Shown piece by piece: positions 1-64,000 of a stretch of DNA of 64,000 bases; positions within the stretch are counted from its first letter, which is position 1, and every line of letters begins with the position of its first letter. The position numbers and the translations under genes were made by a program. Under the pieces are notes generated by a model. The model saw only the letters and a list, made by a program, of their open reading frames with translations. It was not told the DNA's origin and searched no databases. Origin of the DNA: Candidatus Aramenus sp. CH1 (GTDB lineage: Archaea; Thermoproteota; Thermoprotei_A; Sulfolobales; Sulfolobaceae). Location: NCBI GenBank assembly GCA_022678445.1, contig JALBWU010000007.1:1-64000 (forward strand), given 5' to 3'.

Positions 1-84
1 CAGTTGTCTAACGTTATGAGTTTATTGAAGTTAAGAGCGGTCACTTGTTGACGAGACTATCTTTAGAAAAGGTGGGGTTGTTAG

Positions 85-510
85 GCAGAGTCTGGGCTTT
101 CTTCATTAGGATACTTTCTAGCTATACCTGTTCTTCTTATAGTAGGACTTATTCCGTACTTAGTACACTTTCACACGGTAAGTGGGGAAGTAAAGCAAAT
201 CGGAACAGGGAGACTAGGACGAGGTGTGTTACAAGTTGAGGAAAAATATGGTTTCGACATCTCCTTGTATTACCTTAATGTGACACTGAAGAATATCGGG
301 AGTTCTGTCTCAATTTGCTATGCTGATGTACAACAAAACGTAGTTCCATTTAACGAAATTTTTGTATTTAGGTCGAACCACTATTTTGGGGACACCATAC
401 CTACTGGAGAGGGAAATTACACCATTGTGTTCAACTACACCCTTGAGGAGGGAGACGCCATATCTCTCTACTTGAGTAACGGCGAACTGCTTACCCTAAA
501 CTACACGTAA
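85..510 (+). pseudogene. Membrane-anchored hypothetical protein, start lost or frameshifted
   Basis: Not recognised. The frame ending at 510 is open back to 85 and encodes one hydrophobic segment (about 20 residues rich in L, I, V) followed by a beta-rich, Asn-rich tail, as expected for a protein anchored by one helix with an external domain. There is no ATG, GTG or TTG ahead of the hydrophobic segment in this frame; the only ones are internal, e.g. GTG at 226. The good Shine-Dalgarno-like GGTGGGG at 71-77 and the TTG at 78 lie in another frame, so a one-base shift near 85-110 would join start and body. Could be a real pseudogene, a sequencing error or a shorter protein starting at 226. Its 3' end overlaps the opposite-strand gene by 20 bases. 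Confidence 0.4.
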
Positions 511-929
511 CCCTCACTGATCTAAGGTCCATGAGGGCTCCTTCATTGACCTTGTTCAAGATGAAACCATAGGCGACCTCGAGTTGCTTCAGCCCCAGTA
601 CCCTAGACGCCTCCAGTAGGGAGAGCAACGCAGTTGACGCTCTCCTATTAAGGAAGAGGGACGACAAGCCTAGCTCCTCCACAGCGACCTTCCGCTTGCT
701 TGGGTTTCCCTTAGCCTCGTAAACCACGCAATCTGTACCCTTGAAGCAGTCCCCCGACACAGTGCACGAAAATCCCCTTGCCCTGCTCCACGTACACTAG
801 GACGTCCTTAAGGAAGTTCCTCCCCACGTACATCCCTTCTCCTAGCTTCATAAGGCGTACTCCTCTGAGGTCTTCGTTGTTCCTCTTAACGACTACTTTA
901 GGGTTACCCATAAACTTTCTTCTTGACAA
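491..929 (-). pseudogene. Frameshifted hypothetical gene
   Basis: Not recognised. Two minus-strand reading frames abut and look like one protein of about 145 residues. The upstream one starts at 929 and reads through GKGIF; the downstream one carries a Cys-rich stretch with the segment DCVVYEAKGN and then a helical C-terminal half ending at 491. Joining them needs a one-base change at the run GGGGATTTT (minus strand, around 765-775), a typical place for an indel or a base-call error. TATA-like AT-rich sequence precedes 929. The neighbouring gene at 85-510 also looks broken, so this end of the window may be decaying accessory DNA. Confidence 0.4.
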
Positions 930-996
930 AAATAAAAAAGTTTTATAGCCAACTCAAAGATCTTGCTTTTTTACTCCCGGGTACAAAATTCATGTA

Positions 997-1878
997 ATGA
1001 GCCAAGAAGACCTCCTGCAGAGGATTCTCAACGACCCACAGCTTCTCTCCGCCCTTGCTGACAGGGTATATGAGAGGATAAGGGAGGACGTGGTAATTAA
1101 GAAGATAGAGGAGCTAGAAAAAGTGGTCAAGGCTATCCAAGACGAAATAGCGAAGATGAGGGAGGAGTTTGAGAAGAGATTCTTAGCACTTGAAGAAGAG
1201 AACAAGAGGATATGGCAGGAGATAGCGAAGATGAGGGAGGAGTTTGAGAAGAGGTTTGAGGAGATGAACAAGAGGTTTGAGGAGTACGACAAGAAGTTCT
1301 GGGAAATCCACGAAGAGACCAAGAAAATATGGCAGGAGATTCAAGCCACAAAGGAGGAGAACAAGAGGATATGGCAGGAGATAGCGAAGATGAGGGAGGA
1401 GTTTGAGAAGAGGTTTGAGGAGATGAACAAGAGGTTTGAGGCGAACCAAGAGGAGAACAGGAAGATTTGGCATGAGATAAAGCTCTTGAGGATCGCCTTC
1501 TCCTCGTTTACCTCCAGGGCAGGACGTTACATAGAAAAGACAATAATGGAGCTCTACAAGGAGGCCCTCAAGCTACACGGCGTCGATCCCTCGAAGGTAA
1601 AGCACGGGAAGATAGTAGACGAGAAGGGGATAGTATACAAGGGGAGGACGTATGAGGTGGACTTTTACGAGACAAACGACTACGTCTACCTGTTCGAGGT
1701 CAAGAACTTCGCAGACGAGGGAGCTATTGAGCAACTGGAGATAAGGGAAAAGCTGTTCGCTTCCATGTACAACAAGCCCGTAAAGAAGTTCCTAATTGCC
1801 AACACAATAGAGGCTAAGGTGAAGAGGGAGGCAGAGGAACGCGGGATTACCGTAATAGCGGGACTCGTGGTGAAGTAA
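997..1878 (+). CDS. Coiled-coil protein with C-terminal PD-(D/E)XK-like domain (DUF3782-like)
   Basis: 293 residues. Residues 1-30 are a short helical head; residues 30-160 form a highly charged coiled coil built from repeated units such as RIWQEIAKMREEFEKRF; residues 165-293 are a compact alpha/beta domain with VDFYETNDYVYLFEVKNF, where the D and the E-x-K fit the core of PD-(D/E)XK nuclease-fold proteins. This organisation is common in thermophilic archaea and the family varies in repeat number; its function is not known. An 85-base perfect direct repeat (1198-1282 and 1357-1441) shows recent internal duplication. Stand-alone gene with about 115 bases of AT-rich sequence upstream. Nuclease activity is an inference only. 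Confidence 0.75.
   Translation: MSQEDLLQRILNDPQLLSALADRVYERIREDVVIKKIEELEKVVKAIQDEIAKMREEFEKRFLALEEENKRIWQEIAKMREEFEKRFEEMNKRFEEYDKKFWEIHEETKKIWQEIQATKEENKRIWQEIAKMREEFEKRFEEMNKRFEANQEENRKIWHEIKLLRIAFSSFTSRAGRYIEKTIMELYKEALKLHGVDPSKVKHGKIVDEKGIVYKGRTYEVDFYETNDYVYLFEVKNFADEGAIEQLEIREKLFASMYNKPVKKFLIANTIEAKVKREAEERGITVIAGLVVK
1198..1441 (+). repeat. 85-bp perfect direct repeat inside coiled-coil gene
   Basis: Bases 1198-1282 recur identically at 1357-1441, offset 159 bases (53 codons, in frame). The copies encode the same coiled-coil module beginning ENKRIWQEIAK. Identity at nucleotide level points to recent duplication or gene conversion rather than selection on protein alone. Confidence 0.9.
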
Positions 1879-2575
1879 ATTCGGGCATATAAGGGCTCTA
1901 GTCGAGGCATCGTTTTTGAGCTGCGTTGTACCCTGAGACTTCCCTTAAAGCTCATGCACTTCACGTGAATCTTTAGGCGATAAGATAGAGGAGGTAACGT
2001 TAAACTGCGACGTCCCCTTCATCGCTCCCTACACAGTGATGCCCACACGTTGACTCATTTGGTAGACGCTCCGTGCGTGCATCGGTTAGTGCACCAGTGC
2101 ACTATCCCTGAAAAGTAAAAGGAGAGACCTTACAATAGACCTTACGACTGAAATATTAAACCTATCTAGGTATGTGATCCAGAAGCTATATTCAGACAGA
2201 AATTTCTCCCTTGACCCGGAAGGGAAGATAATACCTTGTAAGAATAAATTTACTCAAGGAATAATTATTCCTGAAAAAAGACTTCAAGCAGAAGCTATAT
2301 TAAGCTACACAAGCTGACGGGTAATACTCTAGGAGGGTAATACTTCTAATTCTACCATGATCAAAAGGTGACAGGTACACGGAAACTACAGGATACACCA
2401 GCTGGTGTTGAACGAGAAAAAGCGATCGAGGTCTCCGGGTGTCAAGAACAGGGTGACTATAAGTAATCACCGTAGTTTCTTTATATAGAGTAGGAAGGTG
2501 AACAGCGTCGTGGAAACCTTATAATATATAACAAACACAAAAGCACACTGACTACTAGTAGGCGCCCAGTGGTAT
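1879..2575. other. 697-bp stretch without a supported gene
   Basis: Short open stretches only. An 18-base inverted repeat, TAGTGCAC-CA-GTGCACTA, lies at 2087-2104. The word AGAAGCTATAT occurs at about 2171 and 2287 and again at about 3947 in the next gene-free stretch, which hints at shared remnant DNA. No transposase, RNA gene or clear promoter was recognised. Confidence 0.5.
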
Positions 2576-3175
2576 CTATTTCCTCAAGTTGTACACCAAC
2601 AGTACAACGACAACTACGACGCCAAGCACGAACAAGTAGGCTGAGTAGGTCTCGAGGAGCTTCGACACGTACCCCACTTGGGCGTAGTAGATGTACCCAA
2701 GCGTGGCTAGGAGGGAGTCCCATATTAAGTGGCCTAGGGCGGTGAAGACCACGAACTTGACTAAGTTCATCCTCGCGAGGCCCGCCGGCAGCGAGATCAA
2801 AGCCCTTATCTCAGGAACAAAGCGGAACCCGAAGACGGCGTAGGCACCGTGCTTGTCAAACCACTTGTTGAGTAGGGCCAACCTCCTCTCGTTAAACCTT
2901 ATAGCCCTCCCGTACTTTTTCAGGAATGGGAGACCGAGCTTCAACGCCACATAGTAATCTATTATAGAGCCGACCAGGCTGCCCAGAGTCCCCACAGTTA
3001 TACCCCCAGCTAAGTCCATTGAGCCCAGCCTTGAGAAGTAACCGACGTAGGGCATTATCACCTCGCTAGGGACTGGGAAGCCTATCCCCTCCAACACCAT
3101 CAGACCGAAGAGTAGGGCGTAGCTGTAGACCAAGGCGTGATTCATGAAGTAGGAACGGCTAATAAAGTTTCTCAT
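2576..3175 (-). CDS. DedA/VTT family membrane protein
   Basis: About 200 residues from the ATG at 3175 (another ATG at 3145). The open frame runs on to 3307, but the added 44 residues are Pro/Ser/Arg-rich and unlike the family, so the later start was chosen. Family marks: GIGFPVPSEVIMPYVGY near the N-terminus (G-x-x-x-P-x-E motif in the first re-entrant helix) and RFVPEIRALISLPAGLARM in the middle (the F-x-R-F-x-P-x-R motif). Hydrophobic segments flank both, and the protein ends in a strongly hydrophobic helix. DedA proteins are inner-membrane proteins linked to phospholipid flipping and proton-motive-force homeostasis; the specific role in archaea is unknown. Isolated between two gene-free stretches. 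Confidence 0.85.
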   Translation of the reverse strand: MRNFISRSYFMNHALVYSYALLFGLMVLEGIGFPVPSEVIMPYVGYFSRLGSMDLAGGITVGTLGSLVGSIIDYYVALKLGLPFLKKYGRAIRFNERRLALLNKWFDKHGAYAVFGFRFVPEIRALISLPAGLARMNLVKFVVFTALGHLIWDSLLATLGYIYYAQVGYVSKLLETYSAYLFVLGVVVVVVLLVYNLRK

Positions 3176-4501
3176 GACACCGTAGACCTTTGAAGACGGT
3201 GCACTCAAGGGCCTATGGCCCCGCCCGTGGTTAGCATAGCGTGCTGAGCCATCCCGGGATGCTGAAGGATTGGGAGAAGGGATACCGAAGACAAAATGGA
3301 TCCTCATCTATATGTGGCCTACGAGCGGTTTCGCCAGATGGAGTTTGTGTAACTTGAAGTTTTAGGTCTTCTCGTAAGAGTCAAAGAACTCCTGATGCCC
3401 ATCCAGAGTTGACGGGATGTCCGGATTTCCCTTATCTACACAGCGTAGTGAGCAGGGATCCCTATAAAGGGTCAAGTGAGGATAGAGGACGTGATCCCGA
3501 AGTCCAAGGGTTTACATAAGAGGTTAAGTCCTATGAGGAACGCAAGACGAGCAAACACGTAGTGTCAAGGGCAGTCGAGCAAAAGCCCACTAAGCTGCAC
3601 GCTCTCGCTCTGAAATGCACTTTGAAGCTTCACGCGGTGTCTGCACTAAGTAGCTTAAGTAAGACTTCCTCGTTTAAAATGTGTAGCGGGAATTAGAACG
3701 CAGTTAAACCGCTCGTACACTGCACTTAGTGGACTTCTAGAAGAAGCGCAGGCTCATCCCTCAACCAGAAATGGGATAAAACGACGGTTCTGTGCTCTGC
3801 CCTAAAGGCCTTGATTAGTCTAGGCGTCCGCTAAGCTGTCGTCGTTCCGCGCATACATACACGGTGCAACAAGAAAGGTTCCATTCACGGGAACTCTAAG
3901 GGCTCCAACAGCTTCCATTTTTTATTACTAATTTGTTTTTGCTTCCAGAAGCTATATCAACTCCAACTGCCCCGCCTTCATTCACGCATGCGCGTATTAC
4001 TTTCAATTCATTAAGAGATAAAGAGCACCTACGCTTCAGCTGCAATTTACGTGCCCTATCTTCTCTACATCAAGAGGACATAATACTGGGTATAGTTAAC
4101 TCCCGGTTATCTAGACAGTTTTACCTCAGAGTTTTGTTGCCGTGGATAGTGAGGGGGATCGTTACTAGCCCTTGTTTTTGATCGGAAATACTCATAAGCT
4201 TTACTTCCACTCAACAAAGAATATAAGGAGGAGAAAAAGAGAACAATACAATTACAGAAAGTTTTTGTTAGAATAACGAGATTTAATGTAATGTTCAAGA
4301 GAAAAGGGAGTGTAACCCTTTTTATGTCTTCTCTCAAGAAAAATAACTCGTCGTTTTGTAGAGTGAAGAGTGAAGAAGCCCTCGTTTTCTTATGGAAGAA
4401 AATTTTTTCCTAAGCAGAATTTTCCTCCTAGAAAGTAAAAATGGTATAGGAATTCTTCCGCCACAAGGAAAAGAAACGGGTTTCCCAATTACTTGTCAAA
4501 C
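3176..4501. other. 1.3-kb stretch without a supported gene
   Basis: Contains several short open frames (for example 3933-4181 plus and 4107-4337 minus) with no recognisable domains and no good start signals. 3180-3300 has unusual GC-rich composition compared with 4180-4500, which is AT-rich. A fragment reading VRIEDVIPKSKG near 3476 looks like coding debris. Most likely decayed mobile or accessory DNA, but no insertion-sequence end or transposase can be supported. Confidence 0.45.
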
Positions 4502-5695
4502 TTAGGCGGTTGACTTCTTTCGCCTTATTAAGAACAGGGAAAAGAGGGAAGCCAAAAGAACTGCCTCTTCCACAATAACCACCGTGGCTAGAGGGTTTCT
4601 TACGTACGTTGCCTTTAGGAAGGGAAGCGAAGCCACGGAAAGAACGCTGGGAACCACCTCAGAGGTGTTGAAAACCAATCCTGCTCCAGTGCTTCTATGC
4701 CTAGGGTCGAACTCTCCAACCATGTAGCCCATTCCTCCCCATCCTAGAGAAGAGGTAACGAAGAGAGGAAGAAGAGTAAGTGGGTCGTCGAGAAGTACTA
4801 AGGGTACAGTTAACGAGGTCGAGGCAACGGAAGCTATTGCAACCTTAATCCACGATAGCTTAAACGTCATGAGCGCCCCTAGGAAAATGGAGAGAACTGA
4901 GAACGCAAAGCCCAAGGCTAGAACAGCAGTTGCGTCTCGACCCTCTTGAGCGAAGAACTTGAAGAGGAAAGGATAAACGAGGAAGTTTAGGGTGATTCTG
5001 TAATACACCACGCTGAGAAACGCTAGAAGTACCTCTCTCCATTGGCTCAGCAGTAGGCTTTTAACGGGAAGGTCAGTTACGTAACCTTTCTCTTTAAGTG
5101 CTAAGAAATCTGGGCTCTCTATGAGCTTTGTCCTAAGGAAGGACCTAAAGGCGAGAAGACCTGCCCCAACTAGTATGGCCAGTCTCCAGCCGTAGTTTAG
5201 AAACGCGGGGTTTTCCTCTATTCCTCGAAAAGCGCTTACCACAACAACGCTAATAACTAGACCAAGCACGGGACCCATCTGAAGGAGCCACATCTTGTGC
5301 CTTGTCTTCTTCCCCTTAATCACTAGCTCGTAACTTAAGGTTAAGCTACTCCCGTGGTTCCCGCCAGAGCCAAAACCTTGGATAAACCTTAAGATGGTTA
5401 TTATTAACAAACCAAAGGCGCCTAGAGAGGCGGGAACTGCTGAAATGAACCCTACTGAGACGGCAGACATGAAGACGCCCCAAAACATTGAAGTTTTCCT
5501 TCCCTTTACGTCAGCAACGTGCCCCATGACAATCCCTCCTAGGGGTTTACTGAGGAAGGCAACTAAGTAGGCAAAGAGGGAAATCATCAAGGACAGGTTA
5601 GAGGAGTTTAAGAACACCTTTGGCCAAACGCCTACTGCTATGACTCCCATGACGAAGTAATCATAGGCGTCAACGAAGATGCCTAGAGTAGACAC
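4502..5695 (-). CDS. MFS permease, metabolite:H+ symporter type
   Basis: 397 residues with about 12 hydrophobic segments. The start of helix 1, TLGIFVDAYDYFVMG, matches the acidic D-x-Y-D-x-F signature of the metabolite/proton symporter branch of MFS, and the loop 2-3 motif reads GHVADVKGRKTSM. RFIQGFGSGGNHGSS is the helix-4 motif. Start: GTG at 5695; reading is open upstream for only ten codons before a TAA, without an ATG, so the protein begins directly in helix 1 and may be slightly short at the N-terminus. Substrate is not predictable. It stands alone; the next gene, porB, lies downstream-to-upstream on the same strand 80 bases away. Confidence 0.85.
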   Translation of the reverse strand: MSTLGIFVDAYDYFVMGVIAVGVWPKVFLNSSNLSLMISLFAYLVAFLSKPLGGIVMGHVADVKGRKTSMFWGVFMSAVSVGFISAVPASLGAFGLLIITILRFIQGFGSGGNHGSSLTLSYELVIKGKKTRHKMWLLQMGPVLGLVISVVVVSAFRGIEENPAFLNYGWRLAILVGAGLLAFRSFLRTKLIESPDFLALKEKGYVTDLPVKSLLLSQWREVLLAFLSVVYYRITLNFLVYPFLFKFFAQEGRDATAVLALGFAFSVLSIFLGALMTFKLSWIKVAIASVASTSLTVPLVLLDDPLTLLPLFVTSSLGWGGMGYMVGEFDPRHRSTGAGLVFNTSEVVPSVLSVASLPFLKATYVRNPLATVVIVEEAVLLASLFSLFLIRRKKSTA

Positions 5696-5776
5696 TGCAA
5701 CAACTCTGTTAACTAAGCTGGAAGGTTAATTCCACATGACACTACAGAAGAAGAAGGATTTAAGTAAAAAAGCAAA

Positions 5777-6640
5777 TCACTTCTTTGCCATTTCCCTTAA
5801 TTCCTCCCACATCTTATCTACGTAATCCTGTAGCGCCTTCACTTCCTCTGGCGTCATCTTGGAGAACCTACCTTGGTACCTTAAGTAGGCTTCCACTGGC
5901 TTTCTCTTGCTCTTGTCCACCAAAACCTTGCTAGCGCTCGTCAGCCTAAACTCGCCGTTCTCTATCTCGTATAGTGGCCATATCCCTGTCTCAACTGCGA
6001 GCTTTGCTATCTCCACTGTGAGCCCAGCGTCGAACCTCCATCCAGGGGGACAGGGAGAGAGAAGGTGGATGTACCTAAAGCCTTTTTTCCCCTTTGCCTT
6101 TCTAACCTTGCTCTGGTAGTCGTTCAAGTAAGCTATTGACGCCGTAGCTACGTATGGTACTCTGTGCTCGGCGATGATAAGAGGCAGGGGCTTCTTGAAC
6201 TCCCTCTTCCCTGAAGGCGTCGTTGTAGTCCAAGCCCCATATGGAGTTAGGCCAGACCTCTGTATCCCAGTGTTCATGTATGCCTCGTTGTCGTAGCATA
6301 CGTAAAGGATGTTCTCGTTCCTCTCAGCGGCGCCGCTAAGGGAAGCGAAGCCTATGTCCCCAGTCCCACCATCGCCTGCCCACACCACCACTGTTGCGTC
6401 CTCTTCACCCCTCATCCTGAGTGAGGACGCTACTCCGGAAGCTATAGCAGGGGCTGCAGCGAAGGCACTGTGTATCACCGGGATTGTGGCGGGCTGACCT
6501 CCTTGGGTGTCACCCAAGATCACGCTAGTGCAACTAGCTGGGACTACCAACACAGTCTTCTTGCCCGTGACCTCTAGCAGGGCGTCAAGCTCCTTGGGTA
6601 TTGGACAACCCGGGCAGGCAGCGTTTCCCCTTAGGAACAT
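5777..6640 (-). CDS. porB: 2-oxoacid (pyruvate):ferredoxin oxidoreductase, beta subunit
   Basis: 287 residues from ATG 6640, which overlaps the porA stop as TGATG with a GGTGG Shine-Dalgarno eight bases upstream; a GTG at 6652 is the alternative. This subunit binds thiamine diphosphate: [16 protein letters not shown] with the following NEAYMNTG is the Mg-ThDP motif. The N-terminal CPGCP pair, and further Cys residues in the middle and in SPCPPGW, are the [4Fe-4S] ligands of the POR beta family. Last gene of the porGDAB operon. The complex oxidatively decarboxylates pyruvate (or another 2-oxoacid) to acyl-CoA with reduction of ferredoxin in the cytoplasm. The four-subunit form differs from the two-subunit enzyme common in Sulfolobales. 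Confidence 0.92.
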
Positions 6641-7797
6641 CACGCTAACCACCTCTCCTCCTCCAACTTCCCCTCAATCAAGTCCTCTAACGTGCCTTCA
6701 ATATCCCTTGGCCTCACGTCCTTACCCCCTAGCCCTGCCACAATCGTGTGTACTGGCGTGGTGAGGCCATAGGCGTTCGCTTTAACCTCCAGCGAGAGCA
6801 CTCCTCCAGAGCCAAAGGAGTAGGCCCTGTCGAACACCACTACTCCCTTCCTGCTCTTCAAGGCCTCCCTCACTTCCTCCCTTGGGAACGGCCTGAACAC
6901 CTTGACCTTCAAAAGGCCCACCTTCTTCCCCCTCTCCCTGAGCCTCGACACGGCGACCCTCATATCTCCTACCCACGCTCCCATACCGACTACTAGGTAG
7001 TCGGCGTCCTCGCACATGTAGCACTCGGTGAGCCCATACTGCTTCCTCCCAGTGATCTCCTCGAACTTGGCCATCACCTCCTTTATCGCCATCTTTGCCC
7101 TTTCCATAGCTTCCATTGCCTTCTTCCTGTACCTAGCGTAGTTGTCCGGGGTAGCTACCGCCCCTATACCTAAGGGGTTATCGAAGTCGACCAGCTTGAA
7201 CTCCCTTGGAGGGAGGAACTCGTCCACAACGCTGTCTGGGAGGACTTCGACCCTCTCCATTGTGTGGGTCAAGATGAACCCGTCGAAGCCCATCATCACC
7301 GGCATCATTACCCTAGGATCTTCTGATATTCTGAACGACATTAAGGTTATGTCGTAGGCATCCTGGACGTTCTCACCCATCATCTGTACCCAGATGGCGT
7401 CCCTCTTGCTCACGAAATCTTGGTGGTCGTCCCAGATAGACCAAGGGGACGCTATTGCCCTAGTAGCTACTGCCGCGACTAATGGTACTCTCTGTCCTCC
7501 TACCCAGTATATCATCTCCGTCATGTAGAGGAGTCCTTGGGAGGCAGTTGCAGTGAAAACCCTTGAGCCTGTAAGGGCTGCGCCGAAGATGGCTGCCATC
7601 GCCGAGTGTTCGCTCTCAACCTTTATTAACTCTGCCTTCAGCTCCCCATTGTCTATGTACTCCGAGAGCTTCTCCAGCATTGTGGTCTGAGGAGTTATGG
7701 GGAAGACCGCGAGTACTTGTGGCTTTGCCTGCTTTACCGCGTAGGCAACTGCGTGGTTTCCGACTAAGGCAAGTGCTTTGCCCTTTTGAATTAACAC
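6640..7797 (-). CDS. porA: 2-oxoacid (pyruvate):ferredoxin oxidoreductase, alpha subunit
   Basis: 385 residues, usual length for the separate alpha subunit. The N-terminus has [20 protein letters not shown] and PITPQTT, the YPITPSS-like motif of 2-oxoacid:acceptor oxidoreductases that contacts ThDP and Co[22 protein letters not shown] is the conserved following block. The C-terminal third holds the transketolase-C-like domain ([15 protein letters not shown]). Start GTG 7797, one base after the porD stop, so translation is coupled. Partners: porG, porD and porB in the same operon. Confidence 0.92.
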
Positions 7798-7798
7798 G

Positions 7799-8062
7799 TC
7801 ACTTCACCTCCGGGACCATGAGTATTGCCCTCGTGGGGCATACTTGGGCGCAGACTCCACAGCCCTTGCAGTAGTCGTAGTCTATCTTGGGGTAGAGGTT
7901 GGGCTCTTGGTCTATTGTGTTCTCCACGCAGTACATTATGCAGAGCCTGCACCTAGTGCACTTATCGTACCTAATTACGGGCCTAAGCACCCTCCACGTG
8001 CCAGTTTTCCCTGCCGAGCCCTTAGCAGGTTTTGCCACGGGTATCTCAGAGAGGTCAATCAA
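7799..8062 (-). CDS. porD: 2-oxoacid (pyruvate):ferredoxin oxidoreductase, delta (ferredoxin-like) subunit
   Basis: 87 residues with two complete [4Fe-4S] motifs: C35-x2-C38-x2-C41-x3-C45 and C65-x2-C68-x2-C71-x3-C75, followed by PTRAI. It carries electrons from the ThDP centre of PorB to external ferredoxin. Start is a TTG at 8062 inside the porG 3' end, with GGGGTGA seven bases upstream as ribosome-binding site, giving an eight-base overlap with porG. Confidence 0.92.
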
Positions 8063-8600
8063 CCTTTTTCACTCCCCTGTAACCCAAGCTCACCGCTTCG
8101 GCGTTCATTTCCCCCAGCTTACCAGGGAACTCTTCCTTTACTACTTCCTCTAAGGCGTCGAGGTCAACGTACTCCTTTAGCAGACTTGCCAGTGCCCCGA
8201 CCATTGCGGTGTTCACTACTGCCCATCCCGCTATCACTAGCCCTATGTCTTGGGCTATCTTGGTGGCGTCAACGACGTAGGTTTCTCTCCACACTTTCCT
8301 AGGGTTAGAGGAGTTCATCAACACTTTTCCGTTTTCCTTTAGCCCCTCAAGGGGGTTCGTCGCGGAGAAGAGGAAAGCGTCAAAGACTGCTACAACGTCT
8401 GGGTTGTAGACCCTCCTGTGCAAGAAGATGGGCTCCTTTGAGAGCCTCACCTCTGAGGTAACCGGGGCCCCCCTCCTTTCTCCTCCGTAGAAGGGGATGG
8501 ACTGGCCGTAGTAGCCCTCCGATATGGAGGAGGCGACAAGGAGCTCTCCTGCAGTTACAACGCCCTGTCCTCCTCTTCCCTTAATTGAAAGCTCTATCAT
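8055..8600 (-). CDS. porG: 2-oxoacid (pyruvate):ferredoxin oxidoreductase, gamma subunit
   Basis: 181 residues. The first 20 residues, [20 protein letters not shown], are the diagnostic GRGGQG motif of the gamma subunit; [18 protein letters not shown] follows. It forms the CoA-binding/structural domain of the complex. First gene of the operon porG-porD-porA-porB; about 75 bases separate it from the dihydrolipoamide dehydrogenase upstream. Confidence 0.92.
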
Positions 8601-8676
8601 AAGTAGATATTCTCGTCAAGGGTAAAATCCAAGAGTATCTTGGGGCCCAGAGCAAGGCATTTAACACTGTTAAAGG

Positions 8677-10008
8677 TTAGGCGGTTTTCACCACCCTCCT
8701 CATGATTACAGTTACGTTCTCCAGTTGCGTGGGGTGGGGCTGGCTCAACCTAGAGAGGTCGTAGGTAGTTAGCCTCTCTCCCACCGCCAAGGCCAGCTCG
8801 CCTATGATCAAGTCCGCGTCTTCTCCTACCGCCTGTGCCCCTAGGATCCTCTGCGAGCCCTGCTCTATTACCACGTCTATCCAGCCCTCTGCGAACCCGT
8901 CTATCTGGGCCCTTGAGTCCTTGCTTAAGTCGAACCTCCTAACCTCCACTTGGTATCCAGCCTTTACTGCCTCATCCTTCCACATCCCAGTCCACGCGAC
9001 TTGGGGATCGCTGTACACTGCGTAGGGGACGGCGTTGTAGTCCATCTCAACCACGGGCCTACCTCCCTCGAGAATGTTCTGGGCAGTTACCCAGCCCTCT
9101 AACATGGCTACGTGGAAGAGCATATGCCTGCCGTTGACGTCCCCTGGGGCATACACGTTGTCCACCTTGCTCCTCATGCTGTAGTCCACCTCTATCTCCC
9201 CCTTCTTGCCCAAGGGTACTACGCCTTCCACGGCTGAGGTGTTGGGCCTCCTTCCAGTGGCCACCAAGACCTCGTCAAAGTTCCTTTCCCCCTTCTCGCT
9301 GATCACCCTCTTCCTACCGTCGGAGACCTTAAGGCCCTTGCACCTCTCCTTCACCACCTCAACCCCCAGTTCGTTGAGCCTCCTCTCCAGCACTTGCTGT
9401 ACCTCCTGGGAGACGTTGAGGAGGTGCGTAGCGTAGAGGGAGACCTTGACGCCGAACTTGGCCATCATGGCCGACATCTCCACGCCGATGTACCCTCCGC
9501 CGACTATTGCCATTGTCTCCGGCAACGTAAACTTGGAGTGGGGAGCGAGGACGTCGTGGGTCGTTATGCCTCCCTCAAACCCGGGGGGCACGTAGGGATA
9601 GGCGCCAGTTGCCACAACGACGTACTTGGCAGTGTACACCTTGTCGTTTACCTTGACCTTACTCCTGTCCACAAGCCTTCCCTCAGCCTTGACGAAGGTA
9701 ACGTTATCGTACTCCCTCAGCTCCTCGTCGTGTTGCTTAAACCTGAGCTCCTGTACGTAGTCCTTCCACTCCATTACTTTGCTGAAGTCCACGCTCACCT
9801 TCAGGAAGGGGAGCCTCTTCCCCGCGTCGATAAAACGAGTGGCGTACCAGAGAGTCTTTGAGGGGATGCAGCCCTCGTAGAGGCAGTTGCCGCCGAGAAC
9901 TCCCTTTGGCTCTAGGAGGAGGACTTTCTTTCCCCCTCTGGAGAGCTCAAAGGCAGTTGTGTACCCAGCGCCCCCACCGCCTAACACTATTACGTCGAAG
10001 TCTTCCAT
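8677..10008 (-). CDS. Dihydrolipoamide dehydrogenase-like flavoprotein
   Basis: 443 residues from ATG 10008. A start at 10044 is possible, but a TATA-like box (10031-10040) sits 25-30 bases before 10008, which fits leaderless transcription there. FAD-binding GGGGAGYT at the N-terminus, redox-active pair in GGNCLYEGCIPSK (C-x4-C), NAD-binding GGGYIGVEM in the middle, second FAD motif APGDV, and C-terminal HPTQLE with the His and Glu of the catalytic dyad. It belongs to the pyridine nucleotide-disulfide oxidoreductases (Lpd/mercuric reductase branch). There are no 2-oxoacid dehydrogenase E1/E2 genes next to it, so its disulfide substrate is unknown. A second paralogue lies in the sulfur cluster. 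Confidence 0.88.
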   Translation of the reverse strand: MEDFDVIVLGGGGAGYTTAFELSRGGKKVLLLEPKGVLGGNCLYEGCIPSKTLWYATRFIDAGKRLPFLKVSVDFSKVMEWKDYVQELRFKQHDEELREYDNVTFVKAEGRLVDRSKVKVNDKVYTAKYVVVATGAYPYVPPGFEGGITTHDVLAPHSKFTLPETMAIVGGGYIGVEMSAMMAKFGVKVSLYATHLLNVSQEVQQVLERRLNELGVEVVKERCKGLKVSDGRKRVISEKGERNFDEVLVATGRRPNTSAVEGVVPLGKKGEIEVDYSMRSKVDNVYAPGDVNGRHMLFHVAMLEGWVTAQNILEGGRPVVEMDYNAVPYAVYSDPQVAWTGMWKDEAVKAGYQVEVRRFDLSKDSRAQIDGFAEGWIDVVIEQGSQRILGAQAVGEDADLIIGELALAVGERLTTYDLSRLSQPHPTQLENVTVIMRRVVKTA

Positions 10009-10030
10009 AGAAATTTGTGGATTATTCAAG

Positions 10031-10108
10031 TAAAAAGCTTTCAAGCTCTAAAACCTTAGTGGACGCACTGGTGCACTGAAGAGTGAACCGCACGGGATAC
10101 CTTTTTTA
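10031..10108. promoter_or_regulatory. Divergent promoter region, flavoprotein and MFS
   Basis: TAAAAAGCTT (10031-10040) faces the minus-strand start at 10008 and CCTTTTTTA (10100-10108) faces the plus-strand ATG at 10129, both at TATA-box distance for leaderless messages. Between them lies GCACTGGTGCAC (10065-10076), an inverted-repeat-like element similar to the palindrome at 2087-2104, and a possible operator. Confidence 0.5.
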
Positions 10109-10128
10109 GGCTGCGACCAGAAAAAATC

Positions 10129-11325
10129 ATGTTTTTGGTGCGAAACATGGACTACGGCTTTAAGTTCTTGGTAGCGTCTAGGGTTGCAAGAAGTATTGGG
10201 CTCATCTTCGTCACCCTCTCCTCCTCTCTTTACCTCTCGCTCTTGGGCTTGAGGCCAGGCGAAATAGGGCTGGTCTTCGCCGGGGTTATAGCCTCCACCA
10301 CCCTTCAGGCCCTTACGTTGGGCGCCTTAGGGGACAGGAAGGGATACAAGAAGGCGTTGTTAATAGGCGAGGGGTTTGCAGTGGTAGGGTCCCTCCTCCT
10401 CTCCTTGACTAGCTGGGTGCCCCTGGTGGTGACGGCGTTAATTGTGGCTGGGATCGGGGGGACTGCTGGGGGAGCGAGGGGCGTTTACTCCCCTGGGCTC
10501 ACTGCATTGGTAATGAGCAACTGGGGGGAGGAGAGGGAGAGAGTAAAGAGGATAGGGCTCTTGACCTCAGTCTCCTCCATCTCTGCGGTAGGGGGTAGCC
10601 TAATGCTGAGCTTAAAGTCCTTCCTGCCATTGAAGGGCGTGGAGGCGTACAGGCTACTCTTTGCTGTTGCGTTTGTCCTCCTCTTAACGTCCTTCACCTC
10701 CCTCCTGTTCGTCAAGGAGAGGCCTAGGCCCAGGAAGACTACAGCCTTCATGAGGGAGTCCAGCCTAAGGTACGTAGCCAAGGTAATAGCAGTGAACTCC
10801 CTTGGGGGCTTTGGCCTAGGCCTTGCCATACCCCTCCTGCCCTTGTGGTTCTCCCTAAGGTTTCACCTGTCCTCCTTTCAGATAGGGCTAGTGTTCACTG
10901 GCAACTACGTGGCCACCTCCCTTGGTTCCCTCTTCGCCATAAAGTCCCCATTCGAGGCGTTAAGGGTAGCGTCAGTAACCAGGCTGTTGAACGGGGTTTT
11001 CCTCATGGCAATGGCCCTCTCCCCCTTACCCCTCCTCGCCTCAGCCCTATACGTGGCCAGGGGCTTTAACGCGGGCTTCGGTGCGCCAAACAGGACGGCA
11101 GTGAACGTGAGGGGGATTCACGAGGAGGACTACGGTACTGCCTCTAGCCTCCAGGGCGTCGCTACAAGGGCGTCGCAGCTCAGCTCGGGGCTTGGGGGGT
11201 ACTTGATGGAGGTCTCCCTTCCCCTCCCCCTCTTCTTGGGAGGTGCATTTCAAGCAGCCAGCGGTTACCTCTACCCCAAGCTCTTAGGCGGAAAGAACAA
11301 GGGGGAGCACCACGGGTACAGCTAG
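10129..11325 (+). CDS. MFS transporter
   Basis: 398 residues, about 12 hydrophobic helices. The loop 2-3 motif reads [11 protein letters not shown] and a glycine-rich [11 protein letters not shown] helix lies at about residues 108-118, with a second-half [11 protein letters not shown]. Length and motifs fit a drug/metabolite antiporter-type MFS; the substrate is unknown. ATG 10129 chosen from the TATA box about 25 bases upstream; the next ATG at 10147 is the alternative. The last 42 bases overlap the 3' end of the opposite-strand LysO-like gene. Confidence 0.85.
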
Positions 11326-12144
11326 GGTTAAGATAACCCCGTTTATCATTGCGCCTACGCCGTACTCGCTGCCCAGAACCTCCACGTAAAAGCCAAGGGT
11401 CGTGTCCATGGAGGTAGCCCCTCCTACCGCTATAGCCCCAAGGGGAGAAGACCTCAGCTTGAGGAAAACCGGGACAAGGGAGAAGGTTAACTGTTCCCTG
11501 AGGAAGTTGACTAGGAAGCCTATGACGCCGTACACGGGGCCGTAGAACTTGGCTACCACGGGTCCAGTGTAGGAGTACCAGCCTGAGCCTAGGGAGACTG
11601 CCAGGGCAAGGTTAAAGGGCTTTATCCCTAGGAAGTAGAGGAACACGGAGGAGACCACTGCCCCTGTTACTGCAACCAAGATGGAGAAAACGGCAAGCCC
11701 AGTTATCCTCCTTAGGACTTCCACGCTCAGCTCCCTCCCTACGCTTATCCCGATTACTACCGCGAGGAGGTAGAGCTCCCAGTCTATGATCTGGTCAAAG
11801 GGTAGCGAAAACTTGAGCGGTATCCCCAAGGCGATGCCGACCACTAGGGGTAACAAGTACTTCAACTGAGTTAAGAGGGCAACCTTCGCCTTCCCCTCCT
11901 TTACCTCTAGCTTCACAAGGGAACCAATAAAGTAGGTAACTACTACCACCACTACCGAGGAAAATAGGGAGAGGTAGACTATCTTGCCCACTGCTTGAGA
12001 CGAGACCTCTACTCCTCCCCAGTAGGATATGGTAAATATCAAGGCCAGGACAACAGCATCCGACATCACTGGAGGTATCCTCACCTTCCTACCTAGGGCG
12101 ATTGAAACTAGGTAGAGAAGTATAAAGGTTGCTGTGAAGTCCAC
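11284..12144 (-). CDS. LysO family amino-acid exporter (DUF340)
   Basis: 286 residues with about eight to nine hydrophobic segments. [18 protein letters not shown] followed by [17 protein letters not shown] is the hallmark of the LysO/DUF340 family, in which acidic and polar residues in these helices support lysine/proton antiport. [14 protein letters not shown] near the C-terminus is also typical. Export of lysine or a related compound from the cytoplasm is inferred from the family. Its 3' end overlaps the MFS gene on the other strand; the FAD-dependent dehydrogenase gene lies 23 bases upstream on the same strand and may share its transcript. Confidence 0.85.
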
Positions 12145-12167
12145 GGTTATAGAAAGAGGGCGTGAAA

Positions 12168-13496
12168 TTAATAGTTTTCTCCCGAACCTTCTGCGTATTT
12201 CTTAGCTAGCTCCACGTACTTCCCAGGGTTCATTATGCCCTTTGGGTCTATGAGCCTCTTTATTCCCTCCATTATGTCGAGGACTTCCCTGCCGTTGTGC
12301 TTGAGTAGCTGGAGGGCCATGACCTTGGCCTTCTGCGTTCCAATGCCGTGTTCCCCTGACACCGAACCGCCCAGCTCTATTGCAATGTTGGCTACCTCCT
12401 CGAACAGCCCCTCCACCTCCCCCTCGTCGTACAGGATATTGGGATGGAGGTTCCCGTCGCCTATGTGAGCAATGACGGGCAGTCTGACGTTATACTTCCT
12501 CTCCACCTCCTTTAACCTCTCTATTGCCTCAGGCAACTTGGACACTGGAACCACTATGTCCTCAACCACCATGTGCTTTGCCTCAGCTCTAAGAGCTATT
12601 GCCGACTGGGCCCTAATGGAGTAGAGCCTCTCCGCCTCCTCCCCCTCAGCAACTACTACCTCGTTGCCCCTTAGCACGTCAAGGAGGTCTCCCAAGTAGT
12701 CCTCCTCCACGGAAAAGAGCATTAGACCTCCATCTGACTCCTTCAGCCCCGCGTTCAAGTGCTTATTCAATGCCCTTACCACTTCCCTGTCCAAGTACTC
12801 TGCCATCTCTGGGAGTATCCTCCTCTTTCTCACCTCCACTATTACCCTCCCTGACTCCTCCACGTCCTTCACGTAGACCATGACGGTGAAGGTCTTCCTT
12901 CTGGGCAATGGCGTTATCCTGAACCATATCTCAGTTATAACGCCGAGCGTCCCCTCGCTACCTACGAAGAGGCTAACTAAGTCGTAACCTGCTCTGTTCT
13001 TCCTCAGGGGCTCCCCAAGCTTCACCACCTTCCCGTTTGGCAACACGACCTTCACAGCGAGGACCCATTCCTTGAAGGTGCCGTACTTGACCCCCCTCAT
13101 TCCCCCAGAGGAGTTTGCGGTAGCGCCTCCAACTGTACAGAGGAAGAAGCTTGCAGGGTCTGGGGGAAGGAAGAAGCCCCTCTCCGCTAGCCTCCTGTTC
13201 AAGTACTCCAAGTTGACGCCAGGCTGTACCCTCGCGTACCAGTCAACTTCGTTTACCTCGAGGATCTTGTCCATGTACTTCACGTCGATCAAGATGCACC
13301 CGTTGCACTCAACTGCCCCCGTCAAGGAGGTGCCTGCCCCCCACGTTACCACGGGTATGCCTCGCTCGTAAGCGTACCTAACTACCTTCGCTACCTCTCC
13401 CTCGTTCCTGGGGTAGAAGATAATGGAGGGCCTTACCTTGTTCCCCACGAAGTCCTCCCTTTCCTCCCCCTTTGTGAACTCAACGCCTATGTCCAT
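12168..13496 (-). CDS. FAD-linked oxidase, glycolate/D-lactate dehydrogenase GlcD type
   Basis: 442 residues, full length. The N-terminal PCMH-type FAD domain has [14 protein letters not shown] and the [20 protein letters not shown] block; the C-terminal domain has [11 protein letters not shown] (metal-binding His) and [13 protein letters not shown], both diagnostic of GlcD/D-lactate dehydrogenases. It oxidises a 2-hydroxyacid with electron delivery to a quinone or an Fe-S partner. No glcE or glcF homologue is adjacent, so it may act alone or with a CCG-domain partner elsewhere. Start ATG 13496, 59 bases from the divergent LOG-like gene. Confidence 0.9.
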
Positions 13497-13555
13497 TTAT
13501 GATGTTCTGAACCTTAGGTTAAAAACTCTTTTTAGTGCGAAGAGGACTTCAACTT

Positions 13556-14092
13556 ATGCAACTGGGGATAGCTGCCCACAGTGGGGAGTACAGCGAGGAC
13601 ATGAGGGAGAGGGTTTACAGCTTCTTGACGACCTTAAGCGAGGAGTGTCAGGAACTGCCTATCCTCTTCCTTGGTGGCTACTGGGGACTCATGAAGGAGA
13701 TCGTGGATCAAGCTACGGCGTTGGGATTCACCGTGGTCATGTTGCTCCCAGTAGAGCACGAGGAGGTCTACCCACCTAAGGGGGTCATCCTGGTTAAGAC
13801 GGGCATGGAGTTTAGGGCAAGGTCAGTCCCCCTGGTGAGGTCGAGCGACGCAATAGTCGCCCTAGGAGGTGGAGTAGGGACTGAGATAGAGGTGCTCATG
13901 GCCTATGGCATGGGGAAGCCAGTGTACGTGTTGGTGGACACGGGTTACAGCACTGACCTACTACAAAGGGTGTACCCAGAGTACTTTGACCACAGAGCAG
14001 TTGTGAAGGTGAAGTACTTCAGGGATCCTAGGGCGATGGCAAGAGACTTGTGCGGGCTGGAGGAAAAGGGGAGGACACTGGACTTCGGGTGA
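13556..14092 (+). CDS. LOG/TIGR00725-like nucleotide-binding protein
   Basis: 178 residues. Features: GIAAHSG at the N-terminus, LGGYWGLMKEIVDQATALGFTV (a glycine-rich Rossmann turn in the place of GGGGxGLM in LOG proteins), and GGGVGTEIEVLMAYGMGKPV, the PGGxGTxxE-like motif of the SLOG superfamily. Members bind nucleotides or hydrolyse nucleotide-ribose bonds; the exact substrate of this subgroup is not known. ATG 13556 was chosen because CTCTTTTTAG lies 26 bases upstream; a GTG at 13535 would fall inside that box. Confidence 0.75.
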   Translation: MQLGIAAHSGEYSEDMRERVYSFLTTLSEECQELPILFLGGYWGLMKEIVDQATALGFTVVMLLPVEHEEVYPPKGVILVKTGMEFRARSVPLVRSSDAIVALGGGVGTEIEVLMAYGMGKPVYVLVDTGYSTDLLQRVYPEYFDHRAVVKVKYFRDPRAMARDLCGLEEKGRTLDFG

Positions 14093-14155
14093 AGCCTCTC
14101 GCCGTGAAGAAAGTATTTAGGGAATTCGCGGAAAAATAGATAGAGAGACTCCATA

Positions 14156-15082
14156 ATGCTCATGTACGATATACTAGTACTCTCAGCAATAACCGTGGTC
14201 CTAGGCCTCGCCTCAGAAGCCCTAGCGAGGGGGGCAGAGGAGCTGGAAAAGGGTTTGAGCCAGGGGATTGTGGGGGGCTTGGTGCTTGGGCTTCTGACTT
14301 CCCTCCCAGAGACTATATTCGTAGTGGTGGCCCTATTAAACGAGAAGTTCTCCGTAGCCCTTGGCTCAGCCATAGGAGGTAACGTAGTGCTCTTCACCTT
14401 TGGGGTGGGGCTGGTGGGGTTAGCGTACTTCTTGAAGTGGAGGACGAAGCTCAGGATGGTGGGTGACTACAAGGTAGAGAATAGGTTTCTCCTCTTGACC
14501 ACCTTGTCCCTAGCCGGGGTAATAGCCTACGGGAGGCTCGACGTGTGGGACGCCGTACCCCTCCTCCTTATCTACTCCGGATACGTGGGATACAGACTAA
14601 GGGCCGGAGAGAAGAGGAGCAGCGAAGGAGAAGTTAACAAGAGGAAGGCTGGGTTCTACTTGCTGTTGGGCTCAGCTACGATAGTCGCCCTCTCAGACCT
14701 CTTCGTCAACTACCTCTACGACACGGCAGTTATCCTAGGCGTCTCTCCAGTGTGGCTCTCCCTTGTCTTGACGCCTATTGCCAGCGAGATAGAGGAGAAG
14801 GTTTCAGCAATAAGGCTCGCTACCTCCCACGCTGAAGGGGGATCCCTGGCAATAGTGAGCTTCATAGGCAGTAAGATAGAGAACGCCACCGTCCTCCTGG
14901 CGTTAATAGGGGTCTTCACAGACTTCGATCTCCACCCAGCGCTGCCGGAGGTGATCTCGGCATTAATAGCCAACGTGATAGGGGTAGTTACCTTGTTGGA
15001 CGGGAAGCTCGGGGCAAAGGAGTCTGTGATGTTGATAGTCCTTTACTTTGCAATGATCTACTTCTCCTTCCTATATTATTAG
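14156..15082 (+). CDS. Sodium/calcium exchanger family protein
   Basis: 308 residues, about ten hydrophobic helices. The two alpha repeats are visible: [17 protein letters not shown] near residues 40-60 (GxxTSLPE) and [15 protein letters not shown] near 205-220 (the PxAxE-like counterpart), with the paired glutamates that bind Ca2+ in NCX/CaCA proteins. Between the halves is a hydrophilic loop of only about 25 residues, as in prokaryotic NCX_Mj-type exchangers. Located in the membrane; cation specificity unproven. The 3' end overlaps the DUF202 gene on the opposite strand by 12 bases. Confidence 0.85.
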
Positions 15083-15406
15083 CAGGGCTAAGGCTATGGC
15101 TATGGCCAGGATAACTCCCGCGAAGGCCACGTTCTCCACTGTTCTGGGGTAGTACTGGTTCCTCTCTAGGTCCCTCTCGTTCCTTAAGTACGTGTATATA
15201 CCGTAAGCTATGATCGCTCCTCCCATGAGTATCATCACCTCGCCGTAGGTCACTGATGATCCGCCAAACTGTTTATCTCCCTTTAGTATCTCCAAGAAGA
15301 GGGCGAACTTAGCAATGACGAAGCCGAAGCCTATGAGCGCTATCCCAGTCCTAACCCAAGCTAGGAAGGTTCTCTCGTTTGCCAAGTGGTCAGAAGGAGA
15401 TGGCAT
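15071..15406 (-). CDS. DUF202 small membrane protein (YidH-like)
   Basis: 111 residues from ATG 15406. The frame is open to 15631, but that extension overlaps the hdrB2 gene in another frame and is Arg/Gln-rich, so it was rejected. [24 protein letters not shown] is the diagnostic DUF202 block (split here: [11 protein letters not shown], then GIALIGFG), followed by two further hydrophobic helices. Function unknown; membrane protein. It starts 35 bases after hdrB2 on the same strand, so it may be the distal gene of the sHdr operon. Confidence 0.85.
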
Positions 15407-15441
15407 GAGAATAAGAAGAAAGGAGAGTAAAAAAGAGATTC

Positions 15442-16350
15442 TTATAAGTACCTCTTTAGGACGGACATGGGATTCGTTAAGTTGGCTGTCAGTAGCGTCT
15501 CGTCGGGGCTGTGGCCGAAGGCGAAGGCAAGTAGCTGAGTGAAGTAAGCCAAGGGCATCCTCAAGTCCTCTCCGTACCTGGAGGCTATCTTGTTCATGTT
15601 GCTCTCTATTGCTACGTGCCCCAATGGGCAATCCGTCACTAGTATCTCTGCGCCGTTCCTCCTTGCCTCCTTCAGTATCCTGGCCTCCAAGTGCAACGAG
15701 GTCTCTGCGTCAGAATAGACGTGTGGCCCTCCACAGCACATAGTCTTTGCCTCGAAGGGTACTACCTCAGCTCCAAGTGCCTTCAGTAGCTCGTCCATGA
15801 AGAAGGGCCTCTCTGGGTCGTCCTTCATCCTCATATATCCTGTGAGCGTGTAGGCCTTAGGCCTCGTGTACAGACAGCCGTAGTATGGGGCGACCTTTAA
15901 CCCAGTCAGAGGTCTCTTTACCTTGGCTTTTATCCCCTCTAGGCCAACGGTGTTGTAGAAGAACTCCACTGCGTGTATCATGAGGAGCTGCCTGTCGTAC
16001 GGCTTCTCTCCCATCTTCTCTAGGTAGGCGTTTACCTTGGCGGATAGCTTGGGGTACCTCGTCATGAAGTACTGCGTCCTGGAGAGGGAGTAGTGGCACC
16101 CTGGGCAGGCTGACATTATGGCGTTAGCTCCCATGCTCCTAGCCAGCGACAAGTTCCTAGCAGGCAACAGTAATCCTGCCATTGTGTTTACGTTCTTTAC
16201 CTCCAGCGCTCCACAGCAGTTGTAGTCCTCAATCTTCTCGTACTCTAGGCCTAGGTCTTGTGCCGCTAACTTCAGAGATACCTCGTATGGCTTGCCAAGC
16301 CCGTCTAGGGCACATCCCGGGTAGAAGGCTACTTTACCGTAAGTGCTCAT
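15442..16350 (-). CDS. hdrB2: sHdr complex subunit B2 (CCG-domain, heterodisulfide reductase B-like)
   Basis: 302 residues with two CCG (cysteine-rich) domains. First: C13, C45-C46, C82 and C85 (CPGCHYS), complete for a noncubane [4Fe-4S]-type site. Second: C159, C205-C206 and C241, but the final Cys is Gly (CPLGH, position 244), so the second site looks altered. In the sulfur-oxidising Hdr-like complex the B subunits are thought to act on sulfane sulfur carried by TusA/DsrE and a lipoate-binding protein. Starts by ATGA overlap with hdrC2. Terminal hdr gene of the cluster. Confidence 0.9.
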
Positions 16351-17039
16351 TCTGGGGTCACCTCCTCTTTCATTGCCTCCTCAAGTACATTCTTTATTCT
16401 GTCCCAGTTCTTTACCTTACTTGGCTTCATGAGGTCCTTTATTAGCCCAGACCTTAACAGCGGTCCCGACATGGCTATCAAGTCCCTTATGCTGAGAGTC
16501 ACGAACCCTGCCTTTGCTGACGCGCCTCCGAGTACTAGCTCGGAGATCCTTCCTCCGTTCTTCATGACCGCCTCGAGGAATATCTCGTCGAACACTGTAC
16601 CGGGGTCCTTCTTTACTAGCCCATGCTTTAGCATGTAATTGTGGATGGCGTGAACCACCTCTTCAACTAGCACTCCCTTTGGACACCTGTGGGTGCACTT
16701 CTGGCAGGAGACGCACCTCCATAGACTATCCTGGAGCTCTATCAAGGACTGCTTGTCTCCCTTCCTAGCCAAGTCTATGAAACGCCTCGGGGAGTAGTTG
16801 GGGTCGTACTCCCTCATTGTACAACCTGAGGTACAAGTTCCGCACTGCCAGCACAGGGAGATGGTGTTGCCCTCTACCGTGTTGGCTATTTCGTCCCACA
16901 CTGAGGGATCGTAGCCGGTCTGCGTCCTCTCTATCATGAAGGCGTTCCATGTGCCGTCTAGCTCTAGGCCGTCTATTACTACTTTATCTTTTTGGATTAG
17001 ACCTTTAATTATGGGTTTTTCAAGTTCGGGTATTGGCAA
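16347..17039 (-). CDS. hdrC2: sHdr complex subunit C2 (ferredoxin-like)
   Basis: 230 residues. Two [4Fe-4S] motifs: C63-x2-C66-x2-C69-x3-C73 and C109-x2-C112-x2-C115-x3-C119, in the HdrC pattern. The C-terminal half is helical. It should pass electrons between the B2 subunit and the HdrA flavin. It overlaps the end of the preceding hypothetical gene by 20 bases and the start of hdrB2 by 4, so the three are translationally coupled. Confidence 0.92.
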
Positions 17040-17733
17040 GTTTGATCACCTTGAGATAGGGTTTTAGGCCCAAAACAAGGGCCGTTGTGGTTAGGTGCGT
17101 GGGGATCAACCCCGCGGCCTTTTTGTCCACCGCGAGGTGGGTTGTGTAGTCCAAATACCTCACGTACGAGTAGACTAAAAAAACTGAAGTCAAGTAAAAG
17201 TTCTCGGAGAAGAGCCCAAAAATCTCGAGGACCTTCCTGAGTTCCTTCACTGCCTCGAAGTACTGGTCCAGGGTATCGACCTTTACGTTGTCCTTTAACA
17301 CGTACGTTATCGACCCAGTCCCCCTGGCCTTGTTCCACGTCCACCTAGTCCAGAGGGGGTACTTCTCCGGCTCTAGGAAGTGGATGACCTCCTTCGCCAT
17401 GTCCTCTATGTCTTCCCTCTCCCCTCCGGACACGGAGTTAACGAAGGAGCTTACCCTATCCTCGTAAGATAGGGAGGAGTCCTTGAGCTTCTCATAAGCC
17501 TTAGCTAGGACAGGGACTGAGGTCTTGGAGATAACGTCGGAAAAGCTCTTCCTAGCGTAGAACACGGAATCGAAGAGCTTCCTAGCGTCCTCCTCAGTAA
17601 AGATGGAAAGGGAGGTAAGCGTCTGGGACTTTAACTTCATGGCTTGGAGGATGGTGTCCAGAGACTTCTTGGCGTCCCCGGACACAGTGTTATTTACGTC
17701 TACGTCTAACATCGCGTTGTAAATTTCCCTCAC
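17020..17733 (-). CDS. sHdr-cluster hypothetical protein
   Basis: 237 residues, mostly alpha-helical, no cysteine motif, no membrane segment. This is the conserved hypothetical gene that lies between hdrA and hdrC2 in sHdr clusters of Sulfolobales and sulfur-oxidising bacteria. Its function is unknown; constant position inside the operon suggests a structural or assembly role. 25 bases downstream of hdrA and 20-base overlap with hdrC2. Confidence 0.8.
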
Positions 17734-17758
17734 GTAATCAACGTTTAAAAAAACTAGG

Positions 17759-18862
17759 CTAATGATGTGCCACCTCTACCTTTCTCTTGGCGAAGTCTGA
17801 CTCCTCCCATACGCCCTTTGTCACGTACTCGTAGGCCTTCATTGCAGCAGCGTAACCCTCGGTTATGGAGTCCGAGATGGTCTTGGGCCCAGTTATAGCG
17901 CCTGCCAGGAATATGCCCTTCCTGGTCGACTGTACCGGTAGCCTATCTGGGTCGAGTGGCCTTACGAAACCATGCTCCTCGAACTCTAGGCCTAGCGCCT
18001 TGGCGACTTGCTTTGAGCCAAGACCTAGCTCCATGCCGTTTGCCAAGATGACCATGTCATATGGAACAACTAACGCTCTGTTCAAGTTCATCGTGTCCTC
18101 TCCCTTTATGATGACTGTGTCGTTTGGACCCCTCATGAACTCGGATATCCTTCCCCTTATGAACCCTACCCTGTACTCGAGCTGGGACTTCCAGTACAGC
18201 TTGTCCTCCATTAGACCGTAAGTCCTTATGTCCATGTAGTATATATGCACCACAGCATCTGGAATCCTCTCCTTTATCTCCATTGCCTGCTTGATGGATA
18301 CGGCACAGCATACCCTAGAGCAGTAAGTGTTCCCGACAGTGGCGTCCCTGGACCCCACACATAGGAGGATTGCGACCCTCTTTGGAGGGGTACCCTTGGT
18401 AGTTACAAGTTTATTCTCTGAAAGCATCTTCTCTATGTCCGAGATCTGGTAGATGTTGGGGATGAGCCCGTAACCGTACTCGTACTTCCTCCTGGAGTCG
18501 AAGTGCTCGAAACCCGAGGCAGCTATTATTGCGTTTACCTTCTCTGTCTGTATCTTACCGCTCTTGTCCTTGATGGACACTGTAAAGCCCTTGCCCTCCT
18601 CCTTAACGCCCTCTACTATGCTCTCCATGTAGGTCTTTACTTTTCCCTCTACTGTCTTTATTAGGGGGTCAATGACCTCTGACGCTGGCCTCAACTCGGG
18701 AAAGAGGAGGCTGTACTTGAGCTTCTTGGGTGTCCCTCCTAGGTACGACTCCTTCTCCACTAGCACCACGTCTACTCCCATGTTTAGCAGTTCCTTAGTA
18801 GCGGATAGCCCTGCTGGACCGGATCCTATTACGAGGACTTTTTCTCCTGACACCAAACTCAC
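17759..18862 (-). CDS. hdrA: sHdr complex subunit A (FAD-binding)
   Basis: 367 residues. FAD-binding GSGPAGLSA begins at residue 13; the mid region has C168 (LLCVGSRD) then C181, C185 and C186 (TYCSRVCCAVSI), the conserved HdrA iron-sulfur ligand region; the C-terminal AGAITGPKTISDSITEGYAAA is a second flavin contact block. Compared with methanogen HdrA it is short: it lacks the N-terminal and C-terminal ferredoxin domains, as in other sHdrA proteins. Acts in the cytoplasm as the flavin hub of the complex. TATA-like AT-rich sequence in the 52-base gap to hdrB1 may give it a promoter of its own. Confidence 0.92.
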   Translation of the reverse strand: MSLVSGEKVLVIGSGPAGLSATKELLNMGVDVVLVEKESYLGGTPKKLKYSLLFPELRPASEVIDPLIKTVEGKVKTYMESIVEGVKEEGKGFTVSIKDKSGKIQTEKVNAIIAASGFEHFDSRRKYEYGYGLIPNIYQISDIEKMLSENKLVTTKGTPPKRVAILLCVGSRDATVGNTYCSRVCCAVSIKQAMEIKERIPDAVVHIYYMDIRTYGLMEDKLYWKSQLEYRVGFIRGRISEFMRGPNDTVIIKGEDTMNLNRALVVPYDMVILANGMELGLGSKQVAKALGLEFEEHGFVRPLDPDRLPVQSTRKGIFLAGAITGPKTISDSITEGYAAAMKAYEYVTKGVWEESDFAKRKVEVAHH

Positions 18863-18914
18863 CTTCCTACATATTTTTAATAAAAATAATTAAAAAGATT
18901 TGCTTAACCTACAT

Positions 18915-20234
18915 TTACTTTGGTACGTCCTTCTTGTACCACTTGACTCTCTCTGGAACCGAGATGTAGAAGTCAATCTTCCTGTGAGGAGTGTACAGGT
19001 ACTGTGGCTGAGCCTTGCCTTCTCTCAAGTCGGAAAGATACTGGATGAACTTCTCCTTGTAGTCGTCTACTGGTACTCCTATCTTCCTCAGGAAGCCCTC
19101 CACATCAGTTGCGTGCCAGTGTATCTGGGCAATGGTGTATGGGTCAGCTCCCATAACTATTGCGGCAAACTGGGCGTCTGCCAACACGGGGAGGTTGTAG
19201 TTGAAACCGTGGGCCTTTCCAGCCCACTGGCTCTTGTCCAAGGTAGTTACACATCCGGTGTCGGAGGTGACGAACACGTCAGCGTGAGCCTCCTCAACTG
19301 CGGGGATGACCTTCTTGAACAGGGCAAAGCTCCTGGAGAACTCCCTCTCTGTCAGGATGTGCCTAAAGCCGAAACCACAGCAGTCCCACCAAGTTGAGTA
19401 GTCAACTAACTTGGCGCCGAAGTTCTGAACAGTACCGCTCGGGGCTGCAGGCCTCCTACCTTGCCATACCTCTGGGTCGTAAATTGTGTCCTCTGGGACT
19501 AGCTTGTAAACGTGGCATGGGGTGTGAACTGCGACCTTTACGTTGCTCAAGTCGTACTTCTTCTGCTGGGCCGCCTTCTTGCTCATTGTGTACAACCACT
19601 CGGAGTAGTGAACTACCTCTTCCGGCACTACGATGTCCATGTCGAGCTTCCTCATAATTGGCCTCAGCTTCTCCCTTATCTCCTTATGTAGGATGATCAT
19701 GTTTCTTACTTCCTTGTAGTGCCCAAAGGAAGTACCGCAGTGGATCAAGGGGAAGTAGCCAGTCTCGTAAGCCCTCCACATGTTCCTTACGTAAACTCCA
19801 GCTAGGGCGACTGGGTTAGAAGCTCCGGAGGCGTGATAGTTCCAGCCAGTACAGGAGGTCTGATGTGGTTCATCTAAGTAGTCAATTTCCATCTTATTCA
19901 TCATCCAGAACACGGAGGTCGGGTAGCCAGGGATGTGACCACATTGCCCACAGCTTTTATGGTGCCATAACTTGTTAGTTGGAATTGTCTTGGGTATTCC
20001 ATTCAAGCTCTGCATCTTAACTGGGTTGTTGTAGGGCTTTATGTGGTGTACTATGATCTCTCCTTTGTCCTCTAGCTTGTACAACTCCTCTTTTACGTGC
20101 TGTAGGCCGTGGGGAGTGCTGTACCTATAGATAATCCTCTGGTACACTTCGTTCCAGTCCATTGTGTCCGCCATCGGGAAGGCATTCTGCAACTCCTCCT
20201 GTAACTTCTTATCTACTTGTTCTTGTTCACTCAT
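18915..20234 (-). CDS. hdrB1: sHdr complex subunit B1 (divergent CCG-domain protein)
   Basis: 439 residues, longer than HdrB2. The C-terminal CCG region has C240, C285-C286 (WWDCCGFGF) and C328 (DTGCVTT), with only one Cys where the canonical motif has C-x-x-C. The N-terminal region has C95, C98, C128 (SCTGW rather than CCG) and C166, so the first site is strongly altered. Such divergence is a feature of sHdrB1 compared with methanogen HdrB. It should form one of the two catalytic-type centres of the complex. A 114-base AT-rich gap separates it from hdrC1, with TATA-like AAAAACTTTA at 20271-20280. Confidence 0.9.
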   Translation of the reverse strand: MSEQEQVDKKLQEELQNAFPMADTMDWNEVYQRIIYRYSTPHGLQHVKEELYKLEDKGEIIVHHIKPYNNPVKMQSLNGIPKTIPTNKLWHHKSCGQCGHIPGYPTSVFWMMNKMEIDYLDEPHQTSCTGWNYHASGASNPVALAGVYVRNMWRAYETGYFPLIHCGTSFGHYKEVRNMIILHKEIREKLRPIMRKLDMDIVVPEEVVHYSEWLYTMSKKAAQQKKYDLSNVKVAVHTPCHVYKLVPEDTIYDPEVWQGRRPAAPSGTVQNFGAKLVDYSTWWDCCGFGFRHILTEREFSRSFALFKKVIPAVEEAHADVFVTSDTGCVTTLDKSQWAGKAHGFNYNLPVLADAQFAAIVMGADPYTIAQIHWHATDVEGFLRKIGVPVDDYKEKFIQYLSDLREGKAQPQYLYTPHRKIDFYISVPERVKWYKKDVPK

Positions 20235-20348
20235 GTATATACCCCTATAACTCTGTAGACTTTTTAGAATAAAAACTTTACTTATTAAAGAAGCTATCTA
20301 ATAATTTAGATAATTAGAAAAGTTTTAGAATATGTGAAAAAAAGTAAA

Positions 20349-21185
20349 TTATAAGTCCAACCAGCTGTCCGGCAGCTCGTCCTCGTTTAGCTCGCCCTTC
20401 TGCCACTTCTCCTTGATCTCCTCGAGTTGGGCCTTCCTGTCCTCATATATGTCCATAATCATGTCGTATAGGTCTGGGTCGACCTTCTTTATGGAGTCCA
20501 TTACTCCGGACTCTATCATGATAGTCATCATCTCTACTGAGGTTTGAAGTGAGGGCTGCCAACCGACGTCAGTCCTTTGCATTAGGTCAACCGGGATTGC
20601 CTTCCTGTAGACGTCCATGTTCTTCGACTCCTCAACGGCTTGAGGACCCCAGTCTGGGAACGCCTCTGGCTGGATCATGTCTGGGGTAACTTGGTTCCCT
20701 AGGGTCATCACGGTGTAGAGGACCCTCCTGTAGGGCGCTAAGATCTCCTTAGCTGAGGGGAGCGCGAACTGGACTGCGTACTCCCTTAAGAGCATTATCA
20801 GCCCTGCTATCTCGTTGTTGAATGGACACCTCATGGAGCAGGTATAGCACTGAACACAAGCCCAAACCTTCTTATTTGTGAACTCCCAGATCTTGTCTGC
20901 TTCGTCCCTCATCATGTACTGGATCATTTCTCTGGGACCGAAATCGTAGAACTTTGCCGCGGGACAACCGGAAGTACATACTCCGCAGTTTAGGCATCCT
21001 CTCAAGTACTCGTTAAATCTGAAGTCAGACTTAACTGCCTGCCAAAATTTTATAGCTAACTCTCTCTCCTCTGGCTTTAGTGTGTCTAGATTCCTTACTT
21101 CCTCTGGTAAAGCCCCTTGCTCCGGATATGACATGTCTAGGAATCTTGGGTCGTCCGGTAACGACAATAATTTACTTTGTGACAT
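20349..21185 (-). CDS. hdrC1: sHdr complex subunit C1 (ferredoxin-like)
   Basis: 278 residues. Two [4Fe-4S] motifs: C64-x2-C67-x2-C70-x3-C74 and C110-x2-C113-x2-C116-x3-C120. Long helical C-terminal part rich in acidic residues. Partner of HdrB1 in electron transfer to HdrA. A TATA-like CTTATAAATT (21218-21227) precedes its start, so hdrC1 may head a transcript separate from tusA-dsrE2B, although all are on one strand. Confidence 0.92.
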   Translation of the reverse strand: MSQSKLLSLPDDPRFLDMSYPEQGALPEEVRNLDTLKPEERELAIKFWQAVKSDFRFNEYLRGCLNCGVCTSGCPAAKFYDFGPREMIQYMMRDEADKIWEFTNKKVWACVQCYTCSMRCPFNNEIAGLIMLLREYAVQFALPSAKEILAPYRRVLYTVMTLGNQVTPDMIQPEAFPDWGPQAVEESKNMDVYRKAIPVDLMQRTDVGWQPSLQTSVEMMTIMIESGVMDSIKKVDPDLYDMIMDIYEDRKAQLEEIKEKWQKGELNEDELPDSWLDL

Positions 21186-21273
21186 ATTTTCTACCGTATT
21201 AGAGTTGTAAGAAGTAACTTATAAATTTTCTTAAAAAATAAATAACTTAACTATAAAACTCGTAAGAGGATTG

Positions 21274-21516
21274 TTACTTAATTCTCTTAATTAATATCCT
21301 TGTAACCCCGCCCTGTTGCTGTATGTCGAGGATCTGGTGCCCAGTCCTCCTGGCCCACGCCTCTATGTCGGGCTTGGCAGCGGGGTCTGTAGCTAAGACC
21401 TCAAGCACTTCACCAACGCTTATCTGCTTAATGGCCTTCGCAGTCTCCATTACTGGCCCTGGACAGTACATCCCCTTTACATCTAGGGTTTTTGCGATCT
21501 TCACATCCTGCGCCAT
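21274..21516 (-). CDS. tusA: TusA sulfur carrier protein
   Basis: 80 residues. GMYCPGPVMETAKAI contains the CPxP motif with the sulfur-accepting Cys18. TusA carries persulfide or protein-bound thiosulfonate; in Metallosphaera the equivalent protein, also with Cys18, receives thiosulfate from DsrE3A. It lies 12 bases after dsrE2B on the same strand and 88 bases before hdrC1, the standard position for sHdr-linked TusA. Confidence 0.95.
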   Translation of the reverse strand: MAQDVKIAKTLDVKGMYCPGPVMETAKAIKQISVGEVLEVLATDPAAKPDIEAWARRTGHQILDIQQQGGVTRILIKRIK

Positions 21517-21528
21517 CCTACCTCACCT

Positions 21529-21951
21529 TCATATGAACAGCGTCATCCCGCCTGTTGCCCTGTCCAAGAAAGTTGCTACTCCCACCACTTCGTCGACGAA
21601 CGGGGCTAAGTCCTCCTTCTTGATCCCGAAGAACTCCATTGTGGTAGAGCAAGCGTAGACCTTGACCTCTCCTACCTCCTTCGCCTGCTCAACTAGCTGA
21701 TGCCACATGGGGAACTTCATCTCCTGCATCTTCTGCATCATCATTGGGCCCATCTGCTCGTAGTTCTTGTCGATCTGTGGCATCCCCTGCATTGCCCTCT
21801 TCGTAATGGCGTTTAGGCCCCAGAAGGTGAAAAACAGGTTAACCTCGTACCCTGCGGCTGCTGCACCACTAGCCAAAATTCCTACGGGCATTAACTTATC
21901 TATTGTTCCAGAGAATACGATTATTGATAGCTTCTTATTGCTACTTGACAC
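21529..21951 (-). CDS. dsrE2B: DsrE2B-like sulfurtransferase
   Basis: 140 residues, DsrE/DsrF fold. SIIVFSGTIDKLMPVGILASGAAAAG (split: SIIVFSGTIDKL, then ILASGAAAAG) and ACSTTMEFFGI, with the single conserved Cys101, are typical of the DsrE2 branch. No membrane helices, consistent with the archaeal B type rather than membrane-bound DsrE2A. Role in relay of sulfane sulfur with TusA is inferred from family and position. Divergent from dsrE3A across a 153-base AT-rich promoter region. Confidence 0.88.
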   Translation of the reverse strand: MSSSNKKLSIIVFSGTIDKLMPVGILASGAAAAGYEVNLFFTFWGLNAITKRAMQGMPQIDKNYEQMGPMMMQKMQEMKFPMWHQLVEQAKEVGEVKVYACSTTMEFFGIKKEDLAPFVDEVVGVATFLDRATGGMTLFI

Positions 21952-22104
21952 ACTTTAACACCAAAATAACATTAATCTCAAAAATATTTAAGCTTTGCGG
22001 TATTCTTAATTTTTTTAAAAAAAGTAAAAAAACCTTCGTCCTCATAGGTAAATATTTTTGATAAAAAATATAAGTAAGCTAAATTAATATAGTCTGGGGG
22101 AAAT
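21952..22104. promoter_or_regulatory. Divergent promoter region dsrE2B / dsrE3A
   Basis: 153 bases, very AT-rich. AAATATTTAAGC (about 21985-21996) is a TATA candidate for the minus-strand dsrE2B-tusA transcript, and AAAAAATATAAG (about 22064-22075) or AAATTAATAT (about 22080-22089) for the plus-strand dsrE3A transcript. GGGGGA five bases before the dsrE3A ATG is a weak ribosome-binding site. No clear operator repeat was seen. Confidence 0.5.
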
Positions 22105-22509
22105 ATGACCCAAACAACGGCTGAGTCGCAAGGACAAGAAGAGCAAAAGAAGAAAATATTAATAGTAGTAACGCACGGTCCAGAGGATCTAGACAGAACT
22201 TACGCCCCGCTCTTCATGGCGTCCATCGCTGCCTCCATGGAGTACGAGACCTCAGTGTTCTTCATGATAAAGGGACCGCTCCTGCTCTCAAAGAAGTGGC
22301 AAGAGGAAGAGAGGAAGAAGGGAGGCAACCCGTTCATACACTTCTTCGACATGGCAAGGGACAACGGAGTTAAGATGTATGTATGTGTACAGAGCCTAAA
22401 GGATATGTGCCACATGAACGAGTCTGACGTCGTAGACGGGATAGAGCTAGTGGGAGGGTCAACTCTCATAGACCTAACCTTGGACGCAGACAGAACGCTA
22501 TTCTTCTGA
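22105..22509 (+). CDS. dsrE3A: DsrE3A thiosulfate/sulfane-sulfur carrier
   Basis: 134 residues. After a hydrophilic 16-residue N-terminus comes a DsrE-fold domain with Cys94 (MYVCVQSL) and Cys102 (DMCHMNES); these match the two cysteines (93 and 101) of Metallosphaera DsrE3A, which binds thiosulfate and hands it to TusA. Heads the plus-strand arm of the sulfur cluster; the dihydrolipoamide dehydrogenase gene starts 5 bases after its stop, so the two are probably co-transcribed. Confidence 0.92.
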
Positions 22510-22514
22510 TTAAC

Positions 22515-23843
22515 ATGAGGTATGACGCCGTCGTAATAGGCGGAGGGTCTGCGGGGTACGTAGTAGCTAGCGTGCTGGCCAGGAACGGGGTAAGGACAGC
22601 GGTAGTGGAGAAGAAGGCGTTTGGCGGGGTCTGCGTAAACTCCGGGTGTATTCCAAGCATTTTTTTGTCGGACATTTCTTTTCTCTCCTCTAGGTTGCAG
22701 GAGATAGGGTACTATAAGGGGCTTAACATCTCCGTGTCCCCAGGGGAGTTCTTTAAGAAGAGGGACGAGATAGTCCAGTACTTGTCTGAGGCGGGAAGAA
22801 AGCTGGTCGAGGACGCAGGGGCAGAAGTGTACATGGGCGAAGCGATTATTGAGGACAAGGGAAAGGTCTCAGTGGACGGCAAGACCTTAGAGTACGACAA
22901 ACTTGTCCTGGCGACAGGATCAGTACCGCTCCCCCCCAAGTACCCTGGCATAGACAGGGCAATAAGCGAAGACGAGGCTGTGAACTTGAGGAGCGTGCCC
23001 TCCAGCATGGTGGTTATAGGCGGAGGCTTCGCTGGGGTGGAGATAGCCCAGATATACGCAAGGCTGGGGGCAAAGGTGTCCCTCTTAACCAGGAGCAGGA
23101 TACTAAAGGAGTACGCGGAGGACGTTAGGAACGTGATAGCGGAGGCGTTGGACTGGGACGGAGTGGAGGTGAGAGAGAACGTAGAGGTGAGGGAAGTTAA
23201 GGACGAAAGGGTCGTGACAAATAAGGGCGTATTTGAGGGAGAGGTAGTAGTATACGCCACGGGGAGGAGCCCGGCTTTCCCCAAGGGCATGGAGAGATTG
23301 GAGCTCATAAGCTCCGAGAACGGGATTTGCGTGAACAGAAGGATGGAGACTTCCAACCCAAAGGTGTACGCTGTTGGGGACGTTGTTAACAAGAGGAAGA
23401 AGGTAGCCCACACGGCAATGCTGGAGGGGATAGTTGCAGGTCTAAATGCTTTGGGGGCAATGGAGGAAGTGGATTACCTCCACGTCCCGCAGGTGATCTA
23501 CACGGACCCGCAGGTGGGGATAGTGGGCGACTTCAACTTGGCCGTCAGGACTGAGAAGTTCCCGTTCTCAGCAACAAGTAGGGCGATGGTGAGCGGGTTC
23601 AGAGAAGGGTACGTCAAGCTGGGAGCAGACGAGGACGGAAAGGTGGTCTACGGCGAGGTAGTGTCAAACGTGGCTGAGGAGATAGTGAACGCCATATCGT
23701 TGGCCATAAGGGCTGGGATGACGGTGAAGGATCTAGCTATGACCGCCCTTGTCCACCCCTCGCTCTCGGAGGCTATAGTCAATGCAGCAAGAAGCTTCTA
23801 TAACCTAGACGTGGATAGGTTTAGGAGGATGAAAAATGATTGA
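22515..23843 (+). CDS. sHdr-associated dihydrolipoamide dehydrogenase-like protein
   Basis: 442 residues. FAD motif GGGSAGYVVA at residue 8, redox-active GGVCVNSGCIPS (C-x4-C), NAD motif GGGFAGVEIA, FAD motif AVGDV, and C-terminal HPSLSEAI with the catalytic His and Glu. It resembles the flavoprotein encoded with DsrE3A in sHdr clusters, expected to reoxidise or reduce a lipoate-binding protein that delivers sulfur to sHdr. No GcvH-like LbpA gene is present in this window, so that partner must be encoded elsewhere. Overlaps the next gene by 8 bases. Confidence 0.9.
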   Translation: MRYDAVVIGGGSAGYVVASVLARNGVRTAVVEKKAFGGVCVNSGCIPSIFLSDISFLSSRLQEIGYYKGLNISVSPGEFFKKRDEIVQYLSEAGRKLVEDAGAEVYMGEAIIEDKGKVSVDGKTLEYDKLVLATGSVPLPPKYPGIDRAISEDEAVNLRSVPSSMVVIGGGFAGVEIAQIYARLGAKVSLLTRSRILKEYAEDVRNVIAEALDWDGVEVRENVEVREVKDERVVTNKGVFEGEVVVYATGRSPAFPKGMERLELISSENGICVNRRMETSNPKVYAVGDVVNKRKKVAHTAMLEGIVAGLNALGAMEEVDYLHVPQVIYTDPQVGIVGDFNLAVRTEKFPFSATSRAMVSGFREGYVKLGADEDGKVVYGEVVSNVAEEIVNAISLAIRAGMTVKDLAMTALVHPSLSEAIVNAARSFYNLDVDRFRRMKND

Positions 23844-24174
23844 GGATTTCTTGGCAAAGAGGGGGTACTCCGTAGAGAAGCGGGGGGAAAAGCTCTCGGT
23901 AAACATGGGGGACTACTCGTTCACCATAGAGGGCAACGCGCTCGTCTTTCCAATACCTCTACCCACTGGGAGGGAGAGCCTAGACGACCTAGTTGCCATG
24001 GGCGTGAAGTACGCTAGGGCCTCCAGGCTAGTCCAAGGAATGGGGGAATCGGTGGAGTACAAGATAGAGGGGAGCACCCTCTTGGTGATCAAGAGGTTCC
24101 AGACGCGAGATGAGCTTGAAAAAAGGTTAATAAAAGCCGTGGAAGGAATAGAGTCATTGAGGTACTTCTTATGA
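23836..24174 (+). CDS. Hypothetical protein in sulfur cluster
   Basis: Not recognised. 112 residues, no cysteine, mixed beta-rich N-terminal half and helical C-terminus. It overlaps the flavoprotein gene upstream by 8 bases and the next gene by 4 (ATGA), so the dsrE3A arm appears to be a four-gene operon and this protein probably acts with them. Confidence 0.75.
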   Translation: MIEDFLAKRGYSVEKRGEKLSVNMGDYSFTIEGNALVFPIPLPTGRESLDDLVAMGVKYARASRLVQGMGESVEYKIEGSTLLVIKRFQTRDELEKRLIKAVEGIESLRYFL

Positions 24175-24713
24175 GTTACGACCCGGTAATAAGGCAGTAC
24201 TTGAACGCAATCAACGGGATAACCATAGAGTTCTGCAACGCAGAGGACTTCGTGGTGTCGCTAAAAAAGGAAGGGGTAACGCTTGAGGCTATCAGCTGTG
24301 AGAAGCCCACCATACGTGTAAGGAGGGGCAACAAGGTGTACTTCACTTACAGGGGAATACCGCAGATGAACGAGCTATGGCCCTTCTTAAACGCCTTAGT
24401 GAGGGTCTCCAACAACGTAGTACACTTGGACGAGAAGGAAAAGGAAATGGCTAAGGCCATAAGGGGTAACGTTAAGCTTTTCGTGACCCCGGACTGCACC
24501 AAGTGTCCTCTGGCAGCTGAACTACTCTACCAGTTACCGATAATTAACGATAACGTGGACCTAGAGGTAATAGACGTCAACGACTACCCAGACCTTGCAA
24601 AGAAGTTCAGGGTTATGAGCGTACCAAAGATAGTGCTTAACGAGAAGGCAGAGATCCCGGGTAGTTTCCCGCCTCACGTCCTACTTAAGATGATGGCAAA
24701 GTCCTCAAGCTAG
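24171..24713 (+). CDS. Two-unit thioredoxin-fold protein with CTKC active site
   Basis: 180 residues. The C-terminal 80 residues fit a thioredoxin/glutaredoxin unit: KLFVTPDCTKCPLAAEL has the active-site C-x-x-C, VDLEVIDVNDYPDLAKKF the following strand-helix, and VMSVPKIVL the cis-proline. The N-terminal 100 residues have the spacing of a second unit but no C-x-x-C, so it may be a degenerate relative of archaeal protein disulfide oxidoreductase. It could reduce persulfide or disulfide bonds in TusA, DsrE or sHdr proteins. End of the dsrE3A arm; 4-base tail overlap with the next gene on the other strand. Confidence 0.75.
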   Translation: MSYDPVIRQYLNAINGITIEFCNAEDFVVSLKKEGVTLEAISCEKPTIRVRRGNKVYFTYRGIPQMNELWPFLNALVRVSNNVVHLDEKEKEMAKAIRGNVKLFVTPDCTKCPLAAELLYQLPIINDNVDLEVIDVNDYPDLAKKFRVMSVPKIVLNEKAEIPGSFPPHVLLKMMAKSSS

Positions 24714-25024
24714 ACCAAGATGGCCTTTACTCCCATCTTCTCCGCTTCCTCCTTTACCTTCTCGTCCCCCACTACTAGGACTGCCTCTATGTCCTTAGCT
24801 ACAAGCAACGCTTCCGACTCGTATATGGACAAGTTAGAGACCTTAGATGGCTTGTGGGAGTACGCCCTCACCTTTGCCCCCAAGTCTAGGGCGAAGTCTA
24901 TGTCTATTTTGTTCTCTAACGCGTAACTCACGCCATAAGTAGTTATAATAACCTTCTCACCCTTAAACTTCTCTATTATTTCCCTCAGTTTCCCAAAAGC
25001 TGAGGGGGATACTACAATCGTCAC
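24710..25024 (-). CDS. Small hypothetical protein
   Basis: Not recognised. 104 residues from GTG 25024, alternating beta strands and helices with no cysteine. Its size and alpha/beta pattern would suit a small Rossmann- or PIN-like fold but no motif supports either. About 110 bases of AT-rich sequence separate it from the DUF1641 gene. Convergent with the thioredoxin-fold gene. Confidence 0.6.
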   Translation of the reverse strand: MTIVVSPSAFGKLREIIEKFKGEKVIITTYGVSYALENKIDIDFALDLGAKVRAYSHKPSKVSNLSIYESEALLVAKDIEAVLVVGDEKVKEEAEKMGVKAILV

Positions 25025-25152
25025 AAGTTAATGTTCCGCGTGCGAATTAAAAAATTACGTGCTTCCTACTACGTGCGCTCAGCTCAGATAAGTGTGGTTC
25101 AACTTCATAAAAGGTTATTTAACTTAAAAATATACATAATTGAGGAATACCT

Positions 25153-25950
25153 ATGTCAAACGTGGAAGACCCCCTAGAGGTGCTATTAAAGCCGGAAAAC
25201 TTGCAGAAAATAAACAAGTTCGTGCAAGCGCTTCCCACTGTGGAAAAGCTAGTTGACAAGATGGAGGAGTTGGACAAAAAGGGACAGCTTGACCTAGTAA
25301 TGAACCTCACAGACCAAGTACTCTCCATAGTTGACGCAGTGCAGAAGGCGGACTTGATAAACAGCTTGATAGCCTTTGGCATGGACCAGTTGCCGAAAGT
25401 ACAAGCTGTGTGGCCGTTGTTAGAGAAGCTCACCAGCGAGAGAGCACTGAACTTGATACAGCAGATGGACGTGGACGCAATGCTGAGCGCACTGGAGAAG
25501 CTCACACCAGTGATGCAGAAGCTCACCAGCGAGAGAGCACTGAACTTGATACAGCAGATGGACGTGGAGGGACTCCTCGGAGCGATGGAGACGGCGATGC
25601 CCTTGCTGAAGAAGCTCACCGACGAGAAGACCGTGAAGACGTTAATGCAGATGGACATAGACTCTATGATAGGAATGATGCAGAAGTTAGCTGAGTTGCA
25701 GAAGTCCGGCGTCATGGACAGGATGATGAAGCTGATGGACGTGATGGCGGATCCACAGTTCCTGGACACCATGCTGGGCGTTATGGAGAAGATGAGCAAG
25801 GCCATGAAGATGTGGGCAGCCGACTTACCAAACGTCAAGCCGGTTGGAGCCATGAGCCTGCTGAGATTGACTTCAGACAAGGATACCTCGTACGCCCTTG
25901 GCGTGATGACGTCACTGCTTAAGGCTACTGGGAAGGCCTTCAGAGAGTAA
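25153..25950 (+). CDS. DUF1641 protein with internal repeats
   Basis: 265 residues, entirely helical. Tandem units of about 31 residues centred on [16 protein letters not shown] occupy about residues 90-150, followed by the conserved DUF1641 C-terminal part ([16 protein letters not shown] and a [17 protein letters not shown] tail). DUF1641 proteins occur beside sulfide:quinone oxidoreductases and formate dehydrogenases in many thermoacidophiles; function unknown. Its nearness to the sHdr cluster fits a link to sulfur or quinone metabolism, but is only suggestive. Its 3' 39 bases overlap the HDAC-like gene on the opposite strand. Confidence 0.8.
25424..25568 (+). repeat. 52-bp perfect direct repeat in DUF1641 gene
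   Basis: Bases 25424-25475 recur identically at 25517-25568, offset 93 bases (31 codons). Both encode [16 protein letters not shown]. Perfect nucleotide identity implies recent duplication within the helical repeat region. Confidence 0.9.
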
Positions 25951-26931
25951 GTACGAGACAATACCCCTAACGTATTCTCTTTTTTCCTTGTCCTCAGTCT
26001 CTGGTTCTGTCCTTTCCCTTATTCCCTTAAGCCCCCTGACGAACTCCAACATGCAGTAGGCGGAGTACTCCCCGTAACCTCCTCCACCGTAGGAGACGAC
26101 CTTTGCCCCAACCTCCTTTGCCAACCTGCTTACCTTGTAACCAAGCAGGTTGTAGGAGTTGGAGGTCAAGTTAAGCGACTTGAGGCCGTCGTCCTTGTGG
26201 CCATCTACTCCAGCCAAAACCACGAGGTAGTCGGGCTTAAAGTCGTAAACTACGTCGAGGACCTTTAGGGCCTCCTGGAACGCGTCGTCCCCAGAGCCCA
26301 GGGGGAGTGTGACGTTGAAGTTTAGCCCCTTTCCCTCCTCAACACCCCTCTCGCTGTAGTGCCCAGTCCCCGGGAAGAACTTCCCGTCGTAGGCGAACAC
26401 GTTTACCTTTAACACCGATCTGTCGTAAAACAAGTACTGTAGGCCGTTGCCGTGGTGGGCGTCCACGTCGATGATGGCAACCCTTCCCTTTTCCTCTAGT
26501 AGCTTTACTGCAATAGCTATGTCGTTTACTGGGCAGAAGCCCATGGCCCTGTCAGGGAAGGCGTGGTGGAAGCCCCCAAGAGGTATGTAAATCCTGTCGA
26601 AGAACTTGGAGAGCTTGACCGCAGTCAGAGAGGCCCCCACTACCAGTAGGATGTCCTCCATCATCCCAGGATAGTGGATAGTGTCCCCGGAGTCGAGGAA
26701 GCCTATGTGAGGCTCTTGGCTCGCCCTCTCCAGCTTTTCCAAGTATTCCTTAGTGTGGACCATGGTCAACGCGTCCCTTGGTGCTGACTCTGGCCTCACG
26801 AAGATCACGTAGTCCTCGCACTTTACGAGTTCGTAGAACTTCCTTATCCTCGCCTTCGCCACATCCCTTATCATGGGGTGCGAAAAGGAGATCTCGCCAA
26901 ACCTATCGTCCCATATTACGGCAACTTCCAT
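25912..26931 (-). CDS. Histone deacetylase/acetylpolyamine amidohydrolase family protein
   Basis: 339 residues, full length for class II-type prokaryotic HDAC-like enzymes. Zn and catalytic motifs: [19 protein letters not shown] (charge-relay HH), [12 protein letters not shown] (D and H ligands), and [12 protein letters not shown] (third Zn ligand Asp). [16 protein letters not shown] is the terminal glycine-rich loop. Expected to deacetylate small acetylated amines or acetyl-lysine; Sulfolobales chromatin proteins are candidates but unproven. Start ATG 26931; the TATA-bearing gap to the divergent CoA-binding gene is 56 bases. Confidence 0.9.
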
Positions 26932-26987
26932 CTCTACTCATTTCTATAACAAGTATTTAAGGGAAAAATCCCTATTCTCTTGAGAGA

Positions 26988-27434
26988 ATGAGCGAAAACA
27001 AGATCCTCCAAGTGTTAAAGTTCAAGAACATCGCCACAGTCGGGTTCTCAAAGGACCCGACGAAACCCTCTCATCAAGTGCCCAAGTTCCTAATAGAGCA
27101 CGGCTACAACGTAATCCCCGTGAACCCCACGGTGGACGAGATCTTGGGCAGGAAGTCCTATCCCTCCATCATGCAAGTCCCAGATCAAATAGACGTGGTA
27201 CAAGTATTTAGGCCATCCTCCGAGGTCCCCAAGATAGTCCAAGAGGTAATAGAGAGGAAGAAGCAGAGAGGTGACGTAAAGGCAATCTGGCTCCAGGAAG
27301 GCATAAGGAACGACGAGGCAGCTAAGCTTGCGGAGGAGAACGGACTAATAGTTATACAAGATAGGTGCATGTACAAGGAGTACGTTAAGAAGATAATGGG
27401 GAAGACGCCGGAGCCACTGACTAATAAAAAGTAA
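26988..27434 (+). CDS. CoA-binding domain protein (YccU-like)
   Basis: 148 residues. [22 protein letters not shown] is the Rossmann CoA-binding start of the family (VGxSxxPxKxS), followed by [15 protein letters not shown] and ending in the segment [11 protein letters not shown] with a conserved Cys. Related to the CoA-binding domain of succinyl-CoA synthetase alpha; stand-alone members bind CoA but have no assigned reaction. Leaderless start likely. The HTH gene follows 43 bases later. Confidence 0.88.
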
Positions 27435-27477
27435 AAAAACTAATAAATTTTTAAAGAAGCTTTCAGACTTTTTATTT

Positions 27478-27810
27478 ATGGAAAGCGTTATCAACGACAA
27501 GGAAAAGAGGCACAGCATCAAGTGTTGCTACAAACTTAGTGATACTGACGTAGATGTACTATTTAAGCTTATCGAGTTGAAAAGACCGGTCAGTTCTATG
27601 GAGCTCTCCAGCATCATGGGAGTGAGTAAGACGACAATAGAGGGAAGCCTAAAGAAGCTCATCCAAGTTGGCTTAGTGGAGAGGATAAAGAGGGACGAGA
27701 AGAAGGTGGGGAGGCCAAAGTTCGACTACTCAGTAACGGAGAACCTTTGGAGCAAAATAAGAAACGACTTGCAGGAATGCGCAAAGAGGATTAGCTCAGC
27801 AGCCGTTTAG
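27478..27810 (+). CDS. Winged-helix regulator with conserved cysteines (TrmB/MarR-like), paralogue 1
   Basis: 110 residues. Winged-helix core at about 25-85: [23 protein letters not shown] (recognition helix) and [20 protein letters not shown] (wing). Cys16, Cys17 at [10 protein letters not shown] and Cys101 at ECAK coincide with Cys25 and Cys110 of the paralogue at 28342-28716, with 84-85 residues between them, so a thiol-based sensing role is plausible. Probable regulator of the surrounding sulfur genes. TATA-like TTTTTAAAG is about 25 bases before the ATG. 15-base tail overlap with the TusA-like gene. Confidence 0.8.
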
Positions 27811-28050
27811 TTCCACCTTTTTGGGCTTCTTGTCGCTGACCTTTTCTAACACAACCTCAAAGATATTACCGTTTTGCTTGTGTTCTATTAGCTTGCAACT
27901 CATTAGGTCTACTGCCTGCATTATCATCTCGTCGCACTTGGGATCTTTGTAGATTACCTTTAGCCTACCTTCCTTCATCTGCATTAACTTCCCCACTGTC
28001 CTTAGGAAAGGTTCAGGGCACTCCTTGTCAACGAGGTTGAGTTCCTCCAT
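27796..28050 (-). CDS. TusA-family sulfur carrier-like protein
   Basis: 84 residues. [17 protein letters not shown] contains the CPxP motif (Cys11) of the SirA/TusA family; two further Cys (about residues 40 and 53) distinguish it from the sHdr TusA. Likely a second, specialised sulfur carrier. It is transcribed away from the YHS gene from a shared AT-rich promoter at 28070-28084. Confidence 0.8.
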
Positions 28051-28069
28051 ATTTTAATGAAAGAAGAAA

Positions 28070-28084
28070 AACTTAAAAAAAGTT
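28070..28084. promoter_or_regulatory. Bidirectional TATA element
   Basis: AACTTAAAAAAAGTT is near-palindromic and centred 25 bases from the plus-strand ATG (28102) and 27 from the minus-strand ATG (28050). One TATA element could therefore serve both leaderless genes, making the TusA-like and YHS genes a divergently co-expressed pair. Confidence 0.55.
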
Positions 28085-28101
28085 TGCATCAGAAGGAAAA
28101 T

Positions 28102-28281
28102 ATGAAAGTAGTCTGCCCCGTGTGCAATAGGCTTTTTGAGGCTGAATGCACTCCGTACAAGGTGCAGTACAATGAAGTAACCTACTACTTCGACACGGAG
28201 CTGTGCCAAATAGCCTTCTCCAGGGAGCCCGACAGGTTTGCTGTCAACTGTAAGGGAAAACCAGAACAACAAACTCTCTAG
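28102..28281 (+). CDS. YHS-domain metal-binding protein
   Basis: 59 residues from ATG 28102; an ATG at 28057 would place the start inside the promoter and add a Lys-rich leader unlike the family. CPVCNRLFEAEC followed by YYFDTELCQIAFSREPDRF is the YHS pattern, with five cysteines that could bind zinc, copper or another soft metal. Small YHS proteins act in metal handling or as accessory domains of sulfur and metal enzymes. Confidence 0.8.
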   Translation: MKVVCPVCNRLFEAECTPYKVQYNEVTYYFDTELCQIAFSREPDRFAVNCKGKPEQQTL

Positions 28282-28341
28282 GAGCAATAAAGGGACGAGA
28301 AAATGAAATAAACTGTTTTGTCTTTAAAAACCCCCGGACGG

Positions 28342-28716
28342 CTACTTTAAAAGCTCATTTGGCACTAAGCTGCCGAAGAGCTTAGCACAGTAGTCGAAGT
28401 CCTTGGCTATCTTCTGAGTGATTAGAGTAGGCTCCAACGGCTTGTATATGTACCTAGGCCTCCCTCCCTTGGAGTTCTGATCCTTTACCCTCTCTACAAA
28501 GCCCACGGATATGAGCTTATTTACAGATCTGTTAATAGACGCCTTGCTGAGCTTCAGGAGGCTGGCGAGCTCGTCCTCTGTCTTCTCCCCGGCGTTTATG
28601 AGGGTCTTCAGCACCAGGAAGTCGGTGTCCGAAATGTCGTAGCAGAAGCCCAGAGCCTCTATTAGCCCCACCTCTTTACCCGAGGGTAACCTCACTTTTA
28701 GTTTCTCTACTTCCAT
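28342..28716 (-). CDS. Winged-helix regulator with conserved cysteines, paralogue 2
   Basis: 124 residues. [30 protein letters not shown] is the winged-helix core (recognition helix [13 protein letters not shown], wing GGRPRYIY). Cys25 in [10 protein letters not shown] and Cys110 in DYCAKL mirror the cysteines of the paralogue at 27478-27810. The two genes flank the TusA-like and YHS genes. Start ATG 28716 after AT-rich sequence. Confidence 0.8.
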
Positions 28717-28793
28717 ACTTATCTCACATTATATATGGAAAAAACAAATATATAAATGTTTGCTTATTTTAGCAAAAAACTATTATATCTAAT

Positions 28794-29147
28794 TTATGCC
28801 CATACCCCCCTCCTTATGTCGTCGAGCTTGGTGAAGAGGGCTATCTGGAAGTAACGGAAGACCTCAACTGTAAACTTGATGGCGTCCTCGTCGCTCATTC
28901 CAGATATCTTATTTCGCAACTCGTTGATAAACCTAGTCATGTCGTTAAAGGTAGGGGTCTTCATCTGGTACTGGGCGAGGTCGAGGATCTTGAGGATTTC
29001 GTCTTTGGTCTTGGCCTCCTTTATCTTGGCGTACATTATCTGGACAACGCCCTTCCCACCGCTCCCAAACAAGGCGTCCTCTGGGTCCCTGAGCCACCTT
29101 GCGTAAGTTGAGGCTAACTTCTTTGCCTCGTTTTCAATACTTGACAT
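28794..29147 (-). CDS. Helical hypothetical protein
   Basis: Not recognised. 117 residues, all alpha-helical by composition, no cysteine, no membrane segment. Divergent from queC across 34 bases, where GTTTATTTTTTATAC can hold promoters for both. Probably a Sulfolobales-specific cytoplasmic protein. Confidence 0.65.
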   Translation of the reverse strand: MSSIENEAKKLASTYARWLRDPEDALFGSGGKGVVQIMYAKIKEAKTKDEILKILDLAQYQMKTPTFNDMTRFINELRNKISGMSDEDAIKFTVEVFRYFQIALFTKLDDIRRGVWA

Positions 29148-29181
29148 AAGTTTATTTTTTATACCAAGTATTTAAATAAGC

Positions 29182-29778
29182 GTGAGGAGCCTACTACTCA
29201 TTTCAGGCGGGCTTGACTCTTCTGCGGCTGCGTACTACTTCAAGGACAAGCTCATGGACTGCCTCTACGTCAATTACGGGCAAAGGGCAAACGCGATGCA
29301 ACTTAAGTCCGCAAGGGAGATATGCAGTGAACTGGGAAAGAAACTGATATACGTAAATGTAAAGGACATGGGAAGGCACTTCTACGACGCAGACTGGCTA
29401 AGGCCACACGAGCCGATAAGGCACAGGAACGTGATCTTGCTAAGCTTTGCCTTGGTCTTCGCGAAGGAGAGAGGCTACGATGAGGTCATATTCCCTACAG
29501 TGAGCGACGAGTGCGTCTATGAGACCAACAAGCCCAAGATCTTGGAGGAAATGAGGAGGTTGGGGGAGGTCTTGGGGGTGAGGTTGAGCATGCCTTTCCT
29601 CCACATGAGCAAGCCAATGATACTAAAGCTGGGCGTCATGAGCGGGCTAGATCCCTCGAAGACGTATTCCTGCGTTTTGGGGAAGAGGTACCACTGCGGA
29701 AAGTGTAGCCAGTGCGAAATGAGGAAAATGGCGTTTAGGGAAGCTAAGATCTCAGACCCAACAAAGTATTACTCTTAG
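29182..29778 (+). CDS. queC: 7-cyano-7-deazaguanine synthase (QueC)
   Basis: 198 residues from GTG 29182. LLLISGGLDSSAAAYYF is the PP-loop ATP-binding motif; YVNYGQRANAMQLKSA follows, and CVLGKRYHCGKCSQC near the C-terminus is the four-Cys zinc site. It makes preQ0 from 7-carboxy-7-deazaguanine, the precursor of archaeosine in tRNA. No other archaeosine genes are adjacent. Tail overlap of 35 bases with the membrane protein gene on the other strand. Confidence 0.92.
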   Translation: MRSLLLISGGLDSSAAAYYFKDKLMDCLYVNYGQRANAMQLKSAREICSELGKKLIYVNVKDMGRHFYDADWLRPHEPIRHRNVILLSFALVFAKERGYDEVIFPTVSDECVYETNKPKILEEMRRLGEVLGVRLSMPFLHMSKPMILKLGVMSGLDPSKTYSCVLGKRYHCGKCSQCEMRKMAFREAKISDPTKYYS

Positions 29779-30364
29779 CCTTTAGCTTTGCAGTCTGCCA
29801 GATCTCCTTCTTTAACCCTGTCACCGCTATTATTGAGAGGATAGTATAGTACAGTCCCAGAACCTCCAGTCCCATTGATATCCCTACCATCACAATCGGA
29901 ACGTAATAGGCATTAGTCCCACCAACCCCCGCTAGTAACAACAGTAGGCTAGCTACCATTAGTGAAAACGCTATTCCAATAAGGTACTTTACCTCGTCGA
30001 AGTACACTTGAATCCTCCTGAACTTCACCTCAAACCCCTCTAGGACTTCCATGGATTTGTTTAAGTAGCTCACCCCGTCCCTGATCGACTTTAGCTTTCC
30101 CTCAAAGTAGTCCATGAAGTCCTCGTCGGATATGTTCAAAGAGGAGGATACCATACTTTCCTCTAATAAGTCATCTGAACCGAGGAACTCCACCAGCGAC
30201 CTAAACACCCTTAGCAGGAGCAGTTTCCTTATCTCCCTGTACTTTTCCCTAATTGGGAGGAACTTCTTCATGAGCACGTAATAAGATGACACAAACTCAA
30301 TTAGCAGTATAGAACCCAGCTCGTACAAGGTAGCTTCGTCTGGTACTGCTGAAACTAATTCCAT
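29744..30364 (-). CDS. Two-helix membrane protein, partner of ArnR-like regulator
   Basis: 206 residues: a helical N-terminal 130 residues, then two strongly hydrophobic helices (about 130-155 and 160-185) close together near the C-terminus. It starts by one-base overlap with the stop of the upstream winged-helix gene, so the two are coupled. In ArnR proteins of Sulfolobus a winged helix and two membrane helices are fused; here they appear as two genes. Function inferred only from that resemblance. Confidence 0.65.
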   Translation of the reverse strand: MELVSAVPDEATLYELGSILLIEFVSSYYVLMKKFLPIREKYREIRKLLLLRVFRSLVEFLGSDDLLEESMVSSSLNISDEDFMDYFEGKLKSIRDGVSYLNKSMEVLEGFEVKFRRIQVYFDEVKYLIGIAFSLMVASLLLLLAGVGGTNAYYVPIVMVGISMGLEVLGLYYTILSIIAVTGLKKEIWQTAKLKAKSNTLLGLRS

Positions 30365-30648
30365 TAAAACAATTCTTTAGAAACGGAATTTATAAGCTCA
30401 TCTATTTCCAGTTGGAGCCTCCTTATTCTTCTTAGCCTCTCCAACACTTGTTTCCCCTTTTCCGTTATCTCGTACCTGCCGTCCTTGTAAGTTATTAGGC
30501 CCTTCTCCGCTAAAATCGACGTGTACTTTTCTGCGAGGACACTACTGAGATTAGCGTTCTTCATTATCCCCGACTTGCTTCCCATGCCGCCGTTTATTAC
30601 TTCCAACACGTCAACAAAAATATCGAGCTGGTCTCTCCTGTATTTCAT
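30364..30648 (-). CDS. ArnR-like winged-helix regulator
   Basis: 94 residues. RRDQLDIFVDVLEVINGG, then MKNANLSSVLAEKYTSILAEKGLI and TYKDGRYEITEKGKQVLERL match the archaeal ArnR-type winged helix (helix, recognition helix, wing with YEITEKG). ArnR proteins activate archaellum genes under starvation, but no archaellum gene is in the window, so target genes are unknown. Preceded by a TATA box (30671-30680) and a tandem repeat that could be its operator. Confidence 0.75.
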   Translation of the reverse strand: MKYRRDQLDIFVDVLEVINGGMGSKSGIMKNANLSSVLAEKYTSILAEKGLITYKDGRYEITEKGKQVLERLRRIRRLQLEIDELINSVSKELF

Positions 30649-30670
30649 GTGATCAAATAATATACTGATT

Positions 30671-30713
30671 CTATAAAAACTTATTGCTCTAATACGTCCT
30701 GTTCTAATACGTC
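30671..30713 (-). promoter_or_regulatory. TATA box with upstream tandem 11-bp repeat
   Basis: On the minus strand GACGTATTAGA occurs at 30713-30703 and 30698-30688 (period 15), followed by GTTTTTATAG at 30680-30671 and the ATG at 30648. The repeats sit just upstream of the TATA/BRE, where archaeal activators bind. The first copy overlaps the stop codon of the gene upstream. Confidence 0.6.
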
Positions 30714-31317
30714 AAGGCTTCTGCTCCCCTTTAAGGGCGTTTAGGGCTTTTTTGAGCACCTCAGCCTCTACCTCTCCCTTATACCTAGACACCAACGACA
30801 GGAACTTCTCTAACTCCTCCTGGGAAGTCTGCGACCCAAGCAGGGGCAGGGTCCTCGAGAAGAACTCCCTGTTCAGTAAGTCGACCAACTCCACGTACTC
30901 GGGCACTGAGAGCTCCGGCCTGTCCTTAAGCAGGGAAAAGAGACCTTGTGCCACTACGCTCAGCCCCTCCTGAGTTAGCTTCCTAAGTTCCTCCAGCTGA
31001 ATTGCCTTGTCCTGCTTGGAAAGCTCCTCTGTCTTCTTCTTAACGCCTTCCAGGAACTTAGTTATCTTGAACTTCTGCAGCTCTAAGGCTATCATGGCGT
31101 TCCTTACTTCGTTGTTGGCTATGTACCTAACCTCCTGGCCGTCCTTCAGGACGTTGATGTAGTTGGAAAAGTACAAGTTTTCCAGAATAGAGGACAAAGT
31201 GCCCTCAGATACTATGTAAGCCAATGACGTCCTGAGCTGACTCAAGGTCAGCCCCCCAGGCCCTCCCTGGGCTATCAGCTGTAACACAAGCCTGCTTTTC
31301 TTGTCTAGAAATTCCAT
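30712..31317 (-). CDS. Winged-helix protein with helical C-terminus
   Basis: 201 residues. Residues 1-65 have a winged-helix pattern (LDKKSRLVLQLIAQGG, SEGTLSSILENLYFSNYI, then a KDGQEVRYI wing). The remaining 135 residues are helical and charged, possibly a dimerisation or protein-binding part. No specific family was recognised. It is divergent from the mevalonate genes across 39 bases and upstream of the ArnR-like gene. Confidence 0.65.
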   Translation of the reverse strand: MEFLDKKSRLVLQLIAQGGPGGLTLSQLRTSLAYIVSEGTLSSILENLYFSNYINVLKDGQEVRYIANNEVRNAMIALELQKFKITKFLEGVKKKTEELSKQDKAIQLEELRKLTQEGLSVVAQGLFSLLKDRPELSVPEYVELVDLLNREFFSRTLPLLGSQTSQEELEKFLSLVSRYKGEVEAEVLKKALNALKGEQKP

Positions 31318-31356
31318 GACTTAGTGTTATTAAGCCGGGAATAAAAAGAGCACCAG

Positions 31357-32307
31357 ATGATCTCGGCACCAGGGAAAATCCTCTGGATAGGCAGTTACTC
31401 TGTGGTCTTCGGAGGGTTCTCACACGTAATTGCAGTGGACAGAAGGGTTAGATGCGAAGTAGTGGGGAGGGACAAACTACTCTTTGAGACGTCCTACGGT
31501 ACCTTCACCGAGGGGAACGACTTAGTTAAGAGCGTAATCTCCGTCGTGAAAGAGAAGTTCGGCGAGTTCCCTAAAATGCACGTGAAGTTAATGAACGACC
31601 CAGGGTTCGAGATAGACGGGAAAAAGGTGGGTCTGGGCAGTTCTGCAGCAGCTACCGTAGCCTTAACTGCATGCGCGTACAAGGAGGTTACCGGGAGAGT
31701 TGACGTGGACGAGGTGTACAAACTGTCGCAGAAGGCAAACTACACAAGGCAGAGAGGAATAGGGAGCGGGTTCGACATAGCGTCTGCCACATACGGTAGC
31801 ATTGTATACAGGAGGTTTACAGACGTGGAAAGTGTGGACTCCTACGTAGAACCCCTAAAGCTAGGGGACTACGATATGATCTTGGGGTTCACTGGGAGGA
31901 GCGCTAGCACGGTAAACTTGGTGGAGAAGTTTGTAATGCAAAGCGGAGACCCCAAGTTTAAGGAGTACATGGAGGAGCTCGACAGAGAGAATAAAACTGC
32001 GATAAACTTGCTGAAGCTAGGCAAAGTAGACGAGGCATGTGTTCACGTAAACAACGCGTGGAACTTCTTGAACTACGTTGCAGAAGAAGTCGTTGGAGTA
32101 AAGCTGAAGTCTGAGAGGGACGAGGAGATAATGGAGGCAGCGATGGAAGAGGGTGCGTGGGTATCTATAATGCCCGGGGCGGCAGGAGGAGACGTAGTCT
32201 TCGCCCTAGGGAAGGAACTAGAGAGAGTAAGGGAGAGGTGGGAAAAGATGGGAATAAAGGTGCTTAATGTGAAAGAGAGTGAAGGGGGTCTCAAAGTTGA
32301 GGAGTGA
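31357..32307 (+). CDS. Phosphomevalonate kinase (GHMP family)
   Basis: 316 residues. [17 protein letters not shown] is the GHMP N-terminal motif, [13 protein letters not shown] the ATP-binding P-loop (motif 2), and [15 protein letters not shown] near the C-terminus motif 3. The adjacent diphosphomevalonate decarboxylase gene matches the classical mevalonate pathway shown for Sulfolobus, so this is assigned to phosphorylation of mevalonate 5-phosphate in isoprenoid-lipid synthesis. The 3' end overlaps the next gene by 29 bases. Confidence 0.9.
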
Positions 32308-33283
32308 GGCAGAGGCAGTAGCTCCCTCGAATATAGCCATAGTCAAGTACTGGGGAAAGAGGAATAGGGAGCTAAACTTGCCGTTAAATTCGTCGCTCTC
32401 CATTTCCTTGGACTCCATATACGCGAGGACAAAGGTGGTTTTCGACGAGGGGCTCGACAGAGACGTAGTGGTAGTTAACGGGAGGACGCTTGACCAAAGG
32501 GAGATGAGGGATTACTCTGGGAAGGTGTTAGAGGCGTTCAGGAGGATCTACGGCAGAAGAATTTACGCTAATGTCTACTCTGAGACCAACTTCCCCGACT
32601 CCTCTGGCCTAGCGTCATCAGCTGCCGGGATAGCCGCCTTAACCTACGCGGCCAACGAGGCCCTCGGGCTCGGGCTCAACCAGAGGGAGCTCTCCAAGAT
32701 AGCCAGGATAGGCTCTGGGAGCGCCTGCAGAAGCACCGCTGGGGGCTTCGTAATCTGGGAAAGAGGCGAGAGAGAGGATGGAGAGGACTCTGTGTGCCAT
32801 CAGCTCTTCCAAGAGGACCACTGGCAGGAACTGGTGGACGTGATAGCAATAGTCAGCGAGGGGAAGAAGAAGGTTTCCTCTAGGCAGGGGATGAACACGA
32901 CCACGGAGTCCTCCTACTTGCTCAAGTGTAGGCTCGAGTTCGTTGAGAAGACCCTACCAGACGTCGTGGACAGCATTAGGAGGAGGGACGCGGAAAAGTT
33001 CTTCGAGCTCACGATGAGGCACAGCAACAGCATGCACGCTGTAATCCTTGACTCCTGGCCCTCCTTCTTCTACTTAAACGACGTCGACTTCGAGATAATG
33101 CAGTGGGTCCAGGAGTTCGGCAAGGCTGGATACACATTCGACGCGGGGCAGAACGCCCACGTGCTCACTTTAGAGCCTTACGTGGACGAGGTTGTGGAGT
33201 TCCTCAAAAGCATTGGCGTAAACAGGATAATCACCTCCAAGGTAGGTCAAGGACCAAGGGTTTTGCACTCCTCTAGGAGCTGA
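32279..33283 (+). CDS. Diphosphomevalonate decarboxylase
   Basis: 334 residues from GTG 32279; TTG 32297 is an alternative. [23 protein letters not shown] with NSSLSISL is the signature of the enzyme, [14 protein letters not shown] the GHMP P-loop, [14 protein letters not shown] the catalytic Arg region, and [13 protein letters not shown] the C-terminal motif with the catalytic Asp. Produces isopentenyl diphosphate for archaeal lipids. Its last 37 bases overlap the HD-domain gene on the opposite strand. Confidence 0.93.
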
Positions 33284-34482
33284 ACTAACTCCCTTGCCTT
33301 GTCCTCCACGGTCTCGTGGTACCCTATGACCGCCTTCCTAATCTCCTTTAAGGATTTGGCTATCAACGAGATCGCAGTTAGCTTCTTTACCTCTCCTCCG
33401 TCATAGACGTAGAGCGCCTCGTCCTTCTCCTCGTAATAGGGCACATCGTTAAACTCGTGGTATATTAAGAGCCCCTTGTACTCCCTCATTTTCTCGTATA
33501 TCTCTTCCCTGCGAGAAGAGAAGAGGTCGAGACATTTCCCAGTGACGTCCTTCTTCACCCTCTTAAACCCCTTGCGGAAAAGCACTGCGTTCCTCAGCCT
33601 CTCGTCCACATCACTCAGCCTGGACAGGACTATGTCGTCCGTGAACACGGAGAACTCTTTCTCGTCTTCCGGTACCCTGAGCCCTTTCTCCATCAAGTTC
33701 ACTATTGCGTGGGAAACAATAGCGTTGTAAAGCCCCACTACGCTGTGGAAGTAGACGTTCTCGAACATGTACATTCTTGCCAAAAGAAACTGCTCAACTA
33801 TGGGGACAGCCTTGGAGATCACGGCGACTTTCCCGTCAACGTACACTAAGAACCTCTTCAACCTCTCCACGTCGAAGTAGCCGTAGGTCACTCCAGCATA
33901 ATAGGAGTCCCTCAGCAGGTAGTCTCCCCTGTCAGCGTCCACGAAGTTGGAGACCACTAGGTTAGCGAACTTCTCCTCCTCAGTCCTAGGCTTCTCCTCC
34001 AAGACCCTAACCACGAAGTCGACGGGGTCAGACATGTTCTTGGAGAACTCCTTGTCTATAACGTGGGAAAGGAAGTTCCTCACGACCATTTCCCCAACCC
34101 TGACGTGGGTCTTCTTGCCGTACTCCTCCACGTCCATGCCGTAGACGTGTTTCGCCAAGATTAACGCGTTCTCGAAGGTGTGGGAAAAGGGCATGTGACC
34201 AACGTCATGTAAGAGCCCGGCTAGGGCAACCAGTTCCACGTAGTCCTCGTCGACGAAGTCTAACTTGGAGTTATCAGCTATGAACTTCGCGAACTCCCTC
34301 GCTAGGTACATTACCCCAAGGCTGTGCTCAAAGCGGGTGTGGTTCATCCCAGGGTAGACCATGTAGGCTAGTCCAGTCTGCTTAACGTACCTAAGCCTCT
34401 GGAAAACGGGAGCGGAGATGACCTGGAGAAACTTGTCTGGAACCTCAATGTAGCCGTGCACTGGGTCCCTAATGAGTTTCAT
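33247..34482 (-). CDS. HD-domain phosphohydrolase (SAMHD1/dGTPase-like)
   Basis: 411 residues. The HD superfamily metal site is clear: [33 protein letters not shown] and, later, [19 protein letters not shown], which together give the H...HD...D set of the SAMHD1/YpgQ-like group. [13 protein letters not shown] at the N-terminus is the typical opening. These enzymes hydrolyse dNTPs or nucleotides; the substrate here is undetermined. Start ATG 34482, 22 bases from the MTA phosphorylase stop, so the two may be one operon. Confidence 0.88.
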
Positions 34483-34503
34483 ACTAGTTTTTCTCTCTCC
34501 CGG

Positions 34504-35535
<1,032 letters not shown>

Positions 35536-35733
35536 ATGAAAGAGAGAGAAGTAGAGGCAAAAAGACTAATAGGAAAGAAGTCAGTGAGGGGCAAGGTGTA
35601 CGAGTACGAGTACTACACCCTTCCATTGAACCTCTACATACCTAAGTCCATGGTGGAAAAGTTCGGCACAAAGTACACCTTGGAGGTAGACGAGGAGTCC
35701 GGGACAATAACGATAAAGCCAAAAAGCTCCTAA
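35536..35733 (+). CDS. Small AbrB/SpoVT-like DNA-binding protein
   Basis: 65 residues. [38 protein letters not shown] has the swapped-hairpin beta pattern (I-P-K-x-[LMV], then strand with GTITIKP) of AbrB-like domains, which act as regulators or as antitoxins. No toxin gene is adjacent, so transcription-factor use is more likely. Its stop overlaps the sucD stop by four bases on opposite strands. (Residue block quoted in two parts: [15 protein letters not shown] and GTITIKP.). Confidence 0.65.
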
Positions 35734-36569
35734 ATTAAGTCTTTTATTTCGTAAGGTGTCTTAGCTATTTTTATGCCCACCTCCTTGAACGCGGACACCT
35801 TGCTCTCGTAGGTGCCCATGCCCATGTACACCACTGCCCCTGCATGTCCCATCCTTTTTTCCCTTGGAGCTGTGCTCCCAGCTATGTAAGCTATTATCTC
35901 CTTTTTGACCTTCCCCTCCTTCTTCATCTTGGCGACTTGTTCCTCCATGGTCCCCCCGATTTCCCCTATAACCACGATCTTCTCTGTCTCGGGATCACGG
36001 TCGAACATCTCCACCACTTCCTGCATTGTCGTGCCAACTATGGGATCTCCGCCTATCCCTATTACCGTGGACTGGCCGTACTCCTTCAAGATCTCTGCCA
36101 CCTCGTAGGTCAGGGTGCCAGACCTAGACACTATCCCTATCTTTCCCCTCCTGAACGCCCTTGGGGGCATTATGCCGATTAAAGTTTCCTCTGGGGCTAT
36201 TACGCCGGGACAGTTGGGGCCAACCACCCTCGTACCCCTTTCCCTGGCGTACTTTACGACCCTCGCCACGTCCACCACGGGTATGTGCTCCGTCACCACT
36301 ATGACTAACCTTATCCCGCTGTCTACAGCCTCGTACACTGCGTTGACCGCGAACCTCGCTGGTACAAAGACTATGCTGACGTCAACCTCGTGCTCCTTTA
36401 GCGCCTCCTCCACGGTGTCGTAAACTGGAACGCCATGTACTTGGCTACCTCCCTTCCCTGGGGAGACCCCTGCTACCACCTTCGTGCCGTAACCCAACAT
36501 CTGCCCAGTGTGAAAGGAGCCTTCCTTTCCCGTTATCCCTTGGACAAGTACCCTTGTGTTCCTGTCCAC
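35730..36569 (-). CDS. sucD: Succinyl-CoA synthetase, alpha subunit
   Basis: 279 residues. [22 protein letters not shown] is the CoA-binding start; [19 protein letters not shown] and [20 protein letters not shown] follow, the latter with the phosphorylated His of the active site. Catalyses succinyl-CoA to succinate with NTP formation in the TCA cycle. Starts at the stop codon of sucC (one-base overlap), so both subunits are co-translated. Confidence 0.95.
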
Positions 36570-37576
36570 TAACGTAGCGCATCCCTCACCGCGTCTAACG
36601 CGTTGTTATATACCTTTATCCCGTGACCTTGGAGTATCTTCCAGCCTTCCTCCTCGTTTGTCCCCACTAGCCTGACGAATATGGGCTTATTAACCTTGGA
36701 GTAGGCCTCCACGATCCCCCTAGCGACGTCGTCGCACCTCGTTATACCGCCGTAGATGTTTATTATCATCTTCTTTACCCTTGGGTTGCTCCCCACCTTT
36801 TCCACGCAGTACCTCACCCTCTCAGCGTCCGCCCCACCACCAACGTCCATGAAGTCCGCGGGGTTTCCACCTAGTAGCTTTACCAAGTCCATGGTGGCCA
36901 TCGTGAGCCCTGCCCCGTTCCCTATTATGCCTACGTCCCCCTCCAGTTCCACGTAGGAGTCCGGAGAATAGCTCCTGCCTAGTTCCTTGAGCAAGTTCTC
37001 GTGCTTGTAGAGGGCGTTGTCATCTAGGATGACCTTTGAGTCCAGAGCTACCAGCCCGGAACCCGTGACAGCCAAAGGGTTTATTTCAGCTAGCTCGGCG
37101 TTGTAGTCCACCACCAGGGAGTAGAGACCCTTGATCACTGCGTCAAGCCCCTTAACCTCCAAGTACTTTTCAAAGGCGATAACGTCGTAGGGCATTACTC
37201 CCCTTTCCATTGGGATGACTCTCTTACACAGGTCCTTTGAGCTCTCCACGTCCACTCCTCCGTGCCTTGAGGCTATCACCATTGGCTCCCCAGAGTCCCT
37301 GTCCATCAACGCTGAGACGTAGACCTCCCTCTCGTGTGGGACGAATTCCTCCACTAGGACTTTCTCTACTCCCTCCCTTTTCAGCTCGTCTATGGCAGAG
37401 TTGACGTCGTCGGTTACCTTAACCAACCCCCTCTTTCCCCTAGAGCCCTCAAGCACTTGGGCCTTGACTACTGCAGTTCCCTTCCACTCCACGTGCCCTG
37501 TTGTCAAAACCCCCCTAGGAACTTTTATACCTACGCGGGAAAACAGATACTTACCTTCAAATTCATAAAGTTTCAT
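36569..37576 (-). CDS. sucC: Succinyl-CoA synthetase, beta subunit
   Basis: 335 residues, shorter than the bacterial beta subunit but normal for Sulfolobales. The ATP-grasp domain has the VLVEEFVP strand and the AEINPLAV block (Mg-binding), and the C-terminal domain has [23 protein letters not shown] and [15 protein letters not shown], which bind the alpha subunit and phosphohistidine. Overlaps the following glycosylase gene start by four bases on the same strand. Confidence 0.94.
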
Positions 37577-38235
37577 AAATTAATATATTTGCACAAACCC
37601 TTAAAAACGCATCCCTCGCACTTTGGAGAGGTAAGCCTACAGAAGGCCTTTCCCACGCTTACCATTCCCGCGTGAAAGAGCTTATAGTAGTACAGATCCC
37701 TTAGTAGGAACTTCTCTGCTTCCTCCTTCGCTTCCCTCTTCCTCATTTCCTTGCCCAAGACCCTTCCCAGTACCCTCCTCAAGTACTCGGTCTGAGGTAG
37801 GACTAAGTTGTTCCCGGCAAATAGTAGGAGGGAATCTGCAGTCTCCTCGCCAACTCCCTCCATTGAGAGCAAGAGCTCCCTGTTTTCTACCTTTAGGAGT
37901 TTCTGCAGACCCCCAAACTCCTTGACCTTAATGGAGAACTTAGTGAGCCTTATTGCCTTCGTCCTGTGGAAGTTCACGGCCTTGATCAACTCGTCCAGTT
38001 CCTCAAGGGAAAGGGAGGAGATGTCCTCTACCTTATGTATCCCCCTCGCCTCTAGCCTCTCAATTACCCTCTTTACAGTCTCCCACTTCGTCATTTGAAC
38101 AAGGAAGGCAGATATGGCTATCTTATCTGGGGTATCTAGGCCCCCCCACCACTTGTACGACGTTGCGTCTCCCACGATCCAACCCATCTTGACCAAGAGT
38201 CCCTTGTTCTCCTCTAGAATCTCAAGAAGTCTCAC
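37573..38235 (-). CDS. HhH-GPD DNA glycosylase (endonuclease III-related)
   Basis: 220 residues. Helix-hairpin-helix [18 protein letters not shown] at about 125-142 and the [4Fe-4S] loop C199-x6-C206-x2-C209-x5-C215 identify the endonuclease III-related branch. GVGEETA replaces the catalytic Lys of bifunctional enzymes (GVGxKTA), as in monofunctional 3-methyladenine glycosylases. The usual V-D-x-x catalytic Asp after it is not evident: the aligned segment reads [11 protein letters not shown], with T149-E150. Base-excision repair role inferred. Shares a four-base junction with sucC and overlaps the glycosyltransferase gene by 14 bases. Confidence 0.85.
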
Positions 38236-39166
38236 TTAGGACCACTTTTGCCAGCTTTCCAGTGCCCGGTGTAAACGACTTTGGCTTAGTAGGCCTCTCC
38301 AAGAACTCCAGCAAATCCTCGTTACTTCTCCAGAAGACGGGGTCTGGGAGAAACCTGGCTCCCAAGATCTTGGCGTACAGCTCCACGTCCTTCTCTGTGG
38401 TGGCCTTAACTAGACTGCTGTTGTAGACTATTGCCGTTGGCTTGCCATACATAACTACTGCCTCCATGGCCGTCTTCCCCTGATGGGTTAGCACAAGAGA
38501 GGCGTTTGCTATGTACCTCTCTAGGTCTGGGTCAAAGGAGAAGACCCTCCACCCTTCCCTCTTGTACTTGCTTGGGTCCACCTTTCCCGTCTGCATGACC
38601 ACGTTCTTCACGCCCAGTTCAGCCACTTTGTCGAACAGCCTAAGGAACCCCTCTGTACCAGCCGTGACCAGAACATAACCCTCGTCCCTTGACTCGTACT
38701 TCGGCTTCTCCACTATTGGCCCAACCACTAGGCCGTTCTTGTAAAGGTCCTTCTGCTCCTCCCAGTGCAAGAACACTGCCTTAGAGTACTTGGATATCAC
38801 GCTCACTGCCTTACCCCTGGTCACTATCCTGTCCTGGCTCTCGATGGCAAAGACCTTAGCCCCCTTCAAGAACTGGAAGAAGGAAGGGAACAAGGAATGG
38901 TTAGACCCAGTGGCTACCACCACCTTATACTTCCTTATCCTTGAGCTCAAGGCGAAGGACTTTAACAACTTCAACGCCGAAAAGGAGTTGGGCTCTATGC
39001 CTTTCTCCACCTCGTAGATCTTCTCCGCGTAGGGGGAGAGGACTTTCCTGCTGTTCTCGTCGCCCTTGGGGATGACGAAGTCAACCCTTTGCTCCAAGTA
39101 CTGCGCTACCGCCCTCGCAAAACCCGTGTGCCCCCCTCCGCTGGCAATGATCAAGATATCGGCCAT
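38222..39166 (-). CDS. GT-B glycosyltransferase, Alg13/Alg14- or MurG-like
   Basis: 314 residues. [19 protein letters not shown] is the N-terminal donor/acceptor loop of the Alg14/MurG group, and [17 protein letters not shown] with [24 protein letters not shown] is the Alg13-like sugar-nucleotide site. Both halves are in one polypeptide. Probably adds a hexose or hexosamine to a lipid-linked intermediate; AglB in this window suggests N-glycan assembly, but no direct evidence links the two. Start ATG 39166, 41 bases from divergent thrS. Confidence 0.75.
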
Positions 39167-39207
39167 TACCTAAAACTTATTATCGCGTTGTGTTATAAAG
39201 CTGTACT

Positions 39208-40836
39208 ATGAGCTTAGAGCACTACAAGGGACTGTGGCTTAAAGGGGGTATAACGCTAGCGCTGAACTTGATAGACGACAACAAGAGGGTAGTTGAGGTA
39301 GGGTTGGGAGAAAGGGACTTCTACGTTGACGTGGAGTCCGAGAGCTCCATGAGCCTAGAGGAGGCAAAGAAGTACGCTGTTTTTAAGCAGAGCGAAGTGA
39401 AGATGGAGGGGAACTCCTTTTCATATAAGGGGCAGTCAGTAGTTGTTGCCTCTGACGCAAAGCCAGAGGGGAACCCGAGGTACTTTGAGATCCTGAACAT
39501 CTCAGTCCACCACCCTTCCGCGGAAAAGCAGTACGTTAGGATAAGGGGCGTGGCGTTCGAAACCGAGGAACAGCTGAAGGACTACTTAGGCTGGCTGGAG
39601 AGGGCCTCCGAGACCGACCACAGGATAATCGGCGAAAAGATGGACCTCTTCAGCTTCCACGAGGAAGCGGGGCCTGGCCTAGTCCTTTACCACCCCAAGG
39701 GACAACTAATTAGGAACGAGCTGATCCAGTATATGAGGGAGATAAACGACTCCATGGGCTACCAGGAGGTCTACACCAGCCACGTGTACAGGACGGTGCT
39801 GTGGAAGATAAGCGGGCACTACGAGATGTACAAGGACAAGATGCTCATCTTTACCCACGAGGACGACGAGCTGGGGATAAAGCCAATGAACTGCCCAGCC
39901 CACATCTTGATATACAAGTCAAAGGCGAGGAGCTACAGGGACTTGCCAATAAGGTTCTCGGAGTTCGGCAACGTCTACAGGTGGGAAAAGAAGGGGGAGC
40001 TCTACGGCCTACTGAGGATAAGGGGGTTCACTCAAGACGACGGGCACATCTTCCTGAGTGAGGACCAGCTAAAGGACGAGATAAAGACTCTGGTGAAGAA
40101 GACCCTAGAGGTCTTGGAGAAACTGGGATTCAAGGGAGAGGACGTTAGGATAAACTTGAGCACGAGGCCAGACGAGAGCATAGGCTCTGACGAGCTCTGG
40201 GAAAAGGCAACCAAGAGCCTAGTTGACGCGTTGAACGAGCTCGGGATTAAGTACGTGGTCAAGGAGAAGGAGGGGGCCTTTTACGGACCAAAGATAGACT
40301 TTGACATAAGGGACAGCCTAGGGAGGTGGTGGCAACTATCGACAATCCAAGTCGACTTCAACCTGCCTGAAAGGTTCAAGTTGGAGTACAAGGACAAGGA
40401 CGGCAAACTGAAGAGGCCAGTGATGGTACACAGGGCGATATATGGCTCCTTGGAGAGAATCATGGCCATCCTGCTGGAGCACTACAGGGGGAAGTTGCCA
40501 ACTTGGCTGAGCCCAGTGCAGGTAAGGGTGTTGCCAATAAACGAGGAGGTGAGAGGTTACGCTGAGACCATAGCCAACAAGCTCAAATCCCTCAGGGTTA
40601 GGGTCGAAGTGGACGTGGAGGACACCCTGTCAAAGAGGATAAAGAGAGCTTACGACGACGGGGTTCCCTACATACTGGTGGTGGGGAAGAGAGAAATGGC
40701 AGAGGGCAAGGTCACCGTGAGGGCTAGGGGCAACGTAGAGGTAAGGGGAGTGGACGTAGAGAGGTTTACCTCCGAGCTCCTCAAGGAGGTATTAAATAGG
40801 AGCCCCACCAATACAGCTATTGAGAGCCTCAAATGA
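39208..40836 (+). CDS. thrS: Threonyl-tRNA synthetase, catalytic form without editing domain
   Basis: 542 residues. The class II core begins near residue 150 ([20 protein letters not shown]) and contains motif 1 ([16 protein letters not shown]), [13 protein letters not shown] with a Zn-binding Cys, motif 2 ([30 protein letters not shown]) and motif 3 ([20 protein letters not shown]); the anticodon domain ends the protein ([15 protein letters not shown]). The N-terminal 140 residues are too short and unlike the D-aminoacyl-tRNA-deacylase editing domain of archaeal ThrRS. Sulfolobales use a separate ThrRS-ed protein for editing, expected elsewhere in this genome. ogt follows with a four-base overlap. 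Confidence 0.93.
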
Positions 40837-41294
40837 TAGTTTACGGAATCTACAAGAGTTTTTTGGGCCCAATTACCGTAGCTAGGGACGAGAAGGGCTT
40901 CATGATGTTGGACTTCTGCGACTGTGCCGAGAGGGAGTTGCTGGACAACTCCGCCTTCGCCGACTTCTTCCACAAGCTGGACAAGTACTTCGAGGGGAAG
41001 GAGGTAGACCTAAGGGAACCTTTATCCCTAAGGGTCAACGAGTTTAGGCTTAGGGTGTTCAAGGAGGTCATGAAGGTGCCGTGGGGCAAGACTAAGACGT
41101 ACAAGGAGATAGCGGAGGCTATTGGTTCGTCGCCTAGAGCTGTTGGAGTTGCCCTGTCAAAGAACCCCGTCCTCTTGATCATACCCTGCCACAGGATCGT
41201 GAGCGAGAACGGCATAGGGGGGTATTCAAGGGGAGTTGAAATAAAGAGGAAATTACTAGAACTAGAGGGTATAAAATATTCCGAAAACATTTAA
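40833..41294 (+). CDS. ogt: Methylated-DNA--protein-cysteine methyltransferase
   Basis: 153 residues. [17 protein letters not shown] is the HTH region and [28 protein letters not shown] carries the acceptor Cys in P-C-H-R plus the glycine-rich loop. Direct reversal repair of O6-alkylguanine. Begins by ATGA overlap with thrS. Confidence 0.95.
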
Positions 41295-41321
41295 AATATT
41301 CTACGACAGAGAATTTATCCT

Positions 41322-42014
41322 GTGAAAGCCATAATCCTAGCAGGCGGCTTCGGGAAGAGGTTAAGGCCCCTCACCGACGATAAGCCCAAGCCCATGGTGG
41401 AGATAGCCGGGAGGCCGATAATCGAGTGGCAGGTGACTTGGCTCAAGAGCATGGGGGTCAGAACGTTCGTCATTTCCGAGGGCTACAAGAAGGAGACGCT
41501 GATCAACTGGCTCACCGAGAACGAGGGGAGGCTAGGGGTTAGGTTTATTCACGTGGTAGAGAACGAGCCCCTCGGTACTGGGGGTGCAGTGAAGAAGGCC
41601 ATGGAAGTGATAGACGACGAGTTCGTGGTGGTAAACGGGGACATAATAACCAACATAGACGTTAGGAGGCTGAACGTGGGCGAGTGCATAGCTACCATAT
41701 CCCTAGTCCCCCTCAGGAGCCCATATGGCGTAGTTCAGACGAACGACGGAAAGGTAGTGAAGTTCGTGGAAAAACCAGTGTTAAAGGAGTTCTGGATTAA
41801 CGCTGGAGTCTACTTGTTTTCGCCAAAAATACTGGAGTACCTTCCGGAGAAGGGAGACATGGAGAAAACCACCTTCCCCAAGCTTGCGGAGAGAGGCCTA
41901 CTGTGCGGTAAGAAGTTCGAGGACGTGTACTGGAGGTCAATAGACTCAATAAAAGACGTAGAGGAAGCCTCGGCAGAGGTAGGCCAGCTGTTCAACTTCG
42001 CTCAACAAGGATGA
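41322..42014 (+). CDS. Sugar-phosphate nucleotidyltransferase
   Basis: 230 residues from GTG 41322. [31 protein letters not shown] is the nucleotide-binding GxGxRLxPLTxxxPKPM motif; [18 protein letters not shown] and KFVEKP follow. No C-terminal acyltransferase or left-handed beta-helix domain is present, so it is a single-domain enzyme making an NDP-sugar (mannose or glucose type not distinguishable). 23-base tail overlap with the next gene on the opposite strand. Confidence 0.88.
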
Positions 42015-42180
42015 CCTCTCCCTCCTCCCCTAACCACTCCCTTAATACCGCGTCTAGCCCTTTCCTTTTTATTTCCTTGAGCAACAGCTTGTAGTTGTCG
42101 TCCAACAACTCTCCGCAGTCCTCCGGCATCCTTTCCTTCAGTATTTCAATTAACACTGCGAACAGCCTTACCTCGTCCAT
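41992..42180 (-). CDS. Small hypothetical protein
   Basis: Not recognised. 62 residues from ATG 42180, acidic and helical ([18 protein letters not shown] opening). The frame is open to ATG 42258, but the extra part covers the promoter of tRNA-Thr and the AT-rich spacer, so the shorter start is preferred. Confidence 0.5.
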
Positions 42181-42242
42181 GTGAGGCGTGGGGCTTATAA
42201 GCACATGAGGGTCGGCAAAAAGTTTTCCGGAAAATGACGCTA

Positions 42243-42253
42243 AAATTTTAAAT
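42243..42253 (+). promoter_or_regulatory. TATA box of tRNA-Thr
   Basis: AAATTTTAAAT lies about 30 bases before the mature 5' end of tRNA-Thr at 42279, the usual distance for archaeal tRNA promoters. Confidence 0.55.
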
Positions 42254-42278
42254 GCCATCCCTTTACTAGTTATAAAGT

Positions 42279-42369
<91 letters not shown>

Positions 42370-42415
42370 TCCTTTTGGGAAAACCTTCTTAAACTTACGC
42401 GGTGTTCTAGAGTAA

Positions 42416-43150
42416 ATGATCGCCCTGGTCACTGGAGCTTCAAAGGGAATAGGGAAGAGCGTTGCTTTAAGGCTCAAAAAGCTCGGGTACACCGTGGTCG
42501 CGGTTTCCAGGACTCCTCCTGAGATGGGCGACGTGAAATACGTGGCAGACGTCTCCAACAAGGACGAGGTCAAGAAAATAGTTGAGGAGACCTTGGAGAA
42601 GTTCTCTGCAATAGACGTGCTAGTGAACAACGCCGGCTTTGGAGTCTACGGCTCCTTCCACGAGACCCCGCTAGAAGAGGAGGAGTACATGGTGAAAACC
42701 AATCTCCTCGGGCCAATCTACTTCACCAAGTTTGTCCTGCCTTCCATGATCTCTAAGAGGAGGGGCAACATAGTCAACATAGTCTCTGAGGCAGCCTACG
42801 TCTCGTCTCCTAAACTCCTCGTGTACTCCGCTACGAAGGCAGGACTGGCTAGCTTAACAAACGGCCTTTGGGCCGAGGCGAGGAAGTTCAACGTAAAGGT
42901 CTCAGGAATTTACCCTGGGCCCGTAAAGACCAACTTCTCCTCCCATCCCTCGTTCAAGGGAGTGAAGAACTCCTTCGATAAGTTCGCCGTTGAGCCAGAG
43001 AAGGTGGCGGACGCCGTGGTAAAGGCGATAAAGACGGGTAAGAGGGAAATTTATGTGCCCTCTAAGTTATTACTTGACCCGTATTTTCTGAAATTCTCTA
43101 ACCTTTTCCAGTCTATTACATATAGGATTGTAAGTAAATGGTTTAGCTAG
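42416..43150 (+). CDS. Short-chain dehydrogenase/reductase
   Basis: 244 residues, classical SDR. ALVTGASKGIGKSVALRL (TGxxxGxG NADP motif), NNAGFG (NNAG), Ser in NIVSEAAYVSSPKL and YSATKAGL (Y-x-x-x-K) give the catalytic set. C-terminal hydrophobic tail may touch the membrane. Substrate not predictable. Starts 48 bases after tRNA-Thr. Confidence 0.88.
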   Translation: MIALVTGASKGIGKSVALRLKKLGYTVVAVSRTPPEMGDVKYVADVSNKDEVKKIVEETLEKFSAIDVLVNNAGFGVYGSFHETPLEEEEYMVKTNLLGPIYFTKFVLPSMISKRRGNIVNIVSEAAYVSSPKLLVYSATKAGLASLTNGLWAEARKFNVKVSGIYPGPVKTNFSSHPSFKGVKNSFDKFAVEPEKVADAVVKAIKTGKREIYVPSKLLLDPYFLKFSNLFQSITYRIVSKWFS

Positions 43151-43185
43151 AAATAAATCTTTTTAAGGATATTTACCTTTGGAAA

Positions 43186-43196
43186 TATTTTTAAAC
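43186..43196 (+). promoter_or_regulatory. TATA box of substrate-binding protein gene
   Basis: TATTTTTAAAC lies 29-39 bases before the ATG at 43225 in an otherwise gene-free AT-rich spacer. Confidence 0.45.
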
Positions 43197-43224
43197 CATA
43201 ATATGTATATTAGATTAGATCCAC

Positions 43225-44295
43225 ATGAATAGGACAACTCTTGTAGGAATAACTGTAGTAGTAATAATAATTGTTGGAGTTGCAGTATATTTGTTGATCC
43301 CAAAGAGCCACACCACTACTACAACTAGCCCAACCGCCACTCCGACCAGCTCAACTACCATCACCCCGAGCTCTGAAACTCCGATCTCCGTGTGGGTAGC
43401 GGACGCGTATACGGCAGAGGCTGAGACCTTGCTTAACGCCTTCCGCAACTCGACTGGAATCCCAATACTGATGGCAAAAGGTGGAGGATCCTTTGGGCTC
43501 GCTCGCGAAATAGAGACAGAGGGATCAAGTGCTGGAGTGACCGTATTTATGCCGGTAGCGTTAAGCGCAGCGACGACAGACCTAGGCCAATACAACTCCG
43601 GGTGGGCAATAGCCTTCGTAGCAGACCAGCTATCGATCGCGTATACTAATGCAAGCATAAACAACCAGTACGCCAAGGAGGCCTTAACGGACGCCCAGAA
43701 CGGGAACTGGTCAGGGTTCTTCACCATCTTAACAAGTGGTAAAGTCAAGGTAGGCATTTCTGACCCCAACACAGACCCAGCCGGTTGCAGGGCGTGGATA
43801 GTGCTGGAGATAGCGGGTTACTTGTACCAGCACAACATGTCCTACTACTACGACAGGATGCTGGATAACCAAGGTAACGTTACAGCTTCAAACGCTGCGG
43901 AACTCGTCCCAGACCTAACCGCAGGCAACATAAACTTCCTCTTCATTTACAAATCCGCAGCAATTGCCAAGCACCTAGGATACGTCCAGCTTCCCGACCA
44001 GCTGAACCTAGGAGACCCCGCTTACGCTAACTTCTACTACAACTTCACCTACAAGCTCGCCACAGGGATAGCCCACGGCTCCCCCATCTACTTGTACATC
44101 ACTGTACCTAAGGCGACCAACAACTACAACGAGGCCATCCAGTTCGTGATCTTCGTGGTAGAGCACTCCAACATACTATCACAGTACGGGCTGGCCCCCT
44201 TGAAGCCTGCCTTCCTGTTCAACACTACCGCAGTCCCACCACAGATAGCCCAATTAATCTCAGAGGGATACTTACAAGTGGCGAACTCTTCATGA
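43225..44295 (+). CDS. wtpA: ABC transporter substrate-binding protein, tungstate/molybdate type (WtpA-like)
   Basis: 356 residues. Residues 7-26 form an uncleaved-looking N-terminal hydrophobic anchor, followed by a Thr/Ser/Pro-rich linker (about 30-55) that would be heavily O-glycosylated, then a type II binding domain. KVGISDPNTDPAGCRAWIVLEIAGY is the WtpA signature that precedes the oxyanion pocket. Many N-x-S/T sequons suit the external face. Binds tungstate or molybdate for molybdopterin-type enzymes, by family. Overlaps the permease gene by four bases. Confidence 0.85.
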   Translation: MNRTTLVGITVVVIIIVGVAVYLLIPKSHTTTTTSPTATPTSSTTITPSSETPISVWVADAYTAEAETLLNAFRNSTGIPILMAKGGGSFGLAREIETEGSSAGVTVFMPVALSAATTDLGQYNSGWAIAFVADQLSIAYTNASINNQYAKEALTDAQNGNWSGFFTILTSGKVKVGISDPNTDPAGCRAWIVLEIAGYLYQHNMSYYYDRMLDNQGNVTASNAAELVPDLTAGNINFLFIYKSAAIAKHLGYVQLPDQLNLGDPAYANFYYNFTYKLATGIAHGSPIYLYITVPKATNNYNEAIQFVIFVVEHSNILSQYGLAPLKPAFLFNTTAVPPQIAQLISEGYLQVANSS

Positions 44296-45077
44296 GGGTA
44301 CTAAAGGCAATAGGGATTTTTTTAGCCCTCCTCCTATCCCTTCCCGTACTAGTCCTAGTATACATGGGCTTTTTCGTTTTCAATTCACCACAAGCTTACT
44401 CCTCAACCTTCTTGAATAGCGTTCTCCTCACGGTCACCTCTTCTGCCACTGCAGTCGCAGTGGACTTCGCCCTCTTCACCCTGCTCTCCTACTACCTCTC
44501 CAGGAACAGGGATCTCATCGCCGACTCCCTAGCTGACGTCCCTGCATCAATACCCCACCCCATCGTAGGGGTTGCCTTAGTGTTCTTGGACAGCCCCTAC
44601 ACCCCAATAGGGGACTTCCTGAGAAGCTTGGGGATAAACTTCTTCGACACATACCTAGGGTTGACATCGGCGTTGGTGGTGGTCTCAGCGCCCATCTACA
44701 TTAAGAGCTTGAAGAGCTTCTTCGACTCCCTCCCCAGATCATACGAGAATTACGCGAGGAGCCTTGGGGCTGGAGAGCTCAGGACTTTCTTTTCCGTCGT
44801 GTTCCCAATGTCATATAAGGGGATCGTGACGTCCCTCCTCGTTGCCATGTCTAGGGCCATGAGCGAGTTCGGTTCCATCGCCATCATATCGTACTACGTG
44901 TTGGGAGGGCCATTTAACGGCGTTACCCCTGCGCCCATCCAGATATACGAGTACTTTGGTTATTACGGCCCAGGGGTAGCGGTGACCGCCTCGGCGATAA
45001 TGATCGTAATAGGCATAGCTGTCCTAGCGACAGTAAGGGTAGTACAGTACAAGTTAGGTGGGGCCGCCGGGATTTGA
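44292..45077 (+). CDS. wtpB: ABC transporter permease, tungstate/molybdate type (WtpB-like)
   Basis: 261 residues, about six hydrophobic helices. NYARSLGAGELRTFFSVVFPMSYKGI is the EAA-type loop (E-x-x-x-x-G) that contacts the ATPase. ATGA overlap with wtpA. The last 19 bases, including the stop, lie inside the 3' end of tRNA-Pro on the opposite strand, so the final residues (KLGGAAGI) come from T-arm and acceptor sequence. No ATP-binding subunit gene follows in the usual third position. Confidence 0.87.
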   Translation: MRVLKAIGIFLALLLSLPVLVLVYMGFFVFNSPQAYSSTFLNSVLLTVTSSATAVAVDFALFTLLSYYLSRNRDLIADSLADVPASIPHPIVGVALVFLDSPYTPIGDFLRSLGINFFDTYLGLTSALVVVSAPIYIKSLKSFFDSLPRSYENYARSLGAGELRTFFSVVFPMSYKGIVTSLLVAMSRAMSEFGSIAIISYYVLGGPFNGVTPAPIQIYEYFGYYGPGVAVTASAIMIVIGIAVLATVRVVQYKLGGAAGI

Positions 45078-45156
45078 ACCCGGGACCACCAGCGTTCTGG
45101 TGGTTAGGGAACTTATCCCCAGGCTGGCATCCTAGTCCATGCTAGACTACGGCCCC
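45059..45156 (-). tRNA. tRNA-Pro(GGG) with 22-nt intron
   Basis: Acceptor GGGGCCG/CGGCCCC, D arm GTCT...GGAT, anticodon stem CCAGC/GCTGG, variable loop TGGTC, T arm CCGGG-TTCAAAT-CCCGG, discriminator A. The loop is CTGGGG, then a 22-base intron, then C; CTGG pairs with CCAG at the intron's 3' side to make the central helix of a bulge-helix-bulge. Splicing at 37/38 gives anticodon GGG. CCA is not encoded. The 3' end overlaps the permease stop. Confidence 0.9.
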
Positions 45157-45329
45157 CCACATTTAGACAGATATCCTTGCATTTAAAAGTTATGATAGCC
45201 ATAATATAATTACTTTCGGTTAACTCTCCCCCCATATAAGCCTTGGTAAGGAAAATAATATCGGAAGGGTAATACGTATAGTATATATTAAAGCATTGGA
45301 CTGGAAAAGCAATAAATAGGTGGTTAGAA

Positions 45330-45539
45330 ATTCCCGTTGTATACAAGTGTAAAAATTGCGGATATGAACTCTACAGGTTCGAGAAGGTGGGTCAAGACTT
45401 TTACGGAGTTAGGACTCCGTCGGAAATTAAATCCATTTACGGAGGTAGGTGCCCCAAGTGCGGACATCAGCTCTCTACCCCGACTATGCAGGAAATAAGG
45501 ATCGCCTTGAGGAAGAAGGTAGCAGTTCTGTCAAGGTAG
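45330..45539 (+). CDS. Zinc-ribbon protein, probable ATT start
   Basis: 69 residues with two C-x2-C pairs: YKCKNCGYEL at the N-terminus and GRCPKCGHQL in the middle, a zinc ribbon. The frame has no ATG, GTG or TTG before the first zinc pair (open back to a stop at 45279). ATT at 45330 is preceded by GGTGG (45319-45323) with a six-base spacer, the ideal position for a ribosome-binding site, so ATT is the likely start. The 3' end overlaps the kinase gene by 56 bases on opposite strands. Function unknown; may be a nucleic-acid-binding or RNA-polymerase-related ribbon. Confidence 0.7.
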   Translation: MPVVYKCKNCGYELYRFEKVGQDFYGVRTPSEIKSIYGGRCPKCGHQLSTPTMQEIRIALRKKVAVLSR

Positions 45540-46146
45540 AGAGGACTTTCCTTAGATCCCTCCCTTTCTTGTACTCCCTTGCTAGTTCGTACAACTTGAA
45601 GGCAGAAAGGACTTTAGTTACGTTGTTCGGGTTTTCCTTGACTTGGGAGGAGTCGTAGTCTATTATGTAAGTCCTCTCCCCAGTGACTAGAACGTTCCTC
45701 CACGGCCTGGACAGCTCTAAGTGTTCTATTTTTACCTCCTCCAGATACCTTGCCCTAGCTAAGAGGTCTGGCAGAACTCCAAAGTCCTTCGGCGTCAGAG
45801 TTCTGCCCCTTACGTACTCCATAACAATGAAATTTCTCCCGTAAAGGTATACCTTTGGGGAGGAGGGATATGCCATCTCCTGTATCCTTGCCTCCAGCTC
45901 CAAGCCCTCCTTGGGAGAGTCTGCGCGCTTGATCTTTACTGCCTTGTCCCTGTCTAGGAGCACTACAACTCCTGTCTTCCCTTTGCCCAATACCTTAAGC
46001 TTCCCGTACTGTACTCCGCCGAAGGAGTAGGCGTGGGTTATGCCGTTTTCCACTAACTCTTTGTATATTCCCTCGTCGAACCTAGGGTATATAAACGCCC
46101 TTATTTCAACCAAGTTGGGGTCTTTTTCAAAAACCTCCTCAGGCAA
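45484..46146 (-). CDS. Predicted archaeal serine/threonine protein kinase (COG2112-like)
   Basis: 220 residues. Small kinase fold: VLGKGKTGVVVLLDRDKAVKIKRAD gives the glycine-rich loop and the ATP Lys; FIVMEYVRGRTLTP the hinge; IEHLELSRPWRNVLV stands where the catalytic loop HxDxxxxN would be (H and N present, Asp not evident), and YIIDYDSS is the Mg-binding D-x-D-like motif. Not Bud32, since HGDxxxxN is absent. Overlaps the CCA-adding gene start region by 46 bases on the same strand. Confidence 0.75.
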   Translation of the reverse strand: MPEEVFEKDPNLVEIRAFIYPRFDEGIYKELVENGITHAYSFGGVQYGKLKVLGKGKTGVVVLLDRDKAVKIKRADSPKEGLELEARIQEMAYPSSPKVYLYGRNFIVMEYVRGRTLTPKDFGVLPDLLARARYLEEVKIEHLELSRPWRNVLVTGERTYIIDYDSSQVKENPNNVTKVLSAFKLYELAREYKKGRDLRKVLSTLTELLPSSSRRSLFPA

Positions 46147-47369
46147 GGCTCCTCTGGCTCCTCTTCCAACCAGTACTGCTCTATCCTATGTTTATACTTT
46201 AACGTGAGCGAGGCTTTAACTATTTCCTCCGGTAACGCGTCCTTCCTCTCCTTTACGGAGTAGAGCTTACCGTCCTCGCCTACCCAGACGTTTTCGTTCT
46301 TTTCCACGAAGTCCTCCACAGAGCTTATTAGGTAAAAGGAGGGGCCCTGGTTTAGCTTGTATTTGCCCACGTAGCGCGACTCAAGTTGCACGGCTATTGT
46401 CACAACGCTGGAGTCGCCATAGCCTTTAACGTCAATTACCCTGTAGCCCTTAGCCTTGAGCTCATTTCTTATCCTCTCAATGCTCCTGTAGACCTGTCCC
46501 CAGAGCACGTCCTCCACGCCCTTCTCCTCTATGTACACCTTCGTGACCAATACGTCTCCCATTAGCCTAGCGTCCTTTACCTCCGGTGGGAAGAAGAAGC
46601 TGATGGAGGGGTCCTTAAGGAAGAAGTGGCTGGCTATGACGAATGTAGCTAGGCTCTTGAGGGAAACCGCTGCTGCCGCGTTCCTCCTAGGGTCAACGGG
46701 GTCTGGGATTATTACCGGGGAGTCAAATTCCTTCTTGGGCTTCACAAGCTCTACCTTGACTGGGTTCCTCCACTTCCTAGCCTCCTCCAGGACTCTCACA
46801 AAGGTACCGTACTTTACCACGAGCAACTCGCTGACGTAACCTGAGAAACCCTGAACCTTTATCTCCGCTCCATACACCCCTATCCCCTTCAAAAACCTCT
46901 TGAGGAGCCTCACCTCGTCCTTTTGCTCATCTGATAAGTGGGACAGCACGTACTCCGTGTGGAACGGCGTCCTGTCAACTGCCGTCAACGCCTCTTCCCC
47001 GCTCTCCACCTTTAGCCCGGGAACGACGTCGACTTCAACCCCCTCCACCCTGGTTATTAGGTATGGGTGCTCAGCGTAGGCCATGTCCACTTCCAGTCCC
47101 TTAAGCCTCTCCAACAACAGCTTTAGGGCCTCAGTCCTCAAGTACTCCTTACCCACTTCCTTGGGGAAGAAGACGAACACGTCTACGTCAGCGTCCCCTT
47201 TCAGCCAGGTTCCCTTCCTAAAGGAGCCGTGGACTTGCGCGTCGAGTCCCTTAAGTCTCTCCAGCACCACGTTGAGGGACTGCCCTATCTTGTGTTCATC
47301 CTCCTCAGTGGGCTTTACCCTCGAGAGGACTTCCCTAAGCACCTGGTTTAGCTGAGTGGAGTTGCTCAT
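46101..47369 (-). CDS. cca: CCA-adding tRNA nucleotidyltransferase, class I (archaeal)
   Basis: 422 residues. The polymerase-beta active site GSFRKGTWLKGDADVDVFVFF carries the two catalytic Asp, and the third acid lies in VEVDVVPG. Middle and C-terminal domains follow the archaeal enzyme in length and order. Needed here because none of the four tRNA genes encodes CCA. Overlaps thpR by 35 bases. Confidence 0.93.
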   Translation of the reverse strand: MSNSTQLNQVLREVLSRVKPTEEDEHKIGQSLNVVLERLKGLDAQVHGSFRKGTWLKGDADVDVFVFFPKEVGKEYLRTEALKLLLERLKGLEVDMAYAEHPYLITRVEGVEVDVVPGLKVESGEEALTAVDRTPFHTEYVLSHLSDEQKDEVRLLKRFLKGIGVYGAEIKVQGFSGYVSELLVVKYGTFVRVLEEARKWRNPVKVELVKPKKEFDSPVIIPDPVDPRRNAAAAVSLKSLATFVIASHFFLKDPSISFFFPPEVKDARLMGDVLVTKVYIEEKGVEDVLWGQVYRSIERIRNELKAKGYRVIDVKGYGDSSVVTIAVQLESRYVGKYKLNQGPSFYLISSVEDFVEKNENVWVGEDGKLYSVKERKDALPEEIVKASLTLKYKHRIEQYWLEEEPEEPCLRRFLKKTPTWLK

Positions 47370-47886
47370 AAATGGGTCCCCTGGGGGTCAAAGTACTCTT
47401 AAAGAGGGTAATCTCCCTTACCTCCATTTCCCCCACAATTATGTCGGCGTTCTTCGTGATGAACTCGCTCAACTTGGGCAAATTCCTGGGCCCCTTTACC
47501 CTCCCTAAGGTCACGTGGGGGAGGAACTCGTTGTCGTTCTCTGGCCTAACTCCAACCTTCTTGAGGTTCTGGACCAGCTGATCTCTGATCTCCTTCATCT
47601 GGTTAAACCCCTTCTCTATCCCGACCCAGACTACCCTTGGCCTAGAGAGGCTGGGAAAAGCGCCCATTCCCCTTAAAGTGACGTTAAACTTGTTGAACTT
47701 CACGCCGTCCATGGCCCTCTTTATCGTCTCGACCCTAGAGTCCTCCACTTCCCCCAAGAAGGCAAGCGTTACGTGCACGTTCTCCGGCTCGACGAGCTTC
47801 ACGTCAGCTCCAATGAGTCTTAAGTCCTCGAGGAGGGAAAGTATTGTTGGAACGCCTTCAATTTTAATTGCTATAAACAACCTCAT
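47335..47886 (-). CDS. thpR: RNA 2',3'-cyclic phosphodiesterase (2H family)
   Basis: 183 residues. Two H-x-T/S motifs: [14 protein letters not shown] at about 40-52 and [11 protein letters not shown] at about 124-135, the twin catalytic sites of the 2H superfamily. Archaeal members hydrolyse 2',3'-cyclic phosphates and ligate tRNA halves in vitro. Encoded with the CCA-adding enzyme, which supports a tRNA role. The promoter faces that of the kinase/ATPase gene. Confidence 0.92.
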
Positions 47887-47925
47887 ACTTTTAAACCTCT
47901 ATTCACAAGATTTGGGTGGTCAATA

Positions 47926-48456
47926 ATTAAAGTAATTCTTATTACTGGAATGCCAGGCTCCGGAAAGACGGAATTCGCAAAGATGTTGAAAGAGAAGGGC
48001 TTCCAAGTGATCTCCATGGGCGACGTGCTCAGGAAAAGGTACGAAAAGGAGGCGAGGCACGGCGAAAAGCTAATGGACTTCGCCAAGAGGATAAGGGAGA
48101 TCTACGGTGAGGGAGTTGTGGCGAGGCTGAGCGTAGAGGAAGTCCCTCCCTCAGCCAAGCTAGTTGCCTTTGAGGGGGTCAGAAGCTTGTACGAGGTGGA
48201 GGAGTTCAAGAGGCTGGGAGAACCGCTGATTGTGGCCATCCACTCCCCTCCTCAACTTAGGTACTCCAGAATGATGAGCAGGATGAGACAGGACGACTCC
48301 AAGGACGTCCAAGAGTTGAGGAGAAGGGATCTCGACGAAATAAAGTTGGGTATAGGGGGAGTCATAGCTATGGCGGACTACGTAGTACTCAACGACTCGT
48401 CGATCGAGGAGTTTAAGAGGAGGTCGGAAGAAATTATACAAAGGATATTAAGATGA
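47926..48456 (+). CDS. P-loop nucleotide kinase-like ATPase (UPF0200), probable ATT start
   Basis: About 176 residues. [20 protein letters not shown] is the Walker A motif; [17 protein letters not shown] and FEGVRS follow as in adenylate-kinase/dephospho-CoA-kinase-like proteins. The first ATG in frame (47950) is inside the Walker motif and would remove the beta-strand KVILIT that must precede it. Upstream the frame has no ATG, GTG or TTG. ATT at 47926 has GGTGG at 47915-47919 with a six-base spacer, identical to the zinc-ribbon gene. TATA-like ACTTTTAAA is at 47887-47895. Substrate unknown. Confidence 0.8.
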
Positions 48457-48908
48457 CTAGAGTAACTTTCGTGGCTGAGGTTAGACCCTCTGAGGACGAG
48501 GACAAGGTAAAGATAGCGATAATGAACTTCTTCGACTTCGAGAGCATACGCGTTGAGGAAAAACCACTCGGTAAAGTGATTTTTGCTGAGGCCAATTCCC
48601 TTAGTAGCTTGAAGAAGATGCACAGAGTACTTAGGGAGGAGAGGATACTCGACGCTGCAAGGAAGTACTTGAAGAGGGGGATCCAAGGTAAGAAGATAAC
48701 CTTCATGATACACAAACAAGCTGCAAGCGTCGGGGTTCTGTCATTTGTAGACGACGAGAGGGAGTCGCCTTTAGGGCCCATTGAAGTGACGATCGAATAC
48801 GAGAACCCCGAGGAGGTAGTGGACTGGCTTGCCCCCAAGACTGCTAGGGGAAGGCCCCTCTGGGAAAACCCTATCCCTGACGAAGTACGTAATAGGAGAG
48901 GTCCTTAG
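48453..48908 (+). CDS. Predicted RNA-binding protein (UPF0201)
   Basis: 151 residues. Conserved segments [42 protein letters not shown] and [11 protein letters not shown] are typical of archaeal UPF0201 proteins, thought to bind RNA. ATGA overlap with the kinase-like gene and 38-base tail overlap with RNase Z on the other strand. Function not established. Confidence 0.85.
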
Positions 48909-49749
48909 GCGCGAAGGACCACTTAAACGTCTTCCTAGCTACCCTTTCCAGCTCCTCGTTGTCCTCGTACCTCCCGCTTATGTGCACTAGGGCTAGCCTC
49001 TTTACCTCAGCCCTTTTTGCGACCTCTGCCGCGACCGAGACGGTGGAGTGCCCATACTCCTCAGCATTTACGTCGTCCAAGAACGTCGAGTCGTGAAGGA
49101 GAAGGTCTGCCCCCTTGACCGCCTCAACTACCTTGTCAGAGTAAGACGTATCCCCCGTGTAGGCTACCTTCAGGCCCCTCCTCTTGATTAAGTAGTCCTC
49201 AGGCTTTAACACCCTGTCGCCTAACTTTACCTCCTTCCCCTCCTTCAGTTGTCTTATCACCCTCCAGTCCCTTATCCCTTCTCTCTCAAGCCTCTCCTTG
49301 TCTACGTTAACCCTTTCCTTTTCCTCTAGGATGTACCCTTGGGAGGGGACTACGTGCCTAGTAGGGAAAGGAGTGAGCCTCACCTCCTGGTCTTCGTACT
49401 CGCTGACGTACTCTATCTTGAACGTGGGGTAGAAGTGGGTGAGCTCAAACGTGGCCTTTAAGAGCTCTTGTATCTTGCTAGGTCCCATTACGTACAGCTT
49501 ATCGTTCCTGTTGTACATACTCATCGTCTGCACCATCGCGGGCAGGCCCATCACGTGGTCAGCGTGCATGTGAGTGATTGCTACGACCTTTATGGCCATT
49601 ATGCTCAAGGAGTGGTTTATCATGGTTATCTGCGTTCCTTCACCGCAGTCCATAAGGACGTTGAAGGCGTTCCTCCTGAAGAGGTAGGCTGGAAGTCTCC
49701 TCTTTGATGGCGCACCTCCTCCCGTCCCTAGGAAGAAGATCTCTATCAA
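48871..49749 (-). CDS. rnz: Ribonuclease Z
   Basis: 292 residues. Metallo-beta-lactamase fold with [12 protein letters not shown] (H-x-H-x-D-H), [10 protein letters not shown] at the N-terminus, [12 protein letters not shown] and HDSTFLDD, and a C-terminal [10 protein letters not shown]; the exosite arm is the loop near residues 150-180. Endonucleolytic trimming of tRNA 3' trailers, consistent with tRNA genes lacking CCA. It overlaps the next upstream gene by four bases. Confidence 0.94.
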
Positions 49750-50672
49750 GGCTTCTCCACCACGTATATCTTCCTGCTGAGGCTCTTGTGTAGGTAAATG
49801 AAGTGTATGGAGACTACTCTCAAACCAGCGCTTTTAATCTTGTCCCTCCACTCCAAGTTGGAACCAGTAGCGAAGACAAGTTTTCCCTTCTCCCTTAAAA
49901 GCTCAGCCGAGTTGAAGAAGAAGCCCTCGTATAACATGTCCAGGCTCTCTCCCTTGGCACTTGACGACCTACCGTAGGGTGGGTCTGTCACTATGGCCTC
50001 TGCCTCCCTGTAGGGCATTGCTGTGGCAGAGGACTGTAGTAACTCGCACTGATAGCTAAAGAACTCCAGGTTTTTCCTAGCTTTGTCCAGTGCCTTGAGG
50101 TCGACGTCGCTTCCCAAGCACTTGTACCCCATCCACGCCGACTCCAGCAAAATAGATCCAAGTCCCACGAAGGGATCGCAGATTGAGCTCTTTGGATTTG
50201 CCAAATTGACCAAAAGCCTCGATGTAAAGGGATCCATAGTCCCCGACTGGGAAAAGGGCTTTTTGGAATGGGCCAACATGCTCTTTGTATCCCTCTCCTC
50301 CTCCCTGATTCCCGCTATGATTACTCCGTCCGTGAAGATTAGGTCTAGGACGGCGCAGTTCCTCGAGGGCTTAATTGCCTTTAGCACTTCAGAGTACGCT
50401 TGCTGGAACTCATCCTTCCCTGAGCCCATTATTACGTTGGGCTTAACTGAAAAGCACTTACCCCTAACGGCGTCCACTATTTCCTTGAAGTCCTCAGATA
50501 TGGCCAGTACCTCTCCCGTGTACTTTATCGTAGAGGACCTCCTAGCGACGTTCCTGCTTTCTCCGTCAAAAACGGCAACTCCCGTGAAAAAACTCGCGTC
50601 CCTCCTAATTATAGCTAGGAGCTCGGCCATTGAGACGAAGAGCTCGTCTGCGCTTAACACTGCGTACTTCAT
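49746..50672 (-). CDS. tRNA (guanine-N2) methyltransferase, Trm-G10/Trm11-like
   Basis: 308 residues. C-terminal Rossmann methyltransferase: DPFVGLGSILLESAWMG (SAM loop), GSDVDLKALDKARKNL and VTDPPYGRSSSAKGES with the D-P-P-Y catalytic motif of N2/N6 methylases. The N-terminal 140 residues could hold a THUMP-like RNA-binding domain. Likely modifies G10 in tRNA. Coupled by four-base overlaps to rnz and prs. Confidence 0.85.
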   Translation of the reverse strand: MKYAVLSADELFVSMAELLAIIRRDASFFTGVAVFDGESRNVARRSSTIKYTGEVLAISEDFKEIVDAVRGKCFSVKPNVIMGSGKDEFQQAYSEVLKAIKPSRNCAVLDLIFTDGVIIAGIREEERDTKSMLAHSKKPFSQSGTMDPFTSRLLVNLANPKSSICDPFVGLGSILLESAWMGYKCLGSDVDLKALDKARKNLEFFSYQCELLQSSATAMPYREAEAIVTDPPYGRSSSAKGESLDMLYEGFFFNSAELLREKGKLVFATGSNLEWRDKIKSAGLRVVSIHFIYLHKSLSRKIYVVEKP

Positions 50673-51541
50673 AGCCTCACTGCTATCAGCTCTGAGATGT
50701 CCACAACCTTGACGTCACCTTGCACGTTTACAGAATTAGTAGAAATAACGTCCTTGACCCCTGCCTTCTTAAGCCTATCCAAAGCGCTGTTTACCAAAAG
50801 CGCGTGGGCAGCTGCAGCTATGACTTTCCTGGCCCCTAACTTGTAGGATGCCTTGGAGGCCAACTCCATTGTTCCCCCTGTGCTTATTATGTCGTCTATG
50901 AGGACAACGTCCTTCCCCGACAAGTTCCCCTGAGGCAATTCCTTAATCCTTACCTCCCCAGTTGTCCTGTCCCTCTCCTTTTCCACATAAGAGAAAGGAG
51001 AGCCAAGTTCCTTAGCCAACCTCTCCGCCCTACTTAAAGCTCCCCTGTCAGGGGCAAGGACAAAGGGGTCATCCACCTCCTTCCTAATTTCCCTGGCTAG
51101 AGCTGGAATTGGGTCTACAAGCTTCACCTCTCCTTTGAAGTACTTCAGCGCGTCCTGGTGATGGGGCTCCACCACGACGAGGCTGTCGCACCCCACGTGG
51201 CTGAGTATTCCCAACACTGTCTTTACGCTCAAGGCCTCCCCGTCCTTGAACCTCCTATCCTGCCTCAAGTACGCCATGTAGGGGACTACCGCAGTGACTT
51301 TGCTCGCGCCCATGTCCTTAGCAGTCTCCGCCATCAGGAAGAGCTCTATGAGGTGTTTGTCTTGAGGGTAATAAGTGGACTGCACTATGACGACATCCTC
51401 GTTGCCCAAGGGCCTTGGATACCTTATGTAGGACTCTCCGTCTGGGAAAACCTTGCTCTCCGCCTTTATTAGGTCGGCTCTCAAGATCTTTGAGATAGCC
51501 TCGTCGATTCCGTTCGAGGCTGGCCCTCCTACTATAATCAT
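50669..51541 (-). CDS. prs: Ribose-phosphate pyrophosphokinase
   Basis: 290 residues. VVPYMAYLRQDRRFKDGEALS contains the ATP and catalytic regions, and DVVLIDDIISTGGTMELA is the PRPP-binding motif (DDxxxTGGT). Makes PRPP for nucleotide synthesis. Start ATG 51541; 52-base AT-rich gap to the divergent GPN GTPase gene. Confidence 0.95.
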   Translation of the reverse strand: MIIVGGPASNGIDEAISKILRADLIKAESKVFPDGESYIRYPRPLGNEDVVIVQSTYYPQDKHLIELFLMAETAKDMGASKVTAVVPYMAYLRQDRRFKDGEALSVKTVLGILSHVGCDSLVVVEPHHQDALKYFKGEVKLVDPIPALAREIRKEVDDPFVLAPDRGALSRAERLAKELGSPFSYVEKERDRTTGEVRIKELPQGNLSGKDVVLIDDIISTGGTMELASKASYKLGARKVIAAAAHALLVNSALDRLKKAGVKDVISTNSVNVQGDVKVVDISELIAVRL

Positions 51542-51593
51542 AGGTATTGCTCTCAGAAGAAGTTTTTAAGATTAAAACCGCTCATTATACTTT

Positions 51594-52358
51594 ATGTATT
51601 TTATCTTCTTCACTGGAACTGCAGGAGCCGGGAAGACCACTATCGTAAAGGAATTTCGCGATTACTTGGTTGACCAGGAAATGGACGTGGCTACAATTAA
51701 CCTAGATCCAGCTGTAGAGAACTTGCCCTATGCCCCCGATTTCGACGTAAGGGATTACGTGGACGCCTTTGAGGTTATGCAGAGGTACCAGCTGGGGCCC
51801 AACACCTCTTTGATCGTGTCCATCGACCTAGTACTTTCAAAGGCTGGAGAGATAAAGAAGGAAATAGACGAGATAGAGGCCAACTACGTGTTGGTGGACA
51901 CTCCGGGCCAAGTGGAGCTCTTTGCCTACAGGGACACGGGCAGGCTAATATCTTCGCTGATAGCTGGAGAAAACAGGGCTATCAACGTGTTCCTCATGGA
52001 CTCCTTCCTCGCAAAGGAGGCTAGGAGTTTCGTCTCCTTACTTCTGTTGTCAAGTGCTATAAAGTTCAGGCTGAACCTACCACAAGTAAACGTCCTATCC
52101 AAGGTAGACTTGTTGAGCGAGAAGGAGCTCGAAAACGTCAAATCGTGGGGAGAAGGCGAGAAGATTGTAGACGACCTAGGGACGATAGACGAGTACTCCT
52201 TTGAACTCGTTAAGACGATAGTAGAGAACCTCGACAGCTCCCCGATCCCAGTGTCCTCCGTAACCAATTCTGGGTTTAACGAACTTTACGCGGAGATACA
52301 AAAGGTATTTGCTGGAGGGGAGGACTACCTAACGGAGGAAAACAACCCCAGGATTTGA
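51594..52358 (+). CDS. GPN-loop GTPase
   Basis: 254 residues. FFTGTAGAGKTTIVKEF is the Walker A; NLDPAVENLPYAPDFDVRDY holds the G-P-N-like loop; VDTPGQVELFAY is switch II, and LSKVDLL the base-recognition motif. Archaeal homologues dimerise and are linked to RNA-polymerase assembly or DNA replication. Placed directly upstream of PCNA2. Confidence 0.92.
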   Translation: MYFIFFTGTAGAGKTTIVKEFRDYLVDQEMDVATINLDPAVENLPYAPDFDVRDYVDAFEVMQRYQLGPNTSLIVSIDLVLSKAGEIKKEIDEIEANYVLVDTPGQVELFAYRDTGRLISSLIAGENRAINVFLMDSFLAKEARSFVSLLLLSSAIKFRLNLPQVNVLSKVDLLSEKELENVKSWGEGEKIVDDLGTIDEYSFELVKTIVENLDSSPIPVSSVTNSGFNELYAEIQKVFAGGEDYLTEENNPRI

Positions 52359-52447
52359 CCGTGGGGCTCCACGAAAGGGATAGGATAAACTAGAGCAAAA
52401 GCAAAGGACCTCAAACTTTATACGCCTTCCTAGGGAAATATAAAGAC
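52359..52447 (+). promoter_or_regulatory. Spacer with hairpin and TATA box before PCNA gene
   Basis: GTGGGGCTCCAC near 52363-52374 can form a small hairpin after the GTPase stop, and AACTTTATAC at 52414-52423 lies 25 bases before the PCNA ATG at 52448, a leaderless TATA position. Confidence 0.5.
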
Positions 52448-53182
52448 ATGAAGTTCAAGGCCATCGATGCGTCTGCCTTGGCAAACATCTTCGCTACAGT
52501 CGGGGAGTTCATGAACGAGGCCAGCATAGTCTCCACAAAGGACGGTATAAGAATCTCTGGCATAGACCCGTCTAGGGTGGTCTTCCTGGACATCTTCCTA
52601 CCTTCAGCTTACTTTGAGGACTACGAGTCAGAGGAGAAGGAGGTCTACGGCTTCAGCCTCAAGGAGGTAAACCAAGTACTCAAGAGGGTGAAGAAAAACG
52701 ACTCCATTACGATCTACACCGAGCAAGAGAAGATAAACGTCGACATTTCAGACGGCTTCGAGAGGATATTCAAGTTGCCCATCCTAGGGTCTTCTGAACC
52801 CCAGAACCCCTCCATGAACCTGGAGTTCCCGTTCAAGGCGAAGCTTCTCACCGCTGTCTTCAGCGAAGTTATCTCTGACCTCTCCAACCTAGGTGATACC
52901 CTAATTATCTCCTCAAAGGAACAAAAGCTGTACTTAGAGGCACAAGGGGACTTAGGGAACTCTACGGTAGAGCTCTCCACAGACAACGGCGGACTTATAG
53001 AGTCCGAGGGAAGCGACGCTACCTCCACCTACGGGATGGAGTACGTCTATAACACCATCCCCATGAGGAAGCCCTCAGACACGGTGCAGTTGGCCTTTGG
53101 CTCTCAGTTGCCCCTCAAGCTACGCTACGAGTTGCCCCAAGGGGGCTACGGTGACTTCTACATTGCACCCAGGGTTGAATAA
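52448..53182 (+). CDS. pcn2: DNA sliding clamp, PCNA2-type subunit
   Basis: 244 residues. Two PCNA domains: GIRISGIDPSRVVFLDIFLPSAYFE in domain 1 and DNGGLIESEGSDATSTYGMEYVYN in domain 2, with the C-terminal LPLKLRYELPQGGYGDFYIAPR tail. Sequence and position next to priS and Gins15 match PCNA2 of the Sulfolobus heterotrimeric clamp. PCNA1 and PCNA3 are not in the window. The priS start lies inside its 3' end. Confidence 0.95.
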   Translation: MKFKAIDASALANIFATVGEFMNEASIVSTKDGIRISGIDPSRVVFLDIFLPSAYFEDYESEEKEVYGFSLKEVNQVLKRVKKNDSITIYTEQEKINVDISDGFERIFKLPILGSSEPQNPSMNLEFPFKAKLLTAVFSEVISDLSNLGDTLIISSKEQKLYLEAQGDLGNSTVELSTDNGGLIESEGSDATSTYGMEYVYNTIPMRKPSDTVQLAFGSQLPLKLRYELPQGGYGDFYIAPRVE

Positions 53183-54137
53183 CCTAGTGAAGGTGATTTT
53201 TAAGGAGTACTACGAGAGGGCTACCCTTGAACTTCCGTACGACATGGAGCTAAGAGAGTTCGCGTACCAACCCTTTGAGTCTGAGTCGTACGTGAGACAC
53301 TTAAGCTTCTCCAACGAGGTAGAGCTCAAGGCCTACCTCGTGAAGAACGTTCCACTCCACCTCTATTACTCCTCAGCTAAGTACCAACTGCCCTCAGAAA
53401 AGGAAATGGAGGGGAAGGGATGGATGGGGGCAGACATGCAGTTTGACCTAGACGCAGACCACTTCTGTAACGTGAGGAAGTTCAACTTTTGCCCCACGTG
53501 TGGACAGGCGGTTGAGGGAGAGGTGTGCCCAAGGGACGGGACGCAGGCAATTGAGTACGTTGAAGTCACCAAGGAGTGCATTGAGAAGACAAAAGAAAAG
53601 GCCATTGACCTCGTGGAGATACTGGAGGACGACTTAGGCTTTAAGCCCAAGGTCTACTTCTCAGGGAACAGGGGTTTCCACGTCATAGTGGAGTGCTCCG
53701 GCGACTGCGCCCTCTTGAGCTCCAGCGATAGGAAGCAGATAGCGGAGTACGTCATGGGAGTTAACGTGCCCAAGTACCGGGGAGAGCCAGGAGACCCAGG
53801 GTGGGTGGGAAGGCAGGCCAGGGGGAAGAGCGGGGTGGAGATAGACGAACAGGTGACCACTGACGTGAAGAGGCTCGTTAGGATTCCTGGCTCAATTCAC
53901 GGCAAGTCGGGGCTCCTCGTCAGGAGGGTGGAGCTAGAGAGGTTTGAGTTTTCCAAGGAAGTCCTCTCTCCCCTTAAGGGAACAGGGATACTCCTGCCCT
54001 TCGTTTCCGGGGAGTTCGAGCTAATAGGCGAGAAGGTCAAGCTCAGGGAGAGGACGCCCATAAGGCTTGACATAGCCTTGGCGCTTTACGCTTCGCTTAA
54101 AGGTCTGGGAGAGCTAAAGGTATACGAAAAGGGGTAA
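53151..54137 (+). CDS. priS: DNA primase small subunit (PriS)
   Basis: 328 residues from GTG 53151, which gives TSTLHPGLNNLVKVIF, aligning with the known Sulfolobus start; the frame remains open further upstream but inside PCNA. Catalytic D-x-D: DMQFDLDADHFC, with a zinc-binding C-x-x-C knuckle at FCPTCGQAVEG and CPRDG. YFSGNRGFHVIVE and RLVRIPGSIHGKSGL are conserved NTP-site blocks. Synthesises RNA/DNA primers with PriL (not in window). 32-base overlap with PCNA and a short gap to Gins15. Confidence 0.95.
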   Translation: MTSTLHPGLNNLVKVIFKEYYERATLELPYDMELREFAYQPFESESYVRHLSFSNEVELKAYLVKNVPLHLYYSSAKYQLPSEKEMEGKGWMGADMQFDLDADHFCNVRKFNFCPTCGQAVEGEVCPRDGTQAIEYVEVTKECIEKTKEKAIDLVEILEDDLGFKPKVYFSGNRGFHVIVECSGDCALLSSSDRKQIAEYVMGVNVPKYRGEPGDPGWVGRQARGKSGVEIDEQVTTDVKRLVRIPGSIHGKSGLLVRRVELERFEFSKEVLSPLKGTGILLPFVSGEFELIGEKVKLRERTPIRLDIALALYASLKGLGELKVYEKG

Positions 54138-54143
54138 AAAGCC

Positions 54144-54593
54144 TTGATAGACGAAGTGCTCTCCAAGGAGCTCGAGACCGACGCCCTACAAGAGATCCCC
54201 ATAAACTCGTTCTCAAATGACCTAGAGGTCCTAAAGAAACTGAGGTTGAGGTACACCGACGAACTCCACAAGAGGGAAGTGAAGATTTACGAAGAGCTAG
54301 CGGAGTCCCTGTTTGAGGTGAGGCTGGGCAAGTACCTTGAGGACGGAAAGGGGGGAGGGAGCTTTGACTCCTTCGTCTTCGAGTTCTTGGAAAAAATAAA
54401 GGAACTCTACGTCTCCCTCCTCACTGGCAACCTAGTGTCCAACAACGAGAGGGTAATGTGTAAGGTGACCAAGAAGGTCACCGTAGACGGCAGGACGCTG
54501 GACAGGGGGGACATAGCTTTCCTCCCAATAAGGCTGGTCGTGCCTTTATGGATAGTAGAATATATAATCCCCTGCAAGTTAGTAGATAACTGA
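54144..54593 (+). CDS. gins15: GINS complex subunit, Gins15-type
   Basis: 149 residues from TTG 54144. Helical A domain followed by a C-terminal beta domain ([36 protein letters not shown]). In Sulfolobus the Gins15 gene sits between priS and ribosomal genes exactly as here, which supports the call. Part of the CMG-like replicative helicase with MCM and Cdc45/RecJ. Sequence alone is weakly conserved. Confidence 0.8.
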
Positions 54594-54594
54594 A

Positions 54595-54882
54595 ATGAAA
54601 GTCCCCAAAGTCATCAAGACGTACTGCCCTAGGTGTAAGACCCACACAGAGCACAGCGTCTCCCTCTACAAGTCAGGGAAGAGGAGGAGCCTCTCCGAGG
54701 GACAGAGGAGGTACGAAAGAAAGAACCTTGGTTACGGTAGCAAGAGGAAGCCGGAGCAAAAGAGGTTTGCCAAGGTCACCAAGAAGCAGACGCTCATGCT
54801 CAAGTGCCAGAAGTGCGGATACACCATAATGAAGCATGGAATTAGAGTCAAGAAGCTGGAGCTCGTTGAGGTGATCAAATGA
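54595..54882 (+). CDS. rpl44e: Ribosomal protein L44e
   Basis: 95 residues. [22 protein letters not shown] and [19 protein letters not shown] give the C-x2-C...C-x2-C zinc finger of L44e (L36a), a 50S protein near the E site. First of the L44e-S27e-aIF2alpha-Nop10 operon, one base after Gins15. Confidence 0.96.
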
Positions 54883-55076
54883 GGAAGCTGAGGATACTCA
54901 TTCCAGAACCAAGGACCAAGTTCATAAGGGTGAAGTGCCCAAACTGCGGAAACGAGCAAGTTATCTTCAGCCACGCCACTTTTCCGGTGAGGTGCCTCTC
55001 CTGTGCAACACAGCTCGTTTACCCGACAGGGGGCAAAGCAAAAATAGTCGGCGAAGTTATTAGAGAAATGGGCTAA
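54879..55076 (+). CDS. rps27e: Ribosomal protein S27e
   Basis: 65 residues. [29 protein letters not shown] is the zinc-ribbon core (C-x2-C-x14-C-x2-C) of S27e; 30S protein. ATGA overlap with L44e, one base before aIF2alpha. Confidence 0.96.
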
Positions 55077-55077
55077 A

Positions 55078-55863
55078 ATGATCTACAACAGACATCCCTT
55101 ACCAAGGGAAGGGGACGTTTTAATAGCCACCGTTAAGCAGATCTTTGACTACGGAGCTTATGTTTCCCTTGACGAGTACGGTGGTCTTCAAGCCTTCTTA
55201 CCGTGGAGCGAGATAAGTACAAGGTGGGTCAAGAACATAAGAGATGTGATCAAGGAGGACAGGAAGGTAGTAGTCAAGGTAATAAGGATTGACAGGAGGA
55301 AGGGGACAGTAGACGTCTCACTGAAGAAGGTAAACGACGACGAGAAGAGGAAGAAGAACCTCGAGTGGAAGAAGTTACAGAAAATAGACAAGATCCTGGA
55401 AATAGTCTCGAAGAAGCTTGGAAAGACGGAAAAAGAGGCCTGGGAGCAAGTGGCGTGGAAGCTCGAGAACAAGTACGGAGACGTGTTCGAGGCTTTGCAG
55501 AGGGTTAGCAGGGAAGGGGAGAAGGTACTCTTGGACGCAGGCGTGCCAGAGGTCTGGGTAAAGCCTTTGATGGAGGAGGCAATGAAGCACGTGGAGGAGA
55601 AGAGGTACAAGGAGTCTCAAGTGGTAGTGGCAAAGACTAACGACCCCTACGGGGTGGAGAAGATAAGAAAGCTCTTCAGCGAGGCGGTGCCCAAGGAGAA
55701 CGGCGTGAGTGTTAAGATCTACAGCATCGGAGCACCTAGGTATAGGATAGACGTGGTAGGCACTGACCCAAAGGAGCTGTCCAGGCTACTCGAGGAGGTT
55801 ATTGACAGCCTTAAGGAAAAGTCTAAAGAGATCGGCGTAGAGTTTAGCGTGGCTAAAGCCTAA
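55078..55863 (+). CDS. aif2a: Translation initiation factor aIF2, alpha subunit
   Basis: 261 residues. N-terminal S1/OB domain ([36 protein letters not shown], then [23 protein letters not shown]), helical middle domain, and C-terminal alpha/beta domain that binds the gamma subunit. Regulatory Ser51 of eukaryotes is not expected. Part of the ribosomal operon. Confidence 0.95.
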
Positions 55864-55895
55864 CCCTTTTTAACCGGCTTTCCCTCCTTTTCCGC

Positions 55896-56066
55896 ATGAA
55901 GTGGAAGTTAAGGAAGTGTGTTTTCGACGGCGCCTACACTTTTGAGGAGAAGTGCCCAAAGTGCGGTAGCCCTACTGTTGTCCCACATCCACCTAGGTTT
56001 TCGCCCGAGGACAAGTACGTTAAGTACAGACTGGAGGTAAAAAAGGGGAGGAAGTTTAACTGCTAG
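55896..56066 (+). CDS. nop10: H/ACA ribonucleoprotein protein Nop10
   Basis: 56 residues. [16 protein letters not shown], then [24 protein letters not shown], a zinc-ribbon plus the P-H-P-x-R-F-S-P-E-D motif unique to Nop10. Structural partner of Cbf5 in archaeal pseudouridylation RNPs. ATG 55896; 32 bases after aIF2alpha in the usual archaeal order. Tail overlap of 11 bases with aglB. Confidence 0.95.
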
Positions 56067-58338
56067 AGTTTGTCACTACTGTAACGTGGGGCATGTAGCC
56101 TGGTTGTACGAACTCGTACACCATTACCATTATATAGACTATGTAGCCGTTAGACGGGTTAGAGTAAAGCGGGTAAAGGGCTATGTAAACAGGAGCAAAG
56201 TACTGCATGTGGACTGGTGGCAACACTACACCGCTTGAGAGGCCAGTAGCTGTGAACGTGACGCTGAAGGGAGCTACAACCGGGTAACCGAGAGTCTGCA
56301 CTGCTTGTATGAACATCTGTACTATCAACGACTGGTAAGCCTTAGGAGTCCACGCCAACACGTAGGACTGGGCCACGTAGTTCTCCAAGGTAGCCGCTTC
56401 TGACGCCGTGGCAGGGTTGGAGCCATAGGTCTGGTTTATGGCTGATATTTGATCCTCGATTAGGGTCGAGTTTACGTACTCGTTTATTGGGTACCCTGCT
56501 ATGGTCGTCATGGCTCCCATGGCCTTTCCTATATCTCCCAGGCTAGTGGTGTAGCCTAAGAAGGGGCCTCCAAGGTCTACCGGGTAGCCTATGAAAGCGT
56601 CAGCCCTAAACTGTCCGTTGGAGAAGGAATAGCTTACTGTTATTGCATCGTACGCGACTACATAGGCAGGGGTCTGCTCTGGACTCCCGTTATATGGCCT
56701 AATGTGGAAGTCGTTCATCAGCACGTTTGCCGCAAAGCTCTCGTTGTTAAGGAACATTTCCGCCATCAACTTGATCTGCGTCCCGTTTAGCGTATTGTTC
56801 TCGTCTATCACCGATCTATTACCTACGACCTCTATCCAGTAGCCGTAGTCCCACCAGCTCAAGATGAAGGAGTGCTGGGGCGTGTTCTCCCTTATCCAGT
56901 TGAGCGCCTCAACCCAAGCGTAATTAGGTACAGGGTAGGGAGAAGCTGAAGTGACTATTGCGTTGGGTTCGTTGCTGAACATGATGGCAGAGGACGCGTC
57001 AGCTACCATGGAGAGCCCCACGAAGGCCAGGAAAAGCACTGGGACTAGCCTATTTCCGCTCTCCCTTATCTTTGAAACTATGAAGGCCACGCCTGCCCCG
57101 GCCAGTGGGGCGACCATGTAAGCGGTATAGTTGAACAAGTAGGGCTGTTCGGAGGTACCGTAAATGCTGACCACTCCAAGCACCATTAGCCAGACTGCAG
57201 ACAAGTTACCGTTCCTTATTGCGTAGTATATCCCAAGGATAGAAAGGAAGATGGATATGCCGAAGTCCTGCAACATGGCGGAAATTGACTGCGGGATGTA
57301 CTCTGCCACGGTCTTGTCAATTGGGACGGTTATTTGGAAGAATGGGTTTATGATAGCGTAGTACCTGGACGGAATTGGGGTAACTCCTATATAAGATAGG
57401 CCCGCTATCCCTATAACGAAGAGGAAAACCAGCACAGCGGTAATTATGAGGGACCTAGAGTCGGCAATCTCCTTTGGTATAACCTGCTTGAGGTAGAGGT
57501 CCAAGAACAGCAACAGCCCTACTAGCAGTAACGAGAACCCGTGGGCTAGGCCAGACATAAAGCCTATGCTGTTCGGGGCAAACGACGTTAAGAAGGCCGT
57601 AACTAGGGCCATTAACGTGAAGGACTTTGCAGTTGGTAGGTCGTTCCTGTTCAGGAGTATTATGAGGAATGCGCCAGCTAGCAAGCTTAGGTCAATGTAC
57701 GTAGAGCCTCCCCAGCTTATCTCAGCCAGGAACAGGGGTAGTCCGGCTAGAGCTCCGTAGGCTGGTCTCTTTTTCTCTATGGCGTAATTTAGCAGGTAGA
57801 TGGAGAAGAGCACGAATACGCCTCCCCAAGAGTCCTTAGGCAGACCGCCCACTATGTTCTTGTAGGTCAGGGCCGGGGACACAGCTATGACTATTGACGC
57901 TATTAGTGCGCCCATCCTGCTCTTGGTTATCCCGTCTACTGCCAAGTAAGTTGCCACAACCCCCAAGCCTGCAAGGGCTATGTCCATGAACATGGTGACA
58001 GTGTAGACAGCGTTGGCGCCCAGGTAAGAGAACGGCAATGAAAGCAACGAAACGATAAAGGGAAGACCTATGGTATCCCCTAACTCTATGAAATAGCCCC
58101 ATGGGTACCACGCGTGGACGTCTGGGGGCACCGCGTACCAGTTTCCGTGTGCTTGGGAGATGAGCAAAGCGTTGTAGAACAAGTACCACGAGTCGAAGCC
58201 GTTTATGGCGAGGGGCCAGTCAGCGCTGAGCGTCCTTATAAGTATGGAGACAAGGGTTATGGAGGTGACAGCCAAGGTGTCGATAACTGTAGTCCTCCTC
58301 AAGATCCGAGAAACGCCCTTTATTGACTGCATAAGCAA
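56056..58338 (-). CDS. aglB: Oligosaccharyltransferase AglB (STT3 family)
   Basis: 760 residues. About 12-13 membrane helices in the first 440 residues, with [13 protein letters not shown] (the D-x-D-like acidic loop region) and [13 protein letters not shown]-type motifs. The catalytic site marker of the external domain, [10 protein letters not shown], lies near residue 495. Transfers the lipid-linked oligosaccharide to Asn in surface proteins; many sequons in the binding protein at 43225 fit such a target. 3' end overlaps nop10. Confidence 0.94.
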
Positions 58339-58374
58339 AATGCTGTTGCATGTTTTATAAGCTTATTCCAGAAG

Positions 58375-58462
58375 TGGGCCCGGAGGGATTTGAACCCTCG
58401 ACCTCCCGGTTTCTGAGCATGGATATCAGCCGGGCGCTCTAGCCATGCTAAGCTACGGGCCC
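58375..58462 (-). tRNA. tRNA-Ile(GAT) with 13-nt intron
   Basis: Acceptor GGGCCCG/CGGGCCC with discriminator A, D arm GCTT...GAGC, anticodon stem CCCGG/CCGGG, T arm GAGGG-TTCAAAT-CCCTC. Loop CTGATA, 13-base intron, then A; CTGA pairs with TCAG in the intron, forming the bulge-helix-bulge central helix. Splicing at 37/38 leaves CTGATAA, anticodon GAT. CCA is not encoded. Confidence 0.93.
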
Positions 58463-58793
58463 ACTATATTGATTAGCCCGATCAACTTTTTTAAATCTTG
58501 TCATCTTTACATTAAGCGTACATTGCGAGCGAGTAGAGAAAAAGCTAGGCCAGCAAACTCAGTTCCCGTGTTTTATTTATACTTTACTAGTAGTGAATAA
58601 ATATGCTTATACTAAAATAAAGATGAATAACACTTCTATCAAGATATACTAAAAAATATTAAAAAAGAAGGATCGATAAACGGAGGACAAGATGAATGAA
58701 TTTAAAATAATTGGAGAAATTTATAAAAAGCATTCATGAGAATTTAGAGAATTGTTTTTAAACAGTTTATAGTTTTTCTCTTCTTGGTACAAA
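58463..58793. other. 331-bp AT-rich gene-free stretch
   Basis: Between tRNA-Ile and amt. Very AT-rich; TTTTTAAAC at 58755-58763 is the likely amt TATA box. The last 11 bases belong to the 18-base tandem repeat at 58783-58818. No gene or RNA structure is supported. Confidence 0.5.
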
Positions 58794-58818
58794 ATGGGAA
58801 CTTGGTACAAGATGGGAA
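58783..58818 (+). repeat. 18-bp tandem repeat duplicating the amt start codon
   Basis: CTTGGTACAAAATGGGAA (58783-58800) is followed directly by CTTGGTACAAGATGGGAA (58801-58818), one mismatch. Each copy includes an in-frame ATG (58794 and 58812), so the duplication doubles the start codon and adds six residues. Confidence 0.9.
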
Positions 58819-60332
58819 ACAACCACAAGAAATTGTTTATCCTGTCCGTCCTTTTATTGCCAATAATGTTCAGTTTAATATCCATTTCTTCAACGGGAAA
58901 CGTAACCCAAGAGATACAATCGCTAAACGCCTCCATTGCAGCGTTAACCAACCACACCGCTGACTACCCAGCAGTGGCAGTCCCCTCTTGGTTGGACACC
59001 GGTAGCAACTCGTGGATGCTAACAGCAGCTACATTCGTAGGCCTCCAGAGCGTCCCAGGAGTAGCTCTTTATTACGCTGGTCTGTCCAAGAAGAAGTACG
59101 CCGTTAACAGCGCACTGATGGTCTTCTACGCGTTTGCGGCCGTGTTAATAGTCTGGATAATAGCTGGATACAACTTCGGCTTTGGAAAGCCTACTCTAGA
59201 GATTAACGGCTACGGCATACTAGGCACTCCCCTGCCTGCGTGGCCCGGTAGCTACGAGGGATCCCAGACCATATACGGGCCTGCAAACACTCCTTTGGAC
59301 ATCCCGACCTCTACATACATATTCTTCCAGTTTGTCTTCGCCGCAATAACCCCTGTACTACTGGCTGGTGGGGTGCTAGAAAGGATGAACTTCAAGGCAT
59401 GGATGCTGTTTGTGCCTTTCTGGTCTCTCCTGGTGTACAGCCCCGTTGCGTACTGGCTCTTCGCTGGTGGGTGGCTTAACCAACTTGGAGCTGTTGACTT
59501 CTCAGGAGGTTACGTGATACACGTTGATGCCGGAGTTGGAGCGCTTGCAGCAGCGTTGGCAGTTGGACCCAGGCTGGCATCTGAGAGGAAACTCGAAGCG
59601 CACAGCTTACCGCTAGTCTTGGCTGGGGCAGGACTCATATGGCTAGGTTGGGACGGGTTCAACGGGGGTGACCCAGGAGGAGCGACAATAGACGCCGCAA
59701 TAGCTGTGCTCAACACTAACATAGCTACCGCCGCGAGCGCCATAACTTGGATGCTGATGGACATAACATTCTTCAAGAAGCCCACGCTTGTTGGGGCGAC
59801 TAGTGGAGCAATAACTGGACTAGTGGCAATAACCCCCGCAGCAGGTTACGTCAACGGGCTCTACGCCATACTTATAGGCATAGCTTCCGGCTCTATACCG
59901 TGGTTAGCTCTGTACAAGTTGGAGCCGAAGCTGAAGGTTGACGACACCTTGGGCGTGTTCTCCACCCACGGAATAGCGGGTATAGTAGGAGGAATACTCA
60001 CCGGAGTTTTCGCAGACCCCAACGTGACAAAGTACGTGGACCCGGTCCTAGTAGGTGGGCTTTACGGCAACTGGGCACAAGTAGGGATACAAGCCTTGGG
60101 AGCAGCAGTGGTGTTCGTCTACGACTTCGCGATAACGTTTGGGCTATTGAAGCTCATAGGCCTATTCATACCTCTACAGGCGCCTCCTGACACCCTACAA
60201 GTTGGAGACTACGCAATACACGGAGAAGTTGCCTACTCTGAGCTACTGGCAACGCTGCCTAGTGCCAAAGAAGAAGAGGTAAAGAAAGAGGTCGCCAAGA
60301 ACCCGAAGGAGGACAAACAGGAGGGTAAGTGA
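58794..60332 (+). CDS. amt: Ammonium transporter (Amt/Mep family)
   Basis: 512 residues from ATG 58794; ATG 58812 is equally likely because of the duplicated start. N-terminal hydrophobic segment resembles a signal sequence, then 11 helices. [21 protein letters not shown] carries the family's early motif, [16 protein letters not shown] the central His pair region, and [21 protein letters not shown] the second His of the twin-His pore. No glnK regulator gene is adjacent. The stop is four bases from the D box of the antisense-strand sRNA. Confidence 0.95.
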
Positions 60333-60335
60333 GAG

Positions 60336-60385
60336 TCAGAGCTGCAGTGTTTTCTTCACTACTCAAGCCGCCCATCGCTCATCAT
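60336..60385 (-). ncRNA. C/D box sRNA, predicted guide for 16S C1402 2'-O-methylation
   Basis: Minus strand: C box ATGATGA (60385-60379), a 12-base D' guide GCGATGGGCGGC (60378-60367), D' box TTGA (60366-60363), C' box-like GTAGTGA (60362-60356), a 16-base D guide, and D box CTGA (60339-60336). The D' guide pairs with the universal 16S segment CCGCCCGTCGC over 11 positions with one G-U; the fifth base from the D' box faces C1402 (E. coli numbering), a site that is 2'-O-methylated in bacteria and eukaryotes. Size, box order and guide length are standard for archaeal C/D sRNAs. D guide target not identified; C' box is weak. Confidence 0.75.
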
Positions 60386-60422
60386 AAGTCATTTTTCCTG
60401 CTTTTCCATTTTTGTAGGTTCG

Positions 60423-60434
60423 TTTAAATTTAAA
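60423..60434. promoter_or_regulatory. Palindromic TATA element between sRNA and tRNA-Ala
   Basis: TTTAAATTTAAA is self-complementary. On the plus strand it lies about 27-38 bases before tRNA-Ala; on the minus strand about 38-50 bases before the C box of the sRNA. It could drive both RNAs in opposite directions. Confidence 0.55.
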
Positions 60435-60460
60435 TATCTTCTGTCCAAGAGTAGTGTAGT

Positions 60461-60534
<74 letters not shown>

Positions 60535-60871
60535 CTCAGCGACGAACCCTTCTCTATCCCTTTGCATCTTTACACGAAAGTCTCCGCGTACTCTATCTTA
60601 AGTAATTGGGCTGGCTCCTCGCCAATATTTGAGTCCCGTACTTTAAAACCCAGGAAATCACCGTTAAGGAGCCATGGCACTTCCTCAATGACCTCTCAGG
60701 CTCCACCGCGCTAGATTGCGAGCATCAGAGCACGCACGAGAAAGAGGAAATCTGGACGAGGAAGTGCCTAAGACTCCGTGTCTTGAGTTTACCTTAGCCT
60801 TTACACCTTTCACTACGGCTTCCAGTCGACCAAATCCTCATTGCTCAACCTTTGGTGCTCTCGTTTACGCT
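60535..60871. other. 337-bp stretch with possible gene remnant
   Basis: No supported gene. A plus-strand open stretch from about 60655 to 60798 reads TVKEPWHFLNDLSGSTALDC and then a His/Glu/Arg-rich tail, which looks like debris of a transposase-type gene, but no family can be named. The open frame 60716-61045 continues into the arginine deiminase gene and is not thought real. Confidence 0.35.
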
Positions 60872-62122
60872 TTAACTTCTGTGCAACGCTATAGTCATGC
60901 AGTGTATTCCCCCAAACCCGCCCGTGATCTCTCCCACGTCTGTCACCACGTAATCTATGCCCAGCTCTCTTACCTCCCTTTTCCTAGGGAAGAACGAGTT
61001 GTCGACCTTCAGCCTAGAGTACTCCCCCCTTACCTCCTCCAGTAACTTAGCGTACCCCCTCCTCTGCAGATAGGACATAACGTTCTTTGAGTTTACCTCC
61101 GAGTCCAGGGCTAGGATTTTGCCGTTGTCAACCGTAAGGAAGTTGGTGGAGTAAGCGATCTGCTCGAGTAGGCTCACCTCAACCAGCGTGAAGCCCTTCT
61201 CCTTGAAGAACTCCAGCAAGTTAGTCCTCCTCTTCAGCACGTAGCCCCTCTCCCCCAGCTCAAAGACCTCAGTAGTCGCAGTCTCAAGCGTCTTCCTGTT
61301 GCCGACTACCACTCCCTCCATTGGCGCGTTCAAGTACATGTCCAAGTGCATTGCCAGCATGTAGTCGTTCTCGTGGACTGAGGGGTTGTACACCACTGCG
61401 ATCTCGTTGAACCCCGTAGCTTCAGCCACTTGAAACGCTCCCGCAATGCTAGTCCTGTCTCCGACTCCAAGTACTGCAAAGTCGCCAAAGGGCATGTAGT
61501 CCCCGCCCTCCGCGAATGCCGGTTCGGTTACCTCCTTTATCACGCGTTCCGAAAGCCCTTTCAATGCTAGCTTCACCAAGGTCGTCTCCCTAGCCCTTAT
61601 CCTCTTGCTCATCCTCCCTATCACTACCCCCCTGTCAGTGACTACTGCTTGGTCCCTCGTGAAATACAAGTTGGCTAAGGGCTCCTCGTTGATGACCCTC
61701 GGCGTCGATTCCTCAGTGCCCAACGCCTTGTGGGTTAATACAGTGGGCTTGAGGAGGATAACGTTAAATATGGTCTCGGGGTCCAGCCTTTCCACGTCCC
61801 TCTTGAACTCCCTTACTTCTCCCTCTAGATCTCCCTCGCCCTCGAACCTTATGTAGTTTAAGGACTCAGAGCTGAGCTCCTGGAGGAAAGACTTGTCGTT
61901 TTTTGCCCTCTCCACTATGACGTCCTTCAGCTTGTACACCCTCACTCCCATTTCCCACAAGGTCCCCTGCATCCTCCTGTGTTCCTCTACTGCCTTTGAG
62001 AAGTCGAACCTTCTCATGTAAAGGAAGGACTCCGGGTCTAGGATACCGTAGAACATCTCTATGCCCGGCTCGTGGACCATTACAGTTCTGAGCCTCTGCC
62101 ACTCGGCCTTTATTGCTGACAT
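60872..62122 (-). CDS. arcA: Arginine deiminase-like amidinotransferase-family enzyme
   Basis: 416 residues, usual length for arginine deiminase. YFTRDQAVVTDRGVVIGRMSKRIRARET holds the F-T-R-D and M-x-x-x-x-R-x-x-E motifs, AEGGDYMPFGD the catalytic acid region, HLDMYLN the active-site His, and GGFGGIHCMTIAL the nucleophilic Cys near the C-terminus. Predicted to convert arginine to citrulline and ammonia. No ornithine carbamoyltransferase or carbamate kinase gene is adjacent, so the full ADI pathway is not evident here. The ParA-like gene lies upstream on the same strand. Confidence 0.87.
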   Translation of the reverse strand: MSAIKAEWQRLRTVMVHEPGIEMFYGILDPESFLYMRRFDFSKAVEEHRRMQGTLWEMGVRVYKLKDVIVERAKNDKSFLQELSSESLNYIRFEGEGDLEGEVREFKRDVERLDPETIFNVILLKPTVLTHKALGTEESTPRVINEEPLANLYFTRDQAVVTDRGVVIGRMSKRIRARETTLVKLALKGLSERVIKEVTEPAFAEGGDYMPFGDFAVLGVGDRTSIAGAFQVAEATGFNEIAVVYNPSVHENDYMLAMHLDMYLNAPMEGVVVGNRKTLETATTEVFELGERGYVLKRRTNLLEFFKEKGFTLVEVSLLEQIAYSTNFLTVDNGKILALDSEVNSKNVMSYLQRRGYAKLLEEVRGEYSRLKVDNSFFPRKREVRELGIDYVVTDVGEITGGFGGIHCMTIALHRS

Positions 62123-62153
62123 TACTAGAGAATCCGCAACGGCACATAAAAAC

Positions 62154-62783
62154 TTAGTCTACGCTATTCAATATATTGAAAATTTTGTCTGCAAACTCTT
62201 TGAATTCCTCCGGTGTTTCGGACGATATACCCTTAAAGAATAGCTCCTTGTTAAAGGGGATAACGAGCCCGTGTTTCCCCACCTCCTCCCCCTTGTAGAG
62301 GTTTACGGCGACGCCGAGGCTCTTATGGTTGTAAAGCTGGCAGAAGGTCTGGAGGTACTTCTCGGTAGAGGATAACACAAAGGGGTTAGGGGTAGATATG
62401 GCCAAGGCAAAGTACTTGGCCTCAACTGCCCTATAGAACGCCTCGTACTCTAGGGAGACCACGTGGTCCAGGTGGGTGGGGACGTACACTATGGCTAAGT
62501 CGTTGTCATCGAGGTAGTGGGCGTAGACCTTGGCCACCTCCTCAACGTCCACGCTCTTTGGCTGTTTAGCAAAGTACAGGAAGGAGACTCCGTCCTTCTC
62601 TGCGTAAAAGTCTCCCCCGTCTATCAGGCTGTCCTCCACTCCAAAGACCTTCGCCAGTACGTTATAGGGCCCGTTCACGACTAGGACAACCTTCATCCTC
62701 CTGCCCAGCTCCCTAGCTAGGTAATAGGAAACTGTAGTCTTGCCCACACCCCCCTTGGCGCTCAACAGTGATAACCTTATCAC
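62154..62783 (-). CDS. ParA/MinD-like ATPase
   Basis: 209 residues. LLSAKGGVGKTTVSYYLARELG is the deviant Walker A of ParA/MinD/SIMIBI ATPases; the switch region around YVPTHLDHVV stands where D-x-P is usual but is modified. Small, single-domain. It may act in positioning, partition or metal-cluster work; no parB-like or Min partner is adjacent. Preceded by a duplicated 29-base upstream element. Confidence 0.82.
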   Translation of the reverse strand: MIRLSLLSAKGGVGKTTVSYYLARELGRRMKVVLVVNGPYNVLAKVFGVEDSLIDGGDFYAEKDGVSFLYFAKQPKSVDVEEVAKVYAHYLDDNDLAIVYVPTHLDHVVSLEYEAFYRAVEAKYFALAISTPNPFVLSSTEKYLQTFCQLYNHKSLGVAVNLYKGEEVGKHGLVIPFNKELFFKGISSETPEEFKEFADKIFNILNSVD

Positions 62784-63091
62784 AGATATAATTTAGTTAT
62801 GTTCCCTAATAAAACCTTATATAATTTAGTTATGTTCCCTAATAAAAATAAGCCCTTTTCTGAATAACCATTCAATTAGTTGAAACTTTTCTGAATTAAT
62901 ATAAGGACGACAACCGTTGCCTTTAGGGCTGGAAGGAGATCAGTGGAGCCGTTATCAGTTTACGCTTAGGAGCTTGCATAATCTCTCGCCTGCCTTTCGC
63001 TCCGCGGGAAAATACCAGCGTAAGGCACTTAGCCCTTAATACCGCGTTCTGGCCTCTTAGCTTTATAAAAAACGCCTTCGAAGAGCACTTA
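62784..63091. other. 308-bp upstream region with direct repeats
   Basis: Holds the 29-bp tandem repeat (62786-62847), a second short repeat CTTTTCTGAAT at 62855-62865 and 62886-62896, and a GC-richer stretch 62930-63050 without a supported gene. CTTTATAAAA at 63061-63070 is the probable TATA box of the next gene (ATG 63092). Confidence 0.5.
62786..62847. repeat. Tandem 29-bp repeat upstream of ParA-like gene
   Basis: ATATAATTTAGTTATGTTCC plus CTAATAAAA occurs at 62786-62814 and again, identical, at 62819-62847, four bases apart. It abuts the ATG at 62783 and contains TATA-like AT-rich sequence, so it may be a duplicated promoter/operator. Confidence 0.85.
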
Positions 63092-63355
63092 ATGGTCAAG
63101 CTCATAAATTGGAGGCTTATGAAGTTGGAAAGCGAGATTAACGTGGAGAGCAAAGTAAAGGGGGAGGACGCGGACGTCTTGATCCTCCCAGCTGGCAGGA
63201 ACAAGTTAATAGAGTACTTCAAGTCGGAGGATATAGACACAAAGGAGAAACTGGTAATAAGGCAAGTCAAGAGGGGAAAGCTGGTAAAGGAAGCAAACAA
63301 GCTAAAGGGCGAGGGGTTCAGCGTAAAGGTCATCGTCGTCGCTCAAAGTTATTAA
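63092..63355 (+). CDS. Small hypothetical protein
   Basis: Not recognised. 87 residues, Lys-rich (about 18 Lys), no cysteine, mixed alpha/beta ([17 protein letters not shown], then [10 protein letters not shown]). ATG 63092 with TATA box 22-31 bases upstream, leaderless. 22 bases before the glycosyltransferase gene, so possibly in the same transcript. Confidence 0.6.
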
Positions 63356-63377
63356 GGGTATTTTTTACATACTATTT

Positions 63378-64000
63378 ATGATACGTAGCATAGCCATTAA
63401 CACCCAGACTCCTCCCATTAGGTTTACCGTGACTTACAAGGACATAGTGGAGAGGTACGGCGTCTTGAGCCTCCCCCTTGACCTCTCCTTGCTCTCCCCA
63501 GATGAGTACTACCCCTCAGTTGGAGGGGTGGCCAAGATGATGTTTGGCCTCCTCTCTAGGATCAACGCCAAGAAGCGCTGGGTTTCCCTAGGGCCAGGGT
63601 ATCCCCCTTCAGCTGTTATGGGCGACGTGGAGTTACACTTCGTGGACCTCCCCGCTGAACAACTCGCCCTGTACACAAGGTTTAAGGAGGGTATATACAA
63701 CGAGAGCCACGGAGTCTCAAAGTACGACATCAACGGCGAGGACTACATAGCCTACGCTACTTACAACTGGCTCTCGGCCCAGAAGTTGCTTGAGTTCTAC
63801 TCCGACACAGACGTGTACTTCGTAAACGACTTCCAACAGCTCTTGGTCGGGGGGATTATTGGGCCATCGGCCCCAGCAGTGCTCTGGTACCACATACCCT
63901 TCGTGCCAGAGAAGCTGAACCCTAGGCTCAGAGAGTTCTTAATAAGGTCTTTTGAAGGCTTCGACTCGCTGATCTTCAGCACAAAGAGGGACTTAGAGGG
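63378..64000 (+). CDS. Trehalose-phosphate-synthase-like glycosyltransferase (GT-B), 5' part
   Basis: At least 207 residues; runs off the window. [40 protein letters not shown] and [20 protein letters not shown] match the N-terminal acceptor half of GT20-type enzymes (the last like the FWHxPFPPxE region), followed by [10 protein letters not shown]. Crenarchaea carry such GT20-like proteins, and trehalose is a common solute in Sulfolobales. Sugar specificity cannot be settled without the C-terminal donor domain. ATG 63378. Confidence 0.7.

Follow-up and report, generated by a model that had tools for sequence, protein, structure and literature searches.

Positions 60336 to 60385 of the window, by which we mean the whole 64-kb stretch of DNA analyzed here, very probably hold the gene of an archaeal C/D box sRNA of approximately 50 to 60 nt. 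Its D′ guide would place fibrillarin for the ribose methylation of the cytidine equivalent to C1402 of E. coli 16S rRNA (Cm1402), a universally modified nucleotide of the decoding center.

Read from 60385 to 60336, the minus strand gives ATGATGA-GCGATGGGCGGC-TTGA-GTA-GTGAAGA-AAACACTGCAGCT-CTGA (Table 1). The initial annotation had described here a C box, a guide of 12 bases, a D′ box, a C′-like box, and a D box CTGA, and this description is correct to the base. Features that characterize the C/D sRNA class are present, with a box C and a box D that bound an RNA in the range of 50 to 70 nt, a C′/D′ pair with a short spacer, and a guide of approximately 12 nt directly upstream of D′ that forms 11 base pairs with 16S rRNA. 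The D′ box, UUGA in the RNA, differs from the consensus CUGA in its first base only, and a terminal stem beside boxes C and D was not evident in the genome of the window or in its genus-mate. A regular expression for the C/D′-C′/D array matched nowhere else on either strand of the 64 kb, and the same expression found no array in 60 first-order Markov simulations.

Table 1. Positions of the predicted sRNA, its elements, and the neighboring features in the window.
Feature	Position	Strand	Basis or remark
C/D box sRNA, box C to box D, unannotated (predicted)	60336..60385	-	Predicted D′ guide for 16S C1402; boxes and conservation in relatives
C box ATGATGA (consensus RUGAUGA)	60379..60385	-	Four-box pattern
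D′ guide GCGATGGGCGGC, 12 nt	60367..60378	-	11 of 12 nt pair with 16S CCGCCCGTCGC; N+5 is C1402; core invariant in the alignment
D′ box TTGA (consensus CUGA)	60363..60366	-	Four-box pattern; CTGA at the same register in some relatives
C′ box GTGAAGA, after the 3-nt spacer GTA	60353..60359	-	Four-box pattern
D guide AAACACTGCAGCT, 13 nt	60340..60352	-	Best match to own rRNA is 8 bp, at the 23S hairpin at the E. coli H63 position; not significant by shuffling
D box CTGA	60336..60339	-	3 nt from the amt stop codon
amt, ammonium transporter (PF00909)	58794..60332	+	Convergent neighbor; stop codon TGA at 60330-60332
tRNA-Ala(CGC)	60461..60535	+	Divergent neighbor, 75 nt from the sRNA
A/T-rich near-palindrome TTTAAATTTAAATA	60424..60437	.	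Between the sRNA and tRNA-Ala; core also in the genus-mate

The organism’s own 16S rRNA gene is masked (N) at the target site in the assembly, and the 16S of the genus-mate G001 was used in its place. A search of the genome with RF01959 returned no 16S, most of the gene being masked, and only a fragment of 371 nt, recovered with the help of the genus-mate’s 16S, is unmasked; this fragment is 97% identical to the genus-mate’s sequence. On this substitute, GCGATGGGCGG pairs with CCGCCCGTCGC, in the 3′ part of the 16S rRNA at the start of helix 44, at 11 positions, one of them a U-G pair, just as the initial annotation had claimed. Its assignment of the target by the fifth-base rule was also borne out on the genus-mate’s 16S, where the fifth nucleotide upstream of D′ faces C1402 (N+5 rule; numbering checked on rrsH of E. 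coli MG1655). The exact target is present in the genus-mate and in nearly all full-length relatives examined. Among 16S sites with a paired N+5, CCGCCCGTCGC ranked first in all 12 genomes for which a guide could be compared with a readable 16S. The guide is GC-rich, and complementarity by itself is weak evidence, given that 300 shuffles yielded 7 guides (approximately 2%) that scored equally well on 16S plus 23S, which makes the pairing alone only moderately unusual. The initial annotation held that architecture and target together are unlikely to arise by chance; conservation is what decides. Taken with the alignment described below, these comparisons support a predicted methylation at the C1402 equivalent directed by the D′ guide.

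A BLAST search with a 76-nt region against 60 relatives found copies in most members of the family, with matches that centered on box C and the guide and lay in otherwise unrelated surroundings. The sequences suggest that the organism belongs to Sulfolobales. A pattern made of the C-box core, the guide, and D′ was present in 18 of the 19 sampled genomes of the family. Across the phylum, it matched 30 of 398 genomes (18 in the family, 8 in the rest of the order, and 4 outside it), and a reversed control pattern matched once in the same 398. The four matches outside the order (L081 to L084) are not clearly C/D sRNAs; L081, L082, and L083, all from a single genus farther away, have in common ATGAAAC(G/T)CGATGGGCGGTCTGACGCC, which may belong either to a C/D sRNA or to some other transcript. 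When a strict pattern was run over a broad genome collection, from which near relatives may have been left out, only 3 matches were obtained, all bacterial and near the number estimated for chance (approximately 2), a result that does not weigh against conservation. An alignment of 20 sequences showed no variation in the guide core CGATGGGCGG, in the GA of D′, or in parts of C, C′, and D, whereas the D guide varied. The D′ box itself reads TTGA, TCGA, TAGA, GTGA, CTGA, and others in the relatives, yet its register never moves, and the distance from the guide to D′ is exactly 12 nt in every aligned copy. Many copies outside the window’s genus carry a GC-rich terminal stem whose two sides covary (such as GGGC/GCCC, GGCC/GGCC, and AGCCC/GGGCT). 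A longer sequence between D′ and C′ was seen in L089, L090, L091, and L092, from other families of the order, some of these sequences resembling short hairpins. The search of related genomes proposed at the outset thus recovered a near-invariant guide in varied contexts, and this conservation is the decisive evidence by which the array at 60336 to 60385 is confirmed, at the level of sequence, as a real feature.

The second guide varies. Pairing of the D guide (core CATTGTAGC) with 16S GGYTACAATGGC, with A1236 at N+5, is seen in genus g5 and several lineages of the order. The corresponding sequence in g10 and the window’s genus is CACTGCAGC, with which the GGYTACAATGGC pairing is broken at two positions. 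The 23S hairpin at H63 was considered as a target for this form, but its 8 bp were reached by 57 of 300 shuffled sequences, and G012 has the same D-guide core without that 23S sequence, which further disfavors it. Two genomes from a different genus extend the match to the hairpin to 9 bp.

In the window’s genus and in G008, the sRNA and tRNA-Ala(CGC) are divergently oriented. Several g5 genomes have the sRNA directly after this tRNA on the same strand, and elsewhere it lies close to other tRNAs or diverges from them. In the g5 loci (L100, 1420 to 1550; L008, 1424 to 1545; L011; and L015), the sRNA begins a few nucleotides after the tRNA, an arrangement that suggests cotranscription of tRNA and sRNA as a dicistronic RNA. 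The near-palindrome TTTAAATTTAAATA of the window is possibly a TATA element for one or both of the divergent genes, the sRNA and tRNA-Ala. Close to both, a gene for an arginine deiminase family protein (PF02274) occupies 60872 to 62122 on the minus strand. For two other tRNA genes of the window (42279 to 42369 and 45057 to 45156), ARAGORN gave no clear anticodon, probably due to introns.

Fibrillarin, Nop5, and L7Ae-family proteins are encoded in the genome, and RsmI was found above its curated cut-off in none of 31 genomes, the window’s included. The weak TIGR00096 matches that are present fall below the RsmI cut-off and probably correspond to other members of the tetrapyrrole methylase superfamily. 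Since the core proteins are encoded and no RsmI reaches the cut-off, guided methylation is the likely route to Cm1402 in this organism. In such a scheme, the RNA would be transcribed, perhaps from the A/T-rich element shared with the divergent tRNA-Ala, and then trimmed. The C/D and C′/D′ pairs would form a k-turn and a k-loop and bind L7Ae, Nop5, and fibrillarin. Base pairing of the D′ guide with CCGCCCGTCGC would then set fibrillarin on the nucleotide that faces the fifth base upstream of D′, and the product would be Cm at the P-site position numbered 1402 in E. coli.

Other explanations of the locus were weighed against this one. The RNA could be a genuine C/D sRNA whose main role is that of a folding chaperone for rRNA, which would hold the helix 44 strand during 30S assembly, with C1402 methylation minor or absent. 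Such a role has been proposed for archaeal C/D sRNAs (PMC7994747), and in the part of the order where the second guide pairs with GGYTACAATGGC at A1236, one RNA could join two segments of the 16S. Nevertheless, we consider this very unlikely as the main function, since the constant 12-nt spacing between guide and D′ in all aligned copies is what would be expected for modification of a specific nucleotide, a Cm has been modeled at the equivalent position in Pyrococcus abyssi, and pairing of the second guide with GGYTACAATGGC is absent from the window’s own lineage.

It is highly improbable that the element, instead of being a guide RNA, regulates the amt mRNA as an antisense or 3′ untranslated element, even though 3 nt separate its box D from the stop codon of amt, which is on the opposite strand. 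The guide is also conserved where the gene has no amt beside it and lies near tRNA-Ala(CGC) or other tRNAs, and the conserved part is the guide and not the amt-proximal end; the changing context among the relatives argues against a cis-antisense role. We give almost no credence to a chance resemblance with no RNA gene behind it. The C and D boxes are short and roughly one shuffled guide in fifty pairs equally well with rRNA, but the array was absent from all the simulations, and the family-wide pattern stands against the single control match among the 398 genomes. A guide RNA for Cm1402 is therefore the explanation that we retain.

In bacteria, C1402 carries m4Cm, whose ribose methyl is made by RsmI, and the modified cytidine contacts the P-site codon; in these organisms, the methylation influences both the choice of start codon and read-through of UGA (PMC5053481). 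At the equivalent cytidine of eukaryotic 18S rRNA, numbered Cm1703/1705, Cm1638/1639, or Cm1641/1645 depending on the source, the Cm is guided by SNORD43/U43 in humans, snR70 in yeast, and AtU43 in plants (PMC11542601, PMC3511168). The initial annotation’s attribution of the site to RsmI in bacteria and a snoRNA in eukaryotes agrees with these sources (PMC5053481, PMC11542601, PMC3511168). RsmI acts on the same nucleotide with the same 2′-O-methylation but is a stand-alone protein without a guide RNA, whereas SNORD43, snR70, and AtU43 are, like the RNA predicted here, C/D guides for the equivalent cytidine but are eukaryotic RNAs. Whether archaeal and eukaryotic guides are related by common descent or convergence is left undecided in PMC3511168. 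Among archaea, Cm1376 was modeled in the P. abyssi 30S subunit at the equivalent of E. coli C1402 (C1374 being C1400), with no guide RNA named for it (PMC7005279); the numberings differ, and PMC11542601 gives the site as Cm1369. It is the same position in a different archaeal lineage.

An archaeal RNA, sR12, was predicted to guide the snR70-equivalent site, according to the part of PMC3511168 that cites Gaspin et al. 2000, where it is said to occur in both crenarchaea and euryarchaea and a figure shows sequences from Sulfolobus and Pyrococcus. As described there, sR12 is likewise a C/D box sRNA with the same predicted target nucleotide. Neither the mark at this site, found in all three domains, nor the prediction of an archaeal guide for it is new (PMC3511168, PMC7005279), and the RNA of the window most likely fills the predicted sR12 function in its lineage. 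The Rfam family named sR12 (RF01147) scored 19.0 bits on the window’s gene against a gathering cut-off of 38, and the guide found here departs from the weak guide consensus of that family; RF01147 may be a different RNA from the sR12 of PMC3511168. No Rfam C/D family reached its gathering threshold on the gene or in 18 related loci, so that the locus, which coding-gene annotation misses as the initial annotation had said, is missed by the Rfam thresholds as well. A literature search for the guide sequence gave no match, and the sites predicted in Sulfolobus acidocaldarius at E. coli A1408 (PMC4644070) do not fit the register of this guide.

The mark at C1402 is made by a protein in bacteria and directed by a guide RNA in eukaryotes. 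Turnover is generally rapid among archaeal guides (PMC7994747), and against that background the near-invariance of this guide suggests a strong constraint at the C1402 site in these archaea, one that the relatives allow to be examined. We put forward only tentatively, and regard as rather doubtful, the wider proposal of an unbroken archaeal guide family for the sole small-subunit ribose methylation common to bacteria, archaea, and eukaryotes, with the D′ guide kept through the family and parts of the order and the D guide retargeted, to 16S A1236 in several lineages and to another target in that of the window. If true, such a family would provide a test case for the common descent of archaeal guides and SNORD43/snR70.
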